DNA of 64,000 nucleotides. Source: JAWCQZ01 sp038869515 [NCBI: Halobacteria archaeon] (GTDB taxonomy: Archaea > Halobacteriota > Syntropharchaeia > JACQPP01). Positions 1-64,000 of this stretch are shown here, piece by piece (position 1 is the stretch's first letter; every line of letters begins with the position of its first letter). The position numbers and the translations under genes are program-made. A model generated the notes under the pieces. That model saw nothing but the letters and a program-made list of their open reading frames with translations. It was not told the origin of the DNA and ran no database searches. The stretch is taken from contig JAWCQZ010000002.1 of NCBI GenBank assembly GCA_038869515.1, positions 186,001 to 250,000 on the forward strand, written 5' to 3'.

Positions 1-1063
1 GAGGGGGACCCGCGGGCGGGGGGCCGCCCCGGGGCCGGGTCTTGACCCGGTAGTAGGTGAGCGGGTGCCCCTTCTTCGGGGGCTCGTTGATCCGTGCGCA
101 GAGGTTGTCGGCGTTCACGCAGAGGCCGTAGGACTTCATGGTGGCGCAGGAGGGCGCGGTGTATTCGGTCCGGCTGCCGATCTGTCCCCCGATGTGCTTC
201 ACCTGGTACTCGGTGACGTCGGAGCGGTAGTCGGGGAACTGCTGGTAGATGGCAAGCAGCTTCTCGAAGGGGAGGCCCACGTTGAGCATGAAGGTGGTGA
301 GGGCGAAGCGGCCGGGGTGGGTGAGGCCCGCGCCCACGTTCTCCAGGAGGCTCCGGATGCAGGGCGGCAGGACCTCCGGATTCACCGATTCGAGGGCGGT
401 GCGCTCCCTCTGGAACCTCTGCAGCGACTCCCGCACCGGCTCCAGGTAGGGCTGGAGGCCCCGGCACATCTCGGGCGGCACGGCGGGGGGCATCTCGGCG
501 AGGCGCCGCTGGACAATTTCCTGCAGGAGCCGGGCGAACTCCCGCGGGCTGGTCCTCACCCTTCCACCCGCCACGGGCCGGTTCACCAGTTTCCACCCGT
601 AGGCGATGCCGGCGGTGAGGTCGGCGTAGCGCGCGAAGTGGACCCACACGCCCCCGGCGCGCCCTTCCCCGTTCTCGCGGGCCATCCCCGGGGGGGCCGC
701 GGAGGCCTCGAGGCCGAGTTCCCTCCCGAGGGCCAGGAGAGCCTCGGGCTCCTCCTCCAGCATCCGGGCGTAGGCGCGCTTCGCCTCGGCCACCGCGTAG
801 CGCCGGACAAGGCCGGTGTCGCGGAGGCAGCCGAGGAGCATCCGCGCGAAGGGGTGGCTGAGGACCTCCAGGTCGGGGTTGTGGGAGATGAGCGGGTCGG
901 CGGAGGGGCGGATCTCGCCCTCCACCGCCTGGAGGAGCCTCTCCTGCCCCCGGCGGCGGGCCGCCTCGAAGCCGCGCCCCCTGACCAGGTCCTCGAGGGG
1001 GTGCCGGTTCACCACCTCTGCGGCTGCGGGAATCCAGGGGTAGAGACGGGGCTCCAGGGCCAT
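1..1063 (-). CDS. priL: DNA primase large subunit PriL (3' end outside window)
   Basis: The regulatory subunit of archaeal replicative primase works with PriS to make RNA primers and carries a [4Fe-4S] cluster. Reading leftward from ATG at 1063 gives 354 residues before the window ends. Candidate cluster cysteines are C235 (in PPCIRSLL), C306 and C315 (in SCATMKSYGLC) and C322 (in NLC). The HPGRFALTTF segment at about 249-258 and HPLTYY at about 333-338 are typical of the PriL C-terminal iron-sulfur domain, and the N-terminal half is helical and poorly conserved. Only a short C-terminal tail should be missing. The gene runs in the same direction as rnhB behind a 162-bp gap in which I see no other gene. 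The family call is very secure; the exact start is slightly less so. Confidence 0.95.
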   Translation of the reverse strand, partial: MALEPRLYPWIPAAAEVVNRHPLEDLVRGRGFEAARRRGQERLLQAVEGEIRPSADPLISHNPDLEVLSHPFARMLLGCLRDTGLVRRYAVAEAKRAYARMLEEEPEALLALGRELGLEASAAPPGMARENGEGRAGGVWVHFARYADLTAGIAYGWKLVNRPVAGGRVRTSPREFARLLQEIVQRRLAEMPPAVPPEMCRGLQPYLEPVRESLQRFQRERTALESVNPEVLPPCIRSLLENVGAGLTHPGRFALTTFMLNVGLPFEKLLAIYQQFPDYRSDVTEYQVKHIGGQIGSRTEYTAPSCATMKSYGLCVNADNLCARINEPPKKGHPLTYYRVKTRPRGGPPPAGPP

Positions 1064-1225
1064 CCTCTGAGGCGGGGAGGCCCGTTGGGTTCAAACTTCC
1101 GGTGAACCCGACCTCCGGTCAGGGGAGCGAGTAGGGATTTGGCTCCCAGGCGAGGGGATGGATAGGAGACAAAAGGCCCAAGACACCAAATCCCCAAGGA
1201 CGAATGACCCGAGGACGTAATAAAA

Positions 1226-1888
1226 CTAACGTCGGCCCCCGCTCGCGAAATCGGACAATGGCGCGTTCTTGAGCCTCCCGACGGTCTCCCACGAGTGGCG
1301 GACCTCCCCCGGGGCCTCCTTCAGGACGCGGGGCAGGGCCGCCACGGTCGCCGGGTCGGAGGGGTATCCCGAGCCGATGGGGAAGCCGAGGCGCGCCTCG
1401 AGGGCCCGAACGGAGCGGTCTCTCCGGACCTTGGCGATGATGGAGGCCGCCGAGACGACGGGGTAGGTCGCGTCCGCCCTGTGCTCCGCCACGATTTCCG
1501 GCGGGGGCCGGAGTCCGCAGGCGGCCCCGACCCTCTCGGCGAAACGCTCGGGCTTGACGTCGGGGGCGTCGAGCCACGCCTTTCCCGGCTTGAGGGCGCG
1601 GAGGACTTCGGCGTAAGCCTCCACCAGGAGGCTGTTCATCGTGGTCCTCTTCCGCAGTTCATCAATGCGGGCGGCGGAGAGTTCGACCACATGGACCTTG
1701 CCGAGAGGATCGATTCTCGCGGCCAACTCCTCGCGCCGCTTCGGGGCCAGGAGTTTGGAGTCGCGGACCCCGAGCCGCTTCAGCGTCTCGACGCCCCGCT
1801 CGTCGGTGGCGAAGCCGGCGATGAACATCGAGCCGAGGACGGGGCCTTTGCCCGCTTCGTCCACGCCAGCGAGGAGCGCAGGCGGCAT
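1226..1888 (-). CDS. rnhB: Ribonuclease HII
   Basis: RNase HII cleaves the RNA strand of RNA-DNA hybrids and removes single ribonucleotides from DNA. The 220-residue protein has the normal family length. The GVDEAGKGPV start supplies D10 and E11, with likely further catalytic acids D106 (in WLDAPD) and D138, and SAASIIAKVRRD is the typical conserved segment after them. The ATG at 1888 gives the canonical N-terminus. A structured repeat ends 20 nt upstream of this codon, and its end contains a TATA-like CCTATGTT about 26 nt before the ATG, so the repeat may carry the promoter. priL lies downstream on the same strand. Confidence 0.95.
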   Translation of the reverse strand: MPPALLAGVDEAGKGPVLGSMFIAGFATDERGVETLKRLGVRDSKLLAPKRREELAARIDPLGKVHVVELSAARIDELRKRTTMNSLLVEAYAEVLRALKPGKAWLDAPDVKPERFAERVGAACGLRPPPEIVAEHRADATYPVVSAASIIAKVRRDRSVRALEARLGFPIGSGYPSDPATVAALPRVLKEAPGEVRHSWETVGRLKNAPLSDFASGGRR

Positions 1889-1908
1889 TTACTCTCTCAT
1901 GTGATATG

Positions 1909-2083
1909 GAACATAGGCCGTTTTCCGCGCGGGCGGAGCCCGCGCGCAAAAGGGCGGCTCCACCCCCGGGGCCTCCCCCGCACACGGGGTCCCGGGGGTC
2001 GACCCTGGCGGAACCCGCCCGAAGCGAGCGCGAAGCGCGAGCGGAGGGCGGGGTTCCGCGCTATAATTTCCTGATACAAGAAC
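1909..2083. repeat. Structured intergenic repeat, copy 1
   Basis: A segment of about 175 bp recurs at 12136-12313 with roughly nine tenths of bases matching by eye and three scattered one-base length differences. It contains three nested inverted repeats: a GCGGGC-GGA-GCCCGC hairpin flanked by TTTT and AAAA, a CCCCCGGGG/CCCGGGGG pair, and GCGGAACCC/GGGTTCCGC enclosing a GCGAGCGCGAAGCGCGAGC core. One end (CCTATGTTCC on the minus strand) lies about 20 nt before the rnhB start. The other end contains TATAATTTCC. It may be a small mobile element or a mobile promoter/leader. I saw no third copy in this window. Confidence 0.85.
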
Positions 2084-2214
2084 GATAGCCCCTGCCGGCG
2101 GCCCCCTCGGACTTGGGTTCAGCGGGCCTGTTTCGTGGGCAAGGGCCGCACGCTCGGCGAGAAGCCCCTCGGGGGGAGTCGCAAAAGCCGCGTTCGATCT
2201 TCGTCCGCCCGATT

Positions 2215-3366
2215 TCATCTCTGCTTCAGCCACTCCCCCACCTTCGCCATCGCCTTCCCCCACGGCGCCCTCAGAATCCCCTTCTCGGTCACGATGGAGT
2301 CCACCAGTTTCAGGGGCGTGGCGTCGAACGCGGGGTTGAAGACCCGCACCTCGTCGGGCGCGTTCTTCTTGCTCCCGAGCCACAACAGTTCGCTCCGGTC
2401 CCGCTCCTCCACGGGCACATCCCTCGCCCGGAGTTCCAGGTCGAACGTGGTGAGGGGGGCGGCCACCGTGAAGGGGACCTTGTGCGTTTTGGCGAGGCAG
2501 GCGAGGCCGTAGGTGCCGATTTTATTGAAGACCGCGTCCCGGGTGATGCGGTCGGCCCCCACGATGACGCGGGCGATGCGGCCGGAGCGGAGGACCGCCC
2601 CCGCCATGGAGTCGGTGATGAGGGTGACGTCGAAGCCGTCCTCCAGCAGTTCGTAGGTCGTCAGCCGCGCCCCCTGGTTCAGCGGGCGGGTCTCGCACGC
2701 GACGACCTTGAGGTGCCTGCCCGCCTCCTTCGCCGCCCGCAGGACCCCCAGGGCCGTCCCGTAATCCACCGTGGCGAGGCGGCCCGCGTTGCAGTGGGTC
2801 ATCACGGTGTCGCCGTCCCGCAGCAGTTTGGCCCCGAGCGCCCCCATGGCCCGGTTGCGGGCCACATCCTCGTCGGCGATGCGGTTGGCCTCGGCCAGGG
2901 CCGCGCCCCTTAGGGAGGGGGGGAGGGGGGCTCCGCCCCCTCTCGGCCCCCGACGCTCGCGTTGCGGAGCGTGAACGCGGCTGCGACGGGGACCTCGCCC
3001 CCTCCCCCATTCCGGCCCAATTCCTCTCCCCCCCTCCCCCCGCAGGGCCGCTTCCCGGGCACGGCGGGCTGCAGCCAGGGCGCGCTCGACTCCACGGCTC
3101 AAGTTCACTGCGGTAGGTCTCGCAGTTCGGACCCGCGCGACAAGAGACTCAAAATCGGACCAAGAACGGGCCTCCCGGGCCGCCAGGACCACCCCGTAGG
3201 CCCCGGCCGCCTCGAGGGCGGGGGCGCCGCGGACCCGGAGGGAGCGGATGGCCTCCACGAGGGAGTCGATGGTGGAGCAGAGGATGCGCCTCGACTCGGC
3301 GGGGAGAAGGGTCTGGTCAACGAGGTCCACGCCGTTGCGGGCGGGGTCCCACTGGATGGCGCGCAT
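2215..3366 (-). CDS. mtnA: Methylthioribose-1-phosphate / ribose-1,5-bisphosphate isomerase family (MtnA, aIF2B-like)
   Basis: Enzymes of this family isomerise methylthioribose 1-phosphate in methionine salvage or ribose 1,5-bisphosphate in the archaeal AMP pathway; the sequence alone does not decide which. Family motifs are RVRGAPALEAAGAYG near the N-terminus, HCNAGRLAT with the catalytic Cys, ETRPLNQGARLT, and LITDSMAG with the catalytic Asp. The start at 3366 (MRAIQWDP) fits the family, with CCTTTTTG as a TATA-like box about 28 nt upstream. The protein is 383 residues. Residues 106-154 are low-complexity Gly/Arg/Pro sequence encoded by an inserted element; without it the helix reads RAREAALAEANRIADED and the protein is 334 residues, the normal size. 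The reading frame stays open, so the gene may still be functional. Confidence 0.88.
   Translation of the reverse strand: MRAIQWDPARNGVDLVDQTLLPAESRRILCSTIDSLVEAIRSLRVRGAPALEAAGAYGVVLAAREARSWSDFESLVARVRTARPTAVNLSRGVERALAAARRAREAALRGEGGRGIGPEWGRGRGPRRSRVHAPQRERRGPRGGGAPLPPSLRGAALAEANRIADEDVARNRAMGALGAKLLRDGDTVMTHCNAGRLATVDYGTALGVLRAAKEAGRHLKVVACETRPLNQGARLTTYELLEDGFDVTLITDSMAGAVLRSGRIARVIVGADRITRDAVFNKIGTYGLACLAKTHKVPFTVAAPLTTFDLELRARDVPVEERDRSELLWLGSKKNAPDEVRVFNPAFDATPLKLVDSIVTEKGILRAPWGKAMAKVGEWLKQR
2905..3042. mobile_element. MITE-like G-rich insertion inside mtnA with 9-bp target duplication
   Basis: The element is flanked by the direct repeat CAGGGCCGC at 2896-2904 and 3043-3051. Element plus one repeat is 147 bp, exactly 49 codons, so the mtnA frame is kept and no stop is introduced. 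The ends form an imperfect inverted repeat of G-rich and C-rich tracts (GGGAGGGGGGGAG against CTCCCCCCCTCCC). Its outer sequences, CCCCTTAG followed by G-rich sequence on one side and ATTCCGGCCCAATTCCTCTC on the other, recur at 56443-56526. The internal 50 bp or so is not shared with that second copy. No transposase is present, so any mobility would need one supplied elsewhere. Confidence 0.8.
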
Positions 3367-3443
3367 GGATTCACTCCCGGGGAAAGGCACAAAAAGGTTG
3401 ATTGCCCGCCGAAAGGCTTTCCCGCGCCGGGAAGGGTATCCGG

Positions 3444-3887
3444 ATGCGGGTCTACCTGGACACCTGTGCGTGGTGCAGGCCCTTCGACCGTCCCTCGCCC
3501 CGGATACTCCGGGAGGCCCAAGCATTGCGGGAGATTCTGCAGGAGGCCGATCGTGGGCACCTGATCCTCGTCGGCTCTCCTGTCTTGGAGGTCGAACTGG
3601 ACTGGCTGGGGGACCCGGAGAAGCGGGAAGCCGCCCGGAACCTTGCTTGGAAATCCATTTCCAACGCCCCGTCCCAGGTCCCGGCAGGGATCGCATCCAC
3701 TCGGAGGCGATTGCGCGACCTTGGCCTCACGCCACCCGACGCGCTTCACGTCGCGTGGGCCGTGGAGGCTCGGTGCGATGTGTTTATAACGACCGATGAT
3801 GGAGTTCTGAAGATGGAACAAAAAATCGGGCAGGAAACAGGCCTGCGGGTTTCCGACCCGGTTCGCTTCGCCCGGAGTCTCCGATGA
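3444..3887 (+). CDS. PIN-domain protein (VapC-like ribonuclease)
   Basis: PIN domains are metal-dependent ribonucleases, often toxins of VapBC modules. The 147-residue protein opens with MRVYLDTCAW, placing the first catalytic Asp at residue 6. The C-terminal half has TPPDALHVAWA and VFITTDDGVL, the usual later acidic positions. ATG 3444 is chosen because the domain begins there; the frame stays open back to 3402 with no recognisable sequence. The gene diverges from mtnA and overlaps the next small ORF by ATGA, so the two are probably translated together. A classical antitoxin would normally precede the toxin, and none is visible upstream. Confidence 0.8.
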   Translation: MRVYLDTCAWCRPFDRPSPRILREAQALREILQEADRGHLILVGSPVLEVELDWLGDPEKREAARNLAWKSISNAPSQVPAGIASTRRRLRDLGLTPPDALHVAWAVEARCDVFITTDDGVLKMEQKIGQETGLRVSDPVRFARSLR

Positions 3888-4081
3888 GTGGAGCGGATGC
3901 GGTGCTGGAGAAGGCCCTGAGCGCGGTCGAGAGGGAACTCTCCCGGGAAGAATATCTGGAGTTTCTCCAACTGCTGGCGCCCAAATTGGGGGACGCCACC
4001 CGGGAACTCCAAGCAATCCGGAGGCGGATCACAGACGCGGAATTCCGGAAAGCCTTGCGGCGGAAAGGCGTATCTCTCTGA
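3884..4081 (+). CDS. Small acidic/basic helical protein coupled to the PIN gene
   Basis: This 65-residue ORF starts inside the stop region of the PIN gene (ATGA overlap), a strong sign of translational coupling. It is predicted mostly helical, with an acidic first half (VERELSREEYLEFLQLL) and a basic end (RKALRRKGVSL). I recognise no DNA-binding fold such as AbrB or ribbon-helix-helix. Position suggests an antitoxin or partner in reversed gene order, but that is inference. No similar protein is present elsewhere in the window. Confidence 0.6.
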   Translation: MSGADAVLEKALSAVERELSREEYLEFLQLLAPKLGDATRELQAIRRRITDAEFRKALRRKGVSL

Positions 4082-4303
4082 TGACCTCGAACACCGGCCG
4101 TCGAGGCTAACAGGCTCGGGGCGAGGTCCCGGGGAGGGCTCTTGATGGTTTCGCCGCAGGCGAAAGCCCCACCTGGCAGTGCGGCTCGCCCCGCCCTTTG
4201 GGCAGGGTGACCTTCAAGAAGCCCAATCGCGCGGGTTCATGCGCGGTTCCGGGACCGGGCGCCGATAAAAAGCCTTTAATCGTTTCAGACTGACCGAGTG
4301 GCA

Positions 4304-4529
4304 ATGAGAATCGGACTCCTCGCCTTGTCGGTGGCTGTGGCGCTTGTCGTCTCTGCGTGCACCTCCACTCCTCCCCCCGACTTCCGAGCCTATCAAGCTG
4401 ACAAAAGAGCAGGAGTACGGCTTGAAAGAATTGTTCTGGCGCGGCGTGAAGGACTGGTCTGACCCGACTTTTCACGCGCTGAAGACCGCGGGCACTGAAC
4501 TGGCGAATCATTTTCATATTTTGTATTGA
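4304..4529 (+). pseudogene. Small lipoprotein gene broken by a frameshift in a C-run
   Basis: From ATG 4304 the product begins with a hydrophobic signal and a lipobox (VVSAC, Cys at residue 19), then stops after 52 residues. Dropping one C from the six-C run at 4373-4378 joins this signal to the other frame, which continues as EPIKLTKEQEYGLKELFWRG and onward to a stop at 4527-4529, giving a lipoprotein of about 74 residues. The homopolymer makes either an assembly error or a real slippage site possible. A TTTAAT box at 4275-4280 sits about 26 nt before the ATG, as expected for a leaderless archaeal transcript. The downstream half is AT-richer than neighbouring genes. Function is unknown. Confidence 0.55.
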
Positions 4530-4617
4530 GATTAGCTGGTATCGTAGTTAAAGATCAAAAGGGGGACGGGTATATAGACGATATTTATTTCTTTAAGCCC
4601 GATTCTTATCGTTAAAG

Positions 4618-4806
4618 TCAATCCTGACTATTCGGCCACTTAGATTCTCCAAAGAATTTTACCCCAACCGCGGCAGCTATGCTCAAACCATAGGCATTGG
4701 CCGCGGCCTTACCCATAATACCAACCATACCGACCTTACCCACTGTAGTACCTAATTTTAAGAGCCAAAACCCAGGAATGATGGGCACTGCTGCTGCAAC
4801 TTCCAT
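4618..4806 (-). CDS. Small hydrophobic protein, unknown
   Basis: A 62-residue ORF begins MEVAAAVPIIPGFWLLKLG, continues with Gly/Ala/Val-rich sequence and ends with a polar tail (FFGESKWPNSQD). It could span a membrane once or twice, or be a small secreted peptide; there is no family match I can name. Base composition is clearly more AT-rich than the rest of the window, and a GCTATAACTAA box lies a little upstream of the ATG at 4806. Another ORF on the opposite strand overlaps it; I favour the minus strand because of its polar C-terminus and promoter-like sequence. The frame also stays open further upstream. Confidence 0.4.
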   Translation of the reverse strand: MEVAAAVPIIPGFWLLKLGTTVGKVGMVGIMGKAAANAYGLSIAAAVGVKFFGESKWPNSQD

Positions 4807-4882
4807 AATCAAATTAGTTATAGCGTTAGCCGGCTGTGCCCAGCAATTCCGCGAAATCCGCCACCCGTGGAGTTTGAACCCC

Positions 4883-4923
4883 GGTGACGAAGGGGGTGGG
4901 CGGAGGCCGCTCCCTTCGTCACC
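4883..4923. repeat. Perfect 12-bp inverted repeat
   Basis: GGTGACGAAGGG at 4883-4894 is perfectly complementary to CCCTTCGTCACC at 4912-4923 with a 17-base loop. It lies between the AT-rich patch and the L10e promoter. It may be a terminator-like hairpin, a protein-binding site or the remnant of an insertion; nothing in the sequence decides between these. Confidence 0.6.
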
Positions 4924-5031
4924 GATTTGATGGGACGCCGGTCGGAGGTCTTTGGCTATTGTGGGGCACACCCGGCGTGGACCCAAACCTTTATGTTTTT
5001 TCCCGCGAGCGTAGCGAGCGAGAAAAAAAAC

Positions 5032-5589
5032 ATGGCCCGAAAACCCGGCTCCATGTATCGCGAAGTCAAGGGCCCCGCCTACACCCGCAGGGAGTTCATG
5101 GGCGGCGTCCCCGGCACCAAAATCACCCTCTTCGACATGGGGAACCCGCAGGGGAACTACCCCTGCGTCTTCAACCTGGTCGCCAGGGAGGCGTGCCAGA
5201 TTCGCCACTCGGCCCTGGAGTCCTCCCGGGTCGCCGCGAACAAACTGCTTCTACGGGACATCGGCCGCGAGGATTTCTACATGAAGGTCCGCGTCTACCC
5301 CCACCACGTCCTCCGGGAGCACAAGTATGCCACCGGCGCCGGCGCGGACCGCGTCTCGGAAGGGATGCGCCTCGCCTTCGGCAAGCCGGTGGGCACCGCG
5401 GCCCGGGTGAAGGCGGGCCAGGTCGTCATGACCGTCGCGGTGGGGCCGACCCACATCGCGCTGGCGAAGGAGGCCCTCCGCCGGGCCAGCCACAAGATTT
5501 CGACCCCCTGCCGGATCGTGATGGAGCAGGTCCCCGGAGGAGCCAGGGCCGCCGTCCCCACCGGGGCCGCCGAGGCCGGGGCGAACTGA
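5032..5589 (+). CDS. rpl10e: Large ribosomal subunit protein L10e (uL16)
   Basis: A 185-residue protein beginning MARKPGSMYREVKGPAYTRR, the archaeal L10e/L16 start, with the family segments HHVLREHKYATGAGADRV and GMRLAFGKPVGTAARV. L10e binds 23S rRNA near the A-site and 5S rRNA region and is needed for subunit joining. The final 15 or so residues are an Ala/Gly-rich tail. An upstream in-frame extension is not conserved and is excluded. A CCTTTATG box and a GCGAGCGTAGCGAGCGAG tract precede the gene. It converges with the downstream coiled-coil gene, whose stop lies 2 bp away. Confidence 0.96.
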   Translation: MARKPGSMYREVKGPAYTRREFMGGVPGTKITLFDMGNPQGNYPCVFNLVAREACQIRHSALESSRVAANKLLLRDIGREDFYMKVRVYPHHVLREHKYATGAGADRVSEGMRLAFGKPVGTAARVKAGQVVMTVAVGPTHIALAKEALRRASHKISTPCRIVMEQVPGGARAAVPTGAAEAGAN

Positions 5590-5590
5590 A

Positions 5591-7729
5591 TCAGGAGCGC
5601 AGTTTCCTCTTCAGTTCCTTGAGCCGCTCCTCGCTCTGGCTCTTCTTTTCGGCGTAGAGGCGCTCGGGCATGAGCCCCGACCGGTGATACTCCTCGAGGG
5701 ACCGCAGGAAGGCCTCGGCCTTCTCGATCTCTTTCCGGACCTCTTCCAACTCTTGCGCGTCCCGGCGCTCCGGGGCGGGCGGGGGGGAGGCGACCGGCCT
5801 CTCCGCCTCCAACACGCGCCCCGAGGCGGGAACCGGCACGGCGGGCGCGCGTCCCGCCTCGTCGAGTTGCATCCTCACCTGGGCCAGGTCCTCCTTCAGG
5901 GCCGACAGGTCCCGGAAGAGGCTGCGGACCTCGTCCCCGCGGGCGAAGGTCAACTCCTGGTTCTTCAGACGCGCCTCCACCCCCTCCATGAGCCTATGGT
6001 TGTCGCGGAGGATGGTCCGGAGAGCGTCCAGGTCGGCCTGCACGGCGACGCCCGACCCGGGGCCCGCCTTCCCGATCCCCGCGCGGACCTCCTGGAGCTC
6101 TCCGGCCAGATTCGCCAGTTCGGCCTGCTGCTTCTCGAGGGTGAACTTCAGGGCCGCCGTCTCCTTGACGAGGTTCTCCCCGGGTGCGCGCTGGCGCGCC
6201 ACCTCCTGGAGGGCGCTCTTGGTCTCCATCTCGAGCCGCTGGAGGGCGTTGCGCAGGGAGCCCGCCTCCTTCCAGAGGCCGTCGAAGAGGGGCTGGAGGC
6301 CGGTGGTCCCCGGCGGCCCCCCGGCCTGGGGCGTCTGGGCCTTCATCAGCGTCACCGCCTTCACCGCCTCCCGGAGCCAGGTCCCCAGTTTCTCGGTGCT
6401 CCCCGCCATCTGGGCCTCCAGGGCCGCGTTCAGTTCCTGCTTCAGTTCCGCCTGCAGTTTCTTCACGGCCTCGGGCGGGACGACCACCGGCCCGGGCGTG
6501 ACGGGGGCCGCCTGCGGCCGTGGAGCGCTCCGGAGCCGCTCCACCTCCTCCCGGAGGGCCCGAAGGTCGCCGAGGCTCCGCTCCATCACGCTCTTGAGGT
6601 CGGCCACGGCGCCCATGCCAGCCCGGAGGCGCTCCACCTCGGCGCGAAGGTCCGCCAGGGCGTCGTCGGAAACGGCCGCAGCGGCCTCCGGCTCCGCTTC
6701 GAAGGCCGGCTCCGGCTCGGGTTCCGGACCGCTCTCACCTGCCTCTCCGGCCGCAGGTTCCGGCTCGGCTTCACCCGGAGCCGCCGGGGGCTCCCCGGGC
6801 TCCGGCTCCCGGGTCAACTCTTCGTCGGGAAGACCCTCCGGCGTCTCGGCCACCGGCTCGACCAGGCCGTCTTCGGGGGGCGGAGCCTCCTCCTCGGGGG
6901 GCGCCTCGGGGAGCTCCTCCATCCCGGCCTCTCCCGGCAACTTCTCGCTGATGAAGCGGCTCCACTCGCTGTCCAGTTCCGCGTCGCTCGCCCTCACCGT
7001 TCCCCGCGCGGTGATTCCCTTCAGCCGCCCGCCGAGGGTGGCCGCGATTCCGCCCAGGGGCCGGAGAATGGTTGAAACGGGGGAACCGGCCGGACGGGGG
7101 CCTGGCGGGCTCCGGGTTCCTCGTCCCCGGCCGCGAGGCGACGGGCGGGGGACTCCCCGCGGCAGGAGGCCGCGCCGCTGGAGGATGAAGAGGAGGATGA
7201 CTGCGAACACAGCGCCGCCTGCGACCACCAGAAGGGTCGAGTCGGCGCTCCCTCCCGTCGCGCTGCTGGCGTGGCTCCCCGCCGAGCCGCCGCTCCCCGT
7301 CGAGGTCCGTCCCGCCGGAGCGGGCGCGGCGGCGACCCGGCCGACGGTGACGTTGAGCCGGTAGCTCCAGGTGTCCCCGCTGCCGCTCGTGACCCTGAGG
7401 AACCCCTCGTAGCGGCCGGCGGGCGTGGCGACCGTGGTGGTCACGGTCACGTTGGCCGAGAAGGTCTGCCCCGCCTTCGCCTGCTCCACCTTCACCTCCG
7501 GCGGAGTGACCGCCACGGAGATTTCGGGGGGCGCGGTGGCCTCGAGCCGCAGGGTGTCGGTGCAGCCGTCCTCGCGGCACCGGGAGACCTCCTGGATCCG
7601 GGTCGCGCTCTCCCCCGGGACGAGGGGGACATCGAGGGTCGATACCGTCCCGTAGTCGGCGGCCGATCCGAGACCGGACAGGAGCAGGAGGGCCAAGAGG
7701 ACTCCCGCGGACCCCTTCAGCGACCCCAT
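5591..7729 (-). CDS. Secreted/membrane-anchored protein with Ig-like domain and long cytoplasmic coiled coil
   Basis: A 712-residue protein. Residues 1-24 are a signal peptide ending AADYG, followed by a beta-rich extracellular region to about 135 with one Cys pair (C51, C56) and a low-complexity Gly/Ser/Thr linker. A transmembrane helix lies at about 164-183, then a basic Arg/Pro/Gly stretch. A Pro/Glu-rich segment at about 280-380 leads into long heptad-like coiled coil to the C-terminus (ending RLKELKRKLRS). The architecture resembles a surface-to-cytoplasm scaffold or sensor; no catalytic domain is seen. The start at 7729 is preceded by CTATAATAG about 25 nt upstream, which argues against the longer 734-residue reading. 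It is divergent from the small membrane protein at 7813. Confidence 0.75.
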   Translation of the reverse strand: MGSLKGSAGVLLALLLLSGLGSAADYGTVSTLDVPLVPGESATRIQEVSRCREDGCTDTLRLEATAPPEISVAVTPPEVKVEQAKAGQTFSANVTVTTTVATPAGRYEGFLRVTSGSGDTWSYRLNVTVGRVAAAPAPAGRTSTGSGGSAGSHASSATGGSADSTLLVVAGGAVFAVILLFILQRRGLLPRGVPRPSPRGRGRGTRSPPGPRPAGSPVSTILRPLGGIAATLGGRLKGITARGTVRASDAELDSEWSRFISEKLPGEAGMEELPEAPPEEEAPPPEDGLVEPVAETPEGLPDEELTREPEPGEPPAAPGEAEPEPAAGEAGESGPEPEPEPAFEAEPEAAAAVSDDALADLRAEVERLRAGMGAVADLKSVMERSLGDLRALREEVERLRSAPRPQAAPVTPGPVVVPPEAVKKLQAELKQELNAALEAQMAGSTEKLGTWLREAVKAVTLMKAQTPQAGGPPGTTGLQPLFDGLWKEAGSLRNALQRLEMETKSALQEVARQRAPGENLVKETAALKFTLEKQQAELANLAGELQEVRAGIGKAGPGSGVAVQADLDALRTILRDNHRLMEGVEARLKNQELTFARGDEVRSLFRDLSALKEDLAQVRMQLDEAGRAPAVPVPASGRVLEAERPVASPPPAPERRDAQELEEVRKEIEKAEAFLRSLEEYHRSGLMPERLYAEKKSQSEERLKELKRKLRS

Positions 7730-7812
7730 AGTAGATGGTAGTCCCTCTATTATAGTTTCCTGCGCGCGTAAGCGCACGCAACGTATATAGGGCATCCCTC
7801 CTCCCGGGGGGT

Positions 7813-8094
7813 GTGAGCCTCATTCCGGTCTACGCGGGCGTCGCGGGGTTCGCCCTCACCTTCGCCATCCTCTCGGCCTTCGGCCGGGACCCCTACTTCC
7901 ACCCCGACCGCAGGTGGGTGCTCCTCTTCAGCGCCGCCAACGGGGTCCAGTTGGCGGTCGCCTCCGGGATCGGGCTCCTGGCATACCGGGCGGCGCTCTT
8001 CACCGGATTCCTGCCAGCCATCTTCGCGGGGCTGGCGGTCATGGGGGCGATTCTCGCCTTCTGGCTCTGGTTCAACGTGCGCACCTTCTTCTGA
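7813..8094 (+). CDS. Small three-helix membrane protein, unknown
   Basis: A 93-residue protein starting at GTG 7813 with three hydrophobic helices (roughly residues 6-24, 37-56 and 64-88) separated by a charged loop ([11 protein letters not shown]). I recognise no family. It stands directly before srp19, with only 5 nt between its stop and the next ATG, so the two are probably one operon. That placement hints at a membrane-biogenesis role, but only by context. Confidence 0.65.
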
Positions 8095-8099
8095 AGGCG

Positions 8100-8381
8100 A
8101 TGAAGGGCTCCCGGGACCGCGTCATCCTCTACCCGGTCTATTTCGACTCGTCCAAGACCCGTGCGGAGGGGCGTCGCGTTTCCAAGACTCTGGCGGTGGA
8201 GCGGCCCACCCCAGACCGGCTTGCCGCCGCGGCCAAGGCGCTGGGGCTGGCGGCGGAGGCCGAGGCGGGGGCCGCCCACTCCCGCGCCCCGTGGGCCGGC
8301 GGGGGCCGGGTGGAGGTCCAGAAGCGGGGGACCAAGGAGGCGCTGATGAGGGACATCGCCCGCAGGCTGAAAGGGGCCTGA
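8100..8381 (+). CDS. srp19: Signal recognition particle protein SRP19
   Basis: SRP19 binds helices 6 and 8 of 7S RNA and prepares it for SRP54. The 93-residue protein has the characteristic opening [21 protein letters not shown] and the later [23 protein letters not shown], matching archaeal SRP19 along its whole length. The start ATG at 8100 follows the stop of the small membrane-protein gene. The 7S RNA itself was not found in this window. Confidence 0.93.
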
Positions 8382-8578
8382 AGCTGGACCGCGGGCATAA
8401 GATTTGGACGCTGCAGGCAGCGGAGAAGGCACAAATCCCTCATCGGGGAGGGGGGGAGCGGGCCTGTGGACGGGAGGGGGGAGGGGGAGCAGCCCCCTCC
8501 CGGCGACAGTTACTTTCACCCCGCGTCAACCGCTGCTTATTAGCACCCCTTTTCCAATTCCAGGTTGGAGGTGATACC
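8382..8578 (+). promoter_or_regulatory. radA leader with TATA-like box, G-rich hairpin and Shine-Dalgarno
   Basis: This gap holds a G-rich tract with a GGAGGGGG-AGCAG-CCCCCTCC hairpin at about 8482-8505, then GCTTATTAG near 8534 as a probable TATA box, and GGAGGTGAT ending 5 nt before the radA ATG. The long leader and strong ribosome-binding site differ from most genes here, which look leaderless. The hairpin loosely resembles the insertion element in mtnA, but not enough to call a copy. Confidence 0.5.
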
Positions 8579-9541
8579 ATGGCAGAATCCAAATCCATCG
8601 AAGACCTGCCCGGTGTGGGCGCCACGGTGGCCGAGAGGCTCCGGGAAGCGGGCTACGGGGACATCATGTCCCTCGCCACCGCCTCCCCCGGCGTCCTGTC
8701 GGACCAGATCGAAGGCGTCACCGAAAGCACCGCGAGCAAAATCATCGCCGCGGCACGCAAGGCCGCCGATGTGGGCGGATTCGAAACCGGCGCCCAGATT
8801 CTCGAGCGGCGGAAACTGGTGGGCAAGATGACCACCGGCTCCTCCTCCCTCGACGAACTCCTGGGGGGCGGCATCGAGTCCCAGGCCATCACCGAGTTCT
8901 ACGGCGAGTTCGGTTCGGGGAAGACCCAGATTGCTCTCCAGCTCTCGGTGAATTGCCACCTCCCCCGGGCCCAGAACGGGTTCCAGGGGTCGGTCGTCTG
9001 GATCGACACCGAGAACACCTACCGTCCAGACCGGGTCAAGCAGATGGCCGAGGAGCGGGACTACGACCCCGACGAGGTCCTCAAGTCGGTCCACGTGGCC
9101 CGGGCCTTCAACGCCAACCACCAGATGCTCCTGGTGGACAAGGCGCGGGAACTGGCGTCGGAACTGCGCGACACCGAGTGCCCGGTCAAACTCCTGGTGG
9201 TGGACTCCCTGACGTCCCACTTCCGGGCCGAGTTCGTGGGCCGCGGGACGCTGGCCGACCGGCAGCAGAAGCTCAACAAGCACCTGCACGACCTCATCAA
9301 GTTCGCCGACGACTTCAACGCAGCCATCGTCGTGACCAACCAGGTCCAGTCGCGCCCCGACGTATTCTTCGGGGACCCCACCCGGCCAGTCGGGGGCCAC
9401 ATCGTGGCCCACACGGCGACCTTCCGCATCTACCTGCGGAAGTCGAAGGGCGAGAAACGCATCGCCCGGCTCGTGGACTCCCCGAATCTTCCCGAGGGGG
9501 AAGCGGTCTTCTCCGTCGGTTCGGCGGGAATCTCCGACTGA
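8579..9541 (+). CDS. radA: DNA repair and recombination protein RadA
   Basis: RadA is the archaeal RecA/Rad51 recombinase that forms filaments on single-stranded DNA and drives strand exchange. The 320-residue protein has an N-terminal helix-hairpin-helix domain ([20 protein letters not shown]), Walker A GEFGSGKT at about 109-116, Walker [11 protein letters not shown], and the C-terminal segment [20 protein letters not shown] of the L2 region. ATG 8579 is set by a good Shine-Dalgarno sequence and the conserved start; the longer open frame upstream is not protein-like. A T-rich terminator follows. Confidence 0.97.
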
Positions 9542-9550
9542 TCCGGCACC

Positions 9551-9581
9551 CGGGCACCGGGCCCCGGGATTTTTTATTTTT
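9551..9581 (+). terminator. T-rich terminator after radA
   Basis: CCGGG/CCCGG repeats are followed directly by ATTTTTTATTTTTC, an archaeal-type oligo-T termination signal 10-40 nt after the radA stop. Confidence 0.65.
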
Positions 9582-9719
9582 CACATCCCGCAGCACGGCC
9601 GCCGCATCTCGCGGGTCAACGGAATCTCGATGCGGCTGCCGGTGACCGGGGTGGAGGGGACCACCGGCTCCGGGCTGCTTGGCCCCCTCAAAGTTTAAAT
9701 CACGGCGGTACGACCGGGA

Positions 9720-10172
9720 ATGAGGATGCCGGTCGTCAACAGCCAGGAGTGGTATGAGGCTCTCTACAACGCCATCAACGCCAGCAAGGAGTACGAAGAG
9801 GCGGCCAGGGACTGGGAGGGTGACATGATTTTCGTCATCGAGGGGGACGGTCGCTCCCCCTACGTCCCCGCCGGGCAGTCGCTCGCGTTCCACATCGACC
9901 TCCACCACGGGAAGTGCCGCGCCTACAAGCAACTGGCGCGGGAGGATGAGATGAACGCGGCCTACAAAATCCGGGGCCCCGCATCGGTGTGGGAGGCGAT
10001 TCTCTGCGGCTTGCAGGAGCCCACCCAGGCCCTGCTCCAGGGGCAACTCACTCTGGAGGGGGACATGGCCCGCATCCTCCGGTATGTCGGCGGGGTGCAG
10101 GCCATGGTGGACGTCCTGAACGTGGTCCCCACCGAATGGCCCAAGGGAAAGCCTCCCGATTACCGGGTCTGA
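9720..10172 (+). CDS. SCP2 sterol-binding-domain-like protein
   Basis: A 150-residue protein resembling the SCP2 lipid-binding fold: an acidic N-terminal helix, FVIEGDGRSPYVPAGQSLAFHIDLHHGKCRA strands, and a C-terminal helix with PTQALLQGQLTLEGDMARILRY, the part that usually closes the hydrophobic pocket. Such proteins bind acyl-CoA or other lipids; the ligand here is unknown. The start at 9720 sits about 25 nt after GTTTAAATC, a clear TATA-like box. The 178-bp gap before it also holds a short open frame ending GLLGPLKV without a good start, which I do not call. Confidence 0.7.
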   Translation: MRMPVVNSQEWYEALYNAINASKEYEEAARDWEGDMIFVIEGDGRSPYVPAGQSLAFHIDLHHGKCRAYKQLAREDEMNAAYKIRGPASVWEAILCGLQEPTQALLQGQLTLEGDMARILRYVGGVQAMVDVLNVVPTEWPKGKPPDYRV

Positions 10173-10173
10173 C

Positions 10174-11148
10174 TCACCCTGATTTCTGCTCTTCGATGCG
10201 GACCAGCAGGTCCCGCGCGTCCTCGGCGCTCTCCAGCTCCGCCGGATCCATGAAAACCGTCTCTCGGCTTTCGCTCCCTGCGGCTTCCGCCCCTCCCTGC
10301 ACGAAGAACGCCGAGGCGGTCTTCACGACCGCCGATATGCTGGCGGTGATGCGGGCCCGGCGGTAGGTGGCCGCGTTCGGGCTCCCGAGGCCGACGAGGA
10401 GGGTCCGCCCCCCGGCCTCCTCATCCGCATCTCCGCCCCCGGTTTGGAGAACCGCGTCGAAGGGGGCGCGGGTGGCCGGATGGACCTCGAACCCGAGGTT
10501 TTGGAAGCGCAGGAGCCGGCGGTCCGTCAGGGGCCGGGGAGGGGGCTCGGGGGACAGGTCGCGCTCCAGGAGGCTCTGGGGCCGGACCACTTCCGCCTGG
10601 AGGAACTCCTCCAGCATCAGCGCCTTCTCCACCGTCGCCGCCATGCCCTCCCGCTCGTATTTCTGGACCGTGCGCCGGGAGACCCCCAGCCGGCTCGCCA
10701 CGTCCCCCAGGGAGAGGCCCCGGGCGATGCGGGCCCGGCCCAGAGAGGGCCCGTCAATCCTCACGTAGAGGCCGCCGGGGCCCGCGAAGGCGAGGGGCGG
10801 GGACTCCTCCGCCAGGTATTGGGCGAGGGTCTCGCGGGCCACCGAGAGGATGCCGCGGCGCCGGTAGACCACCCCCGGCCTCAGGAATTCCTTCCCGGAC
10901 CGCTCGGCCACCACGAGCGGAGACCCCCCGAGGCGGCGGGAGAGCCCCCTCATCTCGGCCGATTCCGACTTCTCGATTTCGCCGGCGTTGGTCCGGAACT
11001 TGAGGAGGACCAGGTCCTCCTTCCGCCGGGCCGCCAGTTCGAAACTGCTGGACTCCGCGTCGCATGGCCGGGAGGTCTCGAAACCCGCGTCCCGGAAGAG
11101 CTGGACGGTCGCCGAAATGGCCTCCCGGGCCGGTCGGTTCCCCGGCAT
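10174..11148 (-). CDS. Archaeal HTH (XRE-type) transcriptional regulator
   Basis: A 324-residue protein of the conserved archaeal HTH-regulator family with a nuclease-like N-terminal fold. The N-terminal part (residues 1-115) has FRDAGFETSRPCDAESSSFE and a DLVLLKFRTNAGEIEKS strand. The helix-turn-helix follows at about 135-180: RIARGLSLGDVASRLGVSRR then TVQKYEREG. The C-terminal third repeats an N-terminal-like motif (QNLGFEVHPATRAPFDAV). An AATTAAAG box about 26 nt before ATG 11148 indicates a leaderless message. It converges with the SCP2-like gene, 1 bp apart. Targets are unknown. Confidence 0.78.
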   Translation of the reverse strand: MPGNRPAREAISATVQLFRDAGFETSRPCDAESSSFELAARRKEDLVLLKFRTNAGEIEKSESAEMRGLSRRLGGSPLVVAERSGKEFLRPGVVYRRRGILSVARETLAQYLAEESPPLAFAGPGGLYVRIDGPSLGRARIARGLSLGDVASRLGVSRRTVQKYEREGMAATVEKALMLEEFLQAEVVRPQSLLERDLSPEPPPRPLTDRRLLRFQNLGFEVHPATRAPFDAVLQTGGGDADEEAGGRTLLVGLGSPNAATYRRARITASISAVVKTASAFFVQGGAEAAGSESRETVFMDPAELESAEDARDLLVRIEEQKSG

Positions 11149-11223
11149 CCCTCTCCTTGACCGGAGTCCTCTTTAATTTTTTTCAAAGAGCGGGCGACCG
11201 GTCCCGGTCTCTCGGGAAGTCAA

Positions 11224-11775
11224 TCACAGAACGTCAACGTCCTTGCGCGGATCGATTTTCCGCAGGCTGGTGACCCCCTCTTCCGGCTCCGATTCGGGCT
11301 CCCGGAAACCCCACCCCCGGCGCCGGGGCTCGGGAGGGGCCTCAGGCTCGACCCGGCCCCACTCCGAAGCGCGGCGGTCGGGGACCCGGGGGGGCACGGG
11401 GGCCTCTCGGGAGTCCCCGAGGTCCCCGCCGGCCGACCCCAATTCATCCTCCAGAATCCGGATGGCCCTCTCGGCGGCGCTCCGCGGCCCCGCGACCATG
11501 ATCACCGTGTCCCTCTCCCCGAGGTGGAACGCGCCCTCCGCCGCGTCCCGCTCGACGATGGAGATGCCGTATTTCGGCAGTTCATCTGTGGAGATGAACC
11601 CCTCCACCCCGGTGGACCGGATGCGCTCCGAGAGGCGCGTCGTGAGGGCGTGGTCCGTAGCCAGGATGCCCTTCCATCCCGGCGCCCGCATCCCGAGGAC
11701 GGCGCCGCCCCGGTCGAGGACTTGGCGGAGAAGGTTCGATTTGGTGGTGTAGAGCAGCGGGGTCAGGTCCTCCAT
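11224..11775 (-). CDS. Conserved-looking soluble protein, unknown
   Basis: A 183-residue protein with two parts. Residues 1-115 form an alpha/beta region: [20 protein letters not shown], then [22 protein letters not shown] and [25 protein letters not shown]. The rest is a charged Pro/Arg/Glu-rich tail ending DPRKDVDVL that looks disordered. No family is recognised. ATG 11775 lies about 26 nt after CCATAAAGG, so the start is well supported, and the longer upstream frame runs through another gene and the repeat. The ArsR-like gene lies 23 bp upstream on the same strand and may be its regulator. Confidence 0.6.
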
Positions 11776-11798
11776 CGCCTGGATGTGCCCGGCGGCCT

Positions 11799-12116
11799 TT
11801 ATGGTCTTTCTGTCGCCGGGGGGGAGGGCGGGAGATTTTCGTCGAGACTCGTCTGCCCGAACCGCGTCCCGATCCAGCGCCGGGGTTTGCTCCGGAGGGG
11901 CCGCACAATCCCTTCCCGGTGGAGGAGCCGGATGTGGTGGTCCGCCACCGATGGCCCGACCCCGGCCGACCTCCGGATTTCCGCAAGGGTGGAGGCTCCG
12001 TTCTCGATGGCGCGGAGGATTTTCGACCGCGTGGCAAGCCCCTGGGCCACGTTCCGAATGGTCCTCAAGTGGGCGCGGGGGTGGAACTCCGTCTTCCCTG
12101 GATGGACGGGGGCCAT
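11799..12116 (-). CDS. ArsR-type winged-helix transcriptional regulator
   Basis: A 105-residue protein with a winged helix: [39 protein letters not shown] and [19 protein letters not shown] fit helices 1-3 and the wing of ArsR-like repressors. No metal-binding Cys pair is present, so the signal is not a classical ArsR metal site. The start at 12116 is the ATG directly before the conserved part. Copy 2 of the structured repeat ends 19 nt upstream, with a TATA-like CCTATGTT at about -24, as at rnhB. Confidence 0.72.
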
Positions 12117-12135
12117 CGCTCCATATCGCTTCTTT

Positions 12136-12313
12136 GAACATAGGCCCTTTTGCGCGCGGGCGGAGCCCGCGCGCAAAAGGGCGGCCCCACCCCCGGGGCC
12201 ACCCCCCGCGCGACGGGGTCCCCGGGGGTCGGCCCTCGCGGAACCCGCCCGAAGCGAGCGCGAAGCGCGAGCGGGGGGCAGGGTTCCGCGCCATAATTTC
12301 CTTACACAAGAAC
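12136..12313. repeat. Structured intergenic repeat, copy 2
   Basis: This is the second copy of the element at 1909-2083, in the same orientation, 178 bp. Here the first hairpin is perfect over 14 bp (TTTTGCGCGCGGGC-GGA-GCCCGCGCGCAAAA arms). It lies between the divergent ArsR-like gene and the mutase gene, again ending about 20 nt from the start codon on its minus-strand side. Confidence 0.85.
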
Positions 12314-12387
12314 ATTATACGCCCGCGCGAGCACCGAGCGCGGGCGGACAGGAGGTCTTATGTCAGGGTTTCTCTTCAAGATGGGCC

Positions 12388-14040
12388 ATGGCTTCCTCCC
12401 GTCCGTCCCCGAAATCGGGTCCGGTCGCCGCTCCAGCGGCCCCGGAGCCCACGACCCTCGGGGGGATTCCGCTGAAGCCCGTCTACGGCCCCGGGGATTC
12501 CGGGAGGTCCCCGGAGGACCGCCTGGGCCTGCCCGGCGAGTTCCCCTTCACCCGGGGGGCCTACGCCACCATGTACCGGGGCCGGTTGTGGACCATGCGC
12601 CTCTTCTCGGGCTACGGCACCCCCGAGGACGCGAACCGGCGCCTCCGCTACCTCCTCGAGCACGGCGAGAGCGGCCTGAGCATCGCGTTCCACATGCCGA
12701 CCCTCATGGGGGTGGACTCGGACCACCCCCGGGCCCGGGGCGAGGTGGGGCGCGGGGGGGTGGCCATCGACAGCCTGGAGGACATGGAGCTCCTGTTCCG
12801 GGGCATCGACCTGGGAGCGGTCACCACCTCCATGACGATCAACTCCACCGCCATCATGGCCCTCGCCATGTATGCGGCGACCGGCGAGAAGCGGTCCATC
12901 CCCGCGGAGCGCCTCGGGGGGACTCTCCAGAACGACATCCTGAAGGAGTACATCGCCCAGAAGGAGTTCCTCTTCCCGCCGGCCCAGAGCCTCCGGCTGG
13001 TCACCGACGTCGTCGAGCACTGCGCCAAGCGGATTCCACGCTGGCATCCCATCTCGGTCTCGGGCTACCACATCCGGGAGGCGGGCTCCACCGCGGTCCA
13101 GGAACTGGCCTTCACCCTCGCCGACGGCTTCGCCTACGTGGAGGCGGCCGTGGAGCGGGGCCTGCCGGTGGACTCTTTCGCGCCCCGCCTCTCCTTCTTC
13201 TTCAACGCCCACATGGACTTCTTCGAGGAGATCGCGAAATTCCGGGCGGCCCGGCGCATCTGGGCCACCGTCATGAAGGAGCGCTTCGGAGCCGACGACC
13301 CGCGCTCCTGCTCCCTCCGCTTCCACACCCAGACCGCCGGCTGCTCCCTCACCGCCCAGCAGCCCGAGAACAACCTCATCCGGACCGCCCTGGAGGCCCT
13401 CTCGGCCGTCCTGGGCGGGACCCAGAGCCTCCACACCAACTCGATGGACGAGGCGCTCGCCCTCCCCACGGAGAAGGCCGCCCGCCTCGCCCTCCGGACC
13501 CAGCAAATCATCGCCCACGAGTCGGGGGTCGTGAACACCGCCGACCCCCTGGGGGGCTCCTACTTCGTCGAGGCGCTGACCGACGAGGTGGAGGCCCGCG
13601 CGATGGACCTCATCCACCGCATCGAGTCCATGGGGAGGGGCTCCATCCTCCGGGGGGTCGTCCACGGAATCGAAACCGGCTGGTTCCAGCGGGAGATCGC
13701 CGAGGCCTCCTATCGCTACCAGAGGGAGGTGGAGTCGGGCCGGCGCATCGTGGTCGGCGTGAACGCCTTCCAGGAGAGACAGGCTGCGCCCCTCGAAATC
13801 CTCCGCATCCCGGACGAGGCCGAGGAGCGCCAGGTGAAGCGGCTCAAGGCATTGCGGAAGCGACGGGACGCGGTCCGGGTGGACCGGGGCCTCGAACGCC
13901 TGACCCGCGCGGCGGAGACCGAGGGCGTCAATCTGGTGGAGCCGGTGATGGAGTGCGTGCGGGCCTACGCCACCGTGGGGGAGATGACCGGGGTCCTGCT
14001 CAAGGTGTTCGGCCCCTACCGCGAGCCCGCAGAACCGTAG
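12388..14040 (+). CDS. Adenosylcobalamin-dependent acyl-CoA mutase, large (catalytic) subunit
   Basis: A 550-residue protein of the methylmalonyl-CoA mutase large-subunit family, which moves a CoA-thioester carbon with adenosylcobalamin. Family segments are [59 protein letters not shown] sequence and [20 protein letters not shown]. The C-terminal B12 domain is absent, so a separate small subunit is required; none lies nearby. Where methylmalonyl-CoA mutase has Tyr in its TIRQYAGF motif this protein has Phe (F73), as in isobutyryl-CoA mutase, and H102 replaces a usual Asp. Substrate is therefore open. ATG 12388 fits the frame, although a Shine-Dalgarno sequence at 12350 serves an out-of-frame ATG at 12360. 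Confidence 0.88.
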
Positions 14041-14099
14041 AATCGCCCGGCCCGCTCACGGCAAACGTGGAGCGGAGCCATTCGCGGCCTGGCCGCAAT

Positions 14100-15170
14100 T
14101 CATCCCGCCGCGCCCCGGATGAGCGCGGTGAAGGTCTCGGGACCGGCGCCCATGACCCGGACGGAACCGGACCGGAAGAACTCCCCGACCCTCGCCCCGA
14201 CCTCCTCCACCCGGCACCCGCGAAGGGCGTCCTCCAGCCGGTCCACCCCCTCCACCGGGGAGCACTGGATGCCCCCGGTGATGAGCAGGTCCCGCAGCAC
14301 CGGCCCCTCCCGCAACGCAACGCACCGGAGGAAAGGCCCCCCGGGCACCTTCATCCGGAACTCCCTCCTCTCGCCCCGGGGGGAGGGGCCGAACCTCACT
14401 CTCTCGGTCCGCGCCATCTGGAACGCGTCCGACCCGAGACTCTCCTGGCGCGCCCGAGAGACCTCCATCTCCTCCTCCGACACGCGGCCCGGCTCGAACG
14501 CCGCCCCGCAGGCCCGGCCGAGCGAGGCGAGCAGGACCTCCTCGACCTCCTCCGGGGCGATTTTCCGGCCCGCCTCCCTCTCGAGGCAGGAGACCCGGTC
14601 GTCGTGTCCCCGGGCCGACTTGTCCGCCAGCTTCTCCGGGGGCAGGGGCAGCCCCTTCCGGATCGACTCGATGTCGGGCGGCGGGACCTGGAGGTCCACG
14701 GCGAGGTTCACCAGGCCCCCCTCCAGGGTCGCGCTGGCGAGGGCGAATTTCCGGTCCCCCACCTGGATGTCGTTGGGGGCCCGGTAGTGGGAGGCGATTC
14801 CGAACCGACGGTTGCACTCCTCCGCCACCGACTCGAGGGCCCGGGAGAGCAACTCCCCGTGGCTCCCCGGCAGCCGCGCCGCCGGCGCGTAGGCCATGGA
14901 GACCACCATCCCCCGGTCGATGAACCCGATTCCCGCCCCGCCCAGAAACCGGGCCACGGGGATGTTCGCGGACCGGAAGTAGGGGAGGCTCAGGTCGTGG
15001 TCGAGGCTCGGGTAGTAGGAGGCGGCCACGGCCGAGCGGAGGAAGCGGAGCAGGACCAGGGTGGGGGGCGAGCGGCCCGCGGCCACCGCCTCCCCGATGG
15101 CGCTGTTCAGGGAGATGCGGTAGGAGGCGTAGTCGGGCCAGGGGAGGCGGAGGAGTCTCCAGGGGGGCAT
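14100..15170 (-). CDS. lplA: Lipoate-protein ligase A-like protein
   Basis: A 356-residue protein of the biotin/lipoate A/B ligase fold. The N-terminal segment MPPWRLLRLPWPDYASYRIS and the RFLGGAGIGFIDRGMVVSMAY motif correspond to the family RxxGGGxVxHxxG lipoyl-AMP site, though the His is not obvious. SHYRAPNDIQVGDRKFALAS contains the family NDI...G.K.A.S motif with the key Lys. The last 110 residues resemble the LplA accessory domain. It should attach lipoate or octanoate to E2 or H-protein lysines; no acceptor gene lies nearby. Its promoter appears to be the TTTCAAA box shared with the divergent thioredoxin-like gene. Confidence 0.75.
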   Translation of the reverse strand: MPPWRLLRLPWPDYASYRISLNSAIGEAVAAGRSPPTLVLLRFLRSAVAASYYPSLDHDLSLPYFRSANIPVARFLGGAGIGFIDRGMVVSMAYAPAARLPGSHGELLSRALESVAEECNRRFGIASHYRAPNDIQVGDRKFALASATLEGGLVNLAVDLQVPPPDIESIRKGLPLPPEKLADKSARGHDDRVSCLEREAGRKIAPEEVEEVLLASLGRACGAAFEPGRVSEEEMEVSRARQESLGSDAFQMARTERVRFGPSPRGERREFRMKVPGGPFLRCVALREGPVLRDLLITGGIQCSPVEGVDRLEDALRGCRVEEVGARVGEFFRSGSVRVMGAGPETFTALIRGAAG

Positions 15171-15196
15171 GGATGGAGATGGCCCCGGGGAAGAAG

Positions 15197-15203
15197 TTTC
15201 AAA
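15197..15203. promoter_or_regulatory. Shared TATA-like box between divergent leaderless genes
   Basis: AAGTTTCAAACC is nearly symmetric and lies about 27 nt from the lplA-like ATG (15170) and about 24 nt from the thioredoxin-like ATG (15224). Confidence 0.45.
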
Positions 15204-15223
15204 CCCCGGCCCCCTCCCCCCCC

Positions 15224-15742
15224 ATGGCCCCGGGCCGAAACGCCATCACTGCCGCCGCGACTGCGGCTGTCGTCGTCGCTCTCCTCGCCGCCGCGTCCCA
15301 GGTCCCCGTGGTCTCCGACGCCCGCTTCGGATACGCGGGCGGGATGGCGTGGGAGAAGGCCTCGGCGGGGGGGCTGGAGCGCGCTCTCGCCGCGGGGGAC
15401 GGGAAGCCCGCCGCCGTCTACTTCTGGGCCTCCTGGTGCCAGTACTGCAAGAAGTTCGACACCGAGCTCTTCCCCGACCCCGCCATCCAACCCCTCCTCC
15501 AGGAGCGGTTCCACAGAGTCTTCGTGGACCTTGACGAGGACCGCCGGAACGCCTCCCGGTACGGCGTCCTCTACCCCCCTACCCTGCTGTTCCTCAACTC
15601 CAGCGGCTCGGTCCTGTTCCGCTTGAACGGCTTCCTCGAGAGGGACGACCTCCTCTCCCTCCTCCGGGACGTCCTGTCCGGGTCGGCTGTCGGGAACCGG
15701 TCGGGCAACCAGACCCTCGCCGACCCCGGGACGAGCCCATGA
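15224..15742 (+). CDS. Membrane-anchored thioredoxin-like protein
   Basis: A 172-residue protein with an N-terminal signal anchor (AAATAAVVVALLAAAS) and a thioredoxin fold whose active site is WASWCQYCKKF. The surrounding FDTELFPDPAIQPLL and YPPTLLFLNSSGSV match the DsbD-gamma/thioredoxin_7 group, with the cis-Pro in YPPT. It probably works outside the membrane as a thiol reductase or holder. It overlaps ccmF by ATGA, so a role in keeping apocytochrome c heme-binding cysteines reduced is likely. ATG 15224 is preferred over 15173 because the TATA-like box sits 21-27 nt upstream. Confidence 0.78.
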   Translation: MAPGRNAITAAATAAVVVALLAAASQVPVVSDARFGYAGGMAWEKASAGGLERALAAGDGKPAAVYFWASWCQYCKKFDTELFPDPAIQPLLQERFHRVFVDLDEDRRNASRYGVLYPPTLLFLNSSGSVLFRLNGFLERDDLLSLLRDVLSGSAVGNRSGNQTLADPGTSP

Positions 15743-17925
15743 ACGCGGGGGACCTCCTGGTCGCGGGTGCGGGGCTCTCGGGCGTCGCCCTCCTCTTTTC
15801 TCTCTCCGGGAAGGGGGGTCTCCCGGGCCGCCCTTCGCTCTACCTCGCGCTTTCGACCGCCCTCCTGGCTTCGGCCCTCCTCCTCCTCACCGCCGCCTTT
15901 CTCCGGGACGACTTCACCCTGCAATCCGTCTGGAGGTTCTCCAGCCTCGACCTCCCCGTCCACTACAAGGTGGCGGCCCTCTACACGAGCCAGGAGGGCT
16001 CCTACCTGCTCTGGGGTTTCCTGACCTTCCTCTGGGCCTGGATTTTCGCGCGGAAGGGCCGGGGGGACCCCCTCGCGCGCAGGAGCGTGGCGGTAGCGGT
16101 CGTGGTCGGCCTCGCCCTCGTCGCCGTCACCCTCCGCCTCTCCCCCTTCGCGCCCGCCGACCCCGGGACCCCGGCGGCGGACGGCCTCTCCCTCAACCCC
16201 CTCCTCCGGACCCCGTGGGTCAACATCCACCCCCCGATGATTTTCATCGCCTTCTCCTGCCTGACGGTCCTCTTCGCGGGCGCCCTCGCCGGCCTTGCGG
16301 GGAGTGGGGGAGACGACCGCGCCTGGGAGCGGCGGACCCGCACCTACGCCCGCCTCGCCTGGCTCCTCCTCGGCTTCGCCAACGCCCTCGGGGCGTTCTG
16401 GTCCTACGAGGTCCTCGGGTGGGGCGGCTTCTGGGCGTGGGACCCGGTCGAGACGAGCCTTCTTCTCCCGTGGCTCGTCCTGACCGCCCACCTCCACGCC
16501 GCCGCGCGCCTCCGCTCCCGGGGCGAGTTCCCGGTCGCCGCCCCCGCCCTCGGCGCCCTGGTGTTCGTCCTGGTCCTTTACGAGGCGTTCGTCACCCGCA
16601 GCGGCTTCTTCAACTCGGTCCACGCATTCGCTGCCTCGCCCTCCGGCCCCTACCTGCTGGCGATGGTTGCGGGAAGCGGAGCCGCGACTCTCTTCCTGGC
16701 GGTGAAGCGATGGCACTCGCGACCCGCGCCGGCAGCCGAGCCTCCACCGGCCGGTGCCTCGTTTTGGACCGGCGACGCGACCCTCTTCCTCGGAGTCATC
16801 CTCGGCTTCCTCGCGACCGCAGCCATCGCCGGGGGCTTTCTCACCCACCCCCCGCTCCTCCAGGCCGCCACCGGCCTCAAGGTCGCCTACACCCGGGAGA
16901 AATTCGACGCCTGGCTCGGGCCCCTCTTCCTGGGGGCGGTCCTCCTCATGGGGTTCTATCTGGACCGGCGCCGCAGCCTCCCCCTCCTCGGCGCTTTCGC
17001 CGCGGCGACTTTCGGGGCCTCTTTCCTCTCCGCCCCCGGCCTCACTCTCCTCCCCCCGGACAACCCCTTCTACCTCTCCCTCCCGCCCGTGGAGCGCTTC
17101 TTGGCCGACCGCTCCAAGGCGGCCCTGCTGCCGCCCCTGGCGTACCTGGCCCTGGGAGCCCTCCCCCGCCTGCGCTCCCTCGGCCTCGACCGTGCATCGG
17201 GCCGTCGCCTCGCGCTCGGCGCCCTCCACGCCGGCCTCCTGCTGGTCGTCATCGGCTACGCCGCGTCAAGCACCGCTTCCTTCTCCACGGGTGAACTGGC
17301 CGACCTCGCTCCCGGGGGCCCTCCCGGCCCCGGGAACTTGAGAGTCTCCGCGGTGGTCGGCGAGGCCGTGGGGGACCTCCTCTCCTCCGAAAGGGTACAA
17401 GACGTGGTTCTCACCGAGGTGGCCGCGGGCCGGGGGCGGGTGGTGGTCGGCAGCCCGGAGCCCCCGCCGGGTCCCCGGCTCAGGGCGGAGGGCCCTCTCG
17501 GCACGTTCTCGCCCTCCACCGGCCGGCCCCTCACCGTCATCTTCGCCCGGGAGGCACTTCCGGCCACCGGCACCGCCTCCCGCCTCGTGCAGCGGGCCGC
17601 GGTGGAGCTCGACGGCAGCCCCCTCGGAGTCGCGGAGTTCGAGGAGGACGCCCTCTGGGGGGCCACCACCCGGCCCCTCATCCGGCGCGGGCTGCTCTCC
17701 GACACCTACATCGTTTTCCAGGGCCTCCAACCCGACGGGCGCGCGCCCCTCACGGTGAAGGAGGTCCCGCTGTCGATTCTGGTGTGGATCGGCGTCGCGC
17801 TCCTGGTGGCCGGGGGGGCGGGCCTCCTCTGGGTTGCCAAGCCGAGGAAGTCTGAAACCATGGTGAGGGTCACGGCCCCAGCATCGCCCGGCCGCCGTCC
17901 ACCACCAGGGCCACCCGACCCGTGA
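15739..17925 (+). CDS. ccmF: Cytochrome c heme lyase subunit CcmF
   Basis: CcmF/NrfE is the integral membrane enzyme of system I cytochrome c maturation that joins heme to CXXCH motifs. The 728-residue protein has many membrane helices, the segment VHYKVAALYTSQEGSYLLWG, the heme-binding NPLLRTPWVNIHPPM and the signature WGGFWAWDPVET (WWD domain). A large extracytoplasmic region lies at about 510-680 before a last helix. Translationally coupled to the thioredoxin-like gene. Other Ccm genes (CcmA-E, CcmH) are not in the window. CcmF is uncommon in archaea and indicates multi-step respiration using c-type cytochromes. Confidence 0.93.
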   Translation: MNAGDLLVAGAGLSGVALLFSLSGKGGLPGRPSLYLALSTALLASALLLLTAAFLRDDFTLQSVWRFSSLDLPVHYKVAALYTSQEGSYLLWGFLTFLWAWIFARKGRGDPLARRSVAVAVVVGLALVAVTLRLSPFAPADPGTPAADGLSLNPLLRTPWVNIHPPMIFIAFSCLTVLFAGALAGLAGSGGDDRAWERRTRTYARLAWLLLGFANALGAFWSYEVLGWGGFWAWDPVETSLLLPWLVLTAHLHAAARLRSRGEFPVAAPALGALVFVLVLYEAFVTRSGFFNSVHAFAASPSGPYLLAMVAGSGAATLFLAVKRWHSRPAPAAEPPPAGASFWTGDATLFLGVILGFLATAAIAGGFLTHPPLLQAATGLKVAYTREKFDAWLGPLFLGAVLLMGFYLDRRRSLPLLGAFAAATFGASFLSAPGLTLLPPDNPFYLSLPPVERFLADRSKAALLPPLAYLALGALPRLRSLGLDRASGRRLALGALHAGLLLVVIGYAASSTASFSTGELADLAPGGPPGPGNLRVSAVVGEAVGDLLSSERVQDVVLTEVAAGRGRVVVGSPEPPPGPRLRAEGPLGTFSPSTGRPLTVIFAREALPATGTASRLVQRAAVELDGSPLGVAEFEEDALWGATTRPLIRRGLLSDTYIVFQGLQPDGRAPLTVKEVPLSILVWIGVALLVAGGAGLLWVAKPRKSETMVRVTAPASPGRRPPPGPPDP

Positions 17926-17931
17926 GGGGCC

Positions 17932-18168
17932 TCACGGCCGCTCCGCTCCCCGGCCGCGCCTCGGCCTCTCCATCTCGCGCCTTTCGGCCCGCGACTCCCG
18001 CCACTCCTTCCACCGGACCCGGAGGGTGCGGAAGGGCCTCCGGGAGAGCACCGCATGCTTGAGGTCAATCCACAGGAACCGGAGTTTCATGGGCAGGTCG
18101 GTCCGGAATTCGACCCGGTCCTCCTCCTCCTCGTAGGCGGGCGCATTTCGCCGCCGGAAGAGCCCCAT
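17932..18168 (-). CDS. Small basic protein, unknown
   Basis: A 78-residue ORF starting at 18168 in a TGATG overlap with the stop of the inositol-monophosphatase-family gene, so it is probably translated with it. It begins MGLFRRRNAPAYEEEEDRVE and has a hydrophobic short stretch (LRFLWIDLKHAV) followed by an Arg-rich tail. No family is recognised. It converges with ccmF, 6 bp apart. Confidence 0.5.
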   Translation of the reverse strand: MGLFRRRNAPAYEEEEDRVEFRTDLPMKLRFLWIDLKHAVLSRRPFRTLRVRWKEWRESRAERREMERPRRGRGAERP

Positions 18169-18980
18169 CACTCCGGTCCCGCTCTCCGGAAGACCTCCAC
18201 CATGGCGCGGTGGATGGGCCCGTTGCTCGCCACGATTCCGTCGAGAGAGCGGAAGATGTGGAACGGACGCCCCCGGAGGTCGGTGACCCGCCCCCCCGCC
18301 TCCTCCACCAGGAGGACGCCGGCGGCCACGTCCCACGGGTAGAGGGCGAGCTCCCAGAACCCGTCGAACACCCCGGCGGCCACGTAGGCCAGGTCCAGGG
18401 CGGCGGAGCCGAGCCTCCGGACCCCCTGGCTGGCCAGGAGGAACGCGTTGAACTCCCGGACGTTCCGGAGCCGGGGCGGGCGTCGGCCCAGGTCGTAGGG
18501 GAAACCGGTGGCCAGGAGGCTCCAGGGGAGGCGGCGGGTCGCCGTGACCCGGATTCTCCCGCCGTTGAGCCGGACCCCCTGCCCCCGGGAGGCCGAGAAG
18601 GCTTCGCGGAGGGCCGGGGCGTCGATGGCTCCGGCCACCGCCCGCCCGTCCCGGACCAGAGCCACCGAGTGGGCGAAGAGGGGGCAGCCGTGGACGTAGT
18701 TGAGGGTCCCGTCGAGGGGGTCCACGAGCCACAACTCCCCGCCCGGGTCCTGGAGCAGGGCGTCGGGGTCCTCCTCGGCCATGACCCGGGCCCGGGGAAA
18801 CGCCCTCCGGATGGACGCGATGACCGCCCGCTGGCACGCCCGGTCGACCGAAGTCACCAGGTTGCGCGGGTTGCCCTTGCTGGCGACCGAGAAGGCCTTC
18901 CGGTAGCGGGCCGCGGCGACCCGGCCGGCCGCCCGTGCGGCCGCCACCGCGACGCGCTCCTCGCGGCTTCCAGCGGCCAT
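18168..18980 (-). CDS. suhB: Inositol monophosphatase family phosphatase (IMPase/FBPase)
   Basis: A 270-residue Mg-dependent sugar phosphatase. Motifs are TSVDRACQRAVIASIRR, the metal site AEED (about residue 75), LVDPLDGTLNYVHG with both acidic metal ligands, and YPWDVAAGVLLVEEAGG near the C-terminus. Archaeal members often act on both inositol-1-phosphate and fructose-1,6-bisphosphate. The ATG at 18980 is chosen over an upstream TTG; a GGAGG sequence precedes it. It lies just after rps10 on the same strand and overlaps the small gene downstream. Confidence 0.9.
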   Translation of the reverse strand: MAAGSREERVAVAAARAAGRVAAARYRKAFSVASKGNPRNLVTSVDRACQRAVIASIRRAFPRARVMAEEDPDALLQDPGGELWLVDPLDGTLNYVHGCPLFAHSVALVRDGRAVAGAIDAPALREAFSASRGQGVRLNGGRIRVTATRRLPWSLLATGFPYDLGRRPPRLRNVREFNAFLLASQGVRRLGSAALDLAYVAAGVFDGFWELALYPWDVAAGVLLVEEAGGRVTDLRGRPFHIFRSLDGIVASNGPIHRAMVEVFRRAGPE

Positions 18981-19007
18981 GGTGAGCAGTCTGCCCGCCT
19001 CCAATAA

Positions 19008-19310
19008 CTACCGCACGGCAATCTCGATGTTGACCTCTTTCGGAATCTGGAGCCGTTTCACGTGCTGGAGGGCCCGCGCATCCGCCTCGATGATGAGGAG
19101 CCGCTTGTGCACCCGCATCTCCCAGTGGTCCCAGGTGGCCGACCCCTCGCCGTCGGGGCTCTTCCGGACCGGGACGCGCAGCCGCTTGGTCGGGAGGGGC
19201 ACCGGGCCCTTGCAGTCCACCCCTGTCCGGCCGGCGATGTCCTTCACCTGCTTGCACAGCCCGTCCAGGACGACCGGGTCGGTGCCCGAGAGGCGGATTC
19301 TGACTTCCAT
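19008..19310 (-). CDS. rps10: Small ribosomal subunit protein S10 (uS10)
   Basis: A 100-residue protein beginning [12 protein letters not shown] and containing [21 protein letters not shown] and [12 protein letters not shown], the standard S10 signature. S10 sits in the head of the 30S subunit. The start at 19310 is the family start; the longer frame upstream is not conserved. The gene follows tef1a, the usual archaeal order. A GCGAGCG-rich tract and a GTTTGATATC box lie just upstream. Confidence 0.96.
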
Positions 19311-19457
19311 CGCTCGCTCGCTCCGTTCGCTCGCGATATCAAACTTCCGCGCCCGGCTCCGCCCCGCACAGCTCTGGCGCAATGTTGCCGCGGAGGGCCA
19401 GCGGGGATGACGAATCGTCCCGGCGGAACGCGGAGAGTCTCCGAGGGGCCCGGGACT

Positions 19458-20738
19458 TCACGCCTTGGCCTTGACTTCGATGACCAGCCCGGCGGCCACG
19501 GTCTGGCCCATGTCCCGCATGGCGAACCGGCCCAGGGGAGGGAAGTCCTTGGCCTTCTCGACGACCACCGGCTTCGTGGGCTTGACCTGGATGATGGCGG
19601 CGTCGCCGTTCTTGATGGAGTCGGGCTTCTCGGCGAGGGTCCCGCCGGTCTTGGGGTCTATTTTCTTGACGATTTCGACGATTTCGCACGCCACCTGGGC
19701 GGTGTGGATGTGGAACACGGGCGTGTAGCCCTTGGAGATGACTGTGGGGTGGTTCAGGACGACGATCTGGGCGGTGAACTCCTCCGCCACGGTGGGCGGG
19801 CTGTTGGCGGGACCGGCCACGTACCCCCGCTTCAGTTTCTTGGCCACATCCTTGTCGATGCGCAGGTTGAACCCGATGTTGTCGTGAGGCAGGGCCTCGG
19901 GAATTTTCTCGTGGTGCATCTCCACGTCCCGGACCTCGGCCTCAATTTTGTCCGGGTTGATGAAAATCTTGTCCCCGGCTTTCAGTTTGCCCGTCTCGAC
20001 GCGGCCCACCGGGACGGTTCCGACACCCTCGATGGTGTAGACGTCCTGGATGGGCAGCCGGAGGGGCTTGTCCACGGGTTTCTCGGGCACTTTGAGGGAG
20101 TCCAGGGCCGCCAGGAGGGTGGGGCCCGCGTACCATTTGGTGTTGTCGCTCTTCTTGGCGATGTTGTCCCCCTTGTAGGCGGAGCCGGGGATGAAGACGA
20201 CCTCGGGAATCTTGAACCCGACCCGCTGCAGGTAGGTGGTGACCTCCGCCTTGACCTCGTCGAACCGCTTCTGGTCGTAGTTGGCGGTGTCCATCTTGTT
20301 GAGGAAGACGATGAGCTGGTTGATGCCGAGGGTCCGGGATAGGAAAATGTGCTCGCGGGTCTGGTCCTGGACACCTTCCCCCTGCTTGGCGGAGACCACC
20401 AGGATCGCGGCGTCCGCCTGGGAGGCGCCGGTGATCATGTTCTTGACGAAGTCCCGGTGGCCGGGGCAGTCGATGATGGTGTAGTAGTACTTCTCGGTGT
20501 CGAACCGGGTATGGCTCACGTCGATCGTGACGCCCCGCTCCCGCTCCTCCTTCAGGGTGTCCATGGTCCAGGCGAACTCGAACGTGTCCTTGCCGATGTC
20601 CCTGGCCTTCTTGCGGAACTCCTCGATGACGTGCTGGGGGATGACCCCGGTCTCCATGAGGAGCCGCCCGACGAGGGTCGATTTCCCGGCGTCGACGTGC
20701 CCGACGGTGGCGAGGTTCATGTGTGGCTTCGCGGCCAT
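19458..20738 (-). CDS. tef1a: Translation elongation factor 1-alpha (aEF-1A)
   Basis: The 426-residue GTPase delivers aminoacyl-tRNA to the ribosome. G1 is GHVDAGKST (residues 13-21), switch I contains [15 protein letters not shown]3 is DCPGHRDF and G4 is NKMD; domains II and III follow ([13 protein letters not shown] and the C-terminal [15 protein letters not shown]). Start ATG 20738 matches the family (MAAKPHMNL). A CCTTTAATAG box at about 20764-20775 lies 26-37 nt upstream. fusA is next upstream and rps10 downstream on the same strand. Confidence 0.98.
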
Positions 20739-20839
20739 GGGTTCCCCCGACTCCGCGATGGAGGCTATTAAAGGTTTCCGGACCGCCTCGCCCTCCGCCT
20801 TCCCCGCGAGGCGGGCCGAGCCGTCCCGGAAGTCGCGCT

Positions 20840-23032
20840 CTACGCCGCGAAGTCCGAAGGCCTGGGGTCTTCCAACTTCAGGCCCTTCCGCTCCCGGATT
20901 TTCCGCAGGACCTCGGGCTGGAGCCCCTGGGGAACCTCTTCGAACCCGGCGTGCTCGGTGGACCAGAGGGCGCGCCCCTCGGTGGCGCCCCGGATGTCGC
21001 CTGCGAACCCGAAGAGCTCGGCGACGGGGGCCTTGGCCCGGACGATGGCCGAGTCCCCCTCCATGGCGACGTCGAGAATCTGCCCCCGGCGGGCCGAAAT
21101 CTCCTTGGTGACGTTCCCCAGGAGGTCCTGGGGCGACTGGATGAAGACGTTCTGCATGGGCTCCAGGAGGGTCGGGCTGGCCGTCATGATGGCGCCCCGC
21201 ACCGCGTTCCGGACCGCCGGGATGACTTGGGCTGGGCCGCGGTGAACCGCATCCTCGTGGAGCTTGATGTCCATGAGTTTCACCTTGACGCCGCTGCACC
21301 GCTCCTTGGCAAGTGGGCCGTTGTTCATGGCGTCGTGGAAGCCGTCCAAGAGGAGCTCCTCGACCTCGCGCATCTGGAGCACGCCCTTCGTCATGTTGAG
21401 GAATATGTTCCCCTCGTAGATCTCGACGATGTTTCGGGCCTCGTCTTTGTCCATTCCCGCCTCCATGAGCAACTTTCTGCGCTCGAGTTCCTGCTGGTCG
21501 GTCGTGACCGCCCCGTTGCGGATGAGTTCCACGACCTTCTCGGGGAGGGGCTCGGCGATGAAATAGAACCGGTTGTGCCGGTTCGGGGAGACCCCCTCGA
21601 AGGCCTCCGGGGAAACGCCCCTCACCGCCTCCCGGTAGACCACGATGGGGGGGCTCGTTTCGATGGGGACCCCCTTGTCGTGGGAAATCTTGTACTCGAT
21701 GATCTCGAGGTGGAGTTCGCCCATCCCGGCGATGAGATGCTCGCCGGTCTCTTCGTCAATCTGGACCCGGACCGTGGGGTCCTCCTTCTGGACGGCCCGC
21801 AGCGCCTCGATGAGTTTGGGCAGGTTCCGCGGGTCCTTGGCCTCCACGGCTTTGGTGACCACCGGCTCTGAGGTGTAGCGGATGGACTCGAAGGGCGGCA
21901 TCGGTTCCGGGGCCGAGACGGTGGAGCCGGCCACCGCCTCCCGCAGCCCGGTGACCGATGCGATGTTGCCCGACGGAATCTCCTCCACCTCCAGCCGGTC
22001 GGGGCCGATGTAGATGCCCACCTGCTGGATTTTCACCGGCTTCCCGTAGCCCGAGACGTAGACCTCCAGCCCCCGCTTCAGGGCGCCCGAGAACAGGCGG
22101 CCGGTGGCGATTTCCCCGGCATGCGGGTCCACCGTGATGTCGGTGACCATGAAGGCGAGGGGGCCCTTGGGGTCGCAGGCCGCCATGCTCTTGGCCACGG
22201 CCGACTCGGCGTCCCCCTTCCAGATGACCGGGATGCGCTCCTTCTGGGCCTGGAGCGGGTTCGGCAGGTGGTTGACCACCATGTCGAGGATCACCGTGTG
22301 GAGGGGGGACTTTTGGGCCAGCTCCTTTATCGCCCCCTTCTGGAGATGCTCCGAGAGCTCGTTGAATCCGATGCCGGTCTTCTTCATCATCGGAACCGAG
22401 ATGGCGAACTTGTGGAGGGCGGAGCCGAAGGCGACGGTCCCCTCCTCGGGCCGCATCCTCCATCCCGCCTCGTATTTGGCCGGATTGATGGAGCGGATGA
22501 TGCTGTTCACCTTGTCGATGACTGTGCCCAGCCGGACCTTCATGGCTTCCCGGTCCAGTTTGAGCTCCTTGATGAGGCGGTCAATCTTGTTGATGAACAG
22601 GACGGGCCTCACGTTCTCGCGGAGGGCCTGCCGCAGGACGGTCTCGGTCTGGGGCATGGGCCCCTCGACGGCGTCCACGAGGACAATCGCCCCGTCCACC
22701 GCCCGCATGGCCCGGGTCACATCGCCCCCGAAGTCCACGTGGCCGGGCGTGTCGATGAGGTTGATGAGGTACTCCTGGCCGTCGTGCTGGTGAACCATGG
22801 AGACGTTGGCCGCGTTGATGGTGATGCCCCGCTGCTGCTCCAGTTCGTAGTAGTCGGTGTAGAGCTGCTGGCCCGCGAGCTCCTCGGACATCAGGCCCGC
22901 GCCGGCCACCAGGGTGTCGGAGAAGGTGGTCTTCCCGTGGTCGATGTGGGCGATGATGCCCATGTTCCGGATGCGCTCCGGCCGGCTCATGGCCTCTTGG
23001 GCCGCCTCGGCGATTCTCTTCTTCAGGGTCAT
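20840..23032 (-). CDS. fusA: Translation elongation factor 2 (aEF-2)
   Basis: The 730-residue translocation GTPase has G1 [14 protein letters not shown] near residue 30, switch [12 protein letters not shown]3 [12 protein letters not shown] and G4 NKIDR. The domain IV tip carries [12 protein letters not shown], where archaeal EF-2 bears the diphthamide His. The start [12 protein letters not shown] is supported by a TATTTATATAT box at 23055-23065. It forms a translation-factor cluster with tef1a and rps10. Confidence 0.98.
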
Positions 23033-23054
23033 CCGCCCGAAGTGGCGGCCTTCC

Positions 23055-23065
23055 TATTTATATAT
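23055..23065 (-). promoter_or_regulatory. TATA box of fusA
   Basis: TATTTATATAT lies 23-33 nt before the aEF-2 start codon, the strongest AT-rich promoter-like match on this strand nearby. Confidence 0.6.
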
Positions 23066-23119
23066 CCACCCTTGTTGCGGCTTCCGACGAAACGCGAGTG
23101 TTCCGGAGAAGACCGGGAC

Positions 23120-24352
23120 TTATATTCTCCGCATGCGGCGCTCCAGCCGCCAGCGGTCGATGGTCTCCCTGTTCTTCCGGATCCAGCGGAGGGCGAGGAA
23201 GGTCGCCGCGATTGCCCCTGCCGCGCCCACGATGGGGCCCACGGGGATGGAGAGCGGCGGGCCAGCGGGCCTCACCGGGGGAGGCGGGGAGTTCTCGGAA
23301 GCGGTCGGCGCGGGGGACCCCGGGGAGGCCGCCGGGGCGGGCGTCGGGCTCGGGACCTTCGGGCAGAGTTCCGGGTCGTTGGCGGTCGTCCCGTCGGGGC
23401 AGACGTAGACCACGCGCCCGGTGGGGGAGGGGGAAGGGGTCGGGAGTCCCTGGGCGGGGGCGGGGAGGCTCTCCCAGACGGTCAGGTTCGAAGAGACGGC
23501 GAATGCCAAAACGGCCCCATCGGGGGATAGGGCTGCGGCCGTGACGGGGCCGGACTGCTCAGGGGAAGGTGAGATCCACTGCTTCAGGACACTCCCGCCG
23601 TCGCTGATTTGATACAAGTCCCAGCCCGAAGCCAGGAGGAACCAACCCGCCGGTGCCATGGAGAGGGCGGCCGGCAGGTCCCCGGTGTAGACTTTCCAGG
23701 AGGCCGCAGAGCGGGCCGCGGACTGGAGGTCCCCCCCCTTCACCCCGTAGGCGATCCGGTCCCGGCCTCCCGCCGCCGTGAGGGCTTCGTCGTTGGGATT
23801 GCGGACCAGGATCTCGTTGCCCTGCAGGTCCAAGAGGTAGACGCAGGTCCCCGCGGCCGCGGCGATTTGGGTCCCATCTGGCGAAAAGGAGAGGCCGCGG
23901 ACTCCCGAGCAGAGGGGCTTAGACCAGACGACGTTTCCTACGAAATCAAGCATGACGAGACGTCCGCCAGAGGAACCGGCGACAATCCGGTCCCTGGAGA
24001 CGTCTACGGAAACGAATTCGACTCCGCTCTCGCCATACCTCCCTCCCAGCAAGTTCCCGGCTCGGTCGTACGCATGGATTTTGCCTTCGGCCGCGACCAC
24101 AATCCTCTCCGCCCCCGGAGACAGCGCCACTCGGGAGATGCTACCCAGATTTTTCCCCCACAACAGGTTTCCCTGCCGGTCGTAGAAATAGAGGCCGAAA
24201 GGCCTCCCCTCGACCACGAACTCCCCTCCCTCGGAGACGTCGACGGAGATCGAGGTCGCGTTGGTCTTCACCCACCACCGCGTCGTCTGGGCCTCGGCCA
24301 GGGAGGCCGCCGTCAACAACACGGCCAGAACCAGAACCACGCGCGCCTTCAT
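23120..24352 (-). CDS. Secreted beta-propeller protein with C-terminal membrane anchor
   Basis: A 410-residue protein with signal peptide (VVLVLAVLLTAASLAEAQ), a WD40/PQQ-like propeller made of repeated blades such as LYFYDRQGNLLWGKNLGSIS and LSFSPDGTQIAAAAG, then a Pro/Thr/Ser-rich stalk containing VYVCPDGTTANDPELCP, a two-Cys motif common in archaeal surface proteins, and a final membrane helix with a basic cytoplasmic end (RWRLERRMRRI). It is probably displayed outside the cell; its ligand is unknown. Start ATG 24352 is chosen at the signal peptide. Confidence 0.75.
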   Translation of the reverse strand: MKARVVLVLAVLLTAASLAEAQTTRWWVKTNATSISVDVSEGGEFVVEGRPFGLYFYDRQGNLLWGKNLGSISRVALSPGAERIVVAAEGKIHAYDRAGNLLGGRYGESGVEFVSVDVSRDRIVAGSSGGRLVMLDFVGNVVWSKPLCSGVRGLSFSPDGTQIAAAAGTCVYLLDLQGNEILVRNPNDEALTAAGGRDRIAYGVKGGDLQSAARSAASWKVYTGDLPAALSMAPAGWFLLASGWDLYQISDGGSVLKQWISPSPEQSGPVTAAALSPDGAVLAFAVSSNLTVWESLPAPAQGLPTPSPSPTGRVVYVCPDGTTANDPELCPKVPSPTPAPAASPGSPAPTASENSPPPPVRPAGPPLSIPVGPIVGAAGAIAATFLALRWIRKNRETIDRWRLERRMRRI

Positions 24353-24467
24353 CGTCCTTCCTCGCCGAGGTCCACATAACAACTTTCCGGGGGCGCTCGG
24401 TGATGATTTCCAGGGGCCCGGTGCCCGGGGGGGAGACGGCTTTATTCCAGCCCCCCCAGGAGGTTCC

Positions 24468-24842
24468 ATGAAGCGCTCCCAGCCTTCCCTCCGCACGAGG
24501 CGGCGTTACATGGTGGCCGAGGTGAAGTCCCCGTCTCCCCTGTCGGAAGAACTCCTGGGCGGGGCCCTGCGGCGGGAGATCCGGGACCTTTTCGGGGACT
24601 CCGGGGCCGCCGCCGTGGATGCGGGGGTGGAGGCGTGGGTCCCCCTCCCCGGATCCGGGGCCTCCCGTGTCCTGCTCCGCGTGGTCCGGGAGAGGGTGGA
24701 CGAGGCCCGGGCCGCCCTGGCGGCCCTCCGGGAGGTGGAGGGGCGACCGGTGGCGGTGAGGGTCATCGGGGTCTCCGGGACCCTTCGCGGAGCCCGCCGG
24801 TGGAGCCGGAGACCTCCGAAGGGGTTAAAAGGGGCCCCGTGA
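24468..24842 (+). CDS. rnp2: Ribonuclease P protein component 2 (Pop5/Rpp14 family)
   Basis: A 124-residue RNase P subunit needed for tRNA 5' maturation. RRRYMVAEVKSPSPLSEELL at the N-terminus, a central DAGVEAWVPLPGSGASRVLL strand pair and GRPVAVRVIGVSGTLRGARR at the C-terminus match the Pop5 fold along its length. It precedes psmA and SBDS as in the archaeal exosome/proteasome superoperon. TTTATT near 24440 gives a likely promoter, and AGGAGG precedes the ATG. Confidence 0.88.
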   Translation: MKRSQPSLRTRRRYMVAEVKSPSPLSEELLGGALRREIRDLFGDSGAAAVDAGVEAWVPLPGSGASRVLLRVVRERVDEARAALAALREVEGRPVAVRVIGVSGTLRGARRWSRRPPKGLKGAP

Positions 24843-24858
24843 ATTAGGCGGACCCAAT

Positions 24859-25593
24859 ATGCACATGGTCCCCCAGTTGGCCTACGACCGGGCCATCACG
24901 GTCTTCAGCCCCGACGGGCGCCTCTTCCAGGTCGAATACGCCCGCGAGGCGGTCAAGCGGGGCACTCCGTCGGTCGGCATCAAGTGCAGGGAGGGCGTGG
25001 CGCTCATGGTGGACAAGCGCGTCTCCAGCAAGCTCCTGGAGCCCCAGAGCGTCGAGAAGCTCTTCCAGGTGGACGAGCACATCGGCGTCGCGACCTCCGG
25101 CCTCGTGGCCGACGCCCGCATCCTGGTGGACCGGGCGCGCCTCGAGTCCCAGGTGAACCGCTACACCTACGACGAGCCGGTCGAGGTCGAACAATTGGCG
25201 AAGCGGGTGTGCGACTTCAAGCAGACCTACACACAGTTCGGGGGCGTCCGGCCTTTCGGGACGAGCCTCCTCATCGGCGGCGTGGACAACGGCCGAGCGC
25301 GGCTCTTCGAGACCGACCCGAGCGGCGCCCTCCTGGAGTACAAGGCGACCGGCATCGGCGCGGGGCGAAACGCCGTCATGGAGATTTTCGAAAAGAAATA
25401 CTCCGAGACTCTCGCCATGGACGAGACCATCCTCCTGGGCATCGAGGCCCTCTACAAGGCCACCGAGGGCCAGCTCGACCCTTCCGCGGTGGAAATCGGG
25501 GTCATTGACAGCAAGTCGAAGAAATTCCGGCGCCTGCCCCAGGACGAGAGCAAGAAGTTCGTCCAGAAGGTCCTCGAGAAGCCGCCCAAGTGA
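24859..25593 (+). CDS. psmA: Proteasome subunit alpha
   Basis: A 244-residue alpha subunit. The N-terminal gate region (AYDRAITVFSPDGRLFQVEY) is the family signature, followed by AREAVKRGTPSVGIK and HIGVATSGLVADARILVDRA. Alpha rings gate the 20S proteasome and dock the PAN/Cdc48 ATPases. A GGGTTAAAAG box in the end of rnp2 may give it its own promoter. SBDS follows after 50 bp. Confidence 0.97.
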   Translation: MHMVPQLAYDRAITVFSPDGRLFQVEYAREAVKRGTPSVGIKCREGVALMVDKRVSSKLLEPQSVEKLFQVDEHIGVATSGLVADARILVDRARLESQVNRYTYDEPVEVEQLAKRVCDFKQTYTQFGGVRPFGTSLLIGGVDNGRARLFETDPSGALLEYKATGIGAGRNAVMEIFEKKYSETLAMDETILLGIEALYKATEGQLDPSAVEIGVIDSKSKKFRRLPQDESKKFVQKVLEKPPK

Positions 25594-25643
25594 GCCCCGG
25601 GCCGCTCCGTCAGATTCATAGCGAATTTGCCCCCCGTTAAGTC

Positions 25644-26348
25644 ATGGTCTCCCTGGACCAAGCCGTCGTCGCCCGCCTGAAGGCGTCGGGAGCGACCTTC
25701 GAGATACTCGTGGACCCCGACAAGGCCCTCTCGTTCCGCAGGGGCGAGGCGATGGACGTGGCCTCCCTCCTCGCGGCCGAGGAGGTCTTCGCCGACGCGT
25801 CGCGGGGCGACCGGCCCGCCGAGGAGTCCCTGAAGAAAGCCTTCGACACCACGGACGTCCTCCGCATCGCGGAGCGCATCCTGAAGGACGGCGAACTCCA
25901 GCTCACCGCGGAGCAGCGCCGGAAACTGGTGGAAGAGAAGCGGAGGCAGGTGGTCACGTTCATCGCGCGCAACGCCATCAACCCCCAGACGATGGCGCCC
26001 CATCCGCCGGCCCGCATCGAGAAGGCCCTCGAGGAGGGCAAGGCCCACATCGATCCGATGAAGAGCGTGGACGAGAACGTGAAGGAGGCGATGAAGGCCA
26101 TCCGGCCCATCATCCCGATCCGGTTCGAGGAGGTCCAGGTTGCGGTGCGAATCCCGTCCCTCTACGCGGCCAAGGCCTACGGAGACGTCGCGGCCTTCGG
26201 CGAAATCACGAAGCAGGAGTGGCAGAACGACGGCTCCTGGATCTGCGTCATCAAGATGCCGGCGGGCATGCAGACGGACTTCTACGACGCGCTCAACCGG
26301 AAAACGAAGGGCGAAGCGCAAACGAAAATCCTGAAAAAATCCGGCTAG
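25644..26348 (+). CDS. Ribosome maturation protein SBDS/SDO1
   Basis: A 234-residue SBDS homolog. The N-terminal domain has VVARLKASGATFEILVDPD and VFADASRGDRPAEESLKKAF, the middle domain IARNAINPQTMAPHPPARIE, and the C-terminal ferredoxin-like domain ends KTKGEAQTKILKKSG. It should act in late 60S-type subunit maturation. It closes the rnp2-psmA-SBDS group; the exosome genes that often follow are not here, and the next gene is convergent. Confidence 0.96.
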   Translation: MVSLDQAVVARLKASGATFEILVDPDKALSFRRGEAMDVASLLAAEEVFADASRGDRPAEESLKKAFDTTDVLRIAERILKDGELQLTAEQRRKLVEEKRRQVVTFIARNAINPQTMAPHPPARIEKALEEGKAHIDPMKSVDENVKEAMKAIRPIIPIRFEEVQVAVRIPSLYAAKAYGDVAAFGEITKQEWQNDGSWICVIKMPAGMQTDFYDALNRKTKGEAQTKILKKSG

Positions 26349-26359
26349 GCGGGCGGGGG

Positions 26360-28477
26360 TCAGCCGCCGTTCTGCTTCTTCTGCATCTCCTCGACGTCTT
26401 TCAGGTCTCCGGAGGCCTTCATGGAGATCCGTAGCCACGGGTTCATCTTGCCCGGGGGCCTCTTCGCCAGTCCGAGAGTGACGGCGATGGCGATTCCGAT
26501 GGCGGCCACCAGTCCGAGCAGCCCGAACGGGGGAGAGGATTTCGGGGGCGACGCGGGGACCGTTTCCACCCCGATCTCCACCGCCACCAGGCTGAAGACC
26601 GAGAGCCCCGGCGAGACCCCCTCGAAGACCGCGCTGTCGCCGTCGTAGCCGAGGAAGACCGTCTGCAGGACCTGCTTGCTGCCGTCGTCCCCATGGCGGA
26701 AGATGCGGACCTTGTCGGCCCCCCCCTGGGACTCGACCCACTCCCGGGAGACGGTGAGGGTGATGTTGGCTCCGTTCACGTCCAGGTTCTGGTGCTCCAC
26801 CTCGACGGCGTAGGCGATCTCCTTGACCCGCAGGTCCCGGTTCCTGGCGGCCTCCTCCACCGCCTGCTGCCGCTCCGGCGCGAGGGCCGCCAGCGGGGTG
26901 ACCTTCACTTCCGCTTGCTCGGGCATGTCCTTCAAGTCGGCGACCAGTTTGGCGAGGACCTGGCCCACGCGGGGCTTCTCGCCCGAGAGGTCGGCCTCGA
27001 TGGCCTTGGTCTCCATCTGGAGTCTGTCCACCACCATCTCGGCTGCGTTGCCCCGTCCCACGACCTCCTGGACCTTGGCCCGGATGCGGGCCGCGACCTC
27101 GGCCCCGGCCCGCAGCGGCATGGAGAACTCGTCGTCCTTGAGGGCGATGCCGGAGGGGGCGTGCTCGAAGGAGGAGAGGCTCTTCCCAACGGCCAATTTC
27201 ACAGGCAGGCTCAGGGTGAGCAACCCCCGGGCACTCCCGGCGAGGCTCCGGCCTCCCGGCGCCTCGGGGGCGCCGGGGCCCGCTGCGGCCGGGGGGGATG
27301 CGACCGTCCTCACCTCCATTTTTCCCTCGACGACTTCCACCGGTTTTTGGTCCTCGTCGAGGGCCGTCGCCTCCCGGGCCCCGATGCGGACCTCGCGGAT
27401 GTGCTCCATTTTCATCGCCACGGTCCCGAGCCTCCCGGCAGCCCCCGGGCACTGGGTGAGGCAGGCGACCACCTCCTTGCGGCAGACCTCCTCGGACCGG
27501 GCTCCAAGGCAGCTCCGCCCCTCTTCTGCGCACTTGGCTGCGCACGCGCCGCCCCCCGCCTCCGCCACGCCGGGTGCGGCGCAACTCTCCTCCATCTGGC
27601 GCGCGACTTCGACGCCGCACTCTCCGGCCGGCTTTCCGGCCGCGGCGCACCTTTCCATGGCCCCCCGGGCATCCTTCAAGCAGGACCTCCAGGAATCGGC
27701 CTTCTCCTCCGCGGCGGTCACCTTCTCCCTCAGCCTCTCGGCCACTTCCCGCGCCACCGGGCGCCGCGGAGCGGGCGAGGCTTCGGAGGCCCCCGCCATG
27801 GAGGCGCAGAATTTGTCCGCCTCCTCTTTGGACATGCCCCCGAGGAGGTGCTTCTCTACGCAGCCCTCCATGCTGAACGCGGAGGGAACCCGGGTCGTGT
27901 GGGGGGTGGCGCACGCCTTGCGGGCCTCCTCCTCGCCGACGCCCTTCTCTCTCTGCGCCCGGGCCACGCAGTCGGAGGCGGTCGCGGCGACCATCGCCGC
28001 CGCGCAGGCCCTCTTCGCACCATCGTAATCGAGCCCCTTCTCCTTTTGAACCCGGGCGATGCATGCGAGCAGGTCATCGGCCGCGGGGCGGGGCGATAGG
28101 GTTGCGACGCCCGCGCAGAGACTCTTGGCGTCCTCGTAGGCGAGGCCCTTCTCTTTCATGTAGAGGTCGAGGCAACTCTCCGCCGGGGCGGCCGTCGCCC
28201 AAGGGCTCGGGCCGGGGAGGAGCGGGGGGCTCCATGTCGCCGGGGGGGACGGGAAGGGGCCGAGGGATGGCCAGGGGCTCCAAGTGGCACCCGGGGATGG
28301 AGAGGGCGAGGCGAAGAGGAGCAGGCATTTGGCCCTGGCGTCCGCGTCGGAGAGGTTGAACTGCTTGGCGTAGTCGGCGACGCACTCCTCGACGGTGGGG
28401 CGGGTCTGGGCTCCGGCCGGGGCCAGCAGGAGGGCCGACAGGAGGAGAGTGGCCGCCGCGGCGCGGGTGCCGACCAT
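26360..28477 (-). CDS. Secreted Cys-module surface protein with PGF-pre-PGF-like domain and C-terminal anchor
   Basis: A 705-residue protein. A signal peptide ending APAGAQ is followed by five short modules (about residues 30-215) of the form Cys-x(n)-KEKG-x4-DA-K-x2-Cys, with Pro/Ser/Trp-rich linkers between the first ones; then two further Cys-rich segments to about 345. Residues about 345-540 form a beta/coiled region. A domain at about 560-640 (TLTVSREWVESQGGADKVRI, FEGVSPGLSVFSLVAV) resembles the PGF-pre-PGF domain of archaeal surface proteins. A membrane helix and a short cytoplasmic tail end it. The TTTTAAGT box about 28 nt before ATG 28477 supports the start. Function unknown. Confidence 0.7.
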   Translation of the reverse strand: MVGTRAAAATLLLSALLLAPAGAQTRPTVEECVADYAKQFNLSDADARAKCLLLFASPSPSPGATWSPWPSLGPFPSPPATWSPPLLPGPSPWATAAPAESCLDLYMKEKGLAYEDAKSLCAGVATLSPRPAADDLLACIARVQKEKGLDYDGAKRACAAAMVAATASDCVARAQREKGVGEEEARKACATPHTTRVPSAFSMEGCVEKHLLGGMSKEEADKFCASMAGASEASPAPRRPVAREVAERLREKVTAAEEKADSWRSCLKDARGAMERCAAAGKPAGECGVEVARQMEESCAAPGVAEAGGGACAAKCAEEGRSCLGARSEEVCRKEVVACLTQCPGAAGRLGTVAMKMEHIREVRIGAREATALDEDQKPVEVVEGKMEVRTVASPPAAAGPGAPEAPGGRSLAGSARGLLTLSLPVKLAVGKSLSSFEHAPSGIALKDDEFSMPLRAGAEVAARIRAKVQEVVGRGNAAEMVVDRLQMETKAIEADLSGEKPRVGQVLAKLVADLKDMPEQAEVKVTPLAALAPERQQAVEEAARNRDLRVKEIAYAVEVEHQNLDVNGANITLTVSREWVESQGGADKVRIFRHGDDGSKQVLQTVFLGYDGDSAVFEGVSPGLSVFSLVAVEIGVETVPASPPKSSPPFGLLGLVAAIGIAIAVTLGLAKRPPGKMNPWLRISMKASGDLKDVEEMQKKQNGG

Positions 28478-28541
28478 GACGAATGATAGAAACTGTTCCG
28501 GGACTTAAAAGGTCCCTGGAACGGTCGCGAAACCGAGCGCG

Positions 28542-29990
28542 TCAGCCTTTGATGTTCCCGACCGGCCGCAGGGCGACCACCTTCCGCGACACCCCCGCGC
28601 GGGCCATCGTCTCGACGACCTCCGACACGTCTTTGTAGGCGAGCCCCGCCTCCTCCGCCAGCCCCGCGTAGGAGACCGCCTTCACGTAGATGCCCCGCTT
28701 CTCCATGTCCCGCTGGAGCGCCTCCCCCCGCACCTTCCGCTTCGCCGCCGCCCGGCTCATCGTGCGGCCCGAGCCGTGGCAGGTGGTGCCGAAGGTCTCA
28801 TCCATCCCCTTCGGCGCCCCGACGAGCACGTAAGAGCCGGTCTCCATCGAGCCGCCGATGATGACCGGCTGGCCCACGCTCCGGTAGACCGGGGGAATCT
28901 CGGGCCTGCCGGGGCCGAAGGCGCGGGTCGAGCCCTTCCGGTGGACGAGCACCTCCTTCTCGCCGCCGTTGAGCCGGTGCTTCTCCAATTTCGCCACGTT
29001 GTGGGCCACGTCGTAGACGATGCGGAGCCCGAGGGCTTCGGCGTCGCGGCCGAAGACCTTCGCGAAGGCCTCCCGGATGCGGTGGGTGATGACCTGCCGG
29101 TTGGCGAAGGCCATGTTCGCGGCGCACGCCATCGCCTTGTAATACCTCTGCCCCTCGGGGCTCCGGAAGGGGGCGCAGGCCAGCTCCTTGTCGAGGATGG
29201 AGATCTTGTAGCGCGGCATGATGTCGAGGAACTGCTCCAGGTAGTCGGTGCCGATCTGGTGGCCGAAGCCGCGGGAGCCGCAGTGGACCATCACGCACAC
29301 TTGGTTCGGGAGGTCGAGCCCGAACGCCTTGGCCGTCTCGGGCTCCTCAATCCTCTGGGCAACCTGGATCTCGAGGTAGTGGTTCCCCGAGCCGAGCGTC
29401 CCCAACTGCTTCAGGCCCCGCTGGAGGGCGCGTGGCGAGACCGCCGCCGGGTCGGCCCCCGGGAGCCGCCCCGACTCCTCGATGCGCTCCGGGTCCTCTG
29501 GCCAGCCGTATCCGTTCTCGATGCACCACGCGACCCCGCCCCGGGAGACCTCTTCGAACTTGTCGCGGGAGAGCCTCACGAAGCCCTCCGAGCCGACCCC
29601 GGCGGGCACGAGGCGGAAGAGGGCGTCCACCAGTTCGCGCAGTTTCGGCTTGACCTCGTCGCAGGTGAGCCCCGTGCGGATCAGCCGCATGCCGCAGTTG
29701 ATGTCGAACCCGATGCCCCCGGGCGAGATGACGCCGGTCTCCGGGTCCATGACCGCGAGGCCGCCGATGGGAAATCCGTAGCCCCAGTGGCCGTCGGGCA
29801 TGCAGTAGGCGGCCTTCAGGATGCCCGGGAGGCAGGCGACGTTGGTGACCTGGTCGAAGACGCCGTCGTCCATGGCCATGACCAGTTTCTCGGTGCCGTA
29901 GATGCGGGCGGGGACCCGCATGCCGGGCTTGTAAGTGGTCGGCAGTTCCCAGAGGACGTCGCCGATGCGGGTGAGTTCCTTCGGGGGCAT
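28542..29990 (-). CDS. rtcB: RNA-splicing ligase RtcB
   Basis: The 482-residue Mn/GTP-dependent ligase joins tRNA exon halves after intron removal. Motifs are MPDGHWGYGFPIGG, GGIGFDINCGMRL with a metal Cys, LGSGNHYLEIQ, MVHCGSRGFGHQ, and near the C-terminus GTTCHGSGRTMSRAAAK containing the guanylylated His. Archease, its activating partner, lies upstream on the same strand but is separated from it by a VapBC pair. Confidence 0.98.
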   Translation of the reverse strand: MPPKELTRIGDVLWELPTTYKPGMRVPARIYGTEKLVMAMDDGVFDQVTNVACLPGILKAAYCMPDGHWGYGFPIGGLAVMDPETGVISPGGIGFDINCGMRLIRTGLTCDEVKPKLRELVDALFRLVPAGVGSEGFVRLSRDKFEEVSRGGVAWCIENGYGWPEDPERIEESGRLPGADPAAVSPRALQRGLKQLGTLGSGNHYLEIQVAQRIEEPETAKAFGLDLPNQVCVMVHCGSRGFGHQIGTDYLEQFLDIMPRYKISILDKELACAPFRSPEGQRYYKAMACAANMAFANRQVITHRIREAFAKVFGRDAEALGLRIVYDVAHNVAKLEKHRLNGGEKEVLVHRKGSTRAFGPGRPEIPPVYRSVGQPVIIGGSMETGSYVLVGAPKGMDETFGTTCHGSGRTMSRAAAKRKVRGEALQRDMEKRGIYVKAVSYAGLAEEAGLAYKDVSEVVETMARAGVSRKVVALRPVGNIKG

Positions 29991-30024
29991 GGTGGCAGTT
30001 AGAATGGGGCTGGAGGAAAAACAT

Positions 30025-30098
30025 TCAGATGTCCGGAACCACCCGCGCCACCCACCCCCCCGCCTTCGCCACTTCGAACAGGCCCATCGTCACCGCCC
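30025..30098 (-). pseudogene. Remnant of an archease 3' end
   Basis: The minus strand here reads TMGLFEVAKAGGWVARVVPDI then stop, closely matching the end of the intact archease (TMHLFEVAKSRDGWVARVVLDI, stop) at 30748-30822, with one in-frame 3-bp deletion. The similarity starts within the last codons and stop of vapC, so vapC ends inside this second archease end. It looks like duplication or recombination during insertion of the VapBC pair. Confidence 0.75.
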
Positions 30099-30500
30099 GA
30101 TGAACACGACGTCTTTCTCCCCCCGGAAATGCGGGTCCCCGGTGACGACTTTCGCCCCCGATTTCCGGGCGGTCTCCAGGACGAAGGCGTCGGCGAGGGG
30201 GAAGTCGGGGTCCCTCTTTCGCAGCCGGGCGTGGGTCTCCCCGGCGGCCTCTCCAAGGGTGCGGTCGAGGGGCGTCACGGTCGCGGCGTTGATGGCCTCG
30301 GTGACCGGCGCGAGGTCCTGCCCGCGGCGCCGGGCTTGGCTCCAGAGTTCGGCGACGATGATGGGGTTTGCGATAATTTCGTTTCCGGGGTCATCGAGAA
30401 TCTCCTTCACCTTCCGGCCGGCAGGGCTCCCCTGGAGGTACTCGAGCCAAGCCCAGGTGTCCACCACGAACCTTCGCGGGGCGGGGCTATTCGTGGACAT
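30090..30500 (-). CDS. vapC: VapC-type PIN-domain toxin
   Basis: A 136-residue PIN ribonuclease. RFVVDTWAWLEYLQGS carries the first Asp, IIVAELWSQ the conserved Glu, PLADAFVLETAR and KVVTGDPHF the later acidic positions. It overlaps the upstream AbrB-type gene by 14 bp, the classical antitoxin-toxin arrangement. Targets are probably tRNA or rRNA as in other VapC proteins. Its last codons overlap sequence duplicated from archease. Confidence 0.88.
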   Translation of the reverse strand: MSTNSPAPRRFVVDTWAWLEYLQGSPAGRKVKEILDDPGNEIIANPIIVAELWSQARRRGQDLAPVTEAINAATVTPLDRTLGEAAGETHARLRKRDPDFPLADAFVLETARKSGAKVVTGDPHFRGEKDVVFIGR

Positions 30501-30693
30501 CGAGGCGGTCGCCCTTCTCCATCCTCCCGATTCCCGGAAGGGCCCCGAAGAGGTCCTTCCGCACTTTTCGGACCTCGACGCGAACCAACTCCCGGTCCCC
30601 GATTCCCGCGGCCTGCGCGACCTCCTTGGGAATGGTGACGGTGATGGAACCCCCGACGCGGCGGGTACGGACGACGGCCGAGGTCTCGGTCAT
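30487..30693 (-). CDS. vapB: AbrB/SpoVT-type antitoxin (VapB-like)
   Basis: A 68-residue swapped-hairpin DNA-binding protein: TRRVGGSITVTIPKEVAQAAGI, then GDRELVRVEVRKVRKD, and a tail (GRMEKGDRLDVHE) likely to contact the toxin. It should repress its own promoter with VapC. ATG 30693 is chosen; GTG 30699 is possible. An AT-rich stretch (AGTATAAGAAAATTAC) lies about 25-30 nt upstream. Confidence 0.82.
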   Translation of the reverse strand: MTETSAVVRTRRVGGSITVTIPKEVAQAAGIGDRELVRVEVRKVRKDLFGALPGIGRMEKGDRLDVHE

Positions 30694-30747
30694 ATTCACT
30701 CAAAGTGTAATTTTCTTATACTACGCATAAAACTTTCGCGCATCTCT

Positions 30748-31188
30748 TCAAATATCGAGAACCACCCGCGCCACCCACCCGTCCCGGGACTTCGCCACCT
30801 CGAACAGGTGCATGGTCGCCGCCTTCGCATCGCTCCGGGTCTTGTGGCGCGACTCGTCAATCCGCTCCCCGGCCAGCCGCGCCTTGAGGGCGTAGCCCCC
30901 CGGCCCCTCTTCGATAGCGACTTTCGCCCCCGCCGCCGCGAACCGCTCGGTGTCTTTGAGGAAGATGAGTTCATTCAGGAACTTGAAGAGCAGGCGGCCA
31001 GGCTCCTCGTGGCGGAGTTTCACCGTCCGCTTCCGAACCGCCTTCACCCCCTCCGGCTCCACGATGACCTCCAGGAAGGCGCGGGCGGCGTTCTCGAAGA
31101 GCCTTTCGAGGGTGGCCCCGCGGACCTCGAAGGCGACGTCGGCGAGGGCGACGTCGTCCAGAAAACGGTAGGGCTTGGAGGTGGGCAT
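30748..31188 (-). CDS. Archease
   Basis: A 146-residue activator of RtcB that speeds guanylylation and multiple turnover. PYRFLDDVALADVAFEVRGA, LLFKFLNELIFLKDT and HKTRSDAKAATMHLFEV are family segments; the acidic residues near residue 11 and in the HKTRSD loop correspond to the metal site. Its 3' end is duplicated at 30025-30098. rtcB is 758 bp downstream rather than adjacent. Confidence 0.93.
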   Translation of the reverse strand: MPTSKPYRFLDDVALADVAFEVRGATLERLFENAARAFLEVIVEPEGVKAVRKRTVKLRHEEPGRLLFKFLNELIFLKDTERFAAAGAKVAIEEGPGGYALKARLAGERIDESRHKTRSDAKAATMHLFEVAKSRDGWVARVVLDI

Positions 31189-31257
31189 CCGGGTGGTGGG
31201 TCGGGTGGAGGATAAACTCGCGGGGACGGTCAGCCCGCGAAAGCGGCGGCGTCTTGA

Positions 31258-31716
31258 CTACTTGGGCGCCGCCTGGACCGCGCCCTTCGGCGCCTTCGGT
31301 CCCTTGGCAGCCCCCTTGGCCTTTTTCTCCTTCTTCTTCCCCTCCCGCGGGGGCACCATCTCGGCCAGGGGCTTGGGGCCCGCGGTGACCACCACCGCGT
31401 TCACCTGGGAGGTCTCGGCCTGAATTTCGCGGCCCCGGAGCGTCCGCCGGAGACGGAGGCCGTGGTGTGGCTTCCGGAAGCCGACGCCGCCGGTGATGAG
31501 CAGCCGCTTCCGGACCGCGCCGGGGACGTCCCGCCGCATGGGAAACCCGTCCTTGTCGGAGCCCCCGGTGATTTTCAGGGTGTAGCCCGCGAGGCCCACC
31601 AGGCCGCCGTCCACCGTGTCGCCGATGGAGCGGCCCGCGATGCCCTGGGCCATGGGGCCCTTGAGTTCGAGGGCGTAGGCCTTGCCGGTGGGCGGCTCCG
31701 AGACGACGAGGAGCAT
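31258..31716 (-). CDS. rps6e: Small ribosomal subunit protein S6e (eS6)
   Basis: A 152-residue protein with the S6e pattern: VSEPPTGKAYALELKG, IGRSIGD-type sequence (IAGRSIGDTVDG), YTLKITGGSDKDGFPMRRDV and RKRLLITGGVGFRKPHHGLR. The C-terminus is a Lys/Ala-rich tail. The start at 31716 is the first ATG at the conserved region; the upstream frame runs into tRNA-His and is not coding. It may be cotranscribed with the tRNA. Confidence 0.94.
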   Translation of the reverse strand: MLLVVSEPPTGKAYALELKGPMAQGIAGRSIGDTVDGGLVGLAGYTLKITGGSDKDGFPMRRDVPGAVRKRLLITGGVGFRKPHHGLRLRRTLRGREIQAETSQVNAVVVTAGPKPLAEMVPPREGKKKEKKAKGAAKGPKAPKGAVQAAPK

Positions 31717-31761
31717 TCCCGACCACTGCCCGGGGGTCGGAGATGAACCTTTCGAGCTCAG

Positions 31762-31835
31762 GGCCGGGAACGGGATTCGAACCCGTGTCGCAGGGACCAC
31801 AACCCTGAAGGATGCCAGGCTACCCCACCCCGGCC
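31762..31835 (-). tRNA. tRNA-His (GUG)
   Basis: Read on the minus strand, the acceptor arms GCCGGGG and TCCCGGC pair, the anticodon stem CAGGG/CCCTG encloses loop TTGTGGT with anticodon GTG, and the T-arm is ACGGG-TTCGAAT-CCCGT. An extra 5' G at position -1 faces C73, the hallmark of tRNA-His. No intron is visible. The 3' CCA is not encoded. It stands 45 bp upstream of rps6e on the same strand. Confidence 0.95.
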
Positions 31836-31901
31836 ATGGTGAGAAGGGGTCGCGACGCCTTCACCCTCCACGCCCCCTCCGCCCCTATCTACTTTTCCGA
31901 C

Positions 31902-32819
31902 CTACTTCAGGAGTCCCGCCTTTTTTGCAATGGCCAGTTTCTTCTCTTCGACCCGGATGGTCGCCCGGTCCACCATCTCGTCGCCCACCACGATGGCCCC
32001 GAGCCCCTTCTCCACGTCGGCCCGGTTGTAGGCGCTGATGATCTTCGACGCCTTCTCGATGTCCTCGGGGCTCGGCGTGAACGCCTTGTTGATGACCTCG
32101 ACGTGGGTCGGGTGGATGGCCCACTTGCCGTCGAACCCCATGGCCCGCGCCTTCTCGGCGTCGCTGCGGACGAGATCAAGTTCCTTGAACTTCAGGGTGA
32201 CGCAGTCCACGGCGTCGAGGCCCGCCGACTTCGCTGCGGCGATCATCTTCTGCTTGGCGTAGACGTAGGAGGAGAAGGCGTCCGCGGTGAGGAGGGCACC
32301 CGTGTCCCCCGAGTAGTCGGCGATGCCGAAGATGAGTGACTCCATGCGCGGCGAGGCCCGGGCAATCTCCTCGGCGTGAAGGATGCCCATCGAGGACTCA
32401 ATGAGGACCTCCAGCCCGATTTTCCCGAGGGGGAGGCCGAACTTCATCTCTAATGCGGTCATGAGCCGGTCCACGTAGTGGATTTCGGAGGGGGCCTCGG
32501 TCTTCGGGAGGATGACGACGTCGATGTTCTTTCCCGCCCCGCCGATGATTTCGATCATGTCGTCGAGGAAGAAGTTCGTCCGGATGTTGTTCGGGCGGAA
32601 GGCGAGGATCTTTCCGCTCCAGTCGAGGGTGTTTGCGGCTTCGACGAGGGTCTTGCGGGCCGCGACCTTCTGGCTCAGGGCGCAGGCATCCTCGAGGTCG
32701 AGCATGACCTCATCGGCCTTGGAGCCCGCCGCCCCCGACATCATCTTCAGGCTGTGGGCCGGCGTGGTCAATTCGGTTCTCCGGACCCGGATTTTCTTGC
32801 CGCTGGCGTGTCCGGCCAT
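31902..32819 (-). CDS. CitE-like / HpcH-HpaI family CoA-ester lyase
   Basis: A 305-residue TIM-barrel lyase that cleaves malyl-, methylmalyl- or citramalyl-CoA-type substrates. Evidence is VMLDLEDACALSQKVAARKT near the N-terminus, LAFRPNNIRT with the substrate Arg, VVILPKTEAPSEI, LEVLIESSMGI containing the metal Glu, and FGIADYSGDTG. KWAIHPTHVEVINKAFTPSPE near the end is typical. It is the last gene of a MaoC-ACAD-MaoC-lyase operon, 2 bp after the preceding stop, which favours a role in branched/C5 acyl-CoA cleavage. The exact substrate is not determined. Confidence 0.87.
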   Translation of the reverse strand: MAGHASGKKIRVRRTELTTPAHSLKMMSGAAGSKADEVMLDLEDACALSQKVAARKTLVEAANTLDWSGKILAFRPNNIRTNFFLDDMIEIIGGAGKNIDVVILPKTEAPSEIHYVDRLMTALEMKFGLPLGKIGLEVLIESSMGILHAEEIARASPRMESLIFGIADYSGDTGALLTADAFSSYVYAKQKMIAAAKSAGLDAVDCVTLKFKELDLVRSDAEKARAMGFDGKWAIHPTHVEVINKAFTPSPEDIEKASKIISAYNRADVEKGLGAIVVGDEMVDRATIRVEEKKLAIAKKAGLLK

Positions 32820-32821
32820 GG

Positions 32822-33325
32822 TCAGGTCGCCCCCGCTTTTGGCCTTCTTGGGATAAGGGCTTCGTAGACCGCCTCGCAGCAGACGGTCTTGCGGTCTTGC
32901 TTCAGCCCGGTCAGTTTGAAGGTGACGATGCCCCGGTCCTTCCGGTCGGCGTCGCGCTTCTCCAGCACCTCGGTCTTCGCGAAGAGGGTGTCCCCGGCGT
33001 GGACCCCGGCCGAGTGGCGTGCCTCCTTCAATTTCAGGACCGCGAGGGCGCTCTCGGTGGTGTCGGGGGTCGAGAGCCCCATGAGGAGGGAGAGGACGTA
33101 GGGCCCCGCGACCGGCCGCTTCCCCTTGAACTGCGCCTGGAGGTCGGGGTCCTGGTCGCAGAGGGCTTGGTTGAAGTGGAGTTGGGCGGTGTTCAGGACC
33201 TGGAGCGTGAAGAGGATGTGCTCGGAGTCCCCCACGGTCCGCCCCCGGGAGTGGACGAGGACGTCCCCGACCTCGAAGTCCTCGAAGTGGTTGCCGGGGC
33301 CGGTGAGGGGGGAAGGGGGTTTCAT
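32822..33325 (-). CDS. MaoC-like hotdog dehydratase/hydratase
   Basis: A 167-residue single-hotdog enoyl-CoA hydratase-like protein. HFEDFEVGDVLVHSRGRTVG is the usual opening, with LNTAQLHFNQALC around the active-site helix and ARHSAGVHAGDTLFAKTEVL later. Start ATG 33325 precedes the conserved part. Its pairing with a second MaoC gene, an acyl-CoA dehydrogenase and a CitE-like lyase is like mesaconyl-CoA or itaconyl-CoA hydratase contexts; this is inference. Confidence 0.82.
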   Translation of the reverse strand: MKPPSPLTGPGNHFEDFEVGDVLVHSRGRTVGDSEHILFTLQVLNTAQLHFNQALCDQDPDLQAQFKGKRPVAGPYVLSLLMGLSTPDTTESALAVLKLKEARHSAGVHAGDTLFAKTEVLEKRDADRKDRGIVTFKLTGLKQDRKTVCCEAVYEALIPRRPKAGAT

Positions 33326-33377
33326 GGAAGGATGAAGAGTTCTCCGCCCTCCGGCCACATCCTTCCGCCTTCATCCT

Positions 33378-34547
33378 TCATTTTTCCACCAGCCTCTTGC
33401 CGATGACGTCCAGCTGGATTTCCGACGTCCCCTCGAAGAGCGAGAAGACCTTCCCGTCCCGCCAGTAGCGCTGGACGTCGAACTCCTCGCTGTAGCCGTA
33501 GCCCCCGTGGATTTGGACCGCCTCGCGGGTGACGAACTCCACCATCTCGGCGGCGAAAGCCTTCGCCATCCCCGCCTCCAGGTCGCACCTCCCGCCGGTG
33601 TCCTTCATCCGGGCAGCGTAGTAGGTCAGCTGCCGCGCGGCCTCGAGGCGGGTCCGCATCTCGGCCAGTTTGTGCCGGATGACCTGGTGCTCGTGCAGTT
33701 TCTTCCCGAACTGGGTCCTCTGGTTCGCGTACTTCAGCGCCGCGTCGAAGGCCGCCTGTCCCACGCCCACCGCGCGCGCCGCGGTCTGGATGCGCGCGGT
33801 CTCGTAGGTGTTCATCAACTGGTAGAACCCCTTGTTCAACTCCCTGCCGACGATGTTCTCCTCCGGGACGAAGTAGTCCTCGAAGGAGATGGAGTAGCAC
33901 TTCATGCCCCGGTAGCCGATGTGGGGGATGTGCTCGCCGGTCAGGTTCGGGGGCTTGAACGTGTCCCCGGGCTCCTTCTCGACGAGGAACATCGTGAGCC
34001 CCTTGTGCTTGGGCTGGACCTTGGGGTCTGTCCGGGCGAGAAGCGTCAGGACTCCGGCGCGGTTGGCGAGCGTGCACCATGTCTTCTGGCCGTTGATGTG
34101 GTAGCCCCCCTTCACCTTGTCCGCCCGGCACTCGAAGGAGGCGGTGTCGCTCCCGTGGTTGGGCTCCGTGAAAGCGGCCGCGGGGAGGATTTTGCCCGAG
34201 GCCAGGAGGGGCAGCCACCTCTCCTTCTGCTCCTTCGTGCCGCTGTTCAGGAGGAGGGTCCCCGTGATGAGGCTCCGGGTCATGATGGAGCCCACGGAGA
34301 GCCAGCCGCGGCACAACTCCTCGGCCACCACGACCATCGCCTGGTGGTTGAGGCCGGAACCGCCGTACTCGGCCGGGAAGATGATGCCGAAATAGCCCAG
34401 GTCTCCCATCTGCTTGATGACGCCCATGGGAATTTCCTGGGACTTGCGGTCGAGGTCGCTCGCGACCGGCTCCACCTCCTTGGCGACGAAGTCCCGGACC
34501 GCGGTGCGAATCTCCTCGACGGCATCGGCTCCGCCGGCCGCGCTCAC
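33378..34547 (-). CDS. Acyl-CoA dehydrogenase
   Basis: A 389-residue FAD enzyme that makes 2,3-enoyl-CoA. Motifs are PAEYGGSGLNHQAMVVVAEE, AFTEPNHGSDTASFECRA for FAD/substrate binding, RTQFGKKLHEHQVIRHKLA, and IHGGYGYSEEFDVQRYWRDGK with FEGTSEIQ at the C-terminus; the Glu of FEGTSE is the likely catalytic base. GTG 34547 overlaps the stop of the preceding MaoC gene (GTGA), so they are coupled. Methylsuccinyl-CoA or isovaleryl-CoA-type substrates are possible. Confidence 0.9.
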   Translation of the reverse strand: MSAAGGADAVEEIRTAVRDFVAKEVEPVASDLDRKSQEIPMGVIKQMGDLGYFGIIFPAEYGGSGLNHQAMVVVAEELCRGWLSVGSIMTRSLITGTLLLNSGTKEQKERWLPLLASGKILPAAAFTEPNHGSDTASFECRADKVKGGYHINGQKTWCTLANRAGVLTLLARTDPKVQPKHKGLTMFLVEKEPGDTFKPPNLTGEHIPHIGYRGMKCYSISFEDYFVPEENIVGRELNKGFYQLMNTYETARIQTAARAVGVGQAAFDAALKYANQRTQFGKKLHEHQVIRHKLAEMRTRLEAARQLTYYAARMKDTGGRCDLEAGMAKAFAAEMVEFVTREAVQIHGGYGYSEEFDVQRYWRDGKVFSLFEGTSEIQLDVIGKRLVEK

Positions 34548-35038
34548 GGCGACCTCTTGCGGATGAGATTGGTGCGGGTGTAGTCGAGCACCATCTCGTC
34601 CCTCTGGTTGTAGGCCTTCGTGCGGACCTTGAGGACCCCCTGGCCCGGGCGGCTCTCGCTGACCCGCGTCTCGAGGACCTCGCTCTGGGCCCGGAGGGTG
34701 TCGCCCGGGTAGACCGGCCGGTGGAAGGTCATCTCCCCGTAGCCCAGGAGAGCGGTCGCCTGCTCCGAGATGTCCTCCACGCTCATCCCGAGGACGATGT
34801 TGAACACGAGCCAGGGGCAAACCACTATGTCCGGGTGGCCCTGGGATTGCGCGTGGGAGCGGTTGAAGTAGAGCGGGTTGTAGTTCATGGTCTGGGTCGC
34901 GAAGGCGACCGCCTCGGCCTCGGTAACGGTCCGGCCGTAGTGGTGGTGGTAGGTCTCGCCCACCTTGAAATCCTCGAAATGGCGCCCACGCTCGCAGAGC
35001 CGCTCGCGCTTCGCCGTGGCGGCGGGCTGGGAAGCCAT
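34544..35038 (-). CDS. MaoC-like hotdog dehydratase/hydratase
   Basis: A 164-residue protein with HFEDFKVGETYHHHYGRTVT, FATQTMNYNPLYFNRSHAQS carrying the hydratase Asn/His region, GYGEMTFHRPVYPGDTLRAQ and a C-terminal KVRTKAYNQRDEMVLDYTRT. It heads the four-gene operon; a GGATTTATTTAGG box lies about 25 nt before ATG 35038. Together with the second MaoC gene it may form a two-subunit hydratase. Confidence 0.85.
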   Translation of the reverse strand: MASQPAATAKRERLCERGRHFEDFKVGETYHHHYGRTVTEAEAVAFATQTMNYNPLYFNRSHAQSQGHPDIVVCPWLVFNIVLGMSVEDISEQATALLGYGEMTFHRPVYPGDTLRAQSEVLETRVSESRPGQGVLKVRTKAYNQRDEMVLDYTRTNLIRKRSP

Positions 35039-35076
35039 GGCTCCGAGGATGGAAGTTGCCTAAATAAATCCAACCC

Positions 35077-36318
35077 TCACTCCGCGCCCATCTTGACATC
35101 CAAAACGTCCAGTTCGAGGACCTCGACGGCGGCCCCGAGGAGCCCGGCGAGACTCGGCTCGGTCCGCCCCCCATCCCCCGTCAGCAGCTCCTTCACGTAG
35201 AGTCCCGCCTCGGTCTCGATTTCCGCCTCCGCATCGAGCCCCCGGTCGGCCGGGGCGCGGGAGAGGAGGCGGACGGAGTGGACCTTCCGCTCGCGGAACC
35301 TGTCCGCCCGCCGGTGGGCGACCCGGGCGGGGGTCTGCTGGCGGATGGTGGCGACGAGGGAGGCGAGGGTCCGCTCCAGGGCCTCCCCGTCCGGCGCGGG
35401 GGCGACCCGAAACCTCACCCGGTAGGTCTTGTCGAACCTCTCCTCCTTCAGCCGGACCACCTCGTCGGGGAGGGAGGGGCGGAGCCCCTCGACCTCGACC
35501 TTCGAACCGGTCGCCTCGTTGATCCTGCGGGCGAGAGCGTCGAGGTCGGCCGTCCGCCTCCTCGGTTCCAGGAGTTCCAGCACGAAGGGGCGGCCCCGGC
35601 CGAGCATCCGGGCGTCGATGTCTTCACGACCCGCGCCGTGGAGGACTCCGTCCTTCGCCGAATACGCCTCGACGGCCGGCTCCCGGATAATCTCCTCCAC
35701 CGACTCGGCGTACATCTTCCCCGTTCCACCGCACCGCGGGCACCCCCTCCCCCGGCACTCCCTGCAGGGCCAGCGGGTCTGGGGGATGTCCCGGACCAGT
35801 TTCCGGTAGCGTCCGAAAAGGAAGAGGGAGTTGACGGTGACCTCGACCCTGTCCCGGGAGAGGTCCAGGAGGATGGCCACATCGGGCCTGTCGGCGGCCA
35901 GGCGCTTTCCCAGGCGGGCCTTCAGAGACTCGCCCGCCAGGCGGTTCATCTCCATCCGGAAGGGCTCCGCCCACCGGGCCCCGAACCTCGCCCAGAGCGC
36001 CTCCTCCGCTTCGACCAGCAGCCCCCCCGGCCGCGTCCCAACCTGGAAGTTCTCGAACTCCAGCCCCTCCACGGCCCGGGCGGCCCGTTCGGCCCAGGAG
36101 TCGAGGGAGCGGAAGATTCCGGAGCAGATGTCGCACCGGTCCCCGGGGGGCAGCCGGAGACGCGCCCGGATGGATGTTCCCCGGGCCTCCAGTTCTGGGC
36201 CGGGAAGCCTGGCGAACTGGCGTCCGAGGCAGTGGTTGCAGAGGGAGAGCTCCCTCCGCATGGCCCGGGCAAGGCGGGGCCGTTCCGGGTCGGCCAGAAA
36301 CGCGGCGATGAACTCCAC
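35077..36318 (-). CDS. pus10: tRNA pseudouridine synthase Pus10
   Basis: A 413-residue enzyme that makes pseudouridine 54/55 in archaeal tRNA. The N-terminal Zn module has CNHCLGRQF and CDICSGIF, a THUMP-like region follows, then CRECRGRGCPRCGGTGK, another Cys cluster. The catalytic domain contains GAGREDIDARMLGRGRPFV with the nucleophilic Asp. GTG 36318 is used (VEFIAAFLADPERPRLARAM); the frame runs further upstream without conserved sequence. It ends 38 bp before the MaoC promoter region of the next operon. Confidence 0.93.
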   Translation of the reverse strand: MEFIAAFLADPERPRLARAMRRELSLCNHCLGRQFARLPGPELEARGTSIRARLRLPPGDRCDICSGIFRSLDSWAERAARAVEGLEFENFQVGTRPGGLLVEAEEALWARFGARWAEPFRMEMNRLAGESLKARLGKRLAADRPDVAILLDLSRDRVEVTVNSLFLFGRYRKLVRDIPQTRWPCRECRGRGCPRCGGTGKMYAESVEEIIREPAVEAYSAKDGVLHGAGREDIDARMLGRGRPFVLELLEPRRRTADLDALARRINEATGSKVEVEGLRPSLPDEVVRLKEERFDKTYRVRFRVAPAPDGEALERTLASLVATIRQQTPARVAHRRADRFRERKVHSVRLLSRAPADRGLDAEAEIETEAGLYVKELLTGDGGRTEPSLAGLLGAAVEVLELDVLDVKMGAE

Positions 36319-36529
36319 GGCGATGCCAGATGGTTCCCGCGCTCTTTGAGCCTTTCCCGTCCCGTTGCTACCCTGCACGTGGCGAAATAAACGTCCGATA
36401 GAGGCCCGAAAACCGGCTTTGGAGGCTCGGTGAAAGTGAAACAAACAGGGAAGATAATGAAGCAAAATTCACGGAATAAGAAAGTTTATATAGCCCCTGC
36501 CCGTGTAGCGATTGCCACGGAGGGGATGG

Positions 36530-36892
36530 ATGACAGCGGATGCTCGCGCGAAGATATTGGCATATCTTACCGACGGCGCCGACAAGGGGCCGCGCTACTA
36601 CAAGTCGAAGCACATCGCCTCTGAACTCGACCTGACCCCGAAGGAGGTGGGGGTCAACATGGGGATCCTCCAGGGCCGGGCCTCCGACCTCCGCATCGAG
36701 AAGTGGGGCTACTCGAAGAGCACCACGTGGCGGGTGGAGCGCGTGGCCGTCCTGAACGGCAACGGCCTTGCGACGCTGCCACCCGCCGTTTCTCCCTCCA
36801 GGCAAAACGGCCACGCCGAGACCGCGCCCCCCGTGAACGGCGCGGCCAGCGGCAACGGCCACTCGGGGCAGGCCGAGGGCTCCGGCGCCTGA
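36530..36892 (+). CDS. Winged-helix protein of the archaeal DUF7123 type
   Basis: A 120-residue protein. The first 75 residues form a compact winged helix: KILAYLTDGADKGPRYYKSK, HIASELDLTPKEVGVNMGIL, then RIEKWGYSKSTTWRVERV. This matches a small archaeal family known mainly from haloarchaea as DUF7123 (recalled, not searched). The tail is Asn/Gly/Pro-rich and probably disordered. AGTTTATATAGCC about 36-46 nt before the ATG is a strong promoter-like box. It precedes dnaG. Confidence 0.65.
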   Translation: MTADARAKILAYLTDGADKGPRYYKSKHIASELDLTPKEVGVNMGILQGRASDLRIEKWGYSKSTTWRVERVAVLNGNGLATLPPAVSPSRQNGHAETAPPVNGAASGNGHSGQAEGSGA

Positions 36893-37003
36893 CGGCGCCG
36901 CCCAAAGAAAACTTCTTAAGGGTTCCCCGGTTAAAGCGGGGGTGGTCCGCCGGTTCGCGGACCCTTACCCGACCATGATGCCCGATGTCCAAAGGAGGTG
37001 CAG

Positions 37004-38260
37004 ATGCAGGAGAGCGAGACAACCAAGTATGTCATTCGCGCTTCCATCGCCACGGAAGGAGTGGTTGAGAAGCCCGACGTCATAGGCGCCGTCTTCGGTC
37101 AGACCGAGGGGCTCCTGGGCGAGGACTTGGACCTGCGCGACCTGCAAAAATCGGGACGCATCGGCCGCATCGAGGTCAACATCGAGACGAAGGGGGGCAA
37201 GACCAAAGGGGAGATCGTCATCCCATCGAGCCTCGACAAGACCGAGACCGCCATCCTCGCGGCCTCCCTCGAGACCATCGACCGCATCGGCCCCTGCGTG
37301 GCCGCCATCTCGGTCGCCAAGGTCGAGGACCTCCGGGCGTCGAAGCGGAAGAAGGTGGTGGAGCGGGCCAAGGCCCTCATGCAGGAGATGACCACCGGGG
37401 CCCCCGAGTCCTCGGAGATCACCGGGGAGGTCAAGGCGAGCCTCCGCGTCGAGGAGATCAGCACCTTCGGCCCCGAGAAGCTCCCCGCCGGGCCCGCGGT
37501 CGAAGAGTCGGACGCCATCATCATCGTCGAGGGGCGGGCCGACGTCCTGAACCTCCTCCGCGGCGGAATCAAGAACACCGTGGCCATCGAGGGGACCAAC
37601 GTGCCCCCCTCGGTCGCCGAGTTGACCAGGAAGAAGACGGTCACCGCCTTCGTGGACAGCGACCGGGGCGGCGACCTCATCCTCAAGGAACTGTTCCAGG
37701 TCGCCGAAATCGACTTCGTGGCCCGGCCGCCCGAGGGGCGGTCCGTCGAGGACCTGACCCAGAAGGAGATCATCAAGGCCCTCCGGGGCAAGATTCCCGC
37801 CGACTCCTACAAGCTCGGAGGCCGCCGCGCCCTCAAGGAGGCGGAGCGGCGCATGGAAGCCCGGCCCGCGCCCCGGATGGAGCGCGCCGAGGCCCCTCCC
37901 CCGCCGAGGCGGGAGGCGACCCCCGCAGCCCCCGTGGACGGCCGCTTCGAGAGCCTCCGGACCCTCCTGCAGGAGTTGAACGGCTCCCTCCAGGCCCGCC
38001 TCCTCGACGCGGAGCAGAAGCCGATGAAGGAGGCCCCCGTCCGGGAGGTCGTGGACGCCCTCCAGGCCACCGAGGGGGTCCAGGCCGTGGTCTTCGACGG
38101 CATCATCACCCAGCGCATCCTTGACGCCGCGGAGGAGAAGAAGGTTGGCTGGGTCGCCGGCATCCGGATCGCCGAGGGCGTCCGGGTTCCCCAGGGGGTC
38201 CGTGTGGTCACCGCCCAGGCCGCCGCGCCGCGCGCCGACTTCGGGCGCCGGGGCCGGTGA
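37004..38260 (+). CDS. dnaG: DnaG-like primase (archaeal)
   Basis: A 418-residue archaeal DnaG. The TOPRIM domain has IIIVEGRADVLNLLRGGIKN with the catalytic Glu and TAFVDSDRGGDLILKEL with the DxD. KYVIRASIATEGVVEKPDVIGAVFGQTEGL is the conserved N-terminus. In archaea DnaG is also a structural cap of the RNA exosome. A long Pro/Arg linker separates the TOPRIM part from a C-terminal region (ALQATEGVQAVVFDGIITQR). ATG 37004 follows AAGGAGGTG at good spacing. Confidence 0.95.
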   Translation: MQESETTKYVIRASIATEGVVEKPDVIGAVFGQTEGLLGEDLDLRDLQKSGRIGRIEVNIETKGGKTKGEIVIPSSLDKTETAILAASLETIDRIGPCVAAISVAKVEDLRASKRKKVVERAKALMQEMTTGAPESSEITGEVKASLRVEEISTFGPEKLPAGPAVEESDAIIIVEGRADVLNLLRGGIKNTVAIEGTNVPPSVAELTRKKTVTAFVDSDRGGDLILKELFQVAEIDFVARPPEGRSVEDLTQKEIIKALRGKIPADSYKLGGRRALKEAERRMEARPAPRMERAEAPPPPRREATPAAPVDGRFESLRTLLQELNGSLQARLLDAEQKPMKEAPVREVVDALQATEGVQAVVFDGIITQRILDAAEEKKVGWVAGIRIAEGVRVPQGVRVVTAQAAAPRADFGRRGR

Positions 38261-38272
38261 ACCGCCGCCGGT

Positions 38273-38512
38273 TCACAGCGGGGCGCGTGTCCGTCCAAGG
38301 GGGCGAGTTCCTTCTGCAGGAGCGGGAGTTCGCGGGGCTGGAGGCTCCGGGGGCTGACCGAGACGATGGGTCGGGCGTCGTCCCGCGCGACGATCTCCTT
38401 GAGGTGGAAGAGCAACCGGGCGGAGGAAGACCCCGTGGTGCTCCCTGGCGTAGGCGGTACAGGCCGCGAAGGGGGCCAGGAACAGGGCCAGGAGAGCGTC
38501 CAGTTGGGCCAC
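38273..38512 (-). other. Possible broken small gene between dnaG and nac
   Basis: The 323-bp gap 38261-38583 shows no complete gene. On the minus strand one frame opens with a hydrophobic segment (MAQLDALLALFLAPFAACTA then YAREHHG), and another frame continues with protein-like sequence (LLFHLKEIVARDDARPIVSV and LQPRELPLLQKELAPLDG). Joining them needs a frameshift near 38440. This may be a decayed secreted protein or chance. An in-frame 79-residue reading also exists. Confidence 0.25.
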
Positions 38513-38583
38513 ACGGGAAGGAGGGGGGGCCGCGAGGCCGAACGGCGCCGAGGCGCCGATGCCGGGGGAGGGCCATGGGCCCC

Positions 38584-38931
38584 CTACCCCTTCTTCAGCC
38601 TCAGAATCGCCGCCGCAAGGTCCCCGCCCGCCTGCCTGAGAGCCTCCCGCGCCTCCTCCTCCGAGGCCCCCGCCTGCTCCCGGACGAGGGCGACGTCCTC
38701 TCCGGATGGCTCCGCGGGCGCTGCCGGAGCTCCGGCTCCCGGGGCCTCATGGCGCGGGTTCCCCATCACCTGGTAGGCCTTTCCCGCCCCGGGGACCGCC
38801 ATGGCGGTGACCGAGGGCTTGTCGAAGACGATGTTGCCGGACGTGGTCTCGATGACCACCCGGGTGGCGTTGACCTCCTCCACCTTCATCTGGCGGACCA
38901 TCTGCTGCAACTTTCGGGGATCCAGCCGCAT
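38584..38931 (-). CDS. nac: Nascent polypeptide-associated complex protein (NAC)
   Basis: A 115-residue archaeal NAC that binds nascent chains at the ribosome as a homodimer. The N-terminal RKLQQMVRQMKVEEVNATRV and IVFDKPSVTAMAVPGAGKAY form the NAC strands, and the C-terminal UBA domain is VALVREQAGASEEEAREALR. Start ATG 38931 fits; AAGTTTCATACC lies about 26 nt upstream. Confidence 0.92.
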   Translation of the reverse strand: MRLDPRKLQQMVRQMKVEEVNATRVVIETTSGNIVFDKPSVTAMAVPGAGKAYQVMGNPRHEAPGAGAPAAPAEPSGEDVALVREQAGASEEEAREALRQAGGDLAAAILRLKKG

Positions 38932-39080
38932 GGGGAGAGAGGGAATCCGGGAGGTATGAAACTTCCCGCTGCAATTGGCTTGGCAGTCTTCGGCCTTGTT
39001 CCGGGCCGGCGGTCGGGCCTCGAGCTCGTCGGCGGCTGTGACGCGGGCTCGCGCAGGCGGTCGAATGGCCCCAACGCGCT

Positions 39081-40109
39081 CTATGTTGCCGCCCTCTTGA
39101 CCGGCACCCACGGCTTGTGCTCCTTGCGGAACGGGTGCTTCACCAATGCCGCCACGGCGCAGAACTCCAGGACCCAGAGATGGAGGATGAGCCCGAAGAA
39201 GACGCCGAAGAACTGCCCGGTGCTCCGCCGGCTCATCCAGAGGCGCTTCGCGTAGAGGGGGATGGCGAACGAGAGCAGCCCGATGAAGAGCGGGAAGACG
39301 AAGAGGGAGGCGGCGCCGAACTTGACCCGCCCCTTCACCGGGGCGCGCAGGATGGCCCGGACCTGCCCGAGCCCCTCGATGGCGCCCGTGAGCCACCGGA
39401 TGCGCTGCCGGACGAGGTCCCGGAGGGTCTCGGGGGCCTGCTCCCCCATGCGGGTCCTCTTGGTGAACTTGGCCCGCATCCCCGCCGCCGTGAGCCGGTT
39501 GATGAACTCGACGTCCTCGCAGGTCACAGTTTCGTCCAGCGGGTTCGCCCGGAGGGTGTCGCCCGCGACGACCCCGTTGGGGCCGTTGAACATCGAGTAG
39601 CCGCCGATGTGGTCGAAGACGCGGTAGAGGTCGGAGAGGACCTTGTACTCCGCCTCGACCCAGCGGGTGACCCAGGTGGAGTCGGGGTTGGTGATGATGC
39701 GGGGCCCGGAGGCGACGAAACTCCCCGGGTTCTCCCGGAGGGTCGCCAGGCACTCCTCCAGGAAGTCGGGGTCGGGCCGGGCGTCCACGTCGAAGATGGC
39801 AACGCAGTCCCAGGTCGAGCCCTTCATCGCGTCGTTGATGGCCCCCGCCTTCTTCCCGCGCGGGTTCTCGCGTCTCACGACCCGGGCCCCGGGGATGTCG
39901 CGGGCGTTCGGCCCGTCCCAGAGGAAGAGGAGGTCGAAGTCGCCCCGCATCTGCCGCATCGCCCGCGCCGAGCGCTCCACGATTTCGGGGGGCTCGTAGG
40001 GAGAGACCGGGACGAGGACGGCGACGCCGCCTCGAACCGACAGGCCGGAAGAGGGTCCGGATTCGAGGCCTCGGTAGCCGGAAGAGACCGGCGGGGGGGT
40101 CGGAGCCAT
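39081..40109 (-). CDS. Family 2 glycosyltransferase with C-terminal membrane helices
   Basis: A 342-residue processive-type GT2 enzyme. VAVLVPVSPYEPPEIVERSA is the nucleotide-sugar opening; CVAIFDVDARPDPDFLEECL has the DxD-like metal motif; TCEDVEFINRL carries the catalytic-base ED, and RQRIRWLTGAIEGL is the Q/RxxRW motif. Two or three membrane helices end the protein. Substrate unknown, perhaps a lipid-linked or surface polysaccharide. Start 40109 lies about 26 nt from the ATTTAA box shared with the divergent XRE-CBS gene. Confidence 0.85.
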   Translation of the reverse strand: MAPTPPPVSSGYRGLESGPSSGLSVRGGVAVLVPVSPYEPPEIVERSARAMRQMRGDFDLLFLWDGPNARDIPGARVVRRENPRGKKAGAINDAMKGSTWDCVAIFDVDARPDPDFLEECLATLRENPGSFVASGPRIITNPDSTWVTRWVEAEYKVLSDLYRVFDHIGGYSMFNGPNGVVAGDTLRANPLDETVTCEDVEFINRLTAAGMRAKFTKRTRMGEQAPETLRDLVRQRIRWLTGAIEGLGQVRAILRAPVKGRVKFGAASLFVFPLFIGLLSFAIPLYAKRLWMSRRSTGQFFGVFFGLILHLWVLEFCAVAALVKHPFRKEHKPWVPVKRAAT

Positions 40110-40131
40110 CCCCTTCCCGGGCACCGCAACA

Positions 40132-40137
40132 TTAAAT
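40132..40137. promoter_or_regulatory. Shared TATA-like box for GT2 and XRE-CBS genes
   Basis: CATTAAATCC (GGATTTAATG on the other strand) lies 23-28 nt from the GT2 start at 40109 and 27-32 nt from the regulator start at 40164, serving both directions. Confidence 0.5.
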
Positions 40138-40141
40138 CCCC

Positions 40142-40154
40142 GGGTAAATTACCC
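40142..40154. promoter_or_regulatory. Palindromic putative operator of the XRE-CBS regulator
   Basis: GGGTAAATTACCC is a perfect palindrome around a central A, followed by a further half-site-like AAGGTAA. It sits between the TATA-like box and the regulator ATG, where binding would block transcription start. Autoregulation by the XRE-CBS protein is inferred. Confidence 0.55.
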
Positions 40155-40163
40155 AAGGTAATC

Positions 40164-40763
40164 ATGCCCCGGGAACCGGAGCCCCCCTCCGCCGGCCACG
40201 TCGAACTCCTCCACAGCCTCCGGGAGCAGCGGCAGCGCCTCGGCCTGACCCAGGCCGAACTGGCCCGCCTCGCCGGGGTGAGCCAGGCCCTCGTGGCCCG
40301 CATGGAGTCGGCGAACCCGAAGACCCGCATCGACCCGCGGCTGAGCACCTATGTCCGGGTCCTCCGGGCGATGGAGCAGACGGAGCAGAAGCGGGTCACC
40401 GCCAGCCGCGTCGCCCACTCTCCGGTCCTCTCCGCCGCCGCGGACGACACCCTCGAGGAGGTGGCGCGGGTCTTCGAGAGGGAGTCGATCTCCCAGATGC
40501 CGGTCATCCAGGGGGGCGTCCAGGTAGGCTCCGTCTCCGACCGCGCCATCGCCCGCGTTCTCGCCCGGGGCGACCCGAAGCGCATCTCCACCATGCGGGT
40601 CCGGGATGTCATGGAGGAGCCCTTCCCCACGGTCGGCCCCGCCGAGACCCTGGAGACTCTCTCCGTCCTCCTCGAGAGGCACGGCGCGGTCCTGGTGCAG
40701 GAGCAGGGCCGGGTGGCGGGGGTCATCACGAAGCACGACGTCATGGGGCTCTTGCGAAAATAG
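40164..40763 (+). CDS. XRE-type transcriptional regulator with two CBS domains
   Basis: A 199-residue protein. Residues about 14-60 are an XRE helix-turn-helix (LREQRQRLGLTQAELARLAG then VSQALVARMESAN). Two CBS repeats follow: DDTLEEVARVFERESISQMP with GVQVGSVSDRAIARVL, then MEEPFPTVGPAETLETLSVL with AGVITKHDVMGLLRK. CBS pairs usually sense AMP, ATP or S-adenosylmethionine. It is divergent from the GT2 gene and followed by thi4 after 48 bp. Confidence 0.9.
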   Translation: MPREPEPPSAGHVELLHSLREQRQRLGLTQAELARLAGVSQALVARMESANPKTRIDPRLSTYVRVLRAMEQTEQKRVTASRVAHSPVLSAAADDTLEEVARVFERESISQMPVIQGGVQVGSVSDRAIARVLARGDPKRISTMRVRDVMEEPFPTVGPAETLETLSVLLERHGAVLVQEQGRVAGVITKHDVMGLLRK

Positions 40764-40811
40764 GCCGGTCCTTCGGGGCAACCTTTTTGACCCTGCCTCC
40801 ACACCGGGGGG

Positions 40812-41609
40812 ATGCCCATCTTCGACCCGGTCGGCGAGAAGGAGATCACCCGCGCCATCCTGTCGGGCTTCTCCGCCCTGATGCAGGAGTATGCGGACGC
40901 CGACGTCCTCATCGTGGGTGGCGGCCCCTCGGGCCTCATGGCGGCCCGCGACCTGGCGAAGCAGAAGGTGCGGGTCCTCGTCATCGAGCGCAACAACTAC
41001 CTCGGCGGCGGCTTCTGGATCGGCGGATTCCTGATGAACACCATCACCGTCCGCGCCCCGGCCCAGAAGGTCCTCCAGGAACTCGGGGTCCCGGTGAAGG
41101 AGTTCAGCCGCGGGCTCTATGTGGCCGACGGGCCCCACGCCTGCTCGAAGCTCATCGCCGCCGCCTGCGACGCGGGGGCGAGAATCCTCAACATGGCGGC
41201 CCTGGAGGACGTGGTGGTCCGGGAGAACCGGGTGGCGGGCGTCGTCATCAACTGGACCCCGGTCGAGTCGATGCCCCACGAGGTCACCTGCACCGATCCC
41301 ATCTGCCTCGAGTCGAAACTGGTGATCGACTCCTCGGGCCACGACGCGGTGGCCGTCCGGGCCCTGGAGCGGCGTGGCATCACCAAGACCGTGGGCGAGG
41401 GGCTCATGTGGGTCGAGAAGAGCGAGGACGCCGTGGTCGAGTACACCTCGGAGGTCTACCCCGGCCTCGTCTGCTCCGGCATGGCGGTCTCGTCGGTCTT
41501 CGGCCTCCCCCGGATGGGGCCGACGTTCGGCGCAATGCTCCTGTCGGGACAGCGCGCGGCCCAGGTGGCCCTGCAGAAGTTGAAGGAAGTCCGGGTCAAG
41601 GCGAAATAG
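40812..41609 (+). CDS. thi4: Thiazole synthase Thi4 family
   Basis: A 265-residue Thi4 protein that builds the thiazole half of thiamine from NAD, glycine and sulfide. ADVLIVGGGPSGLMAARDLA binds NAD/FAD, LGGGFWIGGFLMN is a family segment, LVIDSSGHDAVAVRAL and GPTFGAMLLSGQRAAQVAL complete the fold. C160 (in EVTCTDP) aligns with the sulfur-donating Cys of eukaryotic THI4, where methanogen enzymes have His. The chemistry may therefore be single-turnover. Confidence 0.92.
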   Translation: MPIFDPVGEKEITRAILSGFSALMQEYADADVLIVGGGPSGLMAARDLAKQKVRVLVIERNNYLGGGFWIGGFLMNTITVRAPAQKVLQELGVPVKEFSRGLYVADGPHACSKLIAAACDAGARILNMAALEDVVVRENRVAGVVINWTPVESMPHEVTCTDPICLESKLVIDSSGHDAVAVRALERRGITKTVGEGLMWVEKSEDAVVEYTSEVYPGLVCSGMAVSSVFGLPRMGPTFGAMLLSGQRAAQVALQKLKEVRVKAK

Positions 41610-41621
41610 TCCGGGACCCCC

Positions 41622-42383
41622 GTGGCCGCCGACTTGCGAATCCGCATCTACGAGGATTCCCGGGCAGCCGTCTCGGCCCCCGAGGTCGCCGCATTTCTCC
41701 GTTCCAGGGTCCCGCGAGCCGAGGTGACGGTCCGCCAGGAGTTCTTCGCCTTCCACAAGGCCCCGCCGGCGACCTCGGGGGCGGTTGCCGCCCTCCGGGT
41801 GAAGCGCCCCGACCGCCCTCCCGAAGGGGCCCCCCTTCCCCCCGAGGTCCTCCATGAAGAGCGAGTGTTGAGGGGCGAGGCGCGCCCCCTCGGCCTCCTC
41901 TACGACGGGTTCCGGTTCGCCGAGTTGTGCCGCGACCTCCTGCCCCGGGAGGAGGCGGGGCTCGGCGACCTCCACCTCCTCCTGACCCCGCGCCTCCTCG
42001 GGACTCTGGAGGAGGACGGCCGCTACCACGCCCGGGTCGTCATCCTGAGCGTCCCGTGCCTCCTCTCGGTCCCGGGGCTCCGGACCGCCCCTGCGATGCC
42101 CAGGGAGTTCTACTTCCTCCGCCGGAGCCCGGCCACCGCTTCGGCGCCCGAGGAGATGCTGCTGGAGCAGTTCAAGGGGCGCTACCTGGAGGAGGAGCAG
42201 TTCACCGAGGCGGCCAAGGGCTACGCCCTGCAGGCGGCGTTCTACTGGCGCTTCGGCGAGGCGTTCTGCGAGGACCGCAGGTGCAGATTGTTCAACGCCC
42301 ACTGGCAGGAGGAGGTTCTGGAGGCGCAAATCGGGTCGGGGAGGCTGTGCGAGAGGCACCGGGGGATGCTGGAGGAGATATGA
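41622..42383 (+). CDS. DUF6775-like putative metallopeptidase
   Basis: A 253-residue protein from GTG 41622. It resembles an archaeal family I recall as DUF6775: the C-terminal part YALQAAFYWRFGEAFCEDRR, CRLFNAHWQEEVLEAQI and LCERHRGMLEE has conserved Cys, His and Glu, and the middle has GLLYDGFRFAELCRDLLPRE and YHARVVILSVPCLLSV. The Cys/His pattern may bind Zn. Substrate and role are unknown. It directly follows thi4 and converges with the acyl-CoA synthetase gene. Confidence 0.6.
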   Translation: MAADLRIRIYEDSRAAVSAPEVAAFLRSRVPRAEVTVRQEFFAFHKAPPATSGAVAALRVKRPDRPPEGAPLPPEVLHEERVLRGEARPLGLLYDGFRFAELCRDLLPREEAGLGDLHLLLTPRLLGTLEEDGRYHARVVILSVPCLLSVPGLRTAPAMPREFYFLRRSPATASAPEEMLLEQFKGRYLEEEQFTEAAKGYALQAAFYWRFGEAFCEDRRCRLFNAHWQEEVLEAQIGSGRLCERHRGMLEEI

Positions 42384-42384
42384 A

Positions 42385-44061
42385 CTATTGTGCGCCTGAA
42401 AAATCTCCCTTGAACCTCTCCTTGAGTTCCCGCTTCAGGATTTTCTTCGTCGGCCCGTAGGGCATCTCGTGCTCCCTCAGGACGTGGACCCGCCGCGGCG
42501 CCTTGTAGGCCGCGAGGCGATCCTTGGCCCACGCCATCAGTTGCGCCTCGGTCGCCCGCGCCCCGCGGCGCAGGGTCACGGCGGCCACCGGCATCTCCCC
42601 CTTGGCGGGGTGGGGGACGCCGACCACCGCGCAGTCGGCCACCGCCGGGTGGCCGAGCAGCGCCTCCTCCACCTCCGCGCTGAAGACCGAGTAGCCCCCG
42701 CACTTGATGACGTCCTTCTTCCGGTCCACGAAGTAGAAGAGGCCCCAGCGGCCCACCCTGGCGAGGTCGCCGGTGCGCAGCCATCCCTCCTCCACGGGCG
42801 CCCGCCTCCCGACGTAGCCCCGGGCCACCCCGGGCCCCCGGATGCACAGCTCTCCGACCTCGCCCCGGCGCGCCTCGCCCCGGCCGTCGGAGCCCGCGAT
42901 TTTCGCCCGCACGGGGTAGAGGGGCCAACCGATGCACCCCGGCTCGAGGTCCACCCCGGGCCAGTTCACCTTCACGAACGCCGGACCCGACAACTCCACC
43001 ATGCCGTAGGCCTCGGTGAAGACGCACCGGGGGATCGACCGCCGGCCCAGAGTCGCCCGGGCCCCCATCTCGACGAACTTCTTGACATGGCTCGCGGGCA
43101 TGGCGTCGGCGGCGCTCGCCCAGAGCCGGACGCTCGAGAGGTCGCGCTTCTCGGCGCCCGCTTGGAGCATGAGCGCATACATGGCCGGGACGCCGACGAA
43201 GAGGGTCACCCGCTCCTCCTCGATTTTCCGCAAGACGGTCCCGGCGTCGAACTTGCCGAGGAAGAGAACCGGGACTCCGGCGATGAACGCCATGAGGAGT
43301 GCGCAGAACCCCATGATGTGGGCCAGGGGCAGGACCCCGAGAGCCAGGTCATCCTCCGCCAACCCGGGATAGAGGGCCGCCCCCCGCATCCCCGACAGGA
43401 GCCCCTCGGAGGTGAGGAGGGCGCCCTTCGGGTGGCCGGTGGTCCCCGAGGTGTAGAAGATTGCGACGGGCGACTTCGGGGCGATTTTCGCGGGAAGCGG
43501 GGCCTGGCCGGGGGGGTCCAGGGTCCGGAACCCCGGGACCGGTTCGATGGAGAGCCTCCGCCGGGCCCCGCGGGGCAGTCGGCCTTTCAGCCTCCGCCCG
43601 ACCTCGCGGTCCACCACGACCGTTTTGGCGCCCGAGTCCTCCATCGCGCTACCCATCTCGGGCGGGGCGAGGAGGTGGTTGAGGGGGACCGCCACCGCGC
43701 CGAGGCGGATGGCGCCCAGCGTCACCAGCAGGAACTCGATGCGGTTCCCGGTGGCGACGGCGACCCGCTCCCCTCTCCGGACCCCGGCGGCCCGGAGGGC
43801 CCCGTGGGCCCGCGCGGCGAGGTCGGCGAGGTCGGTGAAGGAGAGCTCCGCCCCCTCGAACCCGAGGAAGCGGACCGGGGCCTCGAGGCGGACCGCGCCC
43901 CGCCCCCCGTGCGCGTCGGCGAGCCGGTCGGCGAGGCTGGCCATGGTCACCCCCCGGTCGAGGGTGATGCGGAGGCGGTTCACCGCGGAGGGCCAGCGGG
44001 GAGCGGACCGGGAGAGCATGCGGGAAACCAGGCCGCGCGCCTGGACGCGGAGGAAGCCCAT
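42385..44061 (-). CDS. AMP-dependent acyl-CoA synthetase/ligase
   Basis: A 558-residue ANL-family enzyme that activates a carboxylic acid as acyl-AMP and then acyl-CoA. The P-loop is FYTSGTTGHPKGALL, A5-like FTEAYGMVELSGPA, A7 EEGWLRTGDLARVGRWG, A8 FVDRKKDVIKCGGYSVFSAE, and the A10 Lys lies in GPTKKILKREL. Typical medium/long-chain or branched-acid ligases have this length; the substrate is not clear. ATG 44061 is about 26 nt from the shared TTTAAT box. Confidence 0.92.
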   Translation of the reverse strand: MGFLRVQARGLVSRMLSRSAPRWPSAVNRLRITLDRGVTMASLADRLADAHGGRGAVRLEAPVRFLGFEGAELSFTDLADLAARAHGALRAAGVRRGERVAVATGNRIEFLLVTLGAIRLGAVAVPLNHLLAPPEMGSAMEDSGAKTVVVDREVGRRLKGRLPRGARRRLSIEPVPGFRTLDPPGQAPLPAKIAPKSPVAIFYTSGTTGHPKGALLTSEGLLSGMRGAALYPGLAEDDLALGVLPLAHIMGFCALLMAFIAGVPVLFLGKFDAGTVLRKIEEERVTLFVGVPAMYALMLQAGAEKRDLSSVRLWASAADAMPASHVKKFVEMGARATLGRRSIPRCVFTEAYGMVELSGPAFVKVNWPGVDLEPGCIGWPLYPVRAKIAGSDGRGEARRGEVGELCIRGPGVARGYVGRRAPVEEGWLRTGDLARVGRWGLFYFVDRKKDVIKCGGYSVFSAEVEEALLGHPAVADCAVVGVPHPAKGEMPVAAVTLRRGARATEAQLMAWAKDRLAAYKAPRRVHVLREHEMPYGPTKKILKRELKERFKGDFSGAQ

Positions 44062-44083
44062 GGCCCCTCTTCGCTCCGAGGTC

Positions 44084-44089
44084 TTTAAT
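44084..44089. promoter_or_regulatory. Shared TATA-like box for acyl-CoA synthetase and membrane protein genes
   Basis: GTCTTTAATTTC lies 23-28 nt from the minus-strand start at 44061 and 24-29 nt from the plus-strand GTG at 44113. Confidence 0.5.
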
Positions 44090-44112
44090 TTCCCGAGGGC
44101 GAACTCGGGGCC

Positions 44113-45315
44113 GTGGCCGAATCCGTCGAAGCCACCGGAACCGCCCGGCCCGCCGCCTCGGACCCCTCCGCCGCCGGGCGCCGGCTGACCCGCGCACTCC
44201 TCGGCCTCGCCGGCCTCGGCATGGCCCTCGCCTTCTTCGGCCTCCTCTGGGACCACGCCTGGCACACCACCACCGCCCTCGACGCCTTCTGGAGCCCGCC
44301 CCACGTGCTTCTCTACTCCGGCCTCGCCCTCGTGATGCTCACGGGCCTCTCCATCTTCCTCAAGCCGGTCCGGGACTCTCTCGCGGGGGGCCTCGGGGTC
44401 CGGGTGCCCTTCCTCTCCTTCCCGGTCCCCGCGCCCCTCCTCCTGCTGGCGTCGGGGACCCTCGTCGCCCTCCTCACCGGCATGGTGGACCAGAAGTGGC
44501 ACGAAGTCCTGAAAAGCGCGGAGTCGTTCTACAGCGCCCCCCACAACTTCATCATCGTCTGGGCGATGATCGCGGCATTCGGGCTGAGGTCGGGCGCCAC
44601 CGTGCTGCGGGGCGGAAAGGAAGAACGCAGCCCGTGGGCCGTCCCCGTCCTCACCGCCGCGTTCGTGGTGGTCTTCATGCGCCTCTTCTCCTCATTCGGC
44701 GACACGCGGGCGGAGTACGGGGCGCGCCTCCTGAACCCGGCGCTCTCCGCCGACCCGAACTGGGTCGCCCTCCACCGCGCCTACCTCGACCTCGACATCG
44801 TCGCCGACAACACCCTCCTCGCCCCCCTGGTGCTGGTGGCGGCCCTGGTGACCCCGCTGGCCTACGCCGAGGGGCTCACCGCGAGGAGGTGGACCGCAAC
44901 CCGGACGGCGGGAATTTTTGCCGCCCAACTCGCCGTCGCCGACCTCGCGGTGATGGCGGCGGGATACCGCCCCCTCTGGACCTCGCCGGCGGTCTTCTTC
45001 ATCCTCCCGGCGGCCGTGGCGGCCGACCTCGCCGCGCCGAAACTGCCGAGAGCCGACCTGCGCTGGGTCGTGGCGGCGCTCGTCTTCACCGGAGCGCACG
45101 GGGCGCTCTACGGCTTCCACCCGGCCGGCGTCGCCCTGGCTGCGGCCGGGGGGTGGCTTGCGGGCCTCTCGGGCCGCGGGCTCTCCGACATGGTTGACCG
45201 GCCGACGCCGAGGCGGCTCGGGTGGGGCCTCCTCATCTTCGGCCTCCTCTTCCCGGTGCTGCTCGGGGGGCTCGACATCCTGCTCCGGTACGGGACCTAC
45301 TACTGGCTCTTCTGA
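44113..45315 (+). CDS. Multi-pass membrane protein with repeated W-H motifs, unknown
   Basis: A 400-residue protein with about nine to ten hydrophobic helices. Two similar segments stand out: LWDHAWHTTTALDAFWSPPH and, about 80 residues later, VDQKWHEVLKSAESFYSAPH, each with Trp-His then a Pro-His pair. They suggest an internal duplication and a heme- or metal-binding site in the membrane. A third His-rich spot is DPNWVALHRAY. I do not recognise the family. The GTG start fits the promoter box. Confidence 0.65.
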   Translation: MAESVEATGTARPAASDPSAAGRRLTRALLGLAGLGMALAFFGLLWDHAWHTTTALDAFWSPPHVLLYSGLALVMLTGLSIFLKPVRDSLAGGLGVRVPFLSFPVPAPLLLLASGTLVALLTGMVDQKWHEVLKSAESFYSAPHNFIIVWAMIAAFGLRSGATVLRGGKEERSPWAVPVLTAAFVVVFMRLFSSFGDTRAEYGARLLNPALSADPNWVALHRAYLDLDIVADNTLLAPLVLVAALVTPLAYAEGLTARRWTATRTAGIFAAQLAVADLAVMAAGYRPLWTSPAVFFILPAAVAADLAAPKLPRADLRWVVAALVFTGAHGALYGFHPAGVALAAAGGWLAGLSGRGLSDMVDRPTPRRLGWGLLIFGLLFPVLLGGLDILLRYGTYYWLF

Positions 45316-45321
45316 GGACCC

Positions 45322-45612
45322 ATGCGCGTGCACACCATCGAGGAGTTCTACCGGGCCCACGGCTACGACTACAACCGGCTGGTCGAGCGGTTCGGCCTCG
45401 GCTTCCCAGGGGTCTCGGCCTCGGCCGACTTTCACAAGAATTTTCGCGCAGCGAAAATTCTTAAAAGGCCCGCCGGCGGACGCCCCGGGCTTCAGGCCGC
45501 GGGGTATCGCAGAACTCGCGCGAGCGCAGCGAGCGCGAGTTCTGCCACGCCGAAGCCGCTCCCCCCGGAGTTCCGGCGGATGCTCCAATCGGGGCGGAAG
45601 CGCGGGCGGTGA
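45322..45612 (+). CDS. Small ORF carrying two palindromic insert-like hairpins
   Basis: A 96-residue ORF starting 4 bp after the membrane-protein stop. The first 38 residues look like a real soluble protein (MRVHTIEEFYRAHGYDYNRL, VERFGLGFPG); the rest is low-complexity Ala/Arg/Ser/Pro encoded by two perfect hairpins and GC-rich sequence. The original protein may have ended or continued differently before these palindromes arrived. An archaeal TATA-like CTTAAAAGG lies just after the first hairpin. Function unknown. Confidence 0.4.
   Translation: MRVHTIEEFYRAHGYDYNRLVERFGLGFPGVSASADFHKNFRAAKILKRPAGGRPGLQAAGYRRTRASAASASSATPKPLPPEFRRMLQSGRKRGR
45436..45462. repeat. Perfect hairpin inside small ORF (12-bp stem)
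   Basis: AAGAATTTTCGC, loop GCA, GCGAAAATTCTT: a perfect 12-bp stem, followed by AAAA. AT-rich against its surroundings. Confidence 0.75.
45509..45545. repeat. Perfect hairpin inside small ORF (13-bp stem)
   Basis: GCAGAACTCGCGC and GCGCGAGTTCTGC form a perfect 13-bp stem around an 11-base GAGCGCAGCGA loop. The loop resembles the GCGAGCG tracts upstream of rpl10e and rps10. Confidence 0.75.
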
Positions 45613-45613
45613 G

Positions 45614-46237
45614 ATGGCCGCCAACCACGCGGCGGCGGTCCGCCATCTGAAGGCGGCCGACCCCGTCCTCGCCGGAATCGTCCGCAAGGTCGGCCCCTGC
45701 CGCCTCCCTGCCCCGAGGCCGGGGCCCAAGGCGGTCTTTGAGTCGCTGGTGATGGCCATCCTCCATCAGCAGTTGACCGCGACGTCCGCGGGCGCCATCT
45801 ACCGGAAGTTCAAGGCGCTCTACCCGCGCTACCCCGGGCCCGCCGAGGTCCTCGCGACTCCCGACTCCCGCCTCCGCGGGGCCGGAGTCTCTCCTCCGAA
45901 GGCGGGCTACCTGAAGGACCTCTCCGCCAAGGTGGAAGAGGGCGCGGTCAACCTCCGGGGGCTCGGCCGGCTTTCCGATGAGGAGGTCGTCGAGACTCTG
46001 ACCCAGGTGCGCGGCGTCGGCCGCTGGACCGCGGAAATGGTGCTCATCTTCACCCTCGGGAGGCCCGACGTGCTGCCGGTGGGGGACTACGGGCTGCAGA
46101 AAGCGGTGAGGGAGGCCTATGGCCTGCGCTCGCTGCCGAAGCCGGAGAAGTTCCGAAGACTCGCGGAGCCGTGGAGGCCGTGGAGGTCGGTGGCGAGTTG
46201 GTATCTGTGGGCGAGCCAGGGGCCCTGGCCGGGCTGA
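45614..46237 (+). CDS. DNA-3-methyladenine glycosylase (HhH-GPD, AlkA-like)
   Basis: A 207-residue base-excision glycosylase. VFESLVMAILHQQLTATSAG and YRKFKALYPRYPGPAEVLA are the AlkA-type core; the helix-hairpin-helix is LTQVRGVGRWTAEMVLIFTL and the catalytic Asp follows in LPVGDYGLQKAV. No iron-sulfur Cys cluster is present, as expected for the AlkA branch. It converges with argS, whose stop codon is the next base. Confidence 0.88.
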   Translation: MAANHAAAVRHLKAADPVLAGIVRKVGPCRLPAPRPGPKAVFESLVMAILHQQLTATSAGAIYRKFKALYPRYPGPAEVLATPDSRLRGAGVSPPKAGYLKDLSAKVEEGAVNLRGLGRLSDEEVVETLTQVRGVGRWTAEMVLIFTLGRPDVLPVGDYGLQKAVREAYGLRSLPKPEKFRRLAEPWRPWRSVASWYLWASQGPWPG

Positions 46238-47920
46238 CTACATCTCCTCAATCGCCTCGATTCCGAGGCATTCCAGCGCGTTCCTCAACACCACCCCGCA
46301 GGCCGCCACCACCGCCAACCTCGCTCCGCGCAGCGCCTCAGGCGCCTGGAGCACCCGCACGTCCCGGTAGAACTGGTTGAATTTTTCCGCGGCCTCTTGG
46401 GCGTAGACCGCCACCAGGTGGGGCCTCCGGAGCTCCACCGCCTCCTCCAGGACGAGCCGGAACCGGGAGAGTTCGCGGACCATCCCCCTCTCGGGAGCTC
46501 CGAAGGCCTCGGGCTCCTCCGGCGGGGCGGGCTTCAGCCCCTGCTCCGCCGCCTTCCGCAGGATGGCCGCGGCCCGGGTGTGGGCGTAGAGGATGAAGGG
46601 CCCGCCGCGCTTCTCGAAGTCGAGGGCCGTCCGCCAGTCGAAGACCGTGGGCTTTTCGGCCGAGACCTTCAGGACGTCGAACCGGATGGCGGCGAGGGCG
46701 ACGGCGCGGGAGATCTCCCTGATTTTTTTCGCGTCCAGCTCCGCCCCGCGGCGCGCCTCGGCCTGCTTCTGCGCCTCCGCTTCGACCTGGTCGAGCAGGT
46801 CGTCCACCGCCACGTAGGTGCCGGCCCGGGTGGACATGGAGCCCTCCGGCAGCGAGACGAACTCGAAGTGGACCGTCTCGGGGGCGGGCAGTTTCAGGAG
46901 TTTTAGCGCCGCCGCCAGTTGCCTCGCGTAGAGTTTGTGGTCCTCCCCGAGGACGTCGATCATGGCGCCCCGGTGCCCCTTCCACCGGTGGTAGGCGAGG
47001 TCGCGCGACGCGTAGAGGGAGGTCCCGTCCGACCGCACCAGCATCAACTCCTTCTCGAACCCCTCCAGGGCGAGGCCCCGCGCCCCGTCGGGGGTCCGGA
47101 GCGCCCCGGGCAGCTTCTCGACCTCCTTCAGGATCTCCGCCGCCTCCCCCGCGAACTGCGACTCCCAGACCACCTCGTCGTGGACCGCCCCGAGCCGGTC
47201 GAGGGTCGCCCGGATGCCGTCGAGGCACCTCTGCACCCCGCGCCGGAAGAGGGCGACCGCGTCGGGCTCCCGCGCCTCGTACTTCAGCAGCAACCGGGTC
47301 ACCTCTCCCGCTTTCTCGGGCTCCTTCTCCAGCGCCCGGTTCGCCGCGATGTAGACCTCGGCCACCGCGTGGTCGGGCTTCTTCCCCGGGTTGAACTCGA
47401 AGTGCCGCAGCCCCCACGCGAGGACGCCGATCTGCCGCCCCATGTCGTTGGCGTAGTAGTGGGTCTGCACCTCGTGCCCCGCCCGCCGGAGGATGCGCGC
47501 CAGGGAGTCCCCGAGGAGCGCGTTCCGAAGGTGGCCGATGTGGAGCGGGCCGTCGGGGTTGGCGCTCGTGTGCTCCAACACCACTCGGCCGGCCCGGTTC
47601 AGGCTGCCATATCGGTCGCCCTCATCGAGGATTTTCTTCAAGGCTTGCAGGTGGAAGGCGGGGGCCGCTGAGAAGTTGAGGTAGGGCCCCTGGGCCTTCA
47701 CTTCGCCCAGCAGCCCCGAGGGCCGGATGCGGGCCGCCACGTCGGCCGCCAGTTTCGCCGGGTCCTTGGAGGCGAGGTTGAAGCAGACCCGGGTCGAGAG
47801 GTCGGCGTGGGGCGAAGGTTCGAGCCAGGTCCGGACCGGGGCGCCCGGGGGTTTGTGGTCGAGGGCGCGGAGGGCGTCGGCCAGCGCCTTCTCGGCCTGC
47901 GCGCGGAATTCGAGGAGCAT
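46238..47920 (-). CDS. argS: Arginyl-tRNA synthetase
   Basis: A 560-residue class I synthetase. The N-terminal Add-1 domain leads to NPDGPLHIGHLRNALLGDSL with the HIGH motif. LPEGSMSTRAGTYVAVDDLL is the KMSK-equivalent MSTRxG segment, and the DALR anticodon-binding domain ends the protein (FYRDVRVLQAPEALRGARLA). Start ATG 47920 fits the family. It is the only aminoacyl-tRNA synthetase in the window. Confidence 0.96.
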   Translation of the reverse strand: MLLEFRAQAEKALADALRALDHKPPGAPVRTWLEPSPHADLSTRVCFNLASKDPAKLAADVAARIRPSGLLGEVKAQGPYLNFSAAPAFHLQALKKILDEGDRYGSLNRAGRVVLEHTSANPDGPLHIGHLRNALLGDSLARILRRAGHEVQTHYYANDMGRQIGVLAWGLRHFEFNPGKKPDHAVAEVYIAANRALEKEPEKAGEVTRLLLKYEAREPDAVALFRRGVQRCLDGIRATLDRLGAVHDEVVWESQFAGEAAEILKEVEKLPGALRTPDGARGLALEGFEKELMLVRSDGTSLYASRDLAYHRWKGHRGAMIDVLGEDHKLYARQLAAALKLLKLPAPETVHFEFVSLPEGSMSTRAGTYVAVDDLLDQVEAEAQKQAEARRGAELDAKKIREISRAVALAAIRFDVLKVSAEKPTVFDWRTALDFEKRGGPFILYAHTRAAAILRKAAEQGLKPAPPEEPEAFGAPERGMVRELSRFRLVLEEAVELRRPHLVAVYAQEAAEKFNQFYRDVRVLQAPEALRGARLAVVAACGVVLRNALECLGIEAIEEM

Positions 47921-47944
47921 GGGGGGAGGTTGCGGCGGGAGGCT

Positions 47945-48406
47945 TTACCGTTTCTGGATTTTCGCCCGGAACCCGCCTTCGGGAAGCGCCTCATACTCCA
48001 ACCCCGCGTAGTCGTCGTGCAGCAGCCGCAATTCGACGCCCCCCGTCGGGACGGAGTGCTTCCGCGCCAGCCGCTCCATGTATTGCAGCGTCCTCTGGAA
48101 GGCCGCCTTAAGGAACTCCGGGTCGGCGGGCGCGTCGGGGACGTAGGGGACCGACCAGAGCGCCTCCCGGACAGACTCGCGCCGCGCCTGCACGGCCGTC
48201 TTCTCCCCCCCGAAGCGGTCGGGCTCCTCCATCCACTCCCGGTGCAGCTCCGGGTCGAGTTTCCGGAGAGCCTTGAAGCCGCGCCGCAGGCGGCCCGCGC
48301 TCCCTGCGCCCCGGATGCGCGGCGCCCGGGGGGCGCGCCAGGAGTCGGTCTGCTCCAGGAGGACGGCGAAGTAGTCGAGCGCCAGGGGGCCGAGGTCCAT
48401 CTTCAC
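47945..48406 (-). CDS. Uncharacterised soluble protein
   Basis: A 153-residue ORF (GTG 48406, or ATG 48400). It has a helical N-terminal half (LGPLALDYFAVLLEQTDSWR), a basic middle and a C-terminal beta part (GVELRLLHDDYAGLEYEALP). No family is recognised. It lies between the GDPD gene and argS on the same strand, with 19- and 24-bp gaps, so the three may be cotranscribed. Confidence 0.55.
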   Translation of the reverse strand: MKMDLGPLALDYFAVLLEQTDSWRAPRAPRIRGAGSAGRLRRGFKALRKLDPELHREWMEEPDRFGGEKTAVQARRESVREALWSVPYVPDAPADPEFLKAAFQRTLQYMERLARKHSVPTGGVELRLLHDDYAGLEYEALPEGGFRAKIQKR

Positions 48407-48425
48407 CGTCTTCCCACGGCCCGCT

Positions 48426-49136
48426 TCAGAGCCCCATCTCGTCCCGCAACTTGACCATCCGCCCCGGCCGGTTGGTGATGAGCCCCGACGCCCCCCGCTC
48501 CATCAGGCTCCTTCCGATCCCGAGGCTGTCCACCGTCCAGGGGTAGACCGGCAGCCCCCTCCGCTTCGCCGTCTCCATCATCCCGTTGGCGAGGGTGTAG
48601 AAGGGCGCGATGGCCCGCGCCTTGGAGAGCCGCCACCCGAGGGGCCTCTTGAGGAAGTTGGGGGACTCGTCCGCGAGCAGCAGCCCCGTCGGCAGCTTCG
48701 CCGCCTGCCGCAGGATGAGCGGGTGGAACGAAATGACCGTGGCGCGCCCGAGGGCCCCCGCCTCCTTCAACGTCCGCAGGACCGCCGGCACCGAGCGGGG
48801 CGAATCCTTCACCTCGACGAAGAGGCGGCCCGGGACCTCCCGCGCCACCTCCTCGAGGGTCGGGATGCGCTCCCCCGCGAACTTCGGGTTGAAGTAGCGG
48901 CCGGCGTCGAGCTCCTTCAACTCCCGCGCGCTCTTCTCGGCGACGCGGCCCCGCGTCCCGGTGGTCCGCAGGAGGAGAGGGTCGTGGATGACCATGGGGA
49001 CGCCGTCCCGGCTCAGGTGGATGTCCATCTCCACTCCGTCCGCCCCCTGTTCCATGGCACTCCGGAAGGCGACGAGGGTGTTCTCGGGGGCCACGGAGGA
49101 GGCTCCGCGGTGCGCGATGACGAGGGGGCGGGCCAT
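48426..49136 (-). CDS. Glycerophosphodiester phosphodiesterase
   Basis: A 236-residue TIM-barrel GDPD that hydrolyses glycerophosphodiesters to glycerol phosphate and an alcohol. The N-terminal LVIAHRGASSVAPENTLVAF supplies the catalytic His and metal Glu; DGVEMDIHLSRDGVPMVIHD holds further metal ligands and the second His. YPWTVDSLGIGRSLMERGAS and LITNRPGRM complete the C-terminal signature. No signal peptide is seen, so it is cytoplasmic. It diverges from the Tes-like gene. Confidence 0.93.
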   Translation of the reverse strand: MARPLVIAHRGASSVAPENTLVAFRSAMEQGADGVEMDIHLSRDGVPMVIHDPLLLRTTGTRGRVAEKSARELKELDAGRYFNPKFAGERIPTLEEVAREVPGRLFVEVKDSPRSVPAVLRTLKEAGALGRATVISFHPLILRQAAKLPTGLLLADESPNFLKRPLGWRLSKARAIAPFYTLANGMMETAKRRGLPVYPWTVDSLGIGRSLMERGASGLITNRPGRMVKLRDEMGL

Positions 49137-49201
49137 CAGCAGGAGAGGCGTCGTCCCCGGGGAAGGGGGCGTCGCCGGGGGAGTAACGACTCCCGGGGCG
49201 C

Positions 49202-49345
49202 GTCGAAAGGGTCAGGCATCTGTCGAACTTTTCCTGAAAAACTCGTCATAAAATCTTCGCATCTTCGACACCCGGATTCGGGCAGTGTGCCCGCCGACTG
49301 CGAAATAAGGAATCGGGCCTGTTGGCCGGTGTCGAACTCTTCGAC
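49202..49345. promoter_or_regulatory. GTCGAA/TTCGAC site cluster upstream of the Tes-like gene
   Basis: The 262-bp gap between the GDPD and Tes-like genes holds GTCGAA at 49202 and 49222, TTCGAC at 49264, and a perfect palindrome GTCGAACTCTTCGAC at 49331-49345, about 18 bp before the TATA-like box. This looks like an operator region for a dimeric regulator, position inferred. No candidate regulator is adjacent. Confidence 0.45.
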
Positions 49346-49362
49346 GCCCGTCAATCTGGAAG

Positions 49363-49371
49363 GCTTATCTA
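49363..49371 (+). promoter_or_regulatory. TATA-like box of the Tes-like gene
   Basis: GCTTATCTA lies 28-36 nt before the ATG at 49399, consistent with a message that has a very short leader. Confidence 0.5.
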
Positions 49372-49398
49372 TCCTCGACAGCCCCGTCACTAAGCGAG

Positions 49399-51318
49399 AT
49401 GGTCAACGCATATCCCCAGGCGATTGAGCATCCGGTGAGCCGGTACGAGCAGGTCCCGACCTCGCCCTACGTGAAGGATTACACCGCCGAGAGGAAGCAG
49501 GCCCTCGTCTCGCTCCTCCCCCCCGGCGCCCAGGTCCTCAAGTTCCACCAGTCCCTCTGCCCCGGCTGCGTGGACGCCGGGACCTTCGAGGCGATGAAGA
49601 TCGACTGCGTGACCTACGTCCGCGAGGGCAAGGTCTGGATGGCGAAGCAGTGCGCCAGCCACGGCCCCTACCATGAGGTCTACTGGAGCGACTACGAGAT
49701 GTTCAAAAAGGCCGAGAAGTGGCAGGACCCCGGCATCAAGATTCTCAACCCCCACATCGACAAGTCCCAGTTCGACATCGACTGCCCGAGCGACTGCGGC
49801 CTCTGCGTCGAGCACGAGTCCCACACCGGACTCGGCAACATCGTCCTGACCAACCGGTGCGACCTGACCTGCTGGTACTGCTTCTTCTACGCCAAGGAGA
49901 ACGAGCCCATCTACGAGCCCACCCTCGACCAGATCAAGTTCATGCTGAAGCGGATGAAGATGGTGAAGCCCGTCGGGGCCAACGCGGTCCAGTTGACCGG
50001 CGGCGAGCCGACGCTGCGGGACGACTTCCTCGACATCATCCGGGCGGCCAAGGAGGCCGGATACGACCACGTCCAGCCGAACACCAACGGCATCCGCATC
50101 GCCCGGGAGCCCGAGTTCGCCCAAAAGATGCGGGAGGCGGGCGCGAACAACCTCTACATGTCCTTCGACGGCGTGACCCCCGCGACCAACCCCAAGAACT
50201 TCTGGGAGGTCCCGCGGGCCCTCGAGAACTGCCGGAAGGCCGGCCTGGGGGTCGTCCTCGTCCCGACCGTCATCGGCGGCGTCAACGACCACGAGCTCGG
50301 CGACATGATCCGGTTCGGCGCGGGCCACATGGACGTTGTCCGCTCCGTGAACTTCCAGCCCGTCAGCCTCGTCGGGCGCATCCCCGACACCCTCCGGAAG
50401 CAGCAGCGCATCACGATTCCGGGGGCCATCAAGCGCATCGAGGACCAGACCGACGGCCAGGTGGGCAGGGAGGACTTCTTCCCGGTCCCCTGCGCCAAGC
50501 AGGTCACCGATTTCATCGAGGCCATCAAGGAGGAGCCGAAGTACCGGCTCTCCATCCACTTCGCCTGCGGCATGGCGACCTACGTCTTCAAGGACAAGGA
50601 CCGGCAGAGCCGGCTGGTCCCCATCACGCGGTTCTTCGACGTGGAGGGCTTCTTCGAGTACCTCGGACAGTTGACCGAGGAGATCCACTCCGCGAAGTAT
50701 CGCAAGGCGCGCAAGGCCCTGGTGGTCGCGAAACTCCTCGCGAACATCAACAAATACCTCGACCGGAAGGAGAAGCCGAAGAGCCTCAAGTTCGGGAGGA
50801 TGCTCGCGGGCGCCATGACAGGGGGCAACTACCACGGCCTCGCGGACTTCCACTACAACTCGCTCTTCATCGGCATGATGCACTTCCAGGACCCCTACAA
50901 CTGGGACATTGACCGCATCCACAAGTGCGACATCCACTACGCGACCCCCGACGGCCGGGTACTGCCCTTCTGCACCTTCAACGTCATCCCCGAGATGTAC
51001 CGCGACAAAATCCAGCGCAAGTACTCCATCCCCGCCTCCGACTGGGAGCGGAAGACCGGGAAGCGGTTGAATCAGGACAAGTACCACCGGCAACTCACCC
51101 CCGACGAGATGAAGGCCATCGTGGCCCACTACAACCAGTTCCGCAAGACCCAGGTGAAGATCAGCCCCGAGCCCGACTGGGGCCCGGCGGCCCTCCAGCC
51201 CGACATGGTCACCGGCTCCCTCCCCATCCTCAGCGCGTCCGGCGCGGTCGCCCCCATGACGGAGAACGGCATGCTGGTCGGCAAGGGCGGCTGCGGCTCC
51301 GGCTGCGGCGGGCACTAG
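49399..51318 (+). CDS. tes: Tetraether lipid synthase (Tes)-like radical SAM protein
   Basis: A 639-residue radical SAM enzyme of the MJ0619/Tes type, which couples phytanyl chain ends of archaeal diether lipids into tetraethers; known members carry extra Fe-S centres and a rubredoxin-like iron. The radical SAM CxxxCxxC is C154/C158/C161 (in NRCDLTCWYCFFYAK). Further cysteines are C54/C57 (LCPGC), C70, C85 and C129/C133/C136. VQLTGGEPTLRDDFLDIIRA follows as the SAM-binding GGE motif. The C-terminus is an unusual GGCGSGCGGH tail. Downstream genes are three ferredoxins, a reductase and a GGGP synthase, which supports a lipid role. Identity to Tes rather than a close paralog is inferred. Confidence 0.83.
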   Translation: MVNAYPQAIEHPVSRYEQVPTSPYVKDYTAERKQALVSLLPPGAQVLKFHQSLCPGCVDAGTFEAMKIDCVTYVREGKVWMAKQCASHGPYHEVYWSDYEMFKKAEKWQDPGIKILNPHIDKSQFDIDCPSDCGLCVEHESHTGLGNIVLTNRCDLTCWYCFFYAKENEPIYEPTLDQIKFMLKRMKMVKPVGANAVQLTGGEPTLRDDFLDIIRAAKEAGYDHVQPNTNGIRIAREPEFAQKMREAGANNLYMSFDGVTPATNPKNFWEVPRALENCRKAGLGVVLVPTVIGGVNDHELGDMIRFGAGHMDVVRSVNFQPVSLVGRIPDTLRKQQRITIPGAIKRIEDQTDGQVGREDFFPVPCAKQVTDFIEAIKEEPKYRLSIHFACGMATYVFKDKDRQSRLVPITRFFDVEGFFEYLGQLTEEIHSAKYRKARKALVVAKLLANINKYLDRKEKPKSLKFGRMLAGAMTGGNYHGLADFHYNSLFIGMMHFQDPYNWDIDRIHKCDIHYATPDGRVLPFCTFNVIPEMYRDKIQRKYSIPASDWERKTGKRLNQDKYHRQLTPDEMKAIVAHYNQFRKTQVKISPEPDWGPAALQPDMVTGSLPILSASGAVAPMTENGMLVGKGGCGSGCGGH

Positions 51319-51414
51319 GGGGCGCGATGGCCTCTCCTTCGCCCATGGCTGCGGTCCAGAGGATTCGTTTCCCGTCGAGCGCGGGGTCTCTAAACGACGA
51401 TTTCCGAGGCCGCG

Positions 51415-51672
51415 ATGGCGCGCTATAAGGTGGAGTTCGACCGGAAAGGGTGCATCGGCGCCGAGACCTGCGCCATCATCCACGAGAAGGGGTACAGGAT
51501 GAACAAGGACGGGAAGGCAGACCTCCTCGGCGGAGCCCCCAGCGGGCAGGAGGGGCACTTCGAACTGATGGTCGAGGAGCCCGACCTCGCCCTCCACAAG
51601 CAGGCCGCCGAGGGGTGCCCGGCGGAGGTCATCCGCATCACCAACCTCGACACCGGGGAGAAGGTGTTCTGA
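51415..51672 (+). CDS. Ferredoxin-like protein lacking one cluster cysteine
   Basis: An 85-residue ferredoxin fold: C13 and C19 in GCIGAETCA and C68 in GCPAEV. The usual second Cys of CxxCxxC is Ala, so three ligands remain, fitting a [3Fe-4S] centre or a [4Fe-4S] with another ligand. It is acidic and probably an electron donor. TCTCTAAACG about 20-28 nt before ATG 51415 may be its own promoter. It lies 96 bp after the Tes-like gene and 1 bp before the next gene. Confidence 0.78.
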   Translation: MARYKVEFDRKGCIGAETCAIIHEKGYRMNKDGKADLLGGAPSGQEGHFELMVEEPDLALHKQAAEGCPAEVIRITNLDTGEKVF

Positions 51673-51673
51673 G

Positions 51674-52504
51674 ATGGCCGACGGCCCCCCCCAACTCCCG
51701 CCCGGCCTCACCCCGGAGGACCTGCGCCAGATGGCCGCCTCGGTCCCCGCCGACCCGGTGGTTCCCGGCCGGCCCGTCACCGGCACGATGCGCCTCGGCG
51801 ACATCCTTGCCGCCTACCCCGCGGCCGCGGCGGTCGTCTCGAAGTACGGCCTCCACTGCTCCGGCTGCCACGCCAACGTCCTCGACACCCTGGAGGTCGG
51901 CGCCCGGGGCCACGGCCTCGGCGAGGTCGAGATCAAGGCGATGGTGTGGGAGATCAACCAGGTCGCCCGGGGCAAGGAGGTCTCCCCGGCCCCCGCTGCG
52001 GCCGCCCCGGCCAAGGCCAGCGCGTTCTGCTCCTTCATCGGGAACCCGGACTCCATCAACCTCAGCGATGGAGCGGCGGCCCGGTTGCGGGAGGCCCTCG
52101 TCCGGAGGCAGCGGCCTCGCCACGGAATCCGCATCGGAATCCACAAGGAGGGCCCCGCGGGCTACATCTACTACATGGACTTCGAGCGCAAGCCGAAGAA
52201 GGGCGACGCCGTCTTCAAGGAGAAGGGGTTCCGGTTCTTCGTGGATGCTTCCATCGAGAAGTTCATCCGCGGCATCCACCTGGACTACGAGAGCGGGTTC
52301 GAGGGCGAGGGGTTCCGGCTCACGAACCCGAACCTCTCCAACGCCGACTTCCTGAAGCGAAGGGCCGAGGCGCCCCTTCCGCTGCTCGAGGCCGCCCCCG
52401 GCGGCGGTCCGGCGGACGCGCCATCCCCGTCCCGCTCCGAACCGGAGGTGAACGGGGTTCCGGCAGAACTGGCGCCGCAGCGCTACCGGAACCTGGGGTT
52501 GTGA
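51674..52504 (+). CDS. DUF1858-IscA/HesB-like fusion without the A-type cysteines
   Basis: A 276-residue two-part protein. Residues about 38-95 match the DUF1858/ScdA N-terminal domain, including YGLHCSGCHANVLDTLEVGA with its CxxCH. After an Ala/Pro linker comes a HesB/IscA fold (INLSDGAAARLREALV, IRIGIHKEGPAGYIYYMDFE, FRFFVDASIEKFIRGIHLDY, GFRLTNPN). The normal GCSG and CGCG cysteines are absent (GPAG and NLSNADF instead), so it cannot ligate a cluster like standard A-type carriers. It may be a scaffold or partner for the neighbouring ferredoxins and radical SAM enzyme. Function inferred only from context. Confidence 0.72.
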   Translation: MADGPPQLPPGLTPEDLRQMAASVPADPVVPGRPVTGTMRLGDILAAYPAAAAVVSKYGLHCSGCHANVLDTLEVGARGHGLGEVEIKAMVWEINQVARGKEVSPAPAAAAPAKASAFCSFIGNPDSINLSDGAAARLREALVRRQRPRHGIRIGIHKEGPAGYIYYMDFERKPKKGDAVFKEKGFRFFVDASIEKFIRGIHLDYESGFEGEGFRLTNPNLSNADFLKRRAEAPLPLLEAAPGGGPADAPSPSRSEPEVNGVPAELAPQRYRNLGL

Positions 52505-52506
52505 CG

Positions 52507-52629
52507 ATGGTCGAAAAAAAACCCGAGGTCCGGGCTTGCGTTTCCGGCGCGGTCATCGTCGAGGAGAAGGAGACCCGGTTCAAGGATGGCATCCGGCGGC
52601 TCGCCGCCGTCCTGGGGGCCCGCTGGTGA
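52507..52629 (+). CDS. Very small protein, unknown
   Basis: A 40-residue ORF (MVEKKPEVRACVSGAVIVEE, ending RRLAAVLGARW) with one Cys. Its ATG is 2 bp after the preceding stop and its stop overlaps the possible GTG start of the next ferredoxin gene. Position inside the operon is the main support for it being real. No family is recognised. Confidence 0.45.
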   Translation: MVEKKPEVRACVSGAVIVEEKETRFKDGIRRLAAVLGARW

Positions 52630-52634
52630 CCGGC

Positions 52635-53045
52635 ATGACCTCCGGGACCCAGTGGACGGCGAAGGGGGCGGACTCCCCGACGGCCGCCGAGGCGCCCCGG
52701 GCCGGCGGAGGGCCGACCATGTCGGCCCACGGCGCCCCGAAGAACGGCGCTCCGGCCCCGAAAACGGTCAAAATCCGCATCGTCTACAACAAGAAGGGGT
52801 GCATCGGCTCGGGCCACTGCGTCCTCAGCGACCCCTACAACTTCGTCCTCGACGACGAGTTCCACGCCGACCTGAAGGGGGGCAAGCCCATGGGGGGGCT
52901 GAACAGCCAGGTCTTCGTCCGGGAGACCGAGACCGACTCGCCGCATCTCGCCATCAACGCGGCCCACACCTGCACGCCGAAGGTCATCGCGGTCTTCCAG
53001 CAGGTGGAGGAAAACGGGAAGTCCTCCTGGAGGCGAATGGATTAG
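52635..53045 (+). CDS. Second ferredoxin-like protein lacking cluster cysteines
   Basis: A 136-residue protein with a disordered 45-residue N-terminus and a ferredoxin fold: C56 and C62 in GCIGSGHCVLS and C113 in HTCTPKVI. As in the first ferredoxin, the second Cys of the CxxCxxC pattern is missing (Ser here), and the usual CP has become CT. A GTG at 52626 overlapping the previous stop is an alternative start. It ends 1 bp before the 2[4Fe-4S] ferredoxin. Confidence 0.72.
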   Translation: MTSGTQWTAKGADSPTAAEAPRAGGGPTMSAHGAPKNGAPAPKTVKIRIVYNKKGCIGSGHCVLSDPYNFVLDDEFHADLKGGKPMGGLNSQVFVRETETDSPHLAINAAHTCTPKVIAVFQQVEENGKSSWRRMD

Positions 53046-53046
53046 G

Positions 53047-53340
53047 ATGAAAGTAGACAACAGCGTCTGCCTCCACTGCGGCGCCTGCGTGGGCATCTGC
53101 CCGCCCAACGCCCTCTTCCTCCACGAGACCGAGACCATCGAGTTCCTCGACAATTGCACCGAGTGCGGCCTCTGCGTCTGGGTCTGCCCGGTCGGGGCCA
53201 TCGACTTCGGCGACTCCCCCGCCAAGCCGCCGCCGCGGAAGGTCCCGGCGGAGCCGCGGCTCTTCCTGGTCGGCGTGGACGGCGGCTGGAAGTCCAGGGG
53301 GAACGGGAAGCACAACGGGACGGAGGGGGCCCCGAAATGA
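53047..53340 (+). CDS. 2[4Fe-4S] ferredoxin
   Basis: A 97-residue protein with two complete motifs: C8/C11/C14/C18 in CLHCGACVGICP and C37/C40/C43/C47 in CTECGLCVWVCP. A basic, Gly-rich tail of about 45 residues follows. It should carry low-potential electrons, plausibly to the geranylgeranyl reductase or the radical SAM enzyme. Its end overlaps the reductase start by ATGA. Confidence 0.92.
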   Translation: MKVDNSVCLHCGACVGICPPNALFLHETETIEFLDNCTECGLCVWVCPVGAIDFGDSPAKPPPRKVPAEPRLFLVGVDGGWKSRGNGKHNGTEGAPK

Positions 53341-54536
53341 GAACCCTGGAATATGACGTCCTGGTCGTCGGCGCCGGCCCGTCGGGCAGCAGCGCGGCCC
53401 GCTACGCCGCGCAGGGGGGCGCCCGGACCCTCATGATCGAGAAGCGGCAGGAGATCGGCTCGCCGGTCCGGTGCGGCGAGGGGCTCTCCAAGTCGGTCCT
53501 CGACGAGGTCAAGATTCCCCGGTCCAACAAGTGGGTAGCGAACGAGGTCGCCGGGGCGCGCATCTTCTCCCCGAACGGCGCCTGCATGAAGTTGCGGGCC
53601 GAGCAGGCGGGCAACGAGGTCGGCATCGTCCTGGAGCGGGACGCCTTCGACAAGGCCCTCGCCGAGCTCGCCGTGCGGGCGGGGACCGACCTCCTGGTGA
53701 AGACCAGCGCCACCTCCATCCTCAAGTCGAACGGCCACGTCGAGGGCGTCCGGGCGGTGGTCCAGGGAGAGCCGGTCGAAATCCGCGCCAGACTCACCAT
53801 CGGGGCCGACGGCTTCGAGTCCCAAATCGGGCGCTGGGCCGGCCTCAACACCCTGCTCAAGACGCGGGACGTCGACGCGACCCTCCAATACCGCCTCGCC
53901 AACATCGAGTGCGACGCCGACTTCTGCGACTTCTACCTCGGCAACGAGGTGGCCCCCGGGGGCTACGTCTGGGTCTTCCCCAAGGGCGAGGACGTGGCCA
54001 ACGTGGGCATCGGGGTCCAGTTGAGCCAGACGAGGCAGAAGGCCGACACCCGCTACTACTTGGACAGGTTCATCGCCGAGCACCCCGGAATCGCGAGGGG
54101 GAGGCCCCTCGACATGGTGTGCGGCGCGGTCTCCACCTGCAAGCCCCTCTCGAAGACCGTGACCGACGGCCTCATGCTCGTCGGCGACGCGGCGCGGATG
54201 ATCGACCCCATCACCGGCGGCGGCATCGCGAACGGATGCCTCGCGGGGATGTTCGCGGGCCAGGTGGCCAACGAGGCCCTCCAGGCCGGGGATTTCTCCG
54301 GCGCCTTTCTCCAGCGATACGAGAAGGCGTGGCGCTCGCGGCTGGAGCGGCTACTTACCCGGAACTGGATGGCCAAGGAGAAGTTCGGGAAGCTGAGCGA
54401 CGACACGCTGAACAAGGTCATCGAGACCCTCTCCGAGGTCCACATGGACGAGATCAACACCCTCAACCTGCTCAAGGCGGTCCAGAGCAAGCACCCCGAA
54501 CTGCTCCGGGAACTCAACGAGCTCATGGCGGCCTGA
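53337..54536 (+). CDS. Geranylgeranyl reductase family protein (digeranylgeranylglycerophospholipid reductase)
   Basis: A 399-residue FAD flavoprotein that hydrogenates the prenyl chains of archaeal lipids. YDVLVVGAGPSGSSAARYAA binds FAD; VRCGEGLS is the conserved motif following the dinucleotide site, IGADGFESQIGRW and LMLVGDAARMIDPITGGGIA complete the fold. ATGA overlap with the ferredoxin gene indicates coupling and a likely electron donor. GGGP synthase follows after 5 bp. Confidence 0.93.
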   Translation: MRTLEYDVLVVGAGPSGSSAARYAAQGGARTLMIEKRQEIGSPVRCGEGLSKSVLDEVKIPRSNKWVANEVAGARIFSPNGACMKLRAEQAGNEVGIVLERDAFDKALAELAVRAGTDLLVKTSATSILKSNGHVEGVRAVVQGEPVEIRARLTIGADGFESQIGRWAGLNTLLKTRDVDATLQYRLANIECDADFCDFYLGNEVAPGGYVWVFPKGEDVANVGIGVQLSQTRQKADTRYYLDRFIAEHPGIARGRPLDMVCGAVSTCKPLSKTVTDGLMLVGDAARMIDPITGGGIANGCLAGMFAGQVANEALQAGDFSGAFLQRYEKAWRSRLERLLTRNWMAKEKFGKLSDDTLNKVIETLSEVHMDEINTLNLLKAVQSKHPELLRELNELMAA

Positions 54537-54541
54537 GGGAT

Positions 54542-55333
54542 ATGGCCTCCCCTCTCTGGAAGAACGGAAACGGCCACGGCCTGGTCTCCTTCCTCGAGAG
54601 GCGGATGGCCCGCAAGGCCCTCCACTTCGTCCTGGTGGACCCCGACAAGGCCCGGAACGGCGAGGCCGCGAGGGTGGCCCGCGCCGCCGCGGCGGCGGGC
54701 AGCGACGCCCTCCTGGTCGGCGGCTCCACCGGCCTCACCCCCGTCTCGGTGGCCCGCACCGTGGAGTCCCTGCGGGCGGAATTCTCCGGCCCCATCCTCC
54801 TCTTCCCGAGCTCCACCCGGGCATTCTCCCCCAACGCCGACGGAATCCTCTTCCTCTCCCTCCTCAACTCCCGCTCCCGCCGCTTCATCGTCGGGGAGCA
54901 GGTCCGGGGAGCCGAGGCCATCCGCCGCTCCGGCGTCGAGCCCATCCCGACCGCCTACCTCATCGTGGCCCCCGGGCGCCGGGCGGGCCGGGTGGGGCGG
55001 GCGACTCCGCTCCCCCGCGAGCGCCCTTCCGCCGCCGCCCGCTACGCCCTCGCCGCCCAGATGCTCGGCATGAGGTGGGTCTACCTCGAGGCGGGTTCCG
55101 GCGCGGACCAGCCGGTCCCCCCCGGGCTGGTCTCCCGGGTCCGCGCCTCGGTGGACCTCCCCCTCCTCGTGGGCGGCGGCGTCCGGACCCCGGCCCAGGC
55201 GCGGGCCCTGGTCGAGGCGGGGGCTTCGGCGGTCGTGACCGGGACCGCCGTGGAGCGGGCCGCCGACCCGGCGCCCCTGCTCCAGGGGTTCGCCAGGGCC
55301 ATCCACGGGGCCTCCCATGGCCCCGGCCATTGA
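54542..55333 (+). CDS. Geranylgeranylglyceryl phosphate synthase
   Basis: A 263-residue TIM-barrel prenyltransferase that makes the first ether bond of archaeal lipids from glycerol-1-phosphate and geranylgeranyl diphosphate. ALHFVLVDPDKARNGEAARV, DALLVGGSTGLT, ILLFPSSTRAFSPNADGILF and WVYLEAGSGADQPVPPGLVS followed by LLVGGGVRTPAQARALVEAG are the family motifs. It closes the tightly packed lipid group. The next gene overlaps its last 17 bases. Confidence 0.94.
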   Translation: MASPLWKNGNGHGLVSFLERRMARKALHFVLVDPDKARNGEAARVARAAAAAGSDALLVGGSTGLTPVSVARTVESLRAEFSGPILLFPSSTRAFSPNADGILFLSLLNSRSRRFIVGEQVRGAEAIRRSGVEPIPTAYLIVAPGRRAGRVGRATPLPRERPSAAARYALAAQMLGMRWVYLEAGSGADQPVPPGLVSRVRASVDLPLLVGGGVRTPAQARALVEAGASAVVTGTAVERAADPAPLLQGFARAIHGASHGPGH

Positions 55334-56447
55334 GGCGGCTGAGTTGCGGAGCAAAGCGACCGGAGGCACCGGAGACGACTCTGCGGATATGCGATCCGGG
55401 ACGGCCGCCCCGACCCCTCATCCCCGCGAGTTGCCCCTCGGCGCACCCTTCGAAATTCCCGCGGACCCGTTGCCGCCCGGCCTCCTGCCCGGCGGCGACG
55501 ACGTGATCGACCTGCGCCAGGCCGCCCTCCGGATCCTTCAGCGCCACTACGCCGGCCGGGGCTGGGCGGTCCTGCAGGGCGCCGACTTCGAGGAGAACCT
55601 CCTCCACGCCGAGCACGACACCGTGCCGCGGCGGGAGTGGGACGAATACGCCCGCATCAAACTGGGGAAGTCCCCATTCAGCCACCGGGCCCGGAGATAC
55701 TCGGCCGAGGTCCTGCGCCACGCGCCTCCGGGAGCGGTCGAGAACCTCCTCGCCGCGTGCCGCCTCTGCACCTACGCGGGGGGCCCCGGGTTCCCCGACA
55801 TGGTGCTCCTGGGCGACGGGCTGCGGCTCCGGGCCCTGGCGGTCGGGGAGCGGGCCCCTTCCGACGGAAGGGGGCGGGGGGCGCCGGAGATGGGCCCGTG
55901 GACCCGGGAGCAGAAACTCTTCGCGTTCATTGCCACTCTGTCGGGTCTGGAGATCCGAGCCGCGGGCCCCGGGGCCCCGGTCCGTTTCGTTCCCGCAGAA
56001 CTCCTCGACGCGGTCCTCGCCGACCCGCGGGCCCGCGCGATGCGCGATGGGCTCGAGGCCGCCCTCGCGAGGGAACGGGAGCGGCTCCCGAAGGCCGCGC
56101 CGGAGGAGGCCCGCCGCGCCCAGGACGAAATCGAGGCCCTGGAGGTGGAGCGCTTCCGCAGCCCCTTCCCTCTCCTCCGGAGGTGGCGGGAGGAGGGCGT
56201 CGCCCGGTGGAGGGACGTGGAGGCGCACCGGGATCTCCTCCGGGCCTCCCACCGGGCCCGACTGGCGCGCTTCGCTTCGGTGGAGTCCACCCTGCGGGGC
56301 GACCCCCGCTTCCCCCGGTGGACCGGGAACCCCGCCCCCGAGGCGCTGGCCGACCTCGCCGGGCTCCTCGGGACCCGCTTCGGCCTGGGGGAGACCCGGG
56401 CCAAGGCGTTCCTCCTCTATCTGAAGGATTCGGCATCGACCCCTTAG
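55317..56447 (+). CDS. Uncharacterised protein, possibly with a nuclease-like core
   Basis: A 376-residue protein from ATG 55317, or ATG 55389 if the Thr/Pro-rich first part is not translated. A middle section (LRILQRHYAGRGWAVLQGAD, then AGGPGFPDMVLLGDGLRLRA) has a G-x-PD pattern reminiscent of VRR-NUC-type nucleases, but the Lys motif that should follow is not seen. The C-terminal half is helical and charged. It overlaps the GGGP synthase gene and ends at the start of the G-rich repeat. Function not assigned. Confidence 0.55.
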   Translation: MAPAIEAAELRSKATGGTGDDSADMRSGTAAPTPHPRELPLGAPFEIPADPLPPGLLPGGDDVIDLRQAALRILQRHYAGRGWAVLQGADFEENLLHAEHDTVPRREWDEYARIKLGKSPFSHRARRYSAEVLRHAPPGAVENLLAACRLCTYAGGPGFPDMVLLGDGLRLRALAVGERAPSDGRGRGAPEMGPWTREQKLFAFIATLSGLEIRAAGPGAPVRFVPAELLDAVLADPRARAMRDGLEAALARERERLPKAAPEEARRAQDEIEALEVERFRSPFPLLRRWREEGVARWRDVEAHRDLLRASHRARLARFASVESTLRGDPRFPRWTGNPAPEALADLAGLLGTRFGLGETRAKAFLLYLKDSASTP

Positions 56448-56526
56448 AGAGAGGGGGAGGGGGGGCCTCCGGCCCCCCCTCCCCCTCTCCATTCCGGTCC
56501 AATTCCTCTCCCCCCGCCCCCCGAAA
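56443..56526. repeat. Relative of the mtnA insertion element
   Basis: An intergenic G-rich hairpin resembling the ends of the element at 2905-3042: CCCCTTAG then GAGGGGGAGGGGGG, a short loop, and ATTCCGG(T)CCAATTCCTCTCCCCCC. It lacks the internal ~50 bp of the mtnA copy. GACCCCTT and AAAGGGTC at its edges form a short inverted repeat. No direct target duplication is evident. It covers the stop of the preceding gene. Confidence 0.7.
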
Positions 56527-56568
56527 GGGTCAGAAAACGTTTATCTTGAAAGGGGGCCATTCTCGCCC

Positions 56569-57306
56569 ATGAAAATCCTCAAGACCTACGTGGAGGGGCT
56601 CGACGAGAAGCTCGGGGGCGGTATCCCCGAGAAGCACATCGTCGTCGTCACGGGGAACCCCGGGACTCTCAAATCCACCATCACCTACAACATCCTCTAC
56701 CACAACGCGAAGAACGAGGGCGTCAAGGGTGCCTATGTGAGCCTCGAGCAGCGGGCCGAGGACCTCACGGCCCAGATGGACCGGCTGGGAATGAAGCACG
56801 CCGACGTGAAGAAGGACCTGGTCATGGTGGACGTGGGCAAGGTCCGGTTCGTCACCGAGGACTACGGCCTCAAAAAGGGGTGGATCTTCATCGTCCAGGA
56901 CCTCATCAAGGAGGCGAAGGAGCAGGTGGACTTCAGCACCATCGTCATCGACTCCCTCGACGTCTTCGAGACGATGTTCGGGGGCGAGGACCCCCGCATC
57001 AACCTGTTCAAGTTCCTGGAGTTCCTCAAGGGCATGAACCTCACCTGCTTCCTCATCGCCGAGATGTCCATGGACTCGAAGGAATACGCCAAGCACGGCA
57101 TCGACTTCCTCGCCGACGGCATCATCGCCCTCTCCCTCGCCCCGGTGAAGGTCCAGACTCAGATGGGCTTCTTCGACGACCCCAAGGAGCGCGTCCGGAG
57201 CATCGCCTGCGTCAAGTTGCGGGGGATGAACAACAGCACCCAGACCTACCAGCTGGTTCTGGAGAACAACAAGCTGAAGGTCACTGACCTGCCCGTCAAG
57301 AAGTAG
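56569..57306 (+). CDS. KaiC-like RecA-superfamily ATPase
   Basis: A 245-residue single-domain KaiC-like ATPase. LDEKLGGGIPEKHIVVVTGN PGTLKST contains the Walker A at about 29-37, and FSTIVIDSLDVFETMF the Walker B Asp. IAEMSMDSKEYAKHGIDFLA and CVKLRGMNNSTQTYQL are typical of this archaeal group, which often acts with signalling or motility genes. It is clearly paralogous to the gene at 60754. CGTTTATCTTG lies 23-32 nt before ATG 56569. Confidence 0.87.
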   Translation: MKILKTYVEGLDEKLGGGIPEKHIVVVTGNPGTLKSTITYNILYHNAKNEGVKGAYVSLEQRAEDLTAQMDRLGMKHADVKKDLVMVDVGKVRFVTEDYGLKKGWIFIVQDLIKEAKEQVDFSTIVIDSLDVFETMFGGEDPRINLFKFLEFLKGMNLTCFLIAEMSMDSKEYAKHGIDFLADGIIALSLAPVKVQTQMGFFDDPKERVRSIACVKLRGMNNSTQTYQLVLENNKLKVTDLPVKK

Positions 57307-57371
57307 TTGCCGGTCCACTCCGAAACCCTCTCATCGCGTCGGCAACGGTTTTCCTTTGAGGCTCCTTGAAG

Positions 57372-57956
57372 ATGGAGATGGCCCCGAAGAAAACCGCCCC
57401 GGCACCCGAGTCGAAGTCCGCGCCCCCCCCGGATTCGCTGGTCGTCGTCTACACCGGCGGCGGCAAGGGCAAGACCACGGCGGCCCTCGGCATGGCCATC
57501 CGCGCGGTGGGGCGGGGCTGGAGGGTCTGCATGGTCCAGTTCATCAAGGGCTCCTGGCACTACGGCGAGGAGGTGGGAGCGAAGCGCCTGGAGCCAGACT
57601 TCGAGATGGTGAAGGCGGGGAAGGGGTTCGTGGGCATCCTCGACGACAAACTGCCCCGGGAGGAGCACGAGAAGGCGGCCCGCGAGGCCCTGGAGGGGGC
57701 ACGGAAGCGCATCGCCTCGGGGAACTACAGGCTGGTCATCCTCGACGAAATCAACTACGCGGTCCAGATGGGGTTGCTCAAGAAAGAGGAGGTCCTCGAC
57801 CTGGTGAAATCGCGGCCGTCGAACGTCCACCTGGTCCTCACCGGGAACCACGCGACGCCGGAGTTGGTCGAACTGGCGGACCTCGTCACCGAGATGAGGG
57901 AGGTCAAGCACCCGTTCAGGAGGGGGATTCCGGCGCAGAAGGGGATTGACTATTGA
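57372..57956 (+). CDS. cobO: ATP:corrinoid adenosyltransferase (CobA/CobO type)
   Basis: A 194-residue enzyme that puts the adenosyl group on cob(I)alamin. The P-loop is VVYTGGGKGKTTAALGMAIR; VCMVQFIKGSWHYGEE, LVILDEINYAVQMGLL and VLTGNHATPELVELADLVTE are CobO motifs, with the C-terminal HPFRRGIPAQKGIDY. It could supply the coenzyme for the acyl-CoA mutase at 12.4 kb. ATG 57372 is used; an in-frame TTG lies 6 nt upstream. Confidence 0.95.
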   Translation: MEMAPKKTAPAPESKSAPPPDSLVVVYTGGGKGKTTAALGMAIRAVGRGWRVCMVQFIKGSWHYGEEVGAKRLEPDFEMVKAGKGFVGILDDKLPREEHEKAAREALEGARKRIASGNYRLVILDEINYAVQMGLLKKEEVLDLVKSRPSNVHLVLTGNHATPELVELADLVTEMREVKHPFRRGIPAQKGIDY

Positions 57957-58003
57957 GGCGGGGCCCCGGCGGGCAGATGGGCCTGCGGTCCCGGGCCCCG
58001 CCC
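57957..58003 (+). terminator. GC-rich hairpin after cobO
   Basis: GGGGCCCCGG and CCCGGGCCCC flank a smaller GCGGGC/GCCTGC stem just after the cobO stop. No T-run follows, so termination is uncertain; it could be an mRNA 3' end hairpin. Confidence 0.35.
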
Positions 58004-58163
58004 CGGAAAGAGTGATTGACGATGGCGTTTCCATCCGCCCCCTCGGACCGACCCTCGCGTTTCGATATATGACGACGGGGCCGGTCCTCGCTCCCACCCG
58101 CGCCCCCCGCCGTCCTCCCCCCCGACCGATGGCCCTCCTGGAAGTTTTTCTATCGCCGCGAGA

Positions 58164-58634
58164 ATGGACCTGATGGTTTCGAAAACAGGCCCCATCCGCC
58201 CCCTCCGCATCGGCCACGTCGTGCTCCGCGTCCGCGACCTGAAGCGCTCCACGGAGTTCTACACGAAGGTCCTCGGGTTCCGCAAAGTCGCCGATTACGG
58301 CGGCCGGATGTCGTTCTTCACCGCAACCGGCGAGAATCACCACGACCTCGCGCTGATGGAGGTGGGTCCCGAGGCCCCCGCGCCCTCCCCCGGCTCGGTC
58401 GGGCTCTACCACATCGCCATCCGCCTCCCGGACGAGGCGGCCGTCCGCGCGGCCTACCGGCGGCTGGTCGAGGCGGGGGCCGACGTCGTCGGGGCGAGCG
58501 ACCACGGCGTCTCGAAGTCGGTTTACCTGCGGGACCCCGACGGAATTGAAATCGAACTCTACGCCGACGTCCCCGGCTGGGAGGAGAAAGGGGAGTCGGC
58601 GGTCGCCACCATCCGCCCCTGGGACCCGGAATAG
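58164..58634 (+). CDS. VOC-superfamily (glyoxalase/dioxygenase-like) protein
   Basis: A 156-residue single-domain VOC protein. RIGHVVLRVRDLKRSTEFYT opens with the first metal His; NHHDLALMEVG and GLYHIAIRLPDEAAVRAAYR give further His positions, and YLRDPDGIEIELYADVPGW supplies the C-terminal Glu. It resembles catechol-dioxygenase-like or glyoxalase-like members; substrate unknown. GTG/ATG alternatives exist; ATG 58164 is used. Confidence 0.82.
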   Translation: MDLMVSKTGPIRPLRIGHVVLRVRDLKRSTEFYTKVLGFRKVADYGGRMSFFTATGENHHDLALMEVGPEAPAPSPGSVGLYHIAIRLPDEAAVRAAYRRLVEAGADVVGASDHGVSKSVYLRDPDGIEIELYADVPGWEEKGESAVATIRPWDPE

Positions 58635-58957
58635 TTGCCGACGGCACAGTCGAAGGGCCCGGCGCGGGCGTCCTCGTCGGCAACGCATTCGGCAACGTCA
58701 CCTGCGCCATCTGCACGGCCGCCGGCATCGGGGGGCCGCCTGAACTCGACGACGAAGCGTGCCTCCGGCATCTGCCCACTTCACCGGGTAAATTTGAACG
58801 ACCTCCCGCGATTTGATATAACCTGTCCCTGGCCCGGCAGCAGCGGCTCTTCCAGAAGAATGCGGATTGTTCGCGGGAGGCGGATGGATGGTGCGGTTTG
58901 CCAAGAAGCGGCCTTGGAAGAAACCCGGTTGAGGGGGGAGGGTGAACTCCCGCCCCT
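58635..58957. other. 323-bp intergenic region, possible decayed ORFs
   Basis: No confident gene. The plus strand contains an open stretch directly after the VOC stop reading VEGPGAGVLVGNAFGNVTCA and CTAAGIGGPPELDDEACLRH, protein-like but without a start. The minus strand has an ATG at 58771 (MPEARFVVEF) with AAATTTACC about 20-27 nt upstream, running into the VOC gene. A TTGATATAACC box near 58815 points rightward with no gene behind it. This may be a remnant or a small RNA promoter. Confidence 0.3.
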
Positions 58958-59233
58958 CTACCCCCCCTGCACGAAGAACCGCTCCCTCCGCGCCCACTCC
59001 TCCTCGCTGAAGACGCCGGTCAGCCCCATCTCCTCCTCCCTGCACTCGTCGCACTCCACCCTCTTCGCCGCCCCCCCTTTCCCCCTCCACCGGGCGGCCT
59101 CGGCCCCCATCTCCCCAGTCCCGACGGCCCGCCCGTGGAGGACGTAGCCGCACGCCCCGCACCGGAAGACCAGCCGGGCCGAGGTGGCCCCGGCGGCGGC
59201 GAGCGCCTCCAGCCTCCCGACCGGGTCCTCCAT
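58958..59233 (-). CDS. Small zinc-ribbon-like protein, unknown
   Basis: A 91-residue protein with CGAC (in FRCGACGYVLHG) and CDEC (in RVECDECREEEMG), a two-pair Zn-ribbon pattern. Its start at 59233 lies 24-31 nt from the TATTAAT box shared with the divergent MFS gene. Function unknown; a regulatory or adaptor role is possible. Confidence 0.65.
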   Translation of the reverse strand: MEDPVGRLEALAAAGATSARLVFRCGACGYVLHGRAVGTGEMGAEAARWRGKGGAAKRVECDECREEEMGLTGVFSEEEWARRERFFVQGG

Positions 59234-59256
59234 CGGGCCCCTTGGGAGGCAACCTC

Positions 59257-59264
59257 TATTAATT
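59257..59264. promoter_or_regulatory. Shared TATA-like box between zinc-ribbon and MFS genes
   Basis: TATTAATT lies 24-31 nt from the minus-strand ATG at 59233 and 20-27 nt from the plus-strand ATG at 59284. Confidence 0.5.
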
Positions 59265-59283
59265 CCGGGGCGGGAAGGGGGCC

Positions 59284-60693
59284 ATGGCGGACCCGGGTGG
59301 CACGAAAGCGAGGACCCGCCTCCCCAAGGGGGCCGTCATGACCTTCCTGGTCCTCCTGGTCCTCGGCGGGTTCAACTTCGCCGACCAGGGCATCCTCATC
59401 CCGTTCTACGACCAGGTCCAGAAGGAGTTCGGCCTGAGCCAGACCGCCGTCGGAGTCATCGGCTCCTCCTTCATCGCGGTGGTGGGGGTCGTCATGGTCC
59501 TGTGGGGCTTCTTCGCCGACAAATACTCCCGGAAGAAACTCCTGCTCTTCGGCGCCTTCCTCTGGTCCATCACGGCCTACGCGGTCACCTGGGTCCGGAC
59601 CTACGAGGAGCTGCTCCTGGTCCGCACCCTCGGGGGCATCGGCATCGGCTCCTTCTTCCCGGTCGCTTTCTCGATGACCGCCGACCTCTTCGGCCCCGGC
59701 CAGCGGGGGAAGGCGGCGGCGTGGCTCAACATGCTCCCCGCGGTGGGCGCCGTTGGCGGCGGCGTCGTGGCGGTCATCTACGGCGAACTCTACGGCTGGC
59801 GCTACCCGTTCCAAATCGTCGGCCTCGGGGGCCTCGTGGCCACGGCGGTCTTCTGGTTCCTCATGAAGGAGCCCGCGCGGGCCCAGACCGAGCCGGAGTT
59901 CGAGGAGCTCATCGGCCGCGGAGAGGCCTACGCCTACCGGGTCAAGCTCTCCGACTGGAAAATCCTCTACCGGGAGAAGGCGAACCTCTTCCTCATCCTC
60001 CAGGGCATCCCGGGGACCGTCCCGTGGGGAGTCCTCCTGACCTGGGCCATCTTTTACCTCAAGGACCAGAAGGGGTTCCCCACCATCTTCGCCTTCGGCT
60101 TCCTGGCTGGCTTCCTCTTCGGGGCGCTCGTCGGCAACATCATCGGCGGCTACCTCGGGGACCGCCTCGCGCGCAAGGGCATCCAGCGGCGGGTCCCCCT
60201 CTGCGTCCTCGGCATCCTCGGCGGCATGGCCCTCATCGTCTTCATCCTCTGGAGGGACATCCCGCCCCTGCCGCCCGGGATGTTCACGGGCGACTTCTCC
60301 GAGATCCCCCGGTTCGCGCAGTTCATGTGGGAGCGCTGGGAGTACGGCATCCCGTTCAACCTCTTCATCCTCGCCTCGGCCCTCGCCACCCTCACCGGGC
60401 CCAACTGGTTCGCCATCATGCAGGACATCAACCTCCCCGAGATCCGCGGGAGCGTCTCCGGCGTCAACAACGTGATGAGCCAGGTCGGCTCCGGCCTCGG
60501 CCCCCTCCTCGGCGGCCTCCTCGCCGACGCCCTCGGCCTGCGGATGGGCATCATCATCGCCTCGCTCTTCTGGGTCGGTTGCGCGGCCTTCTGGCTCCCC
60601 CTCTGGTGGCACCTGCCCCGGGCCGAAAAGCGGGTGCGGGAGACCCTTGGGGCGCGGGCCCGGGGCGAGGGCGAGACGGAGAAGTCTGGCTGA
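59284..60693 (+). CDS. Major facilitator superfamily transporter
   Basis: A 469-residue transporter with about 12 membrane helices. The N-terminal half has VLGGFNFADQGILIPFYDQV and the loop 2-3 motif WGFFADKYSRKKLLLFG; RTLGGIGIGSFFPVAFSMTA follows. The second half has GNIIGGYLGDRLARKG as the equivalent loop. The pattern is like Spinster-type/sugar-phosphate MFS proteins, but the substrate cannot be read from sequence. The C-terminal tail is short and charged. Confidence 0.92.
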   Translation: MADPGGTKARTRLPKGAVMTFLVLLVLGGFNFADQGILIPFYDQVQKEFGLSQTAVGVIGSSFIAVVGVVMVLWGFFADKYSRKKLLLFGAFLWSITAYAVTWVRTYEELLLVRTLGGIGIGSFFPVAFSMTADLFGPGQRGKAAAWLNMLPAVGAVGGGVVAVIYGELYGWRYPFQIVGLGGLVATAVFWFLMKEPARAQTEPEFEELIGRGEAYAYRVKLSDWKILYREKANLFLILQGIPGTVPWGVLLTWAIFYLKDQKGFPTIFAFGFLAGFLFGALVGNIIGGYLGDRLARKGIQRRVPLCVLGILGGMALIVFILWRDIPPLPPGMFTGDFSEIPRFAQFMWERWEYGIPFNLFILASALATLTGPNWFAIMQDINLPEIRGSVSGVNNVMSQVGSGLGPLLGGLLADALGLRMGIIIASLFWVGCAAFWLPLWWHLPRAEKRVRETLGARARGEGETEKSG

Positions 60694-60753
60694 GTCCTCC
60701 GGCGGCAATGGTCGTTGCCGGCGATGCGAGAGGGCTTCCGGGGAGAATGGCGA

Positions 60754-61473
60754 CTACTTCCAGACGTCCGCAATCCCCATCGGGATGCGGAACTTCCCGG
60801 AGCCGAAGATGAGCGCGAAGAAGTCGGTGGAGTGGTTGCATCCGCGCATCTTGACCACCTTGATGCGGCGGTGGGAGTGGATGTCGTCCACCATCTCCAG
60901 GGCCATGTGGATGATGCCGTCCGCGAGGAAGTCCGCCCCGTGGCGCGCGAACTCCTTGGAGTCCATGGACATCTCGGAGATGAGGAAGGAGGTGGCGTTC
61001 AGCCCCCGGAGCCACTTGAAGAACTCGAACAGTTCGATGCGCGGGTCCTCGACGCCGGCGATGGTCTCGTAGATGTTCAAACTGTCGAGGACCAGGATGT
61101 CGAGGCCGCGCTCCCGCTTCGTGGTCTCGATGAGGTCGCGGATGATGAACGACCACGATTTCCGGAGGCCGTAGTCCTCGGTCTCGAGGCGGGTCTTGCT
61201 CAGGTCGAGGAGCGAGACCTTGTCCTGGACGTTGGCGTGGGTGAGGCCGAGCCCCTCCATGTGCTCGACGAGGCTCTCCCGGTCCTGCTCCAGGGAGAAG
61301 TAGGCGCCGTTCATCCCGTTCTCCACCGCGTTGTGGTAGAGGATGTTGTAGGCGAGGCTGGACTTCATGGTGCCAGCGGTCCCGGCCAGGAGGACCACGT
61401 GGTTCTTCGGTATCCCGCCGCCCAGGTGCTTGTCGAATCCGTCGACGAAGGTCTTGATGCGCTCCTTGGCCAT
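60754..61473 (-). CDS. KaiC-like RecA-superfamily ATPase (paralog)
   Basis: A 239-residue protein similar along its length to the ATPase at 56569. Walker A is LLAGTAGTMKSS at about 28-39; LDILVLDSLNIYETIAGVED holds the Walker B, and SEMSMDSKEFARHGADFLAD matches the paralog almost word for word. The two paralogs flank a block of cobO, VOC, zinc-ribbon and MFS genes and face each other. Start ATG 61473 fits the alignment. Confidence 0.87.
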   Translation of the reverse strand: MAKERIKTFVDGFDKHLGGGIPKNHVVLLAGTAGTMKSSLAYNILYHNAVENGMNGAYFSLEQDRESLVEHMEGLGLTHANVQDKVSLLDLSKTRLETEDYGLRKSWSFIIRDLIETTKRERGLDILVLDSLNIYETIAGVEDPRIELFEFFKWLRGLNATSFLISEMSMDSKEFARHGADFLADGIIHMALEMVDDIHSHRRIKVVKMRGCNHSTDFFALIFGSGKFRIPMGIADVWK

Positions 61474-61531
61474 CGTCTAGCTCTCCGGGCGAGACGAGGC
61501 GCGGCGAAGTCGTGCCATGCCTACCCCTCCT

Positions 61532-61860
61532 TCACCCGGGAGACCATAAACCGCACCGCCCGGGAGCGGGCCACTCCCCCGCCATGCGCCGGATTTGCCG
61601 CCACCGGGCCTCGGTCACCCGAGAGACCGACAGGCGGGGGATGCGCAGGAATGGCATCTCCTTCAGCCTCGGGTTCGCCTTCATCTCCCGCAGCGGGACG
61701 GGCTTCCGAAACCGAGGACCGCGTCCCCCCTCCGGACCTCCCGGAGGAACCGGTTGGCCAGGGGGTTCTTCACCCCGTCCCAGAGGTCCCGCCCCTTTCG
61801 GAGGAGGTCCTCGAAGGAACAGGTCTCGGGGTCGGTGGAAAAGAGCCATATCCCCGGCAT
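61532..61860 (-). pseudogene. EVE-domain gene with an internal out-of-frame deletion
   Basis: From ATG 61860 the product starts MPGIWLFSTDPETCSFEDLL, the EVE/PUA-like opening, continues GVKNPLANRFLREVRRGDAV, then stops 59 residues in. A second frame carries the family C-terminus FRKPVPLREMKANPRLKEMP followed by FLRIPRLSVSRVTEARWRQI. About 45-50 residues of the normal middle are missing, and the frames meet around GGTTTCGGAAGCCC. This is best explained by a deletion at that point. EVE domains read modified bases in DNA or RNA. Confidence 0.7.
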
Positions 61861-61877
61861 CCCTGGGACATCTCCCC

Positions 61878-62627
61878 ATGGAGAAAAACCCGACGGAGAA
61901 CCCCCTCCTGCGCGTCCTCACCGGCCACCTCTCGGTCCGGCGCTACACGGATGAGCCCGTCGAGCCCGAGGACCTGCGGGCCGTCGAGGAGGCGGGCCGC
62001 CGCTCCCCCACGGACGCCTCGGGCCACCTCTACGCCTTCGTCCGGGTCACCGACCCCGCCCTCCGGCAGCGCCTCTTCGAAATCTGCGGCCGGCAGGAGC
62101 ACGTCCTCAGGGCCCCCGAGTTCCTCGTCGCCTGCGCCGACTTCCGGCGGGTCCGGCTCCTCCTCGGGAAGCAGGGCAAGGAGTTCTCCATGGGCCCCCG
62201 GGCGATGCTCCTCTTCGGGACCCTCGACGCGGCCATCGCCGGCCGCTCCATGGCGGTCGCGGCCCAGGCCCTCGGCTACGGCATCTGCTTCGTCGGGGCT
62301 GTCCAGAACCGGCCCGCGGAGGTCGCCGAGGCCCTGAAACTGCCCGAAGGGGTCCTTCCCCTCTTCGGCCTCTGCGTCGGCCGCCCTGCGGAGCCGCTGC
62401 CGGCGCAGAAGCCGCGGCTCCCCCCGGAGGCGCTCTTCATGGAGAACCGGTACCGCGAGGCCGATGACGGGCTCCTCGCCGCCTGCCTCTCCGCAATGGA
62501 GTCGAAGAAGAAGCCGATGGCGTGGCCCGAGCAGTTGAACCTCTACTTCGGCAAGGGCGGCATCTTCGAGAAGCGGGAGGAGGAGATGCGCAGGGCGGCG
62601 GCGCGGGCGGGCTTCTCCAGGGAGTAG
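61878..62627 (+). CDS. Nitroreductase-family flavoprotein (NfsA/FRP-like)
   Basis: A 249-residue FMN oxidoreductase. LTGHLSVRRYTDEPVEPEDL opens the FMN fold, RRSPTDASGHLYAFVRVTD binds flavin, and AQALGYGICFVGAVQNRPAE with LPLFGLCVGRPAEP follow. The C-terminal extension (PMAWPEQLNLYFGKGGIFEK) is NfsA/FRP-like. The longer upstream frame crosses the EVE remnant and is not coding, so ATG 61878 is used. Divergent from the EVE pseudogene. Confidence 0.9.
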   Translation: MEKNPTENPLLRVLTGHLSVRRYTDEPVEPEDLRAVEEAGRRSPTDASGHLYAFVRVTDPALRQRLFEICGRQEHVLRAPEFLVACADFRRVRLLLGKQGKEFSMGPRAMLLFGTLDAAIAGRSMAVAAQALGYGICFVGAVQNRPAEVAEALKLPEGVLPLFGLCVGRPAEPLPAQKPRLPPEALFMENRYREADDGLLAACLSAMESKKKPMAWPEQLNLYFGKGGIFEKREEEMRRAAARAGFSRE

Positions 62628-62630
62628 TCC

Positions 62631-63566
62631 GTGGAGCCCTTCGTCGTCTGGCTCCGCCACCTCCTCGGCCCCCGCCCGGAGTCCGACCTGGAGGCCCTGG
62701 AGGCGGAGGCCCGGGCAGCACGGGGTCTGGACGTGCGCGCCTGGATCAACCACCGGGGCCCCCGCGCCCGGAAGGCCGCCGTTCGGTGGAGGCCGCGGGG
62801 GATCCGCGTGGTCCGTGGCCCAGCCCGCGGTCCCGGGGCGGCCCTCGTCGGCCCCCTGCTCGACCCGCGGGGAAAACTCTATCCTGAAAATGAATCAAAT
62901 CGAATCCGGGTCGTGATGGATTGGGACGCCCGCGACCTCCGCGACCCCCGGGTGCGGCGGGCGGTGGCCGGGCTGGCCCGGCGGATGCGGATGCGCGGCG
63001 CCCTTCTGGGCCTCGGCGCGCGGGACATAGTGCTCCTCGACCCCGACCCGCGACTCGACCGGGCCCGGCAGGTCGCCGAGATGCTCCACGCGGGCTTCAT
63101 CCGGAGCCTCGGCCCGGACCTCGCCCCGGAGAATCCCCTCCGGGTCCGGCGACGCCTCCCCGGGGCATACCGCGCCTTCGGCGACCCCATCCCGGGCCTC
63201 TACGCCGTGGACCCCGCGCACCCGCGGTTTCAACTCTTCCGGAGCGCCGTGTCGAGAGAGAGGGGGCGCGCCGACCTCGACGGATACGCGGGGGACCCCC
63301 ACCTCGTGATGCGCGCGGCGCTCCTCGCCCCCATCGCGTCGGTCGTCGTCCCTGTGCGGCCGGAGCCCGGGCCCCGGGGGGCCTACTCCCTGCGGACCAT
63401 CGGGCGGCTGCACCGCGAAATTTCGAAGACCTCCATCGGCCCCGCCTACCGCCGCTGGATGGAGGAAGACTCGAGGTTCCCCCGCGCCCTCGCCCGCCGC
63501 TACCCGCGCGCGACGGTGGGGGAGGTCCGCCGCTGGGCCCTCGGAGGCCTCGGGGAGCGCCCGTGA
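62631..63566 (+). CDS. Uncharacterised protein
   Basis: A 311-residue protein from GTG 62631, 3 bp after the nitroreductase stop, so probably in its operon. Arg-rich, with alternating helices; notable stretches are MDWDARDLRDPRVRRAVAGL, ARQVAEMLHAGFIRSLGPDL and a C-terminal YRRWMEEDSRFPRALARRYP. I recognise no family, and no signal peptide or membrane helix is visible. It overlaps the next gene by GTGA. Confidence 0.6.
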   Translation: MEPFVVWLRHLLGPRPESDLEALEAEARAARGLDVRAWINHRGPRARKAAVRWRPRGIRVVRGPARGPGAALVGPLLDPRGKLYPENESNRIRVVMDWDARDLRDPRVRRAVAGLARRMRMRGALLGLGARDIVLLDPDPRLDRARQVAEMLHAGFIRSLGPDLAPENPLRVRRRLPGAYRAFGDPIPGLYAVDPAHPRFQLFRSAVSRERGRADLDGYAGDPHLVMRAALLAPIASVVVPVRPEPGPRGAYSLRTIGRLHREISKTSIGPAYRRWMEEDSRFPRALARRYPRATVGEVRRWALGGLGERP

Positions 63567-64000
63567 GGCTGGAGAAGGGCGACCCCTCCGCCTACCGCCG
63601 CTTCGCCGAGGCCCTCCGCCCCCTCGACCCCTACCTCGGTCCCCCCCATCTCGCGGAGTTCCACGCCCCGGGGCCCGAAACACTCCTCGGCCGCTTCAAG
63701 CCTCTCTGGATGCCCCTCGTCTACTGCGAGGAGTTCGTCTCGGAGGGGCGGAAACTCCTGCTGCTGGAGGTCGCCGAAGTGGAGGTCGCGTTCGAGGGGC
63801 GAAAACTGGCCTCCCTCCGGGTCCGGGCCGACGACCGGCTCGCGACCCAGGACCTGCCCGCCGAGGAGGGCGTCCTGAAGGCCCTCCGGGGGGGCCCCAG
63901 CCGCCACTACTCCTTCAAGCCCCCCGTGGGAAACATCTTCCACGAGAATCCGACCACGCTCCCCGACGCCATCCGGGCCCGTCTCGAGGCGATGCGGGTC
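63563..64000 (+). CDS. Uncharacterised protein (cut by window end)
   Basis: GTG 63563 overlaps the stop of the previous gene (GTGA). The 146 visible residues include SAYRRFAEALRPLDPYLGPP, MPLVYCEEFVSEGRKLLLLE and YSFKPPVGNIFHENPTTLPD. The gene continues past the window edge. No family is recognised. Confidence 0.65.
   Translation, partial: MRLEKGDPSAYRRFAEALRPLDPYLGPPHLAEFHAPGPETLLGRFKPLWMPLVYCEEFVSEGRKLLLLEVAEVEVAFEGRKLASLRVRADDRLATQDLPAEEGVLKALRGGPSRHYSFKPPVGNIFHENPTTLPDAIRARLEAMRV

What the first reader, a model, noticed from the sequence alone, without database searches (positions are those of the whole stretch)
49331..55333. Candidate dedicated tetraether-lipid operon: Tes-like enzyme with its own redox proteins
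Eight genes lie in one direction with very short gaps after the first: Tes-like radical SAM, ferredoxin, DUF1858-HesB-like protein, a 40-residue protein, a second odd ferredoxin, a 2[4Fe-4S] ferredoxin, geranylgeranyl reductase and GGGP synthase. The sequence shows the order, the coupling overlaps (ATGA, possible GTGA) and the motifs. Known biochemistry says Tes needs many reducing equivalents and the reductase needs a ferredoxin. That this is one pathway unit for building cross-linked, saturated lipids is inference; the atypical ferredoxins and carrier-like protein may be undescribed Tes or reductase partners.
Basis: partly seen in the sequence, partly recalled or inferred. Interest (0 to 1): 0.85.

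Follow-up and report, generated by a model that had tools for sequence, protein, structure and literature searches.

The report
Archaeal tetraether-lipid operon with own ferredoxins
An uncultured archaeon keeps enzymes that build, saturate and cross-link its membrane lipids in one gene cluster together with unusual small iron-sulphur proteins, and a distant relative keeps almost the same cluster, which points to candidate electron-supply or repair partners of the cross-linking enzyme.

Summary
Eight co-directional ORFs lie at 49399-55333. Seven have relatives: Tes (NCBIfam equivalog, 686 bits, cut-off 450), a 3-Cys ferredoxin (Fd1), a DUF1858+HesB-fold protein, a second 3-Cys ferredoxin (Fd2), a 2[4Fe-4S] ferredoxin (Fd3), geranylgeranyl reductase (GGR) and GGGP synthase. 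The 40-residue ORF has none found. The one close relative found (G429; EF-2 76% identical) carries Tes-Fd1-HesB-Fd2-thiolase-Fd3-GGR-UbiA-GGGPS with gaps of -4 to 15 nt, so the cluster is conserved and lipid-related. Fd-GGR pairing and a GGR-Fd-Tes neighbourhood (MA_1484-1486) were already published. The part I saw in no paper is the Tes-Fd1-HesB(-Fd2) module. It recurs beside one Tes clade of Aenigmatarchaeota (DUF1858-HesB within 2 kb in 9 of 14 genomes, 0 of 69 other Tes-bearing genomes of that phylum). The window/G429 Tes belongs to that clade, while ten Tes of G429's own class fall with MJ0619, so Tes crossed phyla. In this clade a Cys-rich Tes tail and a downstream 3-Cys ferredoxin occur together (12 of 12, 0 of 4 without the tail). 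That Fd1 and the HesB-like protein power or maintain Tes is inference; the window HesB domain has lost its ligand cysteines.

The parts
49399..51318 (+). Tes, tetraether lipid synthase (radical SAM), 639 aa, with N-terminal and C-terminal extensions; C-terminus GGCGSGCGGH
   Evidence: NF045702 686 bits, cut-off 450; 7tol 5.9e-126; cofactor residues; clade
51280..51315 (+). Cys/Gly-rich C-terminal tail of Tes
   Evidence: at least 2 Cys in the last 45 residues goes with a 3-Cys ferredoxin downstream in 12 of 12 evaluable loci of the clade, 0 of 4 without; similar GCGC tails occur in other Tes without such a neighbour
51415..51672 (+). Fd1, single-cluster ferredoxin, motif CIGAETC...CP (3 Cys; Ala where 1siz has Asp)
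   Evidence: Fer4_15 40 bits; weak alignment to ferredoxins 2z8q/1siz, E 0.003-0.005; relatives
51674..52504 (+). DUF1858 (CSGC) + HesB/IscA-fold protein whose HesB ligand cysteines are lost
   Evidence: TIGR03980 and TIGR00049 above cut-off; alignment A1; model matches IscA 1s98, TMt 0.88
52507..52629 (+). p40, 40-residue ORF, doubtful gene
   Evidence: ORF; coding score 14; no relative; no room for it in G429
52635..53045 (+). Fd2, second single-cluster ferredoxin, motif CIGSGHC...CTP (3 Cys); a GTG start at 52626 would overlap the p40 stop
   Evidence: relatives at 45-56% identity in Aenigmatarchaeota, 72% in G429
53047..53340 (+). Fd3, 2[4Fe-4S] ferredoxin next to GGR
   Evidence: Fer4 and Fer4_7; 71% to G429; Fd-GGR pairing published
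53337..54536 (+). GGR, geranylgeranyl reductase, closest in PDB to 3oz2 (Thermoplasma, recalled); start overlaps the Fd3 stop (ATGA)
   Evidence: GGR_cat; NF041160 489 bits, below its 780 cut-off, and TIGR02032 250 bits, above cut-off; 3oz2 6.5e-135
54542..55333 (+). GGGPS, geranylgeranylglyceryl phosphate synthase
   Evidence: PcrB 154 bits, TIGR01769 221 bits, cut-off 161.6
49364..49371 (+). TATA-like CTTATCTA 35 nt upstream of the Tes ATG, candidate promoter (inference)
   Evidence: simple home-made consensus score; a weaker TATA-like word lies 26-28 nt before Fd1 at 51387-51396

Best explanation
It is a membrane-lipid operon that makes saturated, cross-linked (tetraether) archaeal lipids, with its redox supply built in. 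GGGPS starts the ether lipid. GGR saturates the chains with electrons from Fd3, the pairing known elsewhere. Tes joins the saturated chains by radical SAM chemistry. Fd1, and probably Fd2, are atypical 3-Cys ferredoxins dedicated to Tes; Fd1 may dock at the Cys-rich Tes tail and feed its [4Fe-4S] centres. The DUF1858/HesB-fold protein comes from a group one member of which sits beside SUF iron-sulphur assembly genes. It most likely helps keep the metal centres of Tes (three [4Fe-4S] clusters and a rubredoxin iron in MJ0619) in working order; in the window, where its cluster ligands are lost, it is more likely an adaptor. Tes, Fd1, the HesB protein and Fd2 form an accessory module shared with one Aenigmatarchaeota Tes clade; at least Tes moved between phyla. 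Shown: gene order, families, conservation, discordant Tes tree. Inferred: electron routes, docking, cluster maintenance, co-transcription.
For: Tes equivalog and conserved cofactor residues C54, C57, C85, H88; C129, C133, C136, H139; M494 (=Met439), Y514 (=Tyr459). Same cluster in G429 with tight gaps, plus a UbiA prenyltransferase and a thiolase. Full-length DUF1858-HesB within 2 kb of Tes on the same strand in 9 of 14 long-Tes genomes, 0 of 69 other Tes-bearing genomes, among 156 of the phylum (Fisher 6e-9, not corrected for kinship). Cys tail and downstream 3-Cys ferredoxin: 12 of 12, 0 of 4 without tail. Fd2 relatives at E below 1e-40 in 7 of 14 long-Tes genomes and 4 of 142 others; next to Tes in one of the 7 (G078). 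Fd-GGR pairing published: TK1087/TK1088 (PMC6401487), MA_1485/MA_1484 (PMC8941075), synteny in Euryarchaeota (PMC9385802). Fd1-like ferredoxin plus DUF1858-HesB beside sufC, sufB and sufD in G077. Tes made in E. coli was helped by an iron-sulphur maturation plasmid (PMC12042123). Tes tree against EF-2.
Against: MJ0619 makes GDGT in E. coli with MA1484-1485 and no Fd1-like partner named (PMC12042123), so a dedicated ferredoxin is not generally required. All three HesB ligand cysteines are lost in the window and the CGCG end in G429. DUF1858 is absent from G429's protein. Full-length DUF1858-HesB occurs in 11 of the 142 genomes without a long Tes. Fd2 lies on another contig than Tes in 6 of the 7 long-Tes genomes that have it. 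G009 and G010 have no DUF1858-HesB match. Cys tails occur in 36 of 164 other Tes loci and none of the 36 (34 with at least 700 nt downstream) has a 3-Cys ferredoxin downstream. The 96-nt gap after Tes with a TATA-like word could make Fd1-GGGPS a separate transcript in the window. No transcript, protein or lipid data.
Confidence: 0.58

Rival explanations
1. A lipid operon of the published sort (GGR-Fd-Tes, here with GGGPS). Fd1, Fd2 and the HesB protein are general iron-sulphur housekeeping genes that happen to lie there and have no special tie to Tes.
For: Fd1-like plus DUF1858-HesB pairs exist in G077 (beside SUF genes) and G130, neither with a Tes match at E 1e-100; Fd2 lies on another contig than Tes in 6 of 7 long-Tes genomes; MJ0619 works in E. 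coli without them.
Against: Adjacency of DUF1858-HesB to Tes is confined to one Tes clade (9 of 14, 0 of 69); tail and 3-Cys ferredoxin go together within the clade; the set is kept in order in G429 while the flanks differ.
Confidence: 0.27
2. The 3-Cys ferredoxins and HesB protein serve GGR or another step of chain saturation rather than Tes; Tes is only a neighbour.
For: In the window and G429 they lie between Tes and Fd3-GGR; a partner ferredoxin of GGR is known to matter.
Against: In loci L002-L009 a 3-Cys ferredoxin follows Tes within about 210 nt, and among L001-L011 (flanks of unequal length) a GGR match was found only in L002, about 6 kb from Tes with its own Fd3-like ferredoxin.
Confidence: 0.1
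3. The enzyme is a Tes paralogue of a divergent subfamily that couples lipids in another way (another bridge or substrate), and the accessory proteins fit that altered chemistry.
For: The clade is far from MJ0619 in the tree; several genomes of another phylum carry two Tes-like copies; it has extra N- and C-terminal extensions.
Against: The cofactor residues checked, including the labile Met and the Tyr, match MJ0619; the NF045702 equivalog score is well above cut-off.
Confidence: 0.05

Closest known systems
Tes / GDGT-MAS (MJ0619, PDB 7tol/7tom; MA_1486; Saci_0703)
   Same: Same family by equivalog model and by cofactor residues: rubredoxin-like C54, C57, C85, H88; N-auxiliary C129, C133, C136, H139; CxxxCxxC; Met494; Tyr514.
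   Different: Belongs to a clade distant from MJ0619, with about 45 extra N-terminal residues and a Cys/Gly-rich C-terminal extension; accompanied by 3-Cys ferredoxins and a HesB-like protein.
MA_1484-1485-1486 (GGR-ferredoxin-Tes of Methanosarcina acetivorans)
   Same: Tes close to a ferredoxin and GGR (PMC8941075, passages).
   Different: Here GGGPS, two further atypical ferredoxins and a DUF1858-HesB protein are added; G429 also has UbiA and a thiolase. In 15 further Tes loci fetched (L220-L234, 13 of them in MJ0619's clade) no GGR or ferredoxin match to the window or G429 proteins was found.
Fd-2/GGR pair TK1087-TK1088 of Thermococcus kodakarensis
   Same: A ferredoxin gene immediately upstream of GGR, proposed as its electron donor (PMC6401487, passages); Fd3 and GGR here overlap by 4 nt.
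   Different: No Tes in that pair; GGR here is closest in PDB to 3oz2.
A-type iron-sulphur carriers IscA/SufA/ErpA, and the IscA-like DsrR
   Same: HesB fold: model matches IscA 1s98 (TMt 0.88) and, weakly, DsrR 2k4z (E 6e-3).
   Different: Fused to DUF1858; ligand cysteines lost in the window. That DsrR also lacks the carrier cysteines is recalled, not from a call.
GMGT synthase Gms
   Same: Radical SAM enzyme that forms a C-C bond between lipid chains (PMC11186832, abstract and passages).
   Different: Gms is a SPASM-domain enzyme; the window protein has the zinc-ribbon/rubredoxin-like N-terminus (PF23545).

Membership tests
Tes (tetraether lipid synthase) | Radical SAM CxxxCxxC motif and PF04055 domain | tested here: met
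   PF04055 105.8 bits; TNRCDLTCWYCF aligned to MJ0619
Tes (tetraether lipid synthase) | Score above the NCBIfam equivalog cut-off and above paralogue models | tested here: met
   NF045702 686, cut-off 450; TrsS 334, cut-off 490
Tes (tetraether lipid synthase) | Rubredoxin-like C-x2-C...C-x2-H, N-auxiliary C/C/C/H, labile Met439, Tyr459 | tested here: met
   C54, C57, C85, H88; C129, C133, C136, H139; M494; Y514
Tes (tetraether lipid synthase) | Groups with characterised Tes in a tree rather than with non-Tes paralogues | tested here: inconclusive
   Window clade lies among Tes of several phyla but on the other side of the midpoint root from MJ0619; MA_1486 and non-Tes outgroups were not included
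Tes (tetraether lipid synthase) | Makes biphytanyl chains from saturated lipids | not testable with these tools
   needs enzyme assay or lipid analysis
Archaeol GGR | FAD-binding and GGR catalytic domain | tested here: met
   PF22578 100.6 bits, TIGR02032 250 bits; 3oz2 6.5e-135
GGGPS | PcrB fold family and phosphoglycerol geranylgeranyltransferase equivalog | tested here: met
   PF01884 154 bits, TIGR01769 221 bits, cut-off 161.6
Single-cluster [4Fe-4S] ferredoxin | Four cluster ligands (C-x2-C/D-x2-C...C; the Asp variant is recalled) | tested here: not met
   Fd1 CIGAETC...CP has Ala, Fd2 CIGSGHC...CTP has Ser at the second position; Ser could still ligate; a 3-Cys or [3Fe-4S]-type cluster is inferred
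A-type Fe-S carrier (IscA/SufA/ErpA) | HesB fold | tested here: met
   TIGR00049 74.3, cut-off 58.8; model against IscA
A-type Fe-S carrier (IscA/SufA/ErpA) | Three conserved ligand cysteines (one in GGC[SA]G, two in CGCG) | tested here: not met
   Window has EGPAG and no CGCG; 7 of the 9 relatives in A1 keep both; G429 keeps only the first
DUF1858 / hybrid-cluster-protein-associated redox disulfide domain | TIGR03980 match with CxxC | tested here: met
   51.3, cut-off 44.95, CSGC; Pfam DUF1858 28.6 is below its 32.2 cut-off

The most novel reading that the evidence does not exclude
A clade of tetraether synthases works as a multi-protein machine. Its Cys-rich tail docks a dedicated 3-Cys ferredoxin, and a HesB-fold/redox-disulfide protein recharges or repairs the auxiliary [4Fe-4S] cluster on whose sulphur the lipid radical is parked during coupling (intermediate reported for MJ0619, PMC9433317). 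The module travels between archaeal phyla, displaces the native Tes, and is assembled into a GGGPS-(DGGGPS)-GGR-Tes operon.
Probability: 0.22. Interest if true: 0.8.

Novelty: new variant of a known kind. Interest (0 to 1): 0.55.

Why it matters
The passages I read name no physiological electron donor or maintenance factor of Tes. This cluster names candidates that can be expressed and tested, and gives a compact lipid-pathway cassette. It also shows Tes being exchanged between an Aenigmatarchaeota-type and a euryarchaeal lineage, which bears on who makes tetraethers among DPANN archaea and on the use of tes genes as markers of particular archaea.

Tried and rejected
Window as a member of Aenigmatarchaeota: rejected. 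EF-2 is 51-53% identical to the eight genomes of that phylum with near-complete hits (G002, G005, G008, G010, G011, G073, G092, G121) and 76% to G429.

Window as Thermoplasmatota (from the GGR type): not supported. G429 lies in the phylum set of G016, an Archaeoglobaceae-labelled MAG, and EF-2 places the window with G429. No Thermoplasmatota genome could be reached for a direct comparison. NF041160 as a marker of origin is weak: it rings in 14 of 14 control genomes, over cut-off in none, and the window itself is below its cut-off.

Fd2 relatives as linked to lipid genes in Aenigmatarchaeota: not so at the six loci read. Neighbours named by eye were an RNA methyltransferase, a small acetyltransferase and a large secreted-looking protein in some of them, with a UbiA-like gene about 7.5 kb away in two.

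Cys tail as unique to this Tes clade: rejected. 36 of 164 other Tes loci (158 distinct) have at least 2 Cys in the last 30 residues, many GCGC in Nitrososphaeria.

'Tail and ferredoxin lost together at least twice': not claimed. L010 and L154 fall next to tail-bearing loci, but those branches have bootstrap 27 and 39.

HesB protein as a working cluster carrier in the window: doubtful, ligands lost. p40 as a conserved partner: no support.

Structure of Fd2: poor model (pLDDT 66), no PDB match with E 0.001 or better; profile search of PDB sequences found none; not used.

Paper searches listed no paper on a dedicated Tes ferredoxin by title or start of abstract; most were not opened, and the library lacks most subscription journals.

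Direction of transfer: open. L011 (Aenigmatarchaeota) branches outside the window+G429 pair with bootstrap 100, which favours an Aenigmatarchaeota source, but the grouping of the 13 other Aenigmatarchaeota rows as their sister has only 37, and L183, from the phylum set of G016, lies just outside.
Full report
Observation. Gaps between successive genes are 96, 1, 2, 5, 1, -4 and 5 nt. A home-made codon-usage caller keeps all eight, but six were among its seeds; Fd2 and p40 were not. GC of the window is 68.7%. On the other strand upstream lies a glycerophosphodiester-phosphodiesterase-like gene (48426-49136; best model 115.6 bits, below its cut-off of 264); downstream is a 376-codon ORF without family hits that overlaps GGGPS by 17 nt, then a KaiC-like ATPase and a cobalamin adenosyltransferase.

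Tes. The protein matches NCBIfam NF045702 (Tes equivalog) at 686 bits, cut-off 450, and the solved MJ0619 at 5.9e-126. Aligned to MJ0619, the rubredoxin-like ligands (C54, C57, C85, H88), the N-auxiliary ligands (C129, C133, C136, H139), the labile methionine (M494) and the conserved tyrosine (Y514) are kept; MJ0619 Cys456 is Asp511 here. Roles of these residues are from passages of PMC9433317. Compared with many other Tes it has an N-terminal extension of about 45 residues and a C-terminal extension ending in GGCGSGCGGH. It is not Gms, a SPASM enzyme (PMC11186832, abstract and passages).

Relatives. The best matches in genome contigs are L001-L011 (58-71% identity), then 56% or less among the 80 loci kept of 397; later searches gave up to 57% and 58% in two other phyla, apart from G429. 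Of L001-L011 one is titled Nanoarchaeota and two only 'archaeon', the rest Aenigmatarchaeota; all their genomes (G001-G011) fall in one phylum set. Among 156 genomes of that set 83 have a Tes at E 1e-100 or better. I of these 'long-Tes' (G001-G011, G078, G079, G083). Full-length DUF1858-HesB (profile A1, match from position 6 or lower to 185 or higher, my reading of the table) occurs in 21 of 156 genomes: 10 of the 14 long-Tes genomes and 11 others. It lies within 2 kb of Tes on the same strand in 9 of 14 (G002-G008, G078, G079). G001's contig ends 175 nt after Tes and G083 is split over contigs, so both are undecided; G011 has DUF1858 without HesB next to Tes; G009 and G010 have no match. In the other 69 Tes-bearing genomes it adjoins Tes in none; G073 and G085 have both genes apart. 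Fisher's test gives 6e-9, not corrected for kinship. In 246 genomes of the phylum of G016 the profile matched in 84 at E 1e-10, and no listed match spans the fusion.

Ferredoxins. Fd1 aligns weakly (E 0.003-0.005) with ferredoxins 2z8q and 1siz and has Ala where 1siz has Asp; that 1siz is P. furiosus ferredoxin with Asp14 as ligand is recalled. Fd2 has Ser at that place. Both have three cysteines in the cluster motif. A [3Fe-4S]-like or incompletely Cys-ligated cluster is inference. Within the Tes clade, every evaluable Tes with at least two Cys in its last 45 residues has a 3-Cys ferredoxin motif within 1.6 kb downstream (12 of 12: window, G429, L002-L009, L155, L158), and none of four without such a tail has one (L010 has a 4-Cys ferredoxin; L011, L154 and L156 none found). 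L001 (contig end) and L157 (fragment) were left out; L183, the other row of the clade, also has no such tail or neighbour. The two tail-less loci inside the clade, L010 and L154, fall beside tail-bearing ones, but with bootstrap 27 and 39 only, so the number of independent losses is open. Against a general rule, 36 of 164 other Tes loci (158 distinct) have Cys-containing ends, many GCGC in Nitrososphaeria, and none of those 36 (34 with 700 nt or more downstream) has a 3-Cys ferredoxin downstream; 1 of 152 loci with enough sequence had such a motif, behind a Tes without the tail. L032 (G073) has a Cys-rich tail and two ferredoxins upstream of Tes, one with Asp and one with Cys at the fourth-ligand place. 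Fd2 relatives at E below 1e-40 occur in 11 of 156 genomes, 7 of them long-Tes, but beside Tes only in G078, where the order is Tes, Fd2, Fd1, a glyoxalase-like ORF (named by eye), DUF1858-HesB.

A second copy of the cluster. G429, in the phylum set of G016, has a Tes 78% identical to the window's and an EF-2 76% identical over residues 1-601. Its 8.6-kb contig L212 (69.8% GC) starts inside Tes and continues Fd1 (62%), a HesB-only protein (33%, no DUF1858), Fd2 (72%), a thiolase, Fd3 (71%), GGR (69%), a UbiA prenyltransferase and GGGPS (49%), with gaps of 5, 15, 2, -1, 7, -4, 9 and -4 nt. The UbiA protein's best NCBIfam models are prenyltransferase and GGGP geranylgeranyltransferase families, below their cut-offs, so DGGGP synthase is likely, not proven. 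The downstream flank differs from the window's; upstream the contig ends. Conservation of order over this divergence is the strongest evidence for one functional unit. No other genome of G429's order is held.

Elsewhere such clustering is rare in what I held. In 139 Tes loci outside the clade (133 distinct; flank lengths vary), a GGR match lies within 4 kb in 3, GGGPS in 1, UbiA in 2 and an Fd1-like ferredoxin in 3, all upstream and none of the 3-Cys kind. L021 (Hecatellales) has GGGPS, GGR, Tes and a UbiA homologue together. Fifteen further loci, L220-L234, had no such neighbours.

Transfer. In trees of 149 and 159 Tes, window+L212 fall with the long-Tes rows (support 0.97-0.99), whereas 10 Tes from G429's own class (10 fetched, class of 58 genomes) fall with MJ0619 (support 0.998). 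In a 29-row ML tree the clade of window, L212 and 13 Aenigmatarchaeota rows has bootstrap 100 with L011 outside; how the pair sits against those 13 is unresolved (37). EF-2 shows the reverse affinity: 64-65% to G016 and G408, 51-53% to Aenigmatarchaeota. So Tes was exchanged between phyla, and in G429 and the window it stands where class-mates have the MJ0619 type. GGR scores 453 bits with 3oz2 but at most 349 bits with GGRs of G429's class other than G429 itself, so GGR too may come from elsewhere; this is a score comparison, not a tree. A small ferredoxin tree groups window and G429 Fd2 with the Aenigmatarchaeota Fd2 rows (0.998), with weak inner support.

HesB protein. In alignment A1, 7 of 9 relatives keep both the GGC[SA]G cysteine and CGCG; L004 keeps only the first (and lacks the DUF1858 CxxC), L154 neither in place, and the window has lost all three but keeps the DUF1858 CSGC. 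The model is an IscA fold. In G077, which has no Tes match at E 1e-100, an Fd1-like ferredoxin and DUF1858-HesB lie beside sufC, an intein-bearing sufB and sufD; in G130 the same two flank a nitroreductase-like ORF named by eye. This links the pair to iron-sulphur biogenesis rather than to lipids as such, and suggests recruitment to Tes; it rests on one genome.

How it most likely works. Published: ferredoxin next to GGR as its electron donor (PMC6401487, passages; PMC9385802, passages); Tes couples saturated chains through an intermediate bound to a cluster sulphur (PMC9433317, abstract passage); GGR-Fd-Tes neighbourhood in M. acetivorans (PMC8941075, passages). Inferred here: Fd3 serves GGR; Fd1 (and Fd2) serve Tes; the HesB-fold protein maintains or scaffolds Tes metal centres. 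On necessity: GDGT is made in E. coli with MJ0619 and MA1484-1485, without an Fd1-like partner, but with an added iron-sulphur maturation plasmid (PMC12042123, passages). This speaks against a strictly required special ferredoxin, not against a need for cluster maintenance; and MJ0619 belongs to another clade.

Novelty. Tes, GGR, their ferredoxin link and GGGPS are known. I saw the four-gene accessory module, its tie to one Tes clade, the tail-ferredoxin correlation and the inter-phylum transfer in none of the passages I read or the listings. I rate it a new variant of a known kind.

After the return for checking I mended: the caller's seeds, branch supports, duplicate loci, the E. coli plasmid, the identity ranges and several 'none' or 'all' statements; confidence in the best explanation went from 0.60 to 0.58 because of the weak inner supports.

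Noticed in passing
L018, L033-L036, L039-L043 and others (Nitrososphaeria-type Tes loci): Many Tes proteins outside the studied clade end in a GCGC-like tail of unknown role (36 of 164 loci have at least 2 Cys in the last 30 residues).
   Followed up: partly
L155:3096-6326 (G078): Tes carries an intein-like insertion near the radical SAM cysteines; long open frames in G122, G022, G252 and G199 suggest more.
   Followed up: no
L214:1352-3973 (G077): SufB with an intein, near sufC, sufD and an Fd plus DUF1858-HesB pair.
   Followed up: partly
window 55317-56447: 376-codon ORF overlapping GGGPS by 17 nt, no Pfam or NCBIfam match; what follows GGGPS in G429 is a different, membrane-like ORF.
   Followed up: partly
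window 56569-57306 and 60754-61473: Two KaiC-like ATPase genes on opposite strands, with a CobA-type adenosyltransferase between them; the second was named by eye from its sequence.
   Followed up: no
L021:5041-10113 (Hecatellales): GGGPS and GGR divergent from Tes and a UbiA homologue: a separate occurrence of tetraether-pathway clustering.
   Followed up: no
L032:7016-9578 (G073): Another Cys-tailed Tes with two ferredoxin genes just upstream, of the Asp and the 4-Cys kind.
   Followed up: partly
G012, G177-G183, G258, G368: Several euryarchaeal genomes carry two Tes-like genes; division of labour unknown.
   Followed up: no
window 31902-35038: By eye a CitE-like lyase, two MaoC-like hydratases and an acyl-CoA dehydrogenase in one run on the minus strand.
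   Followed up: no
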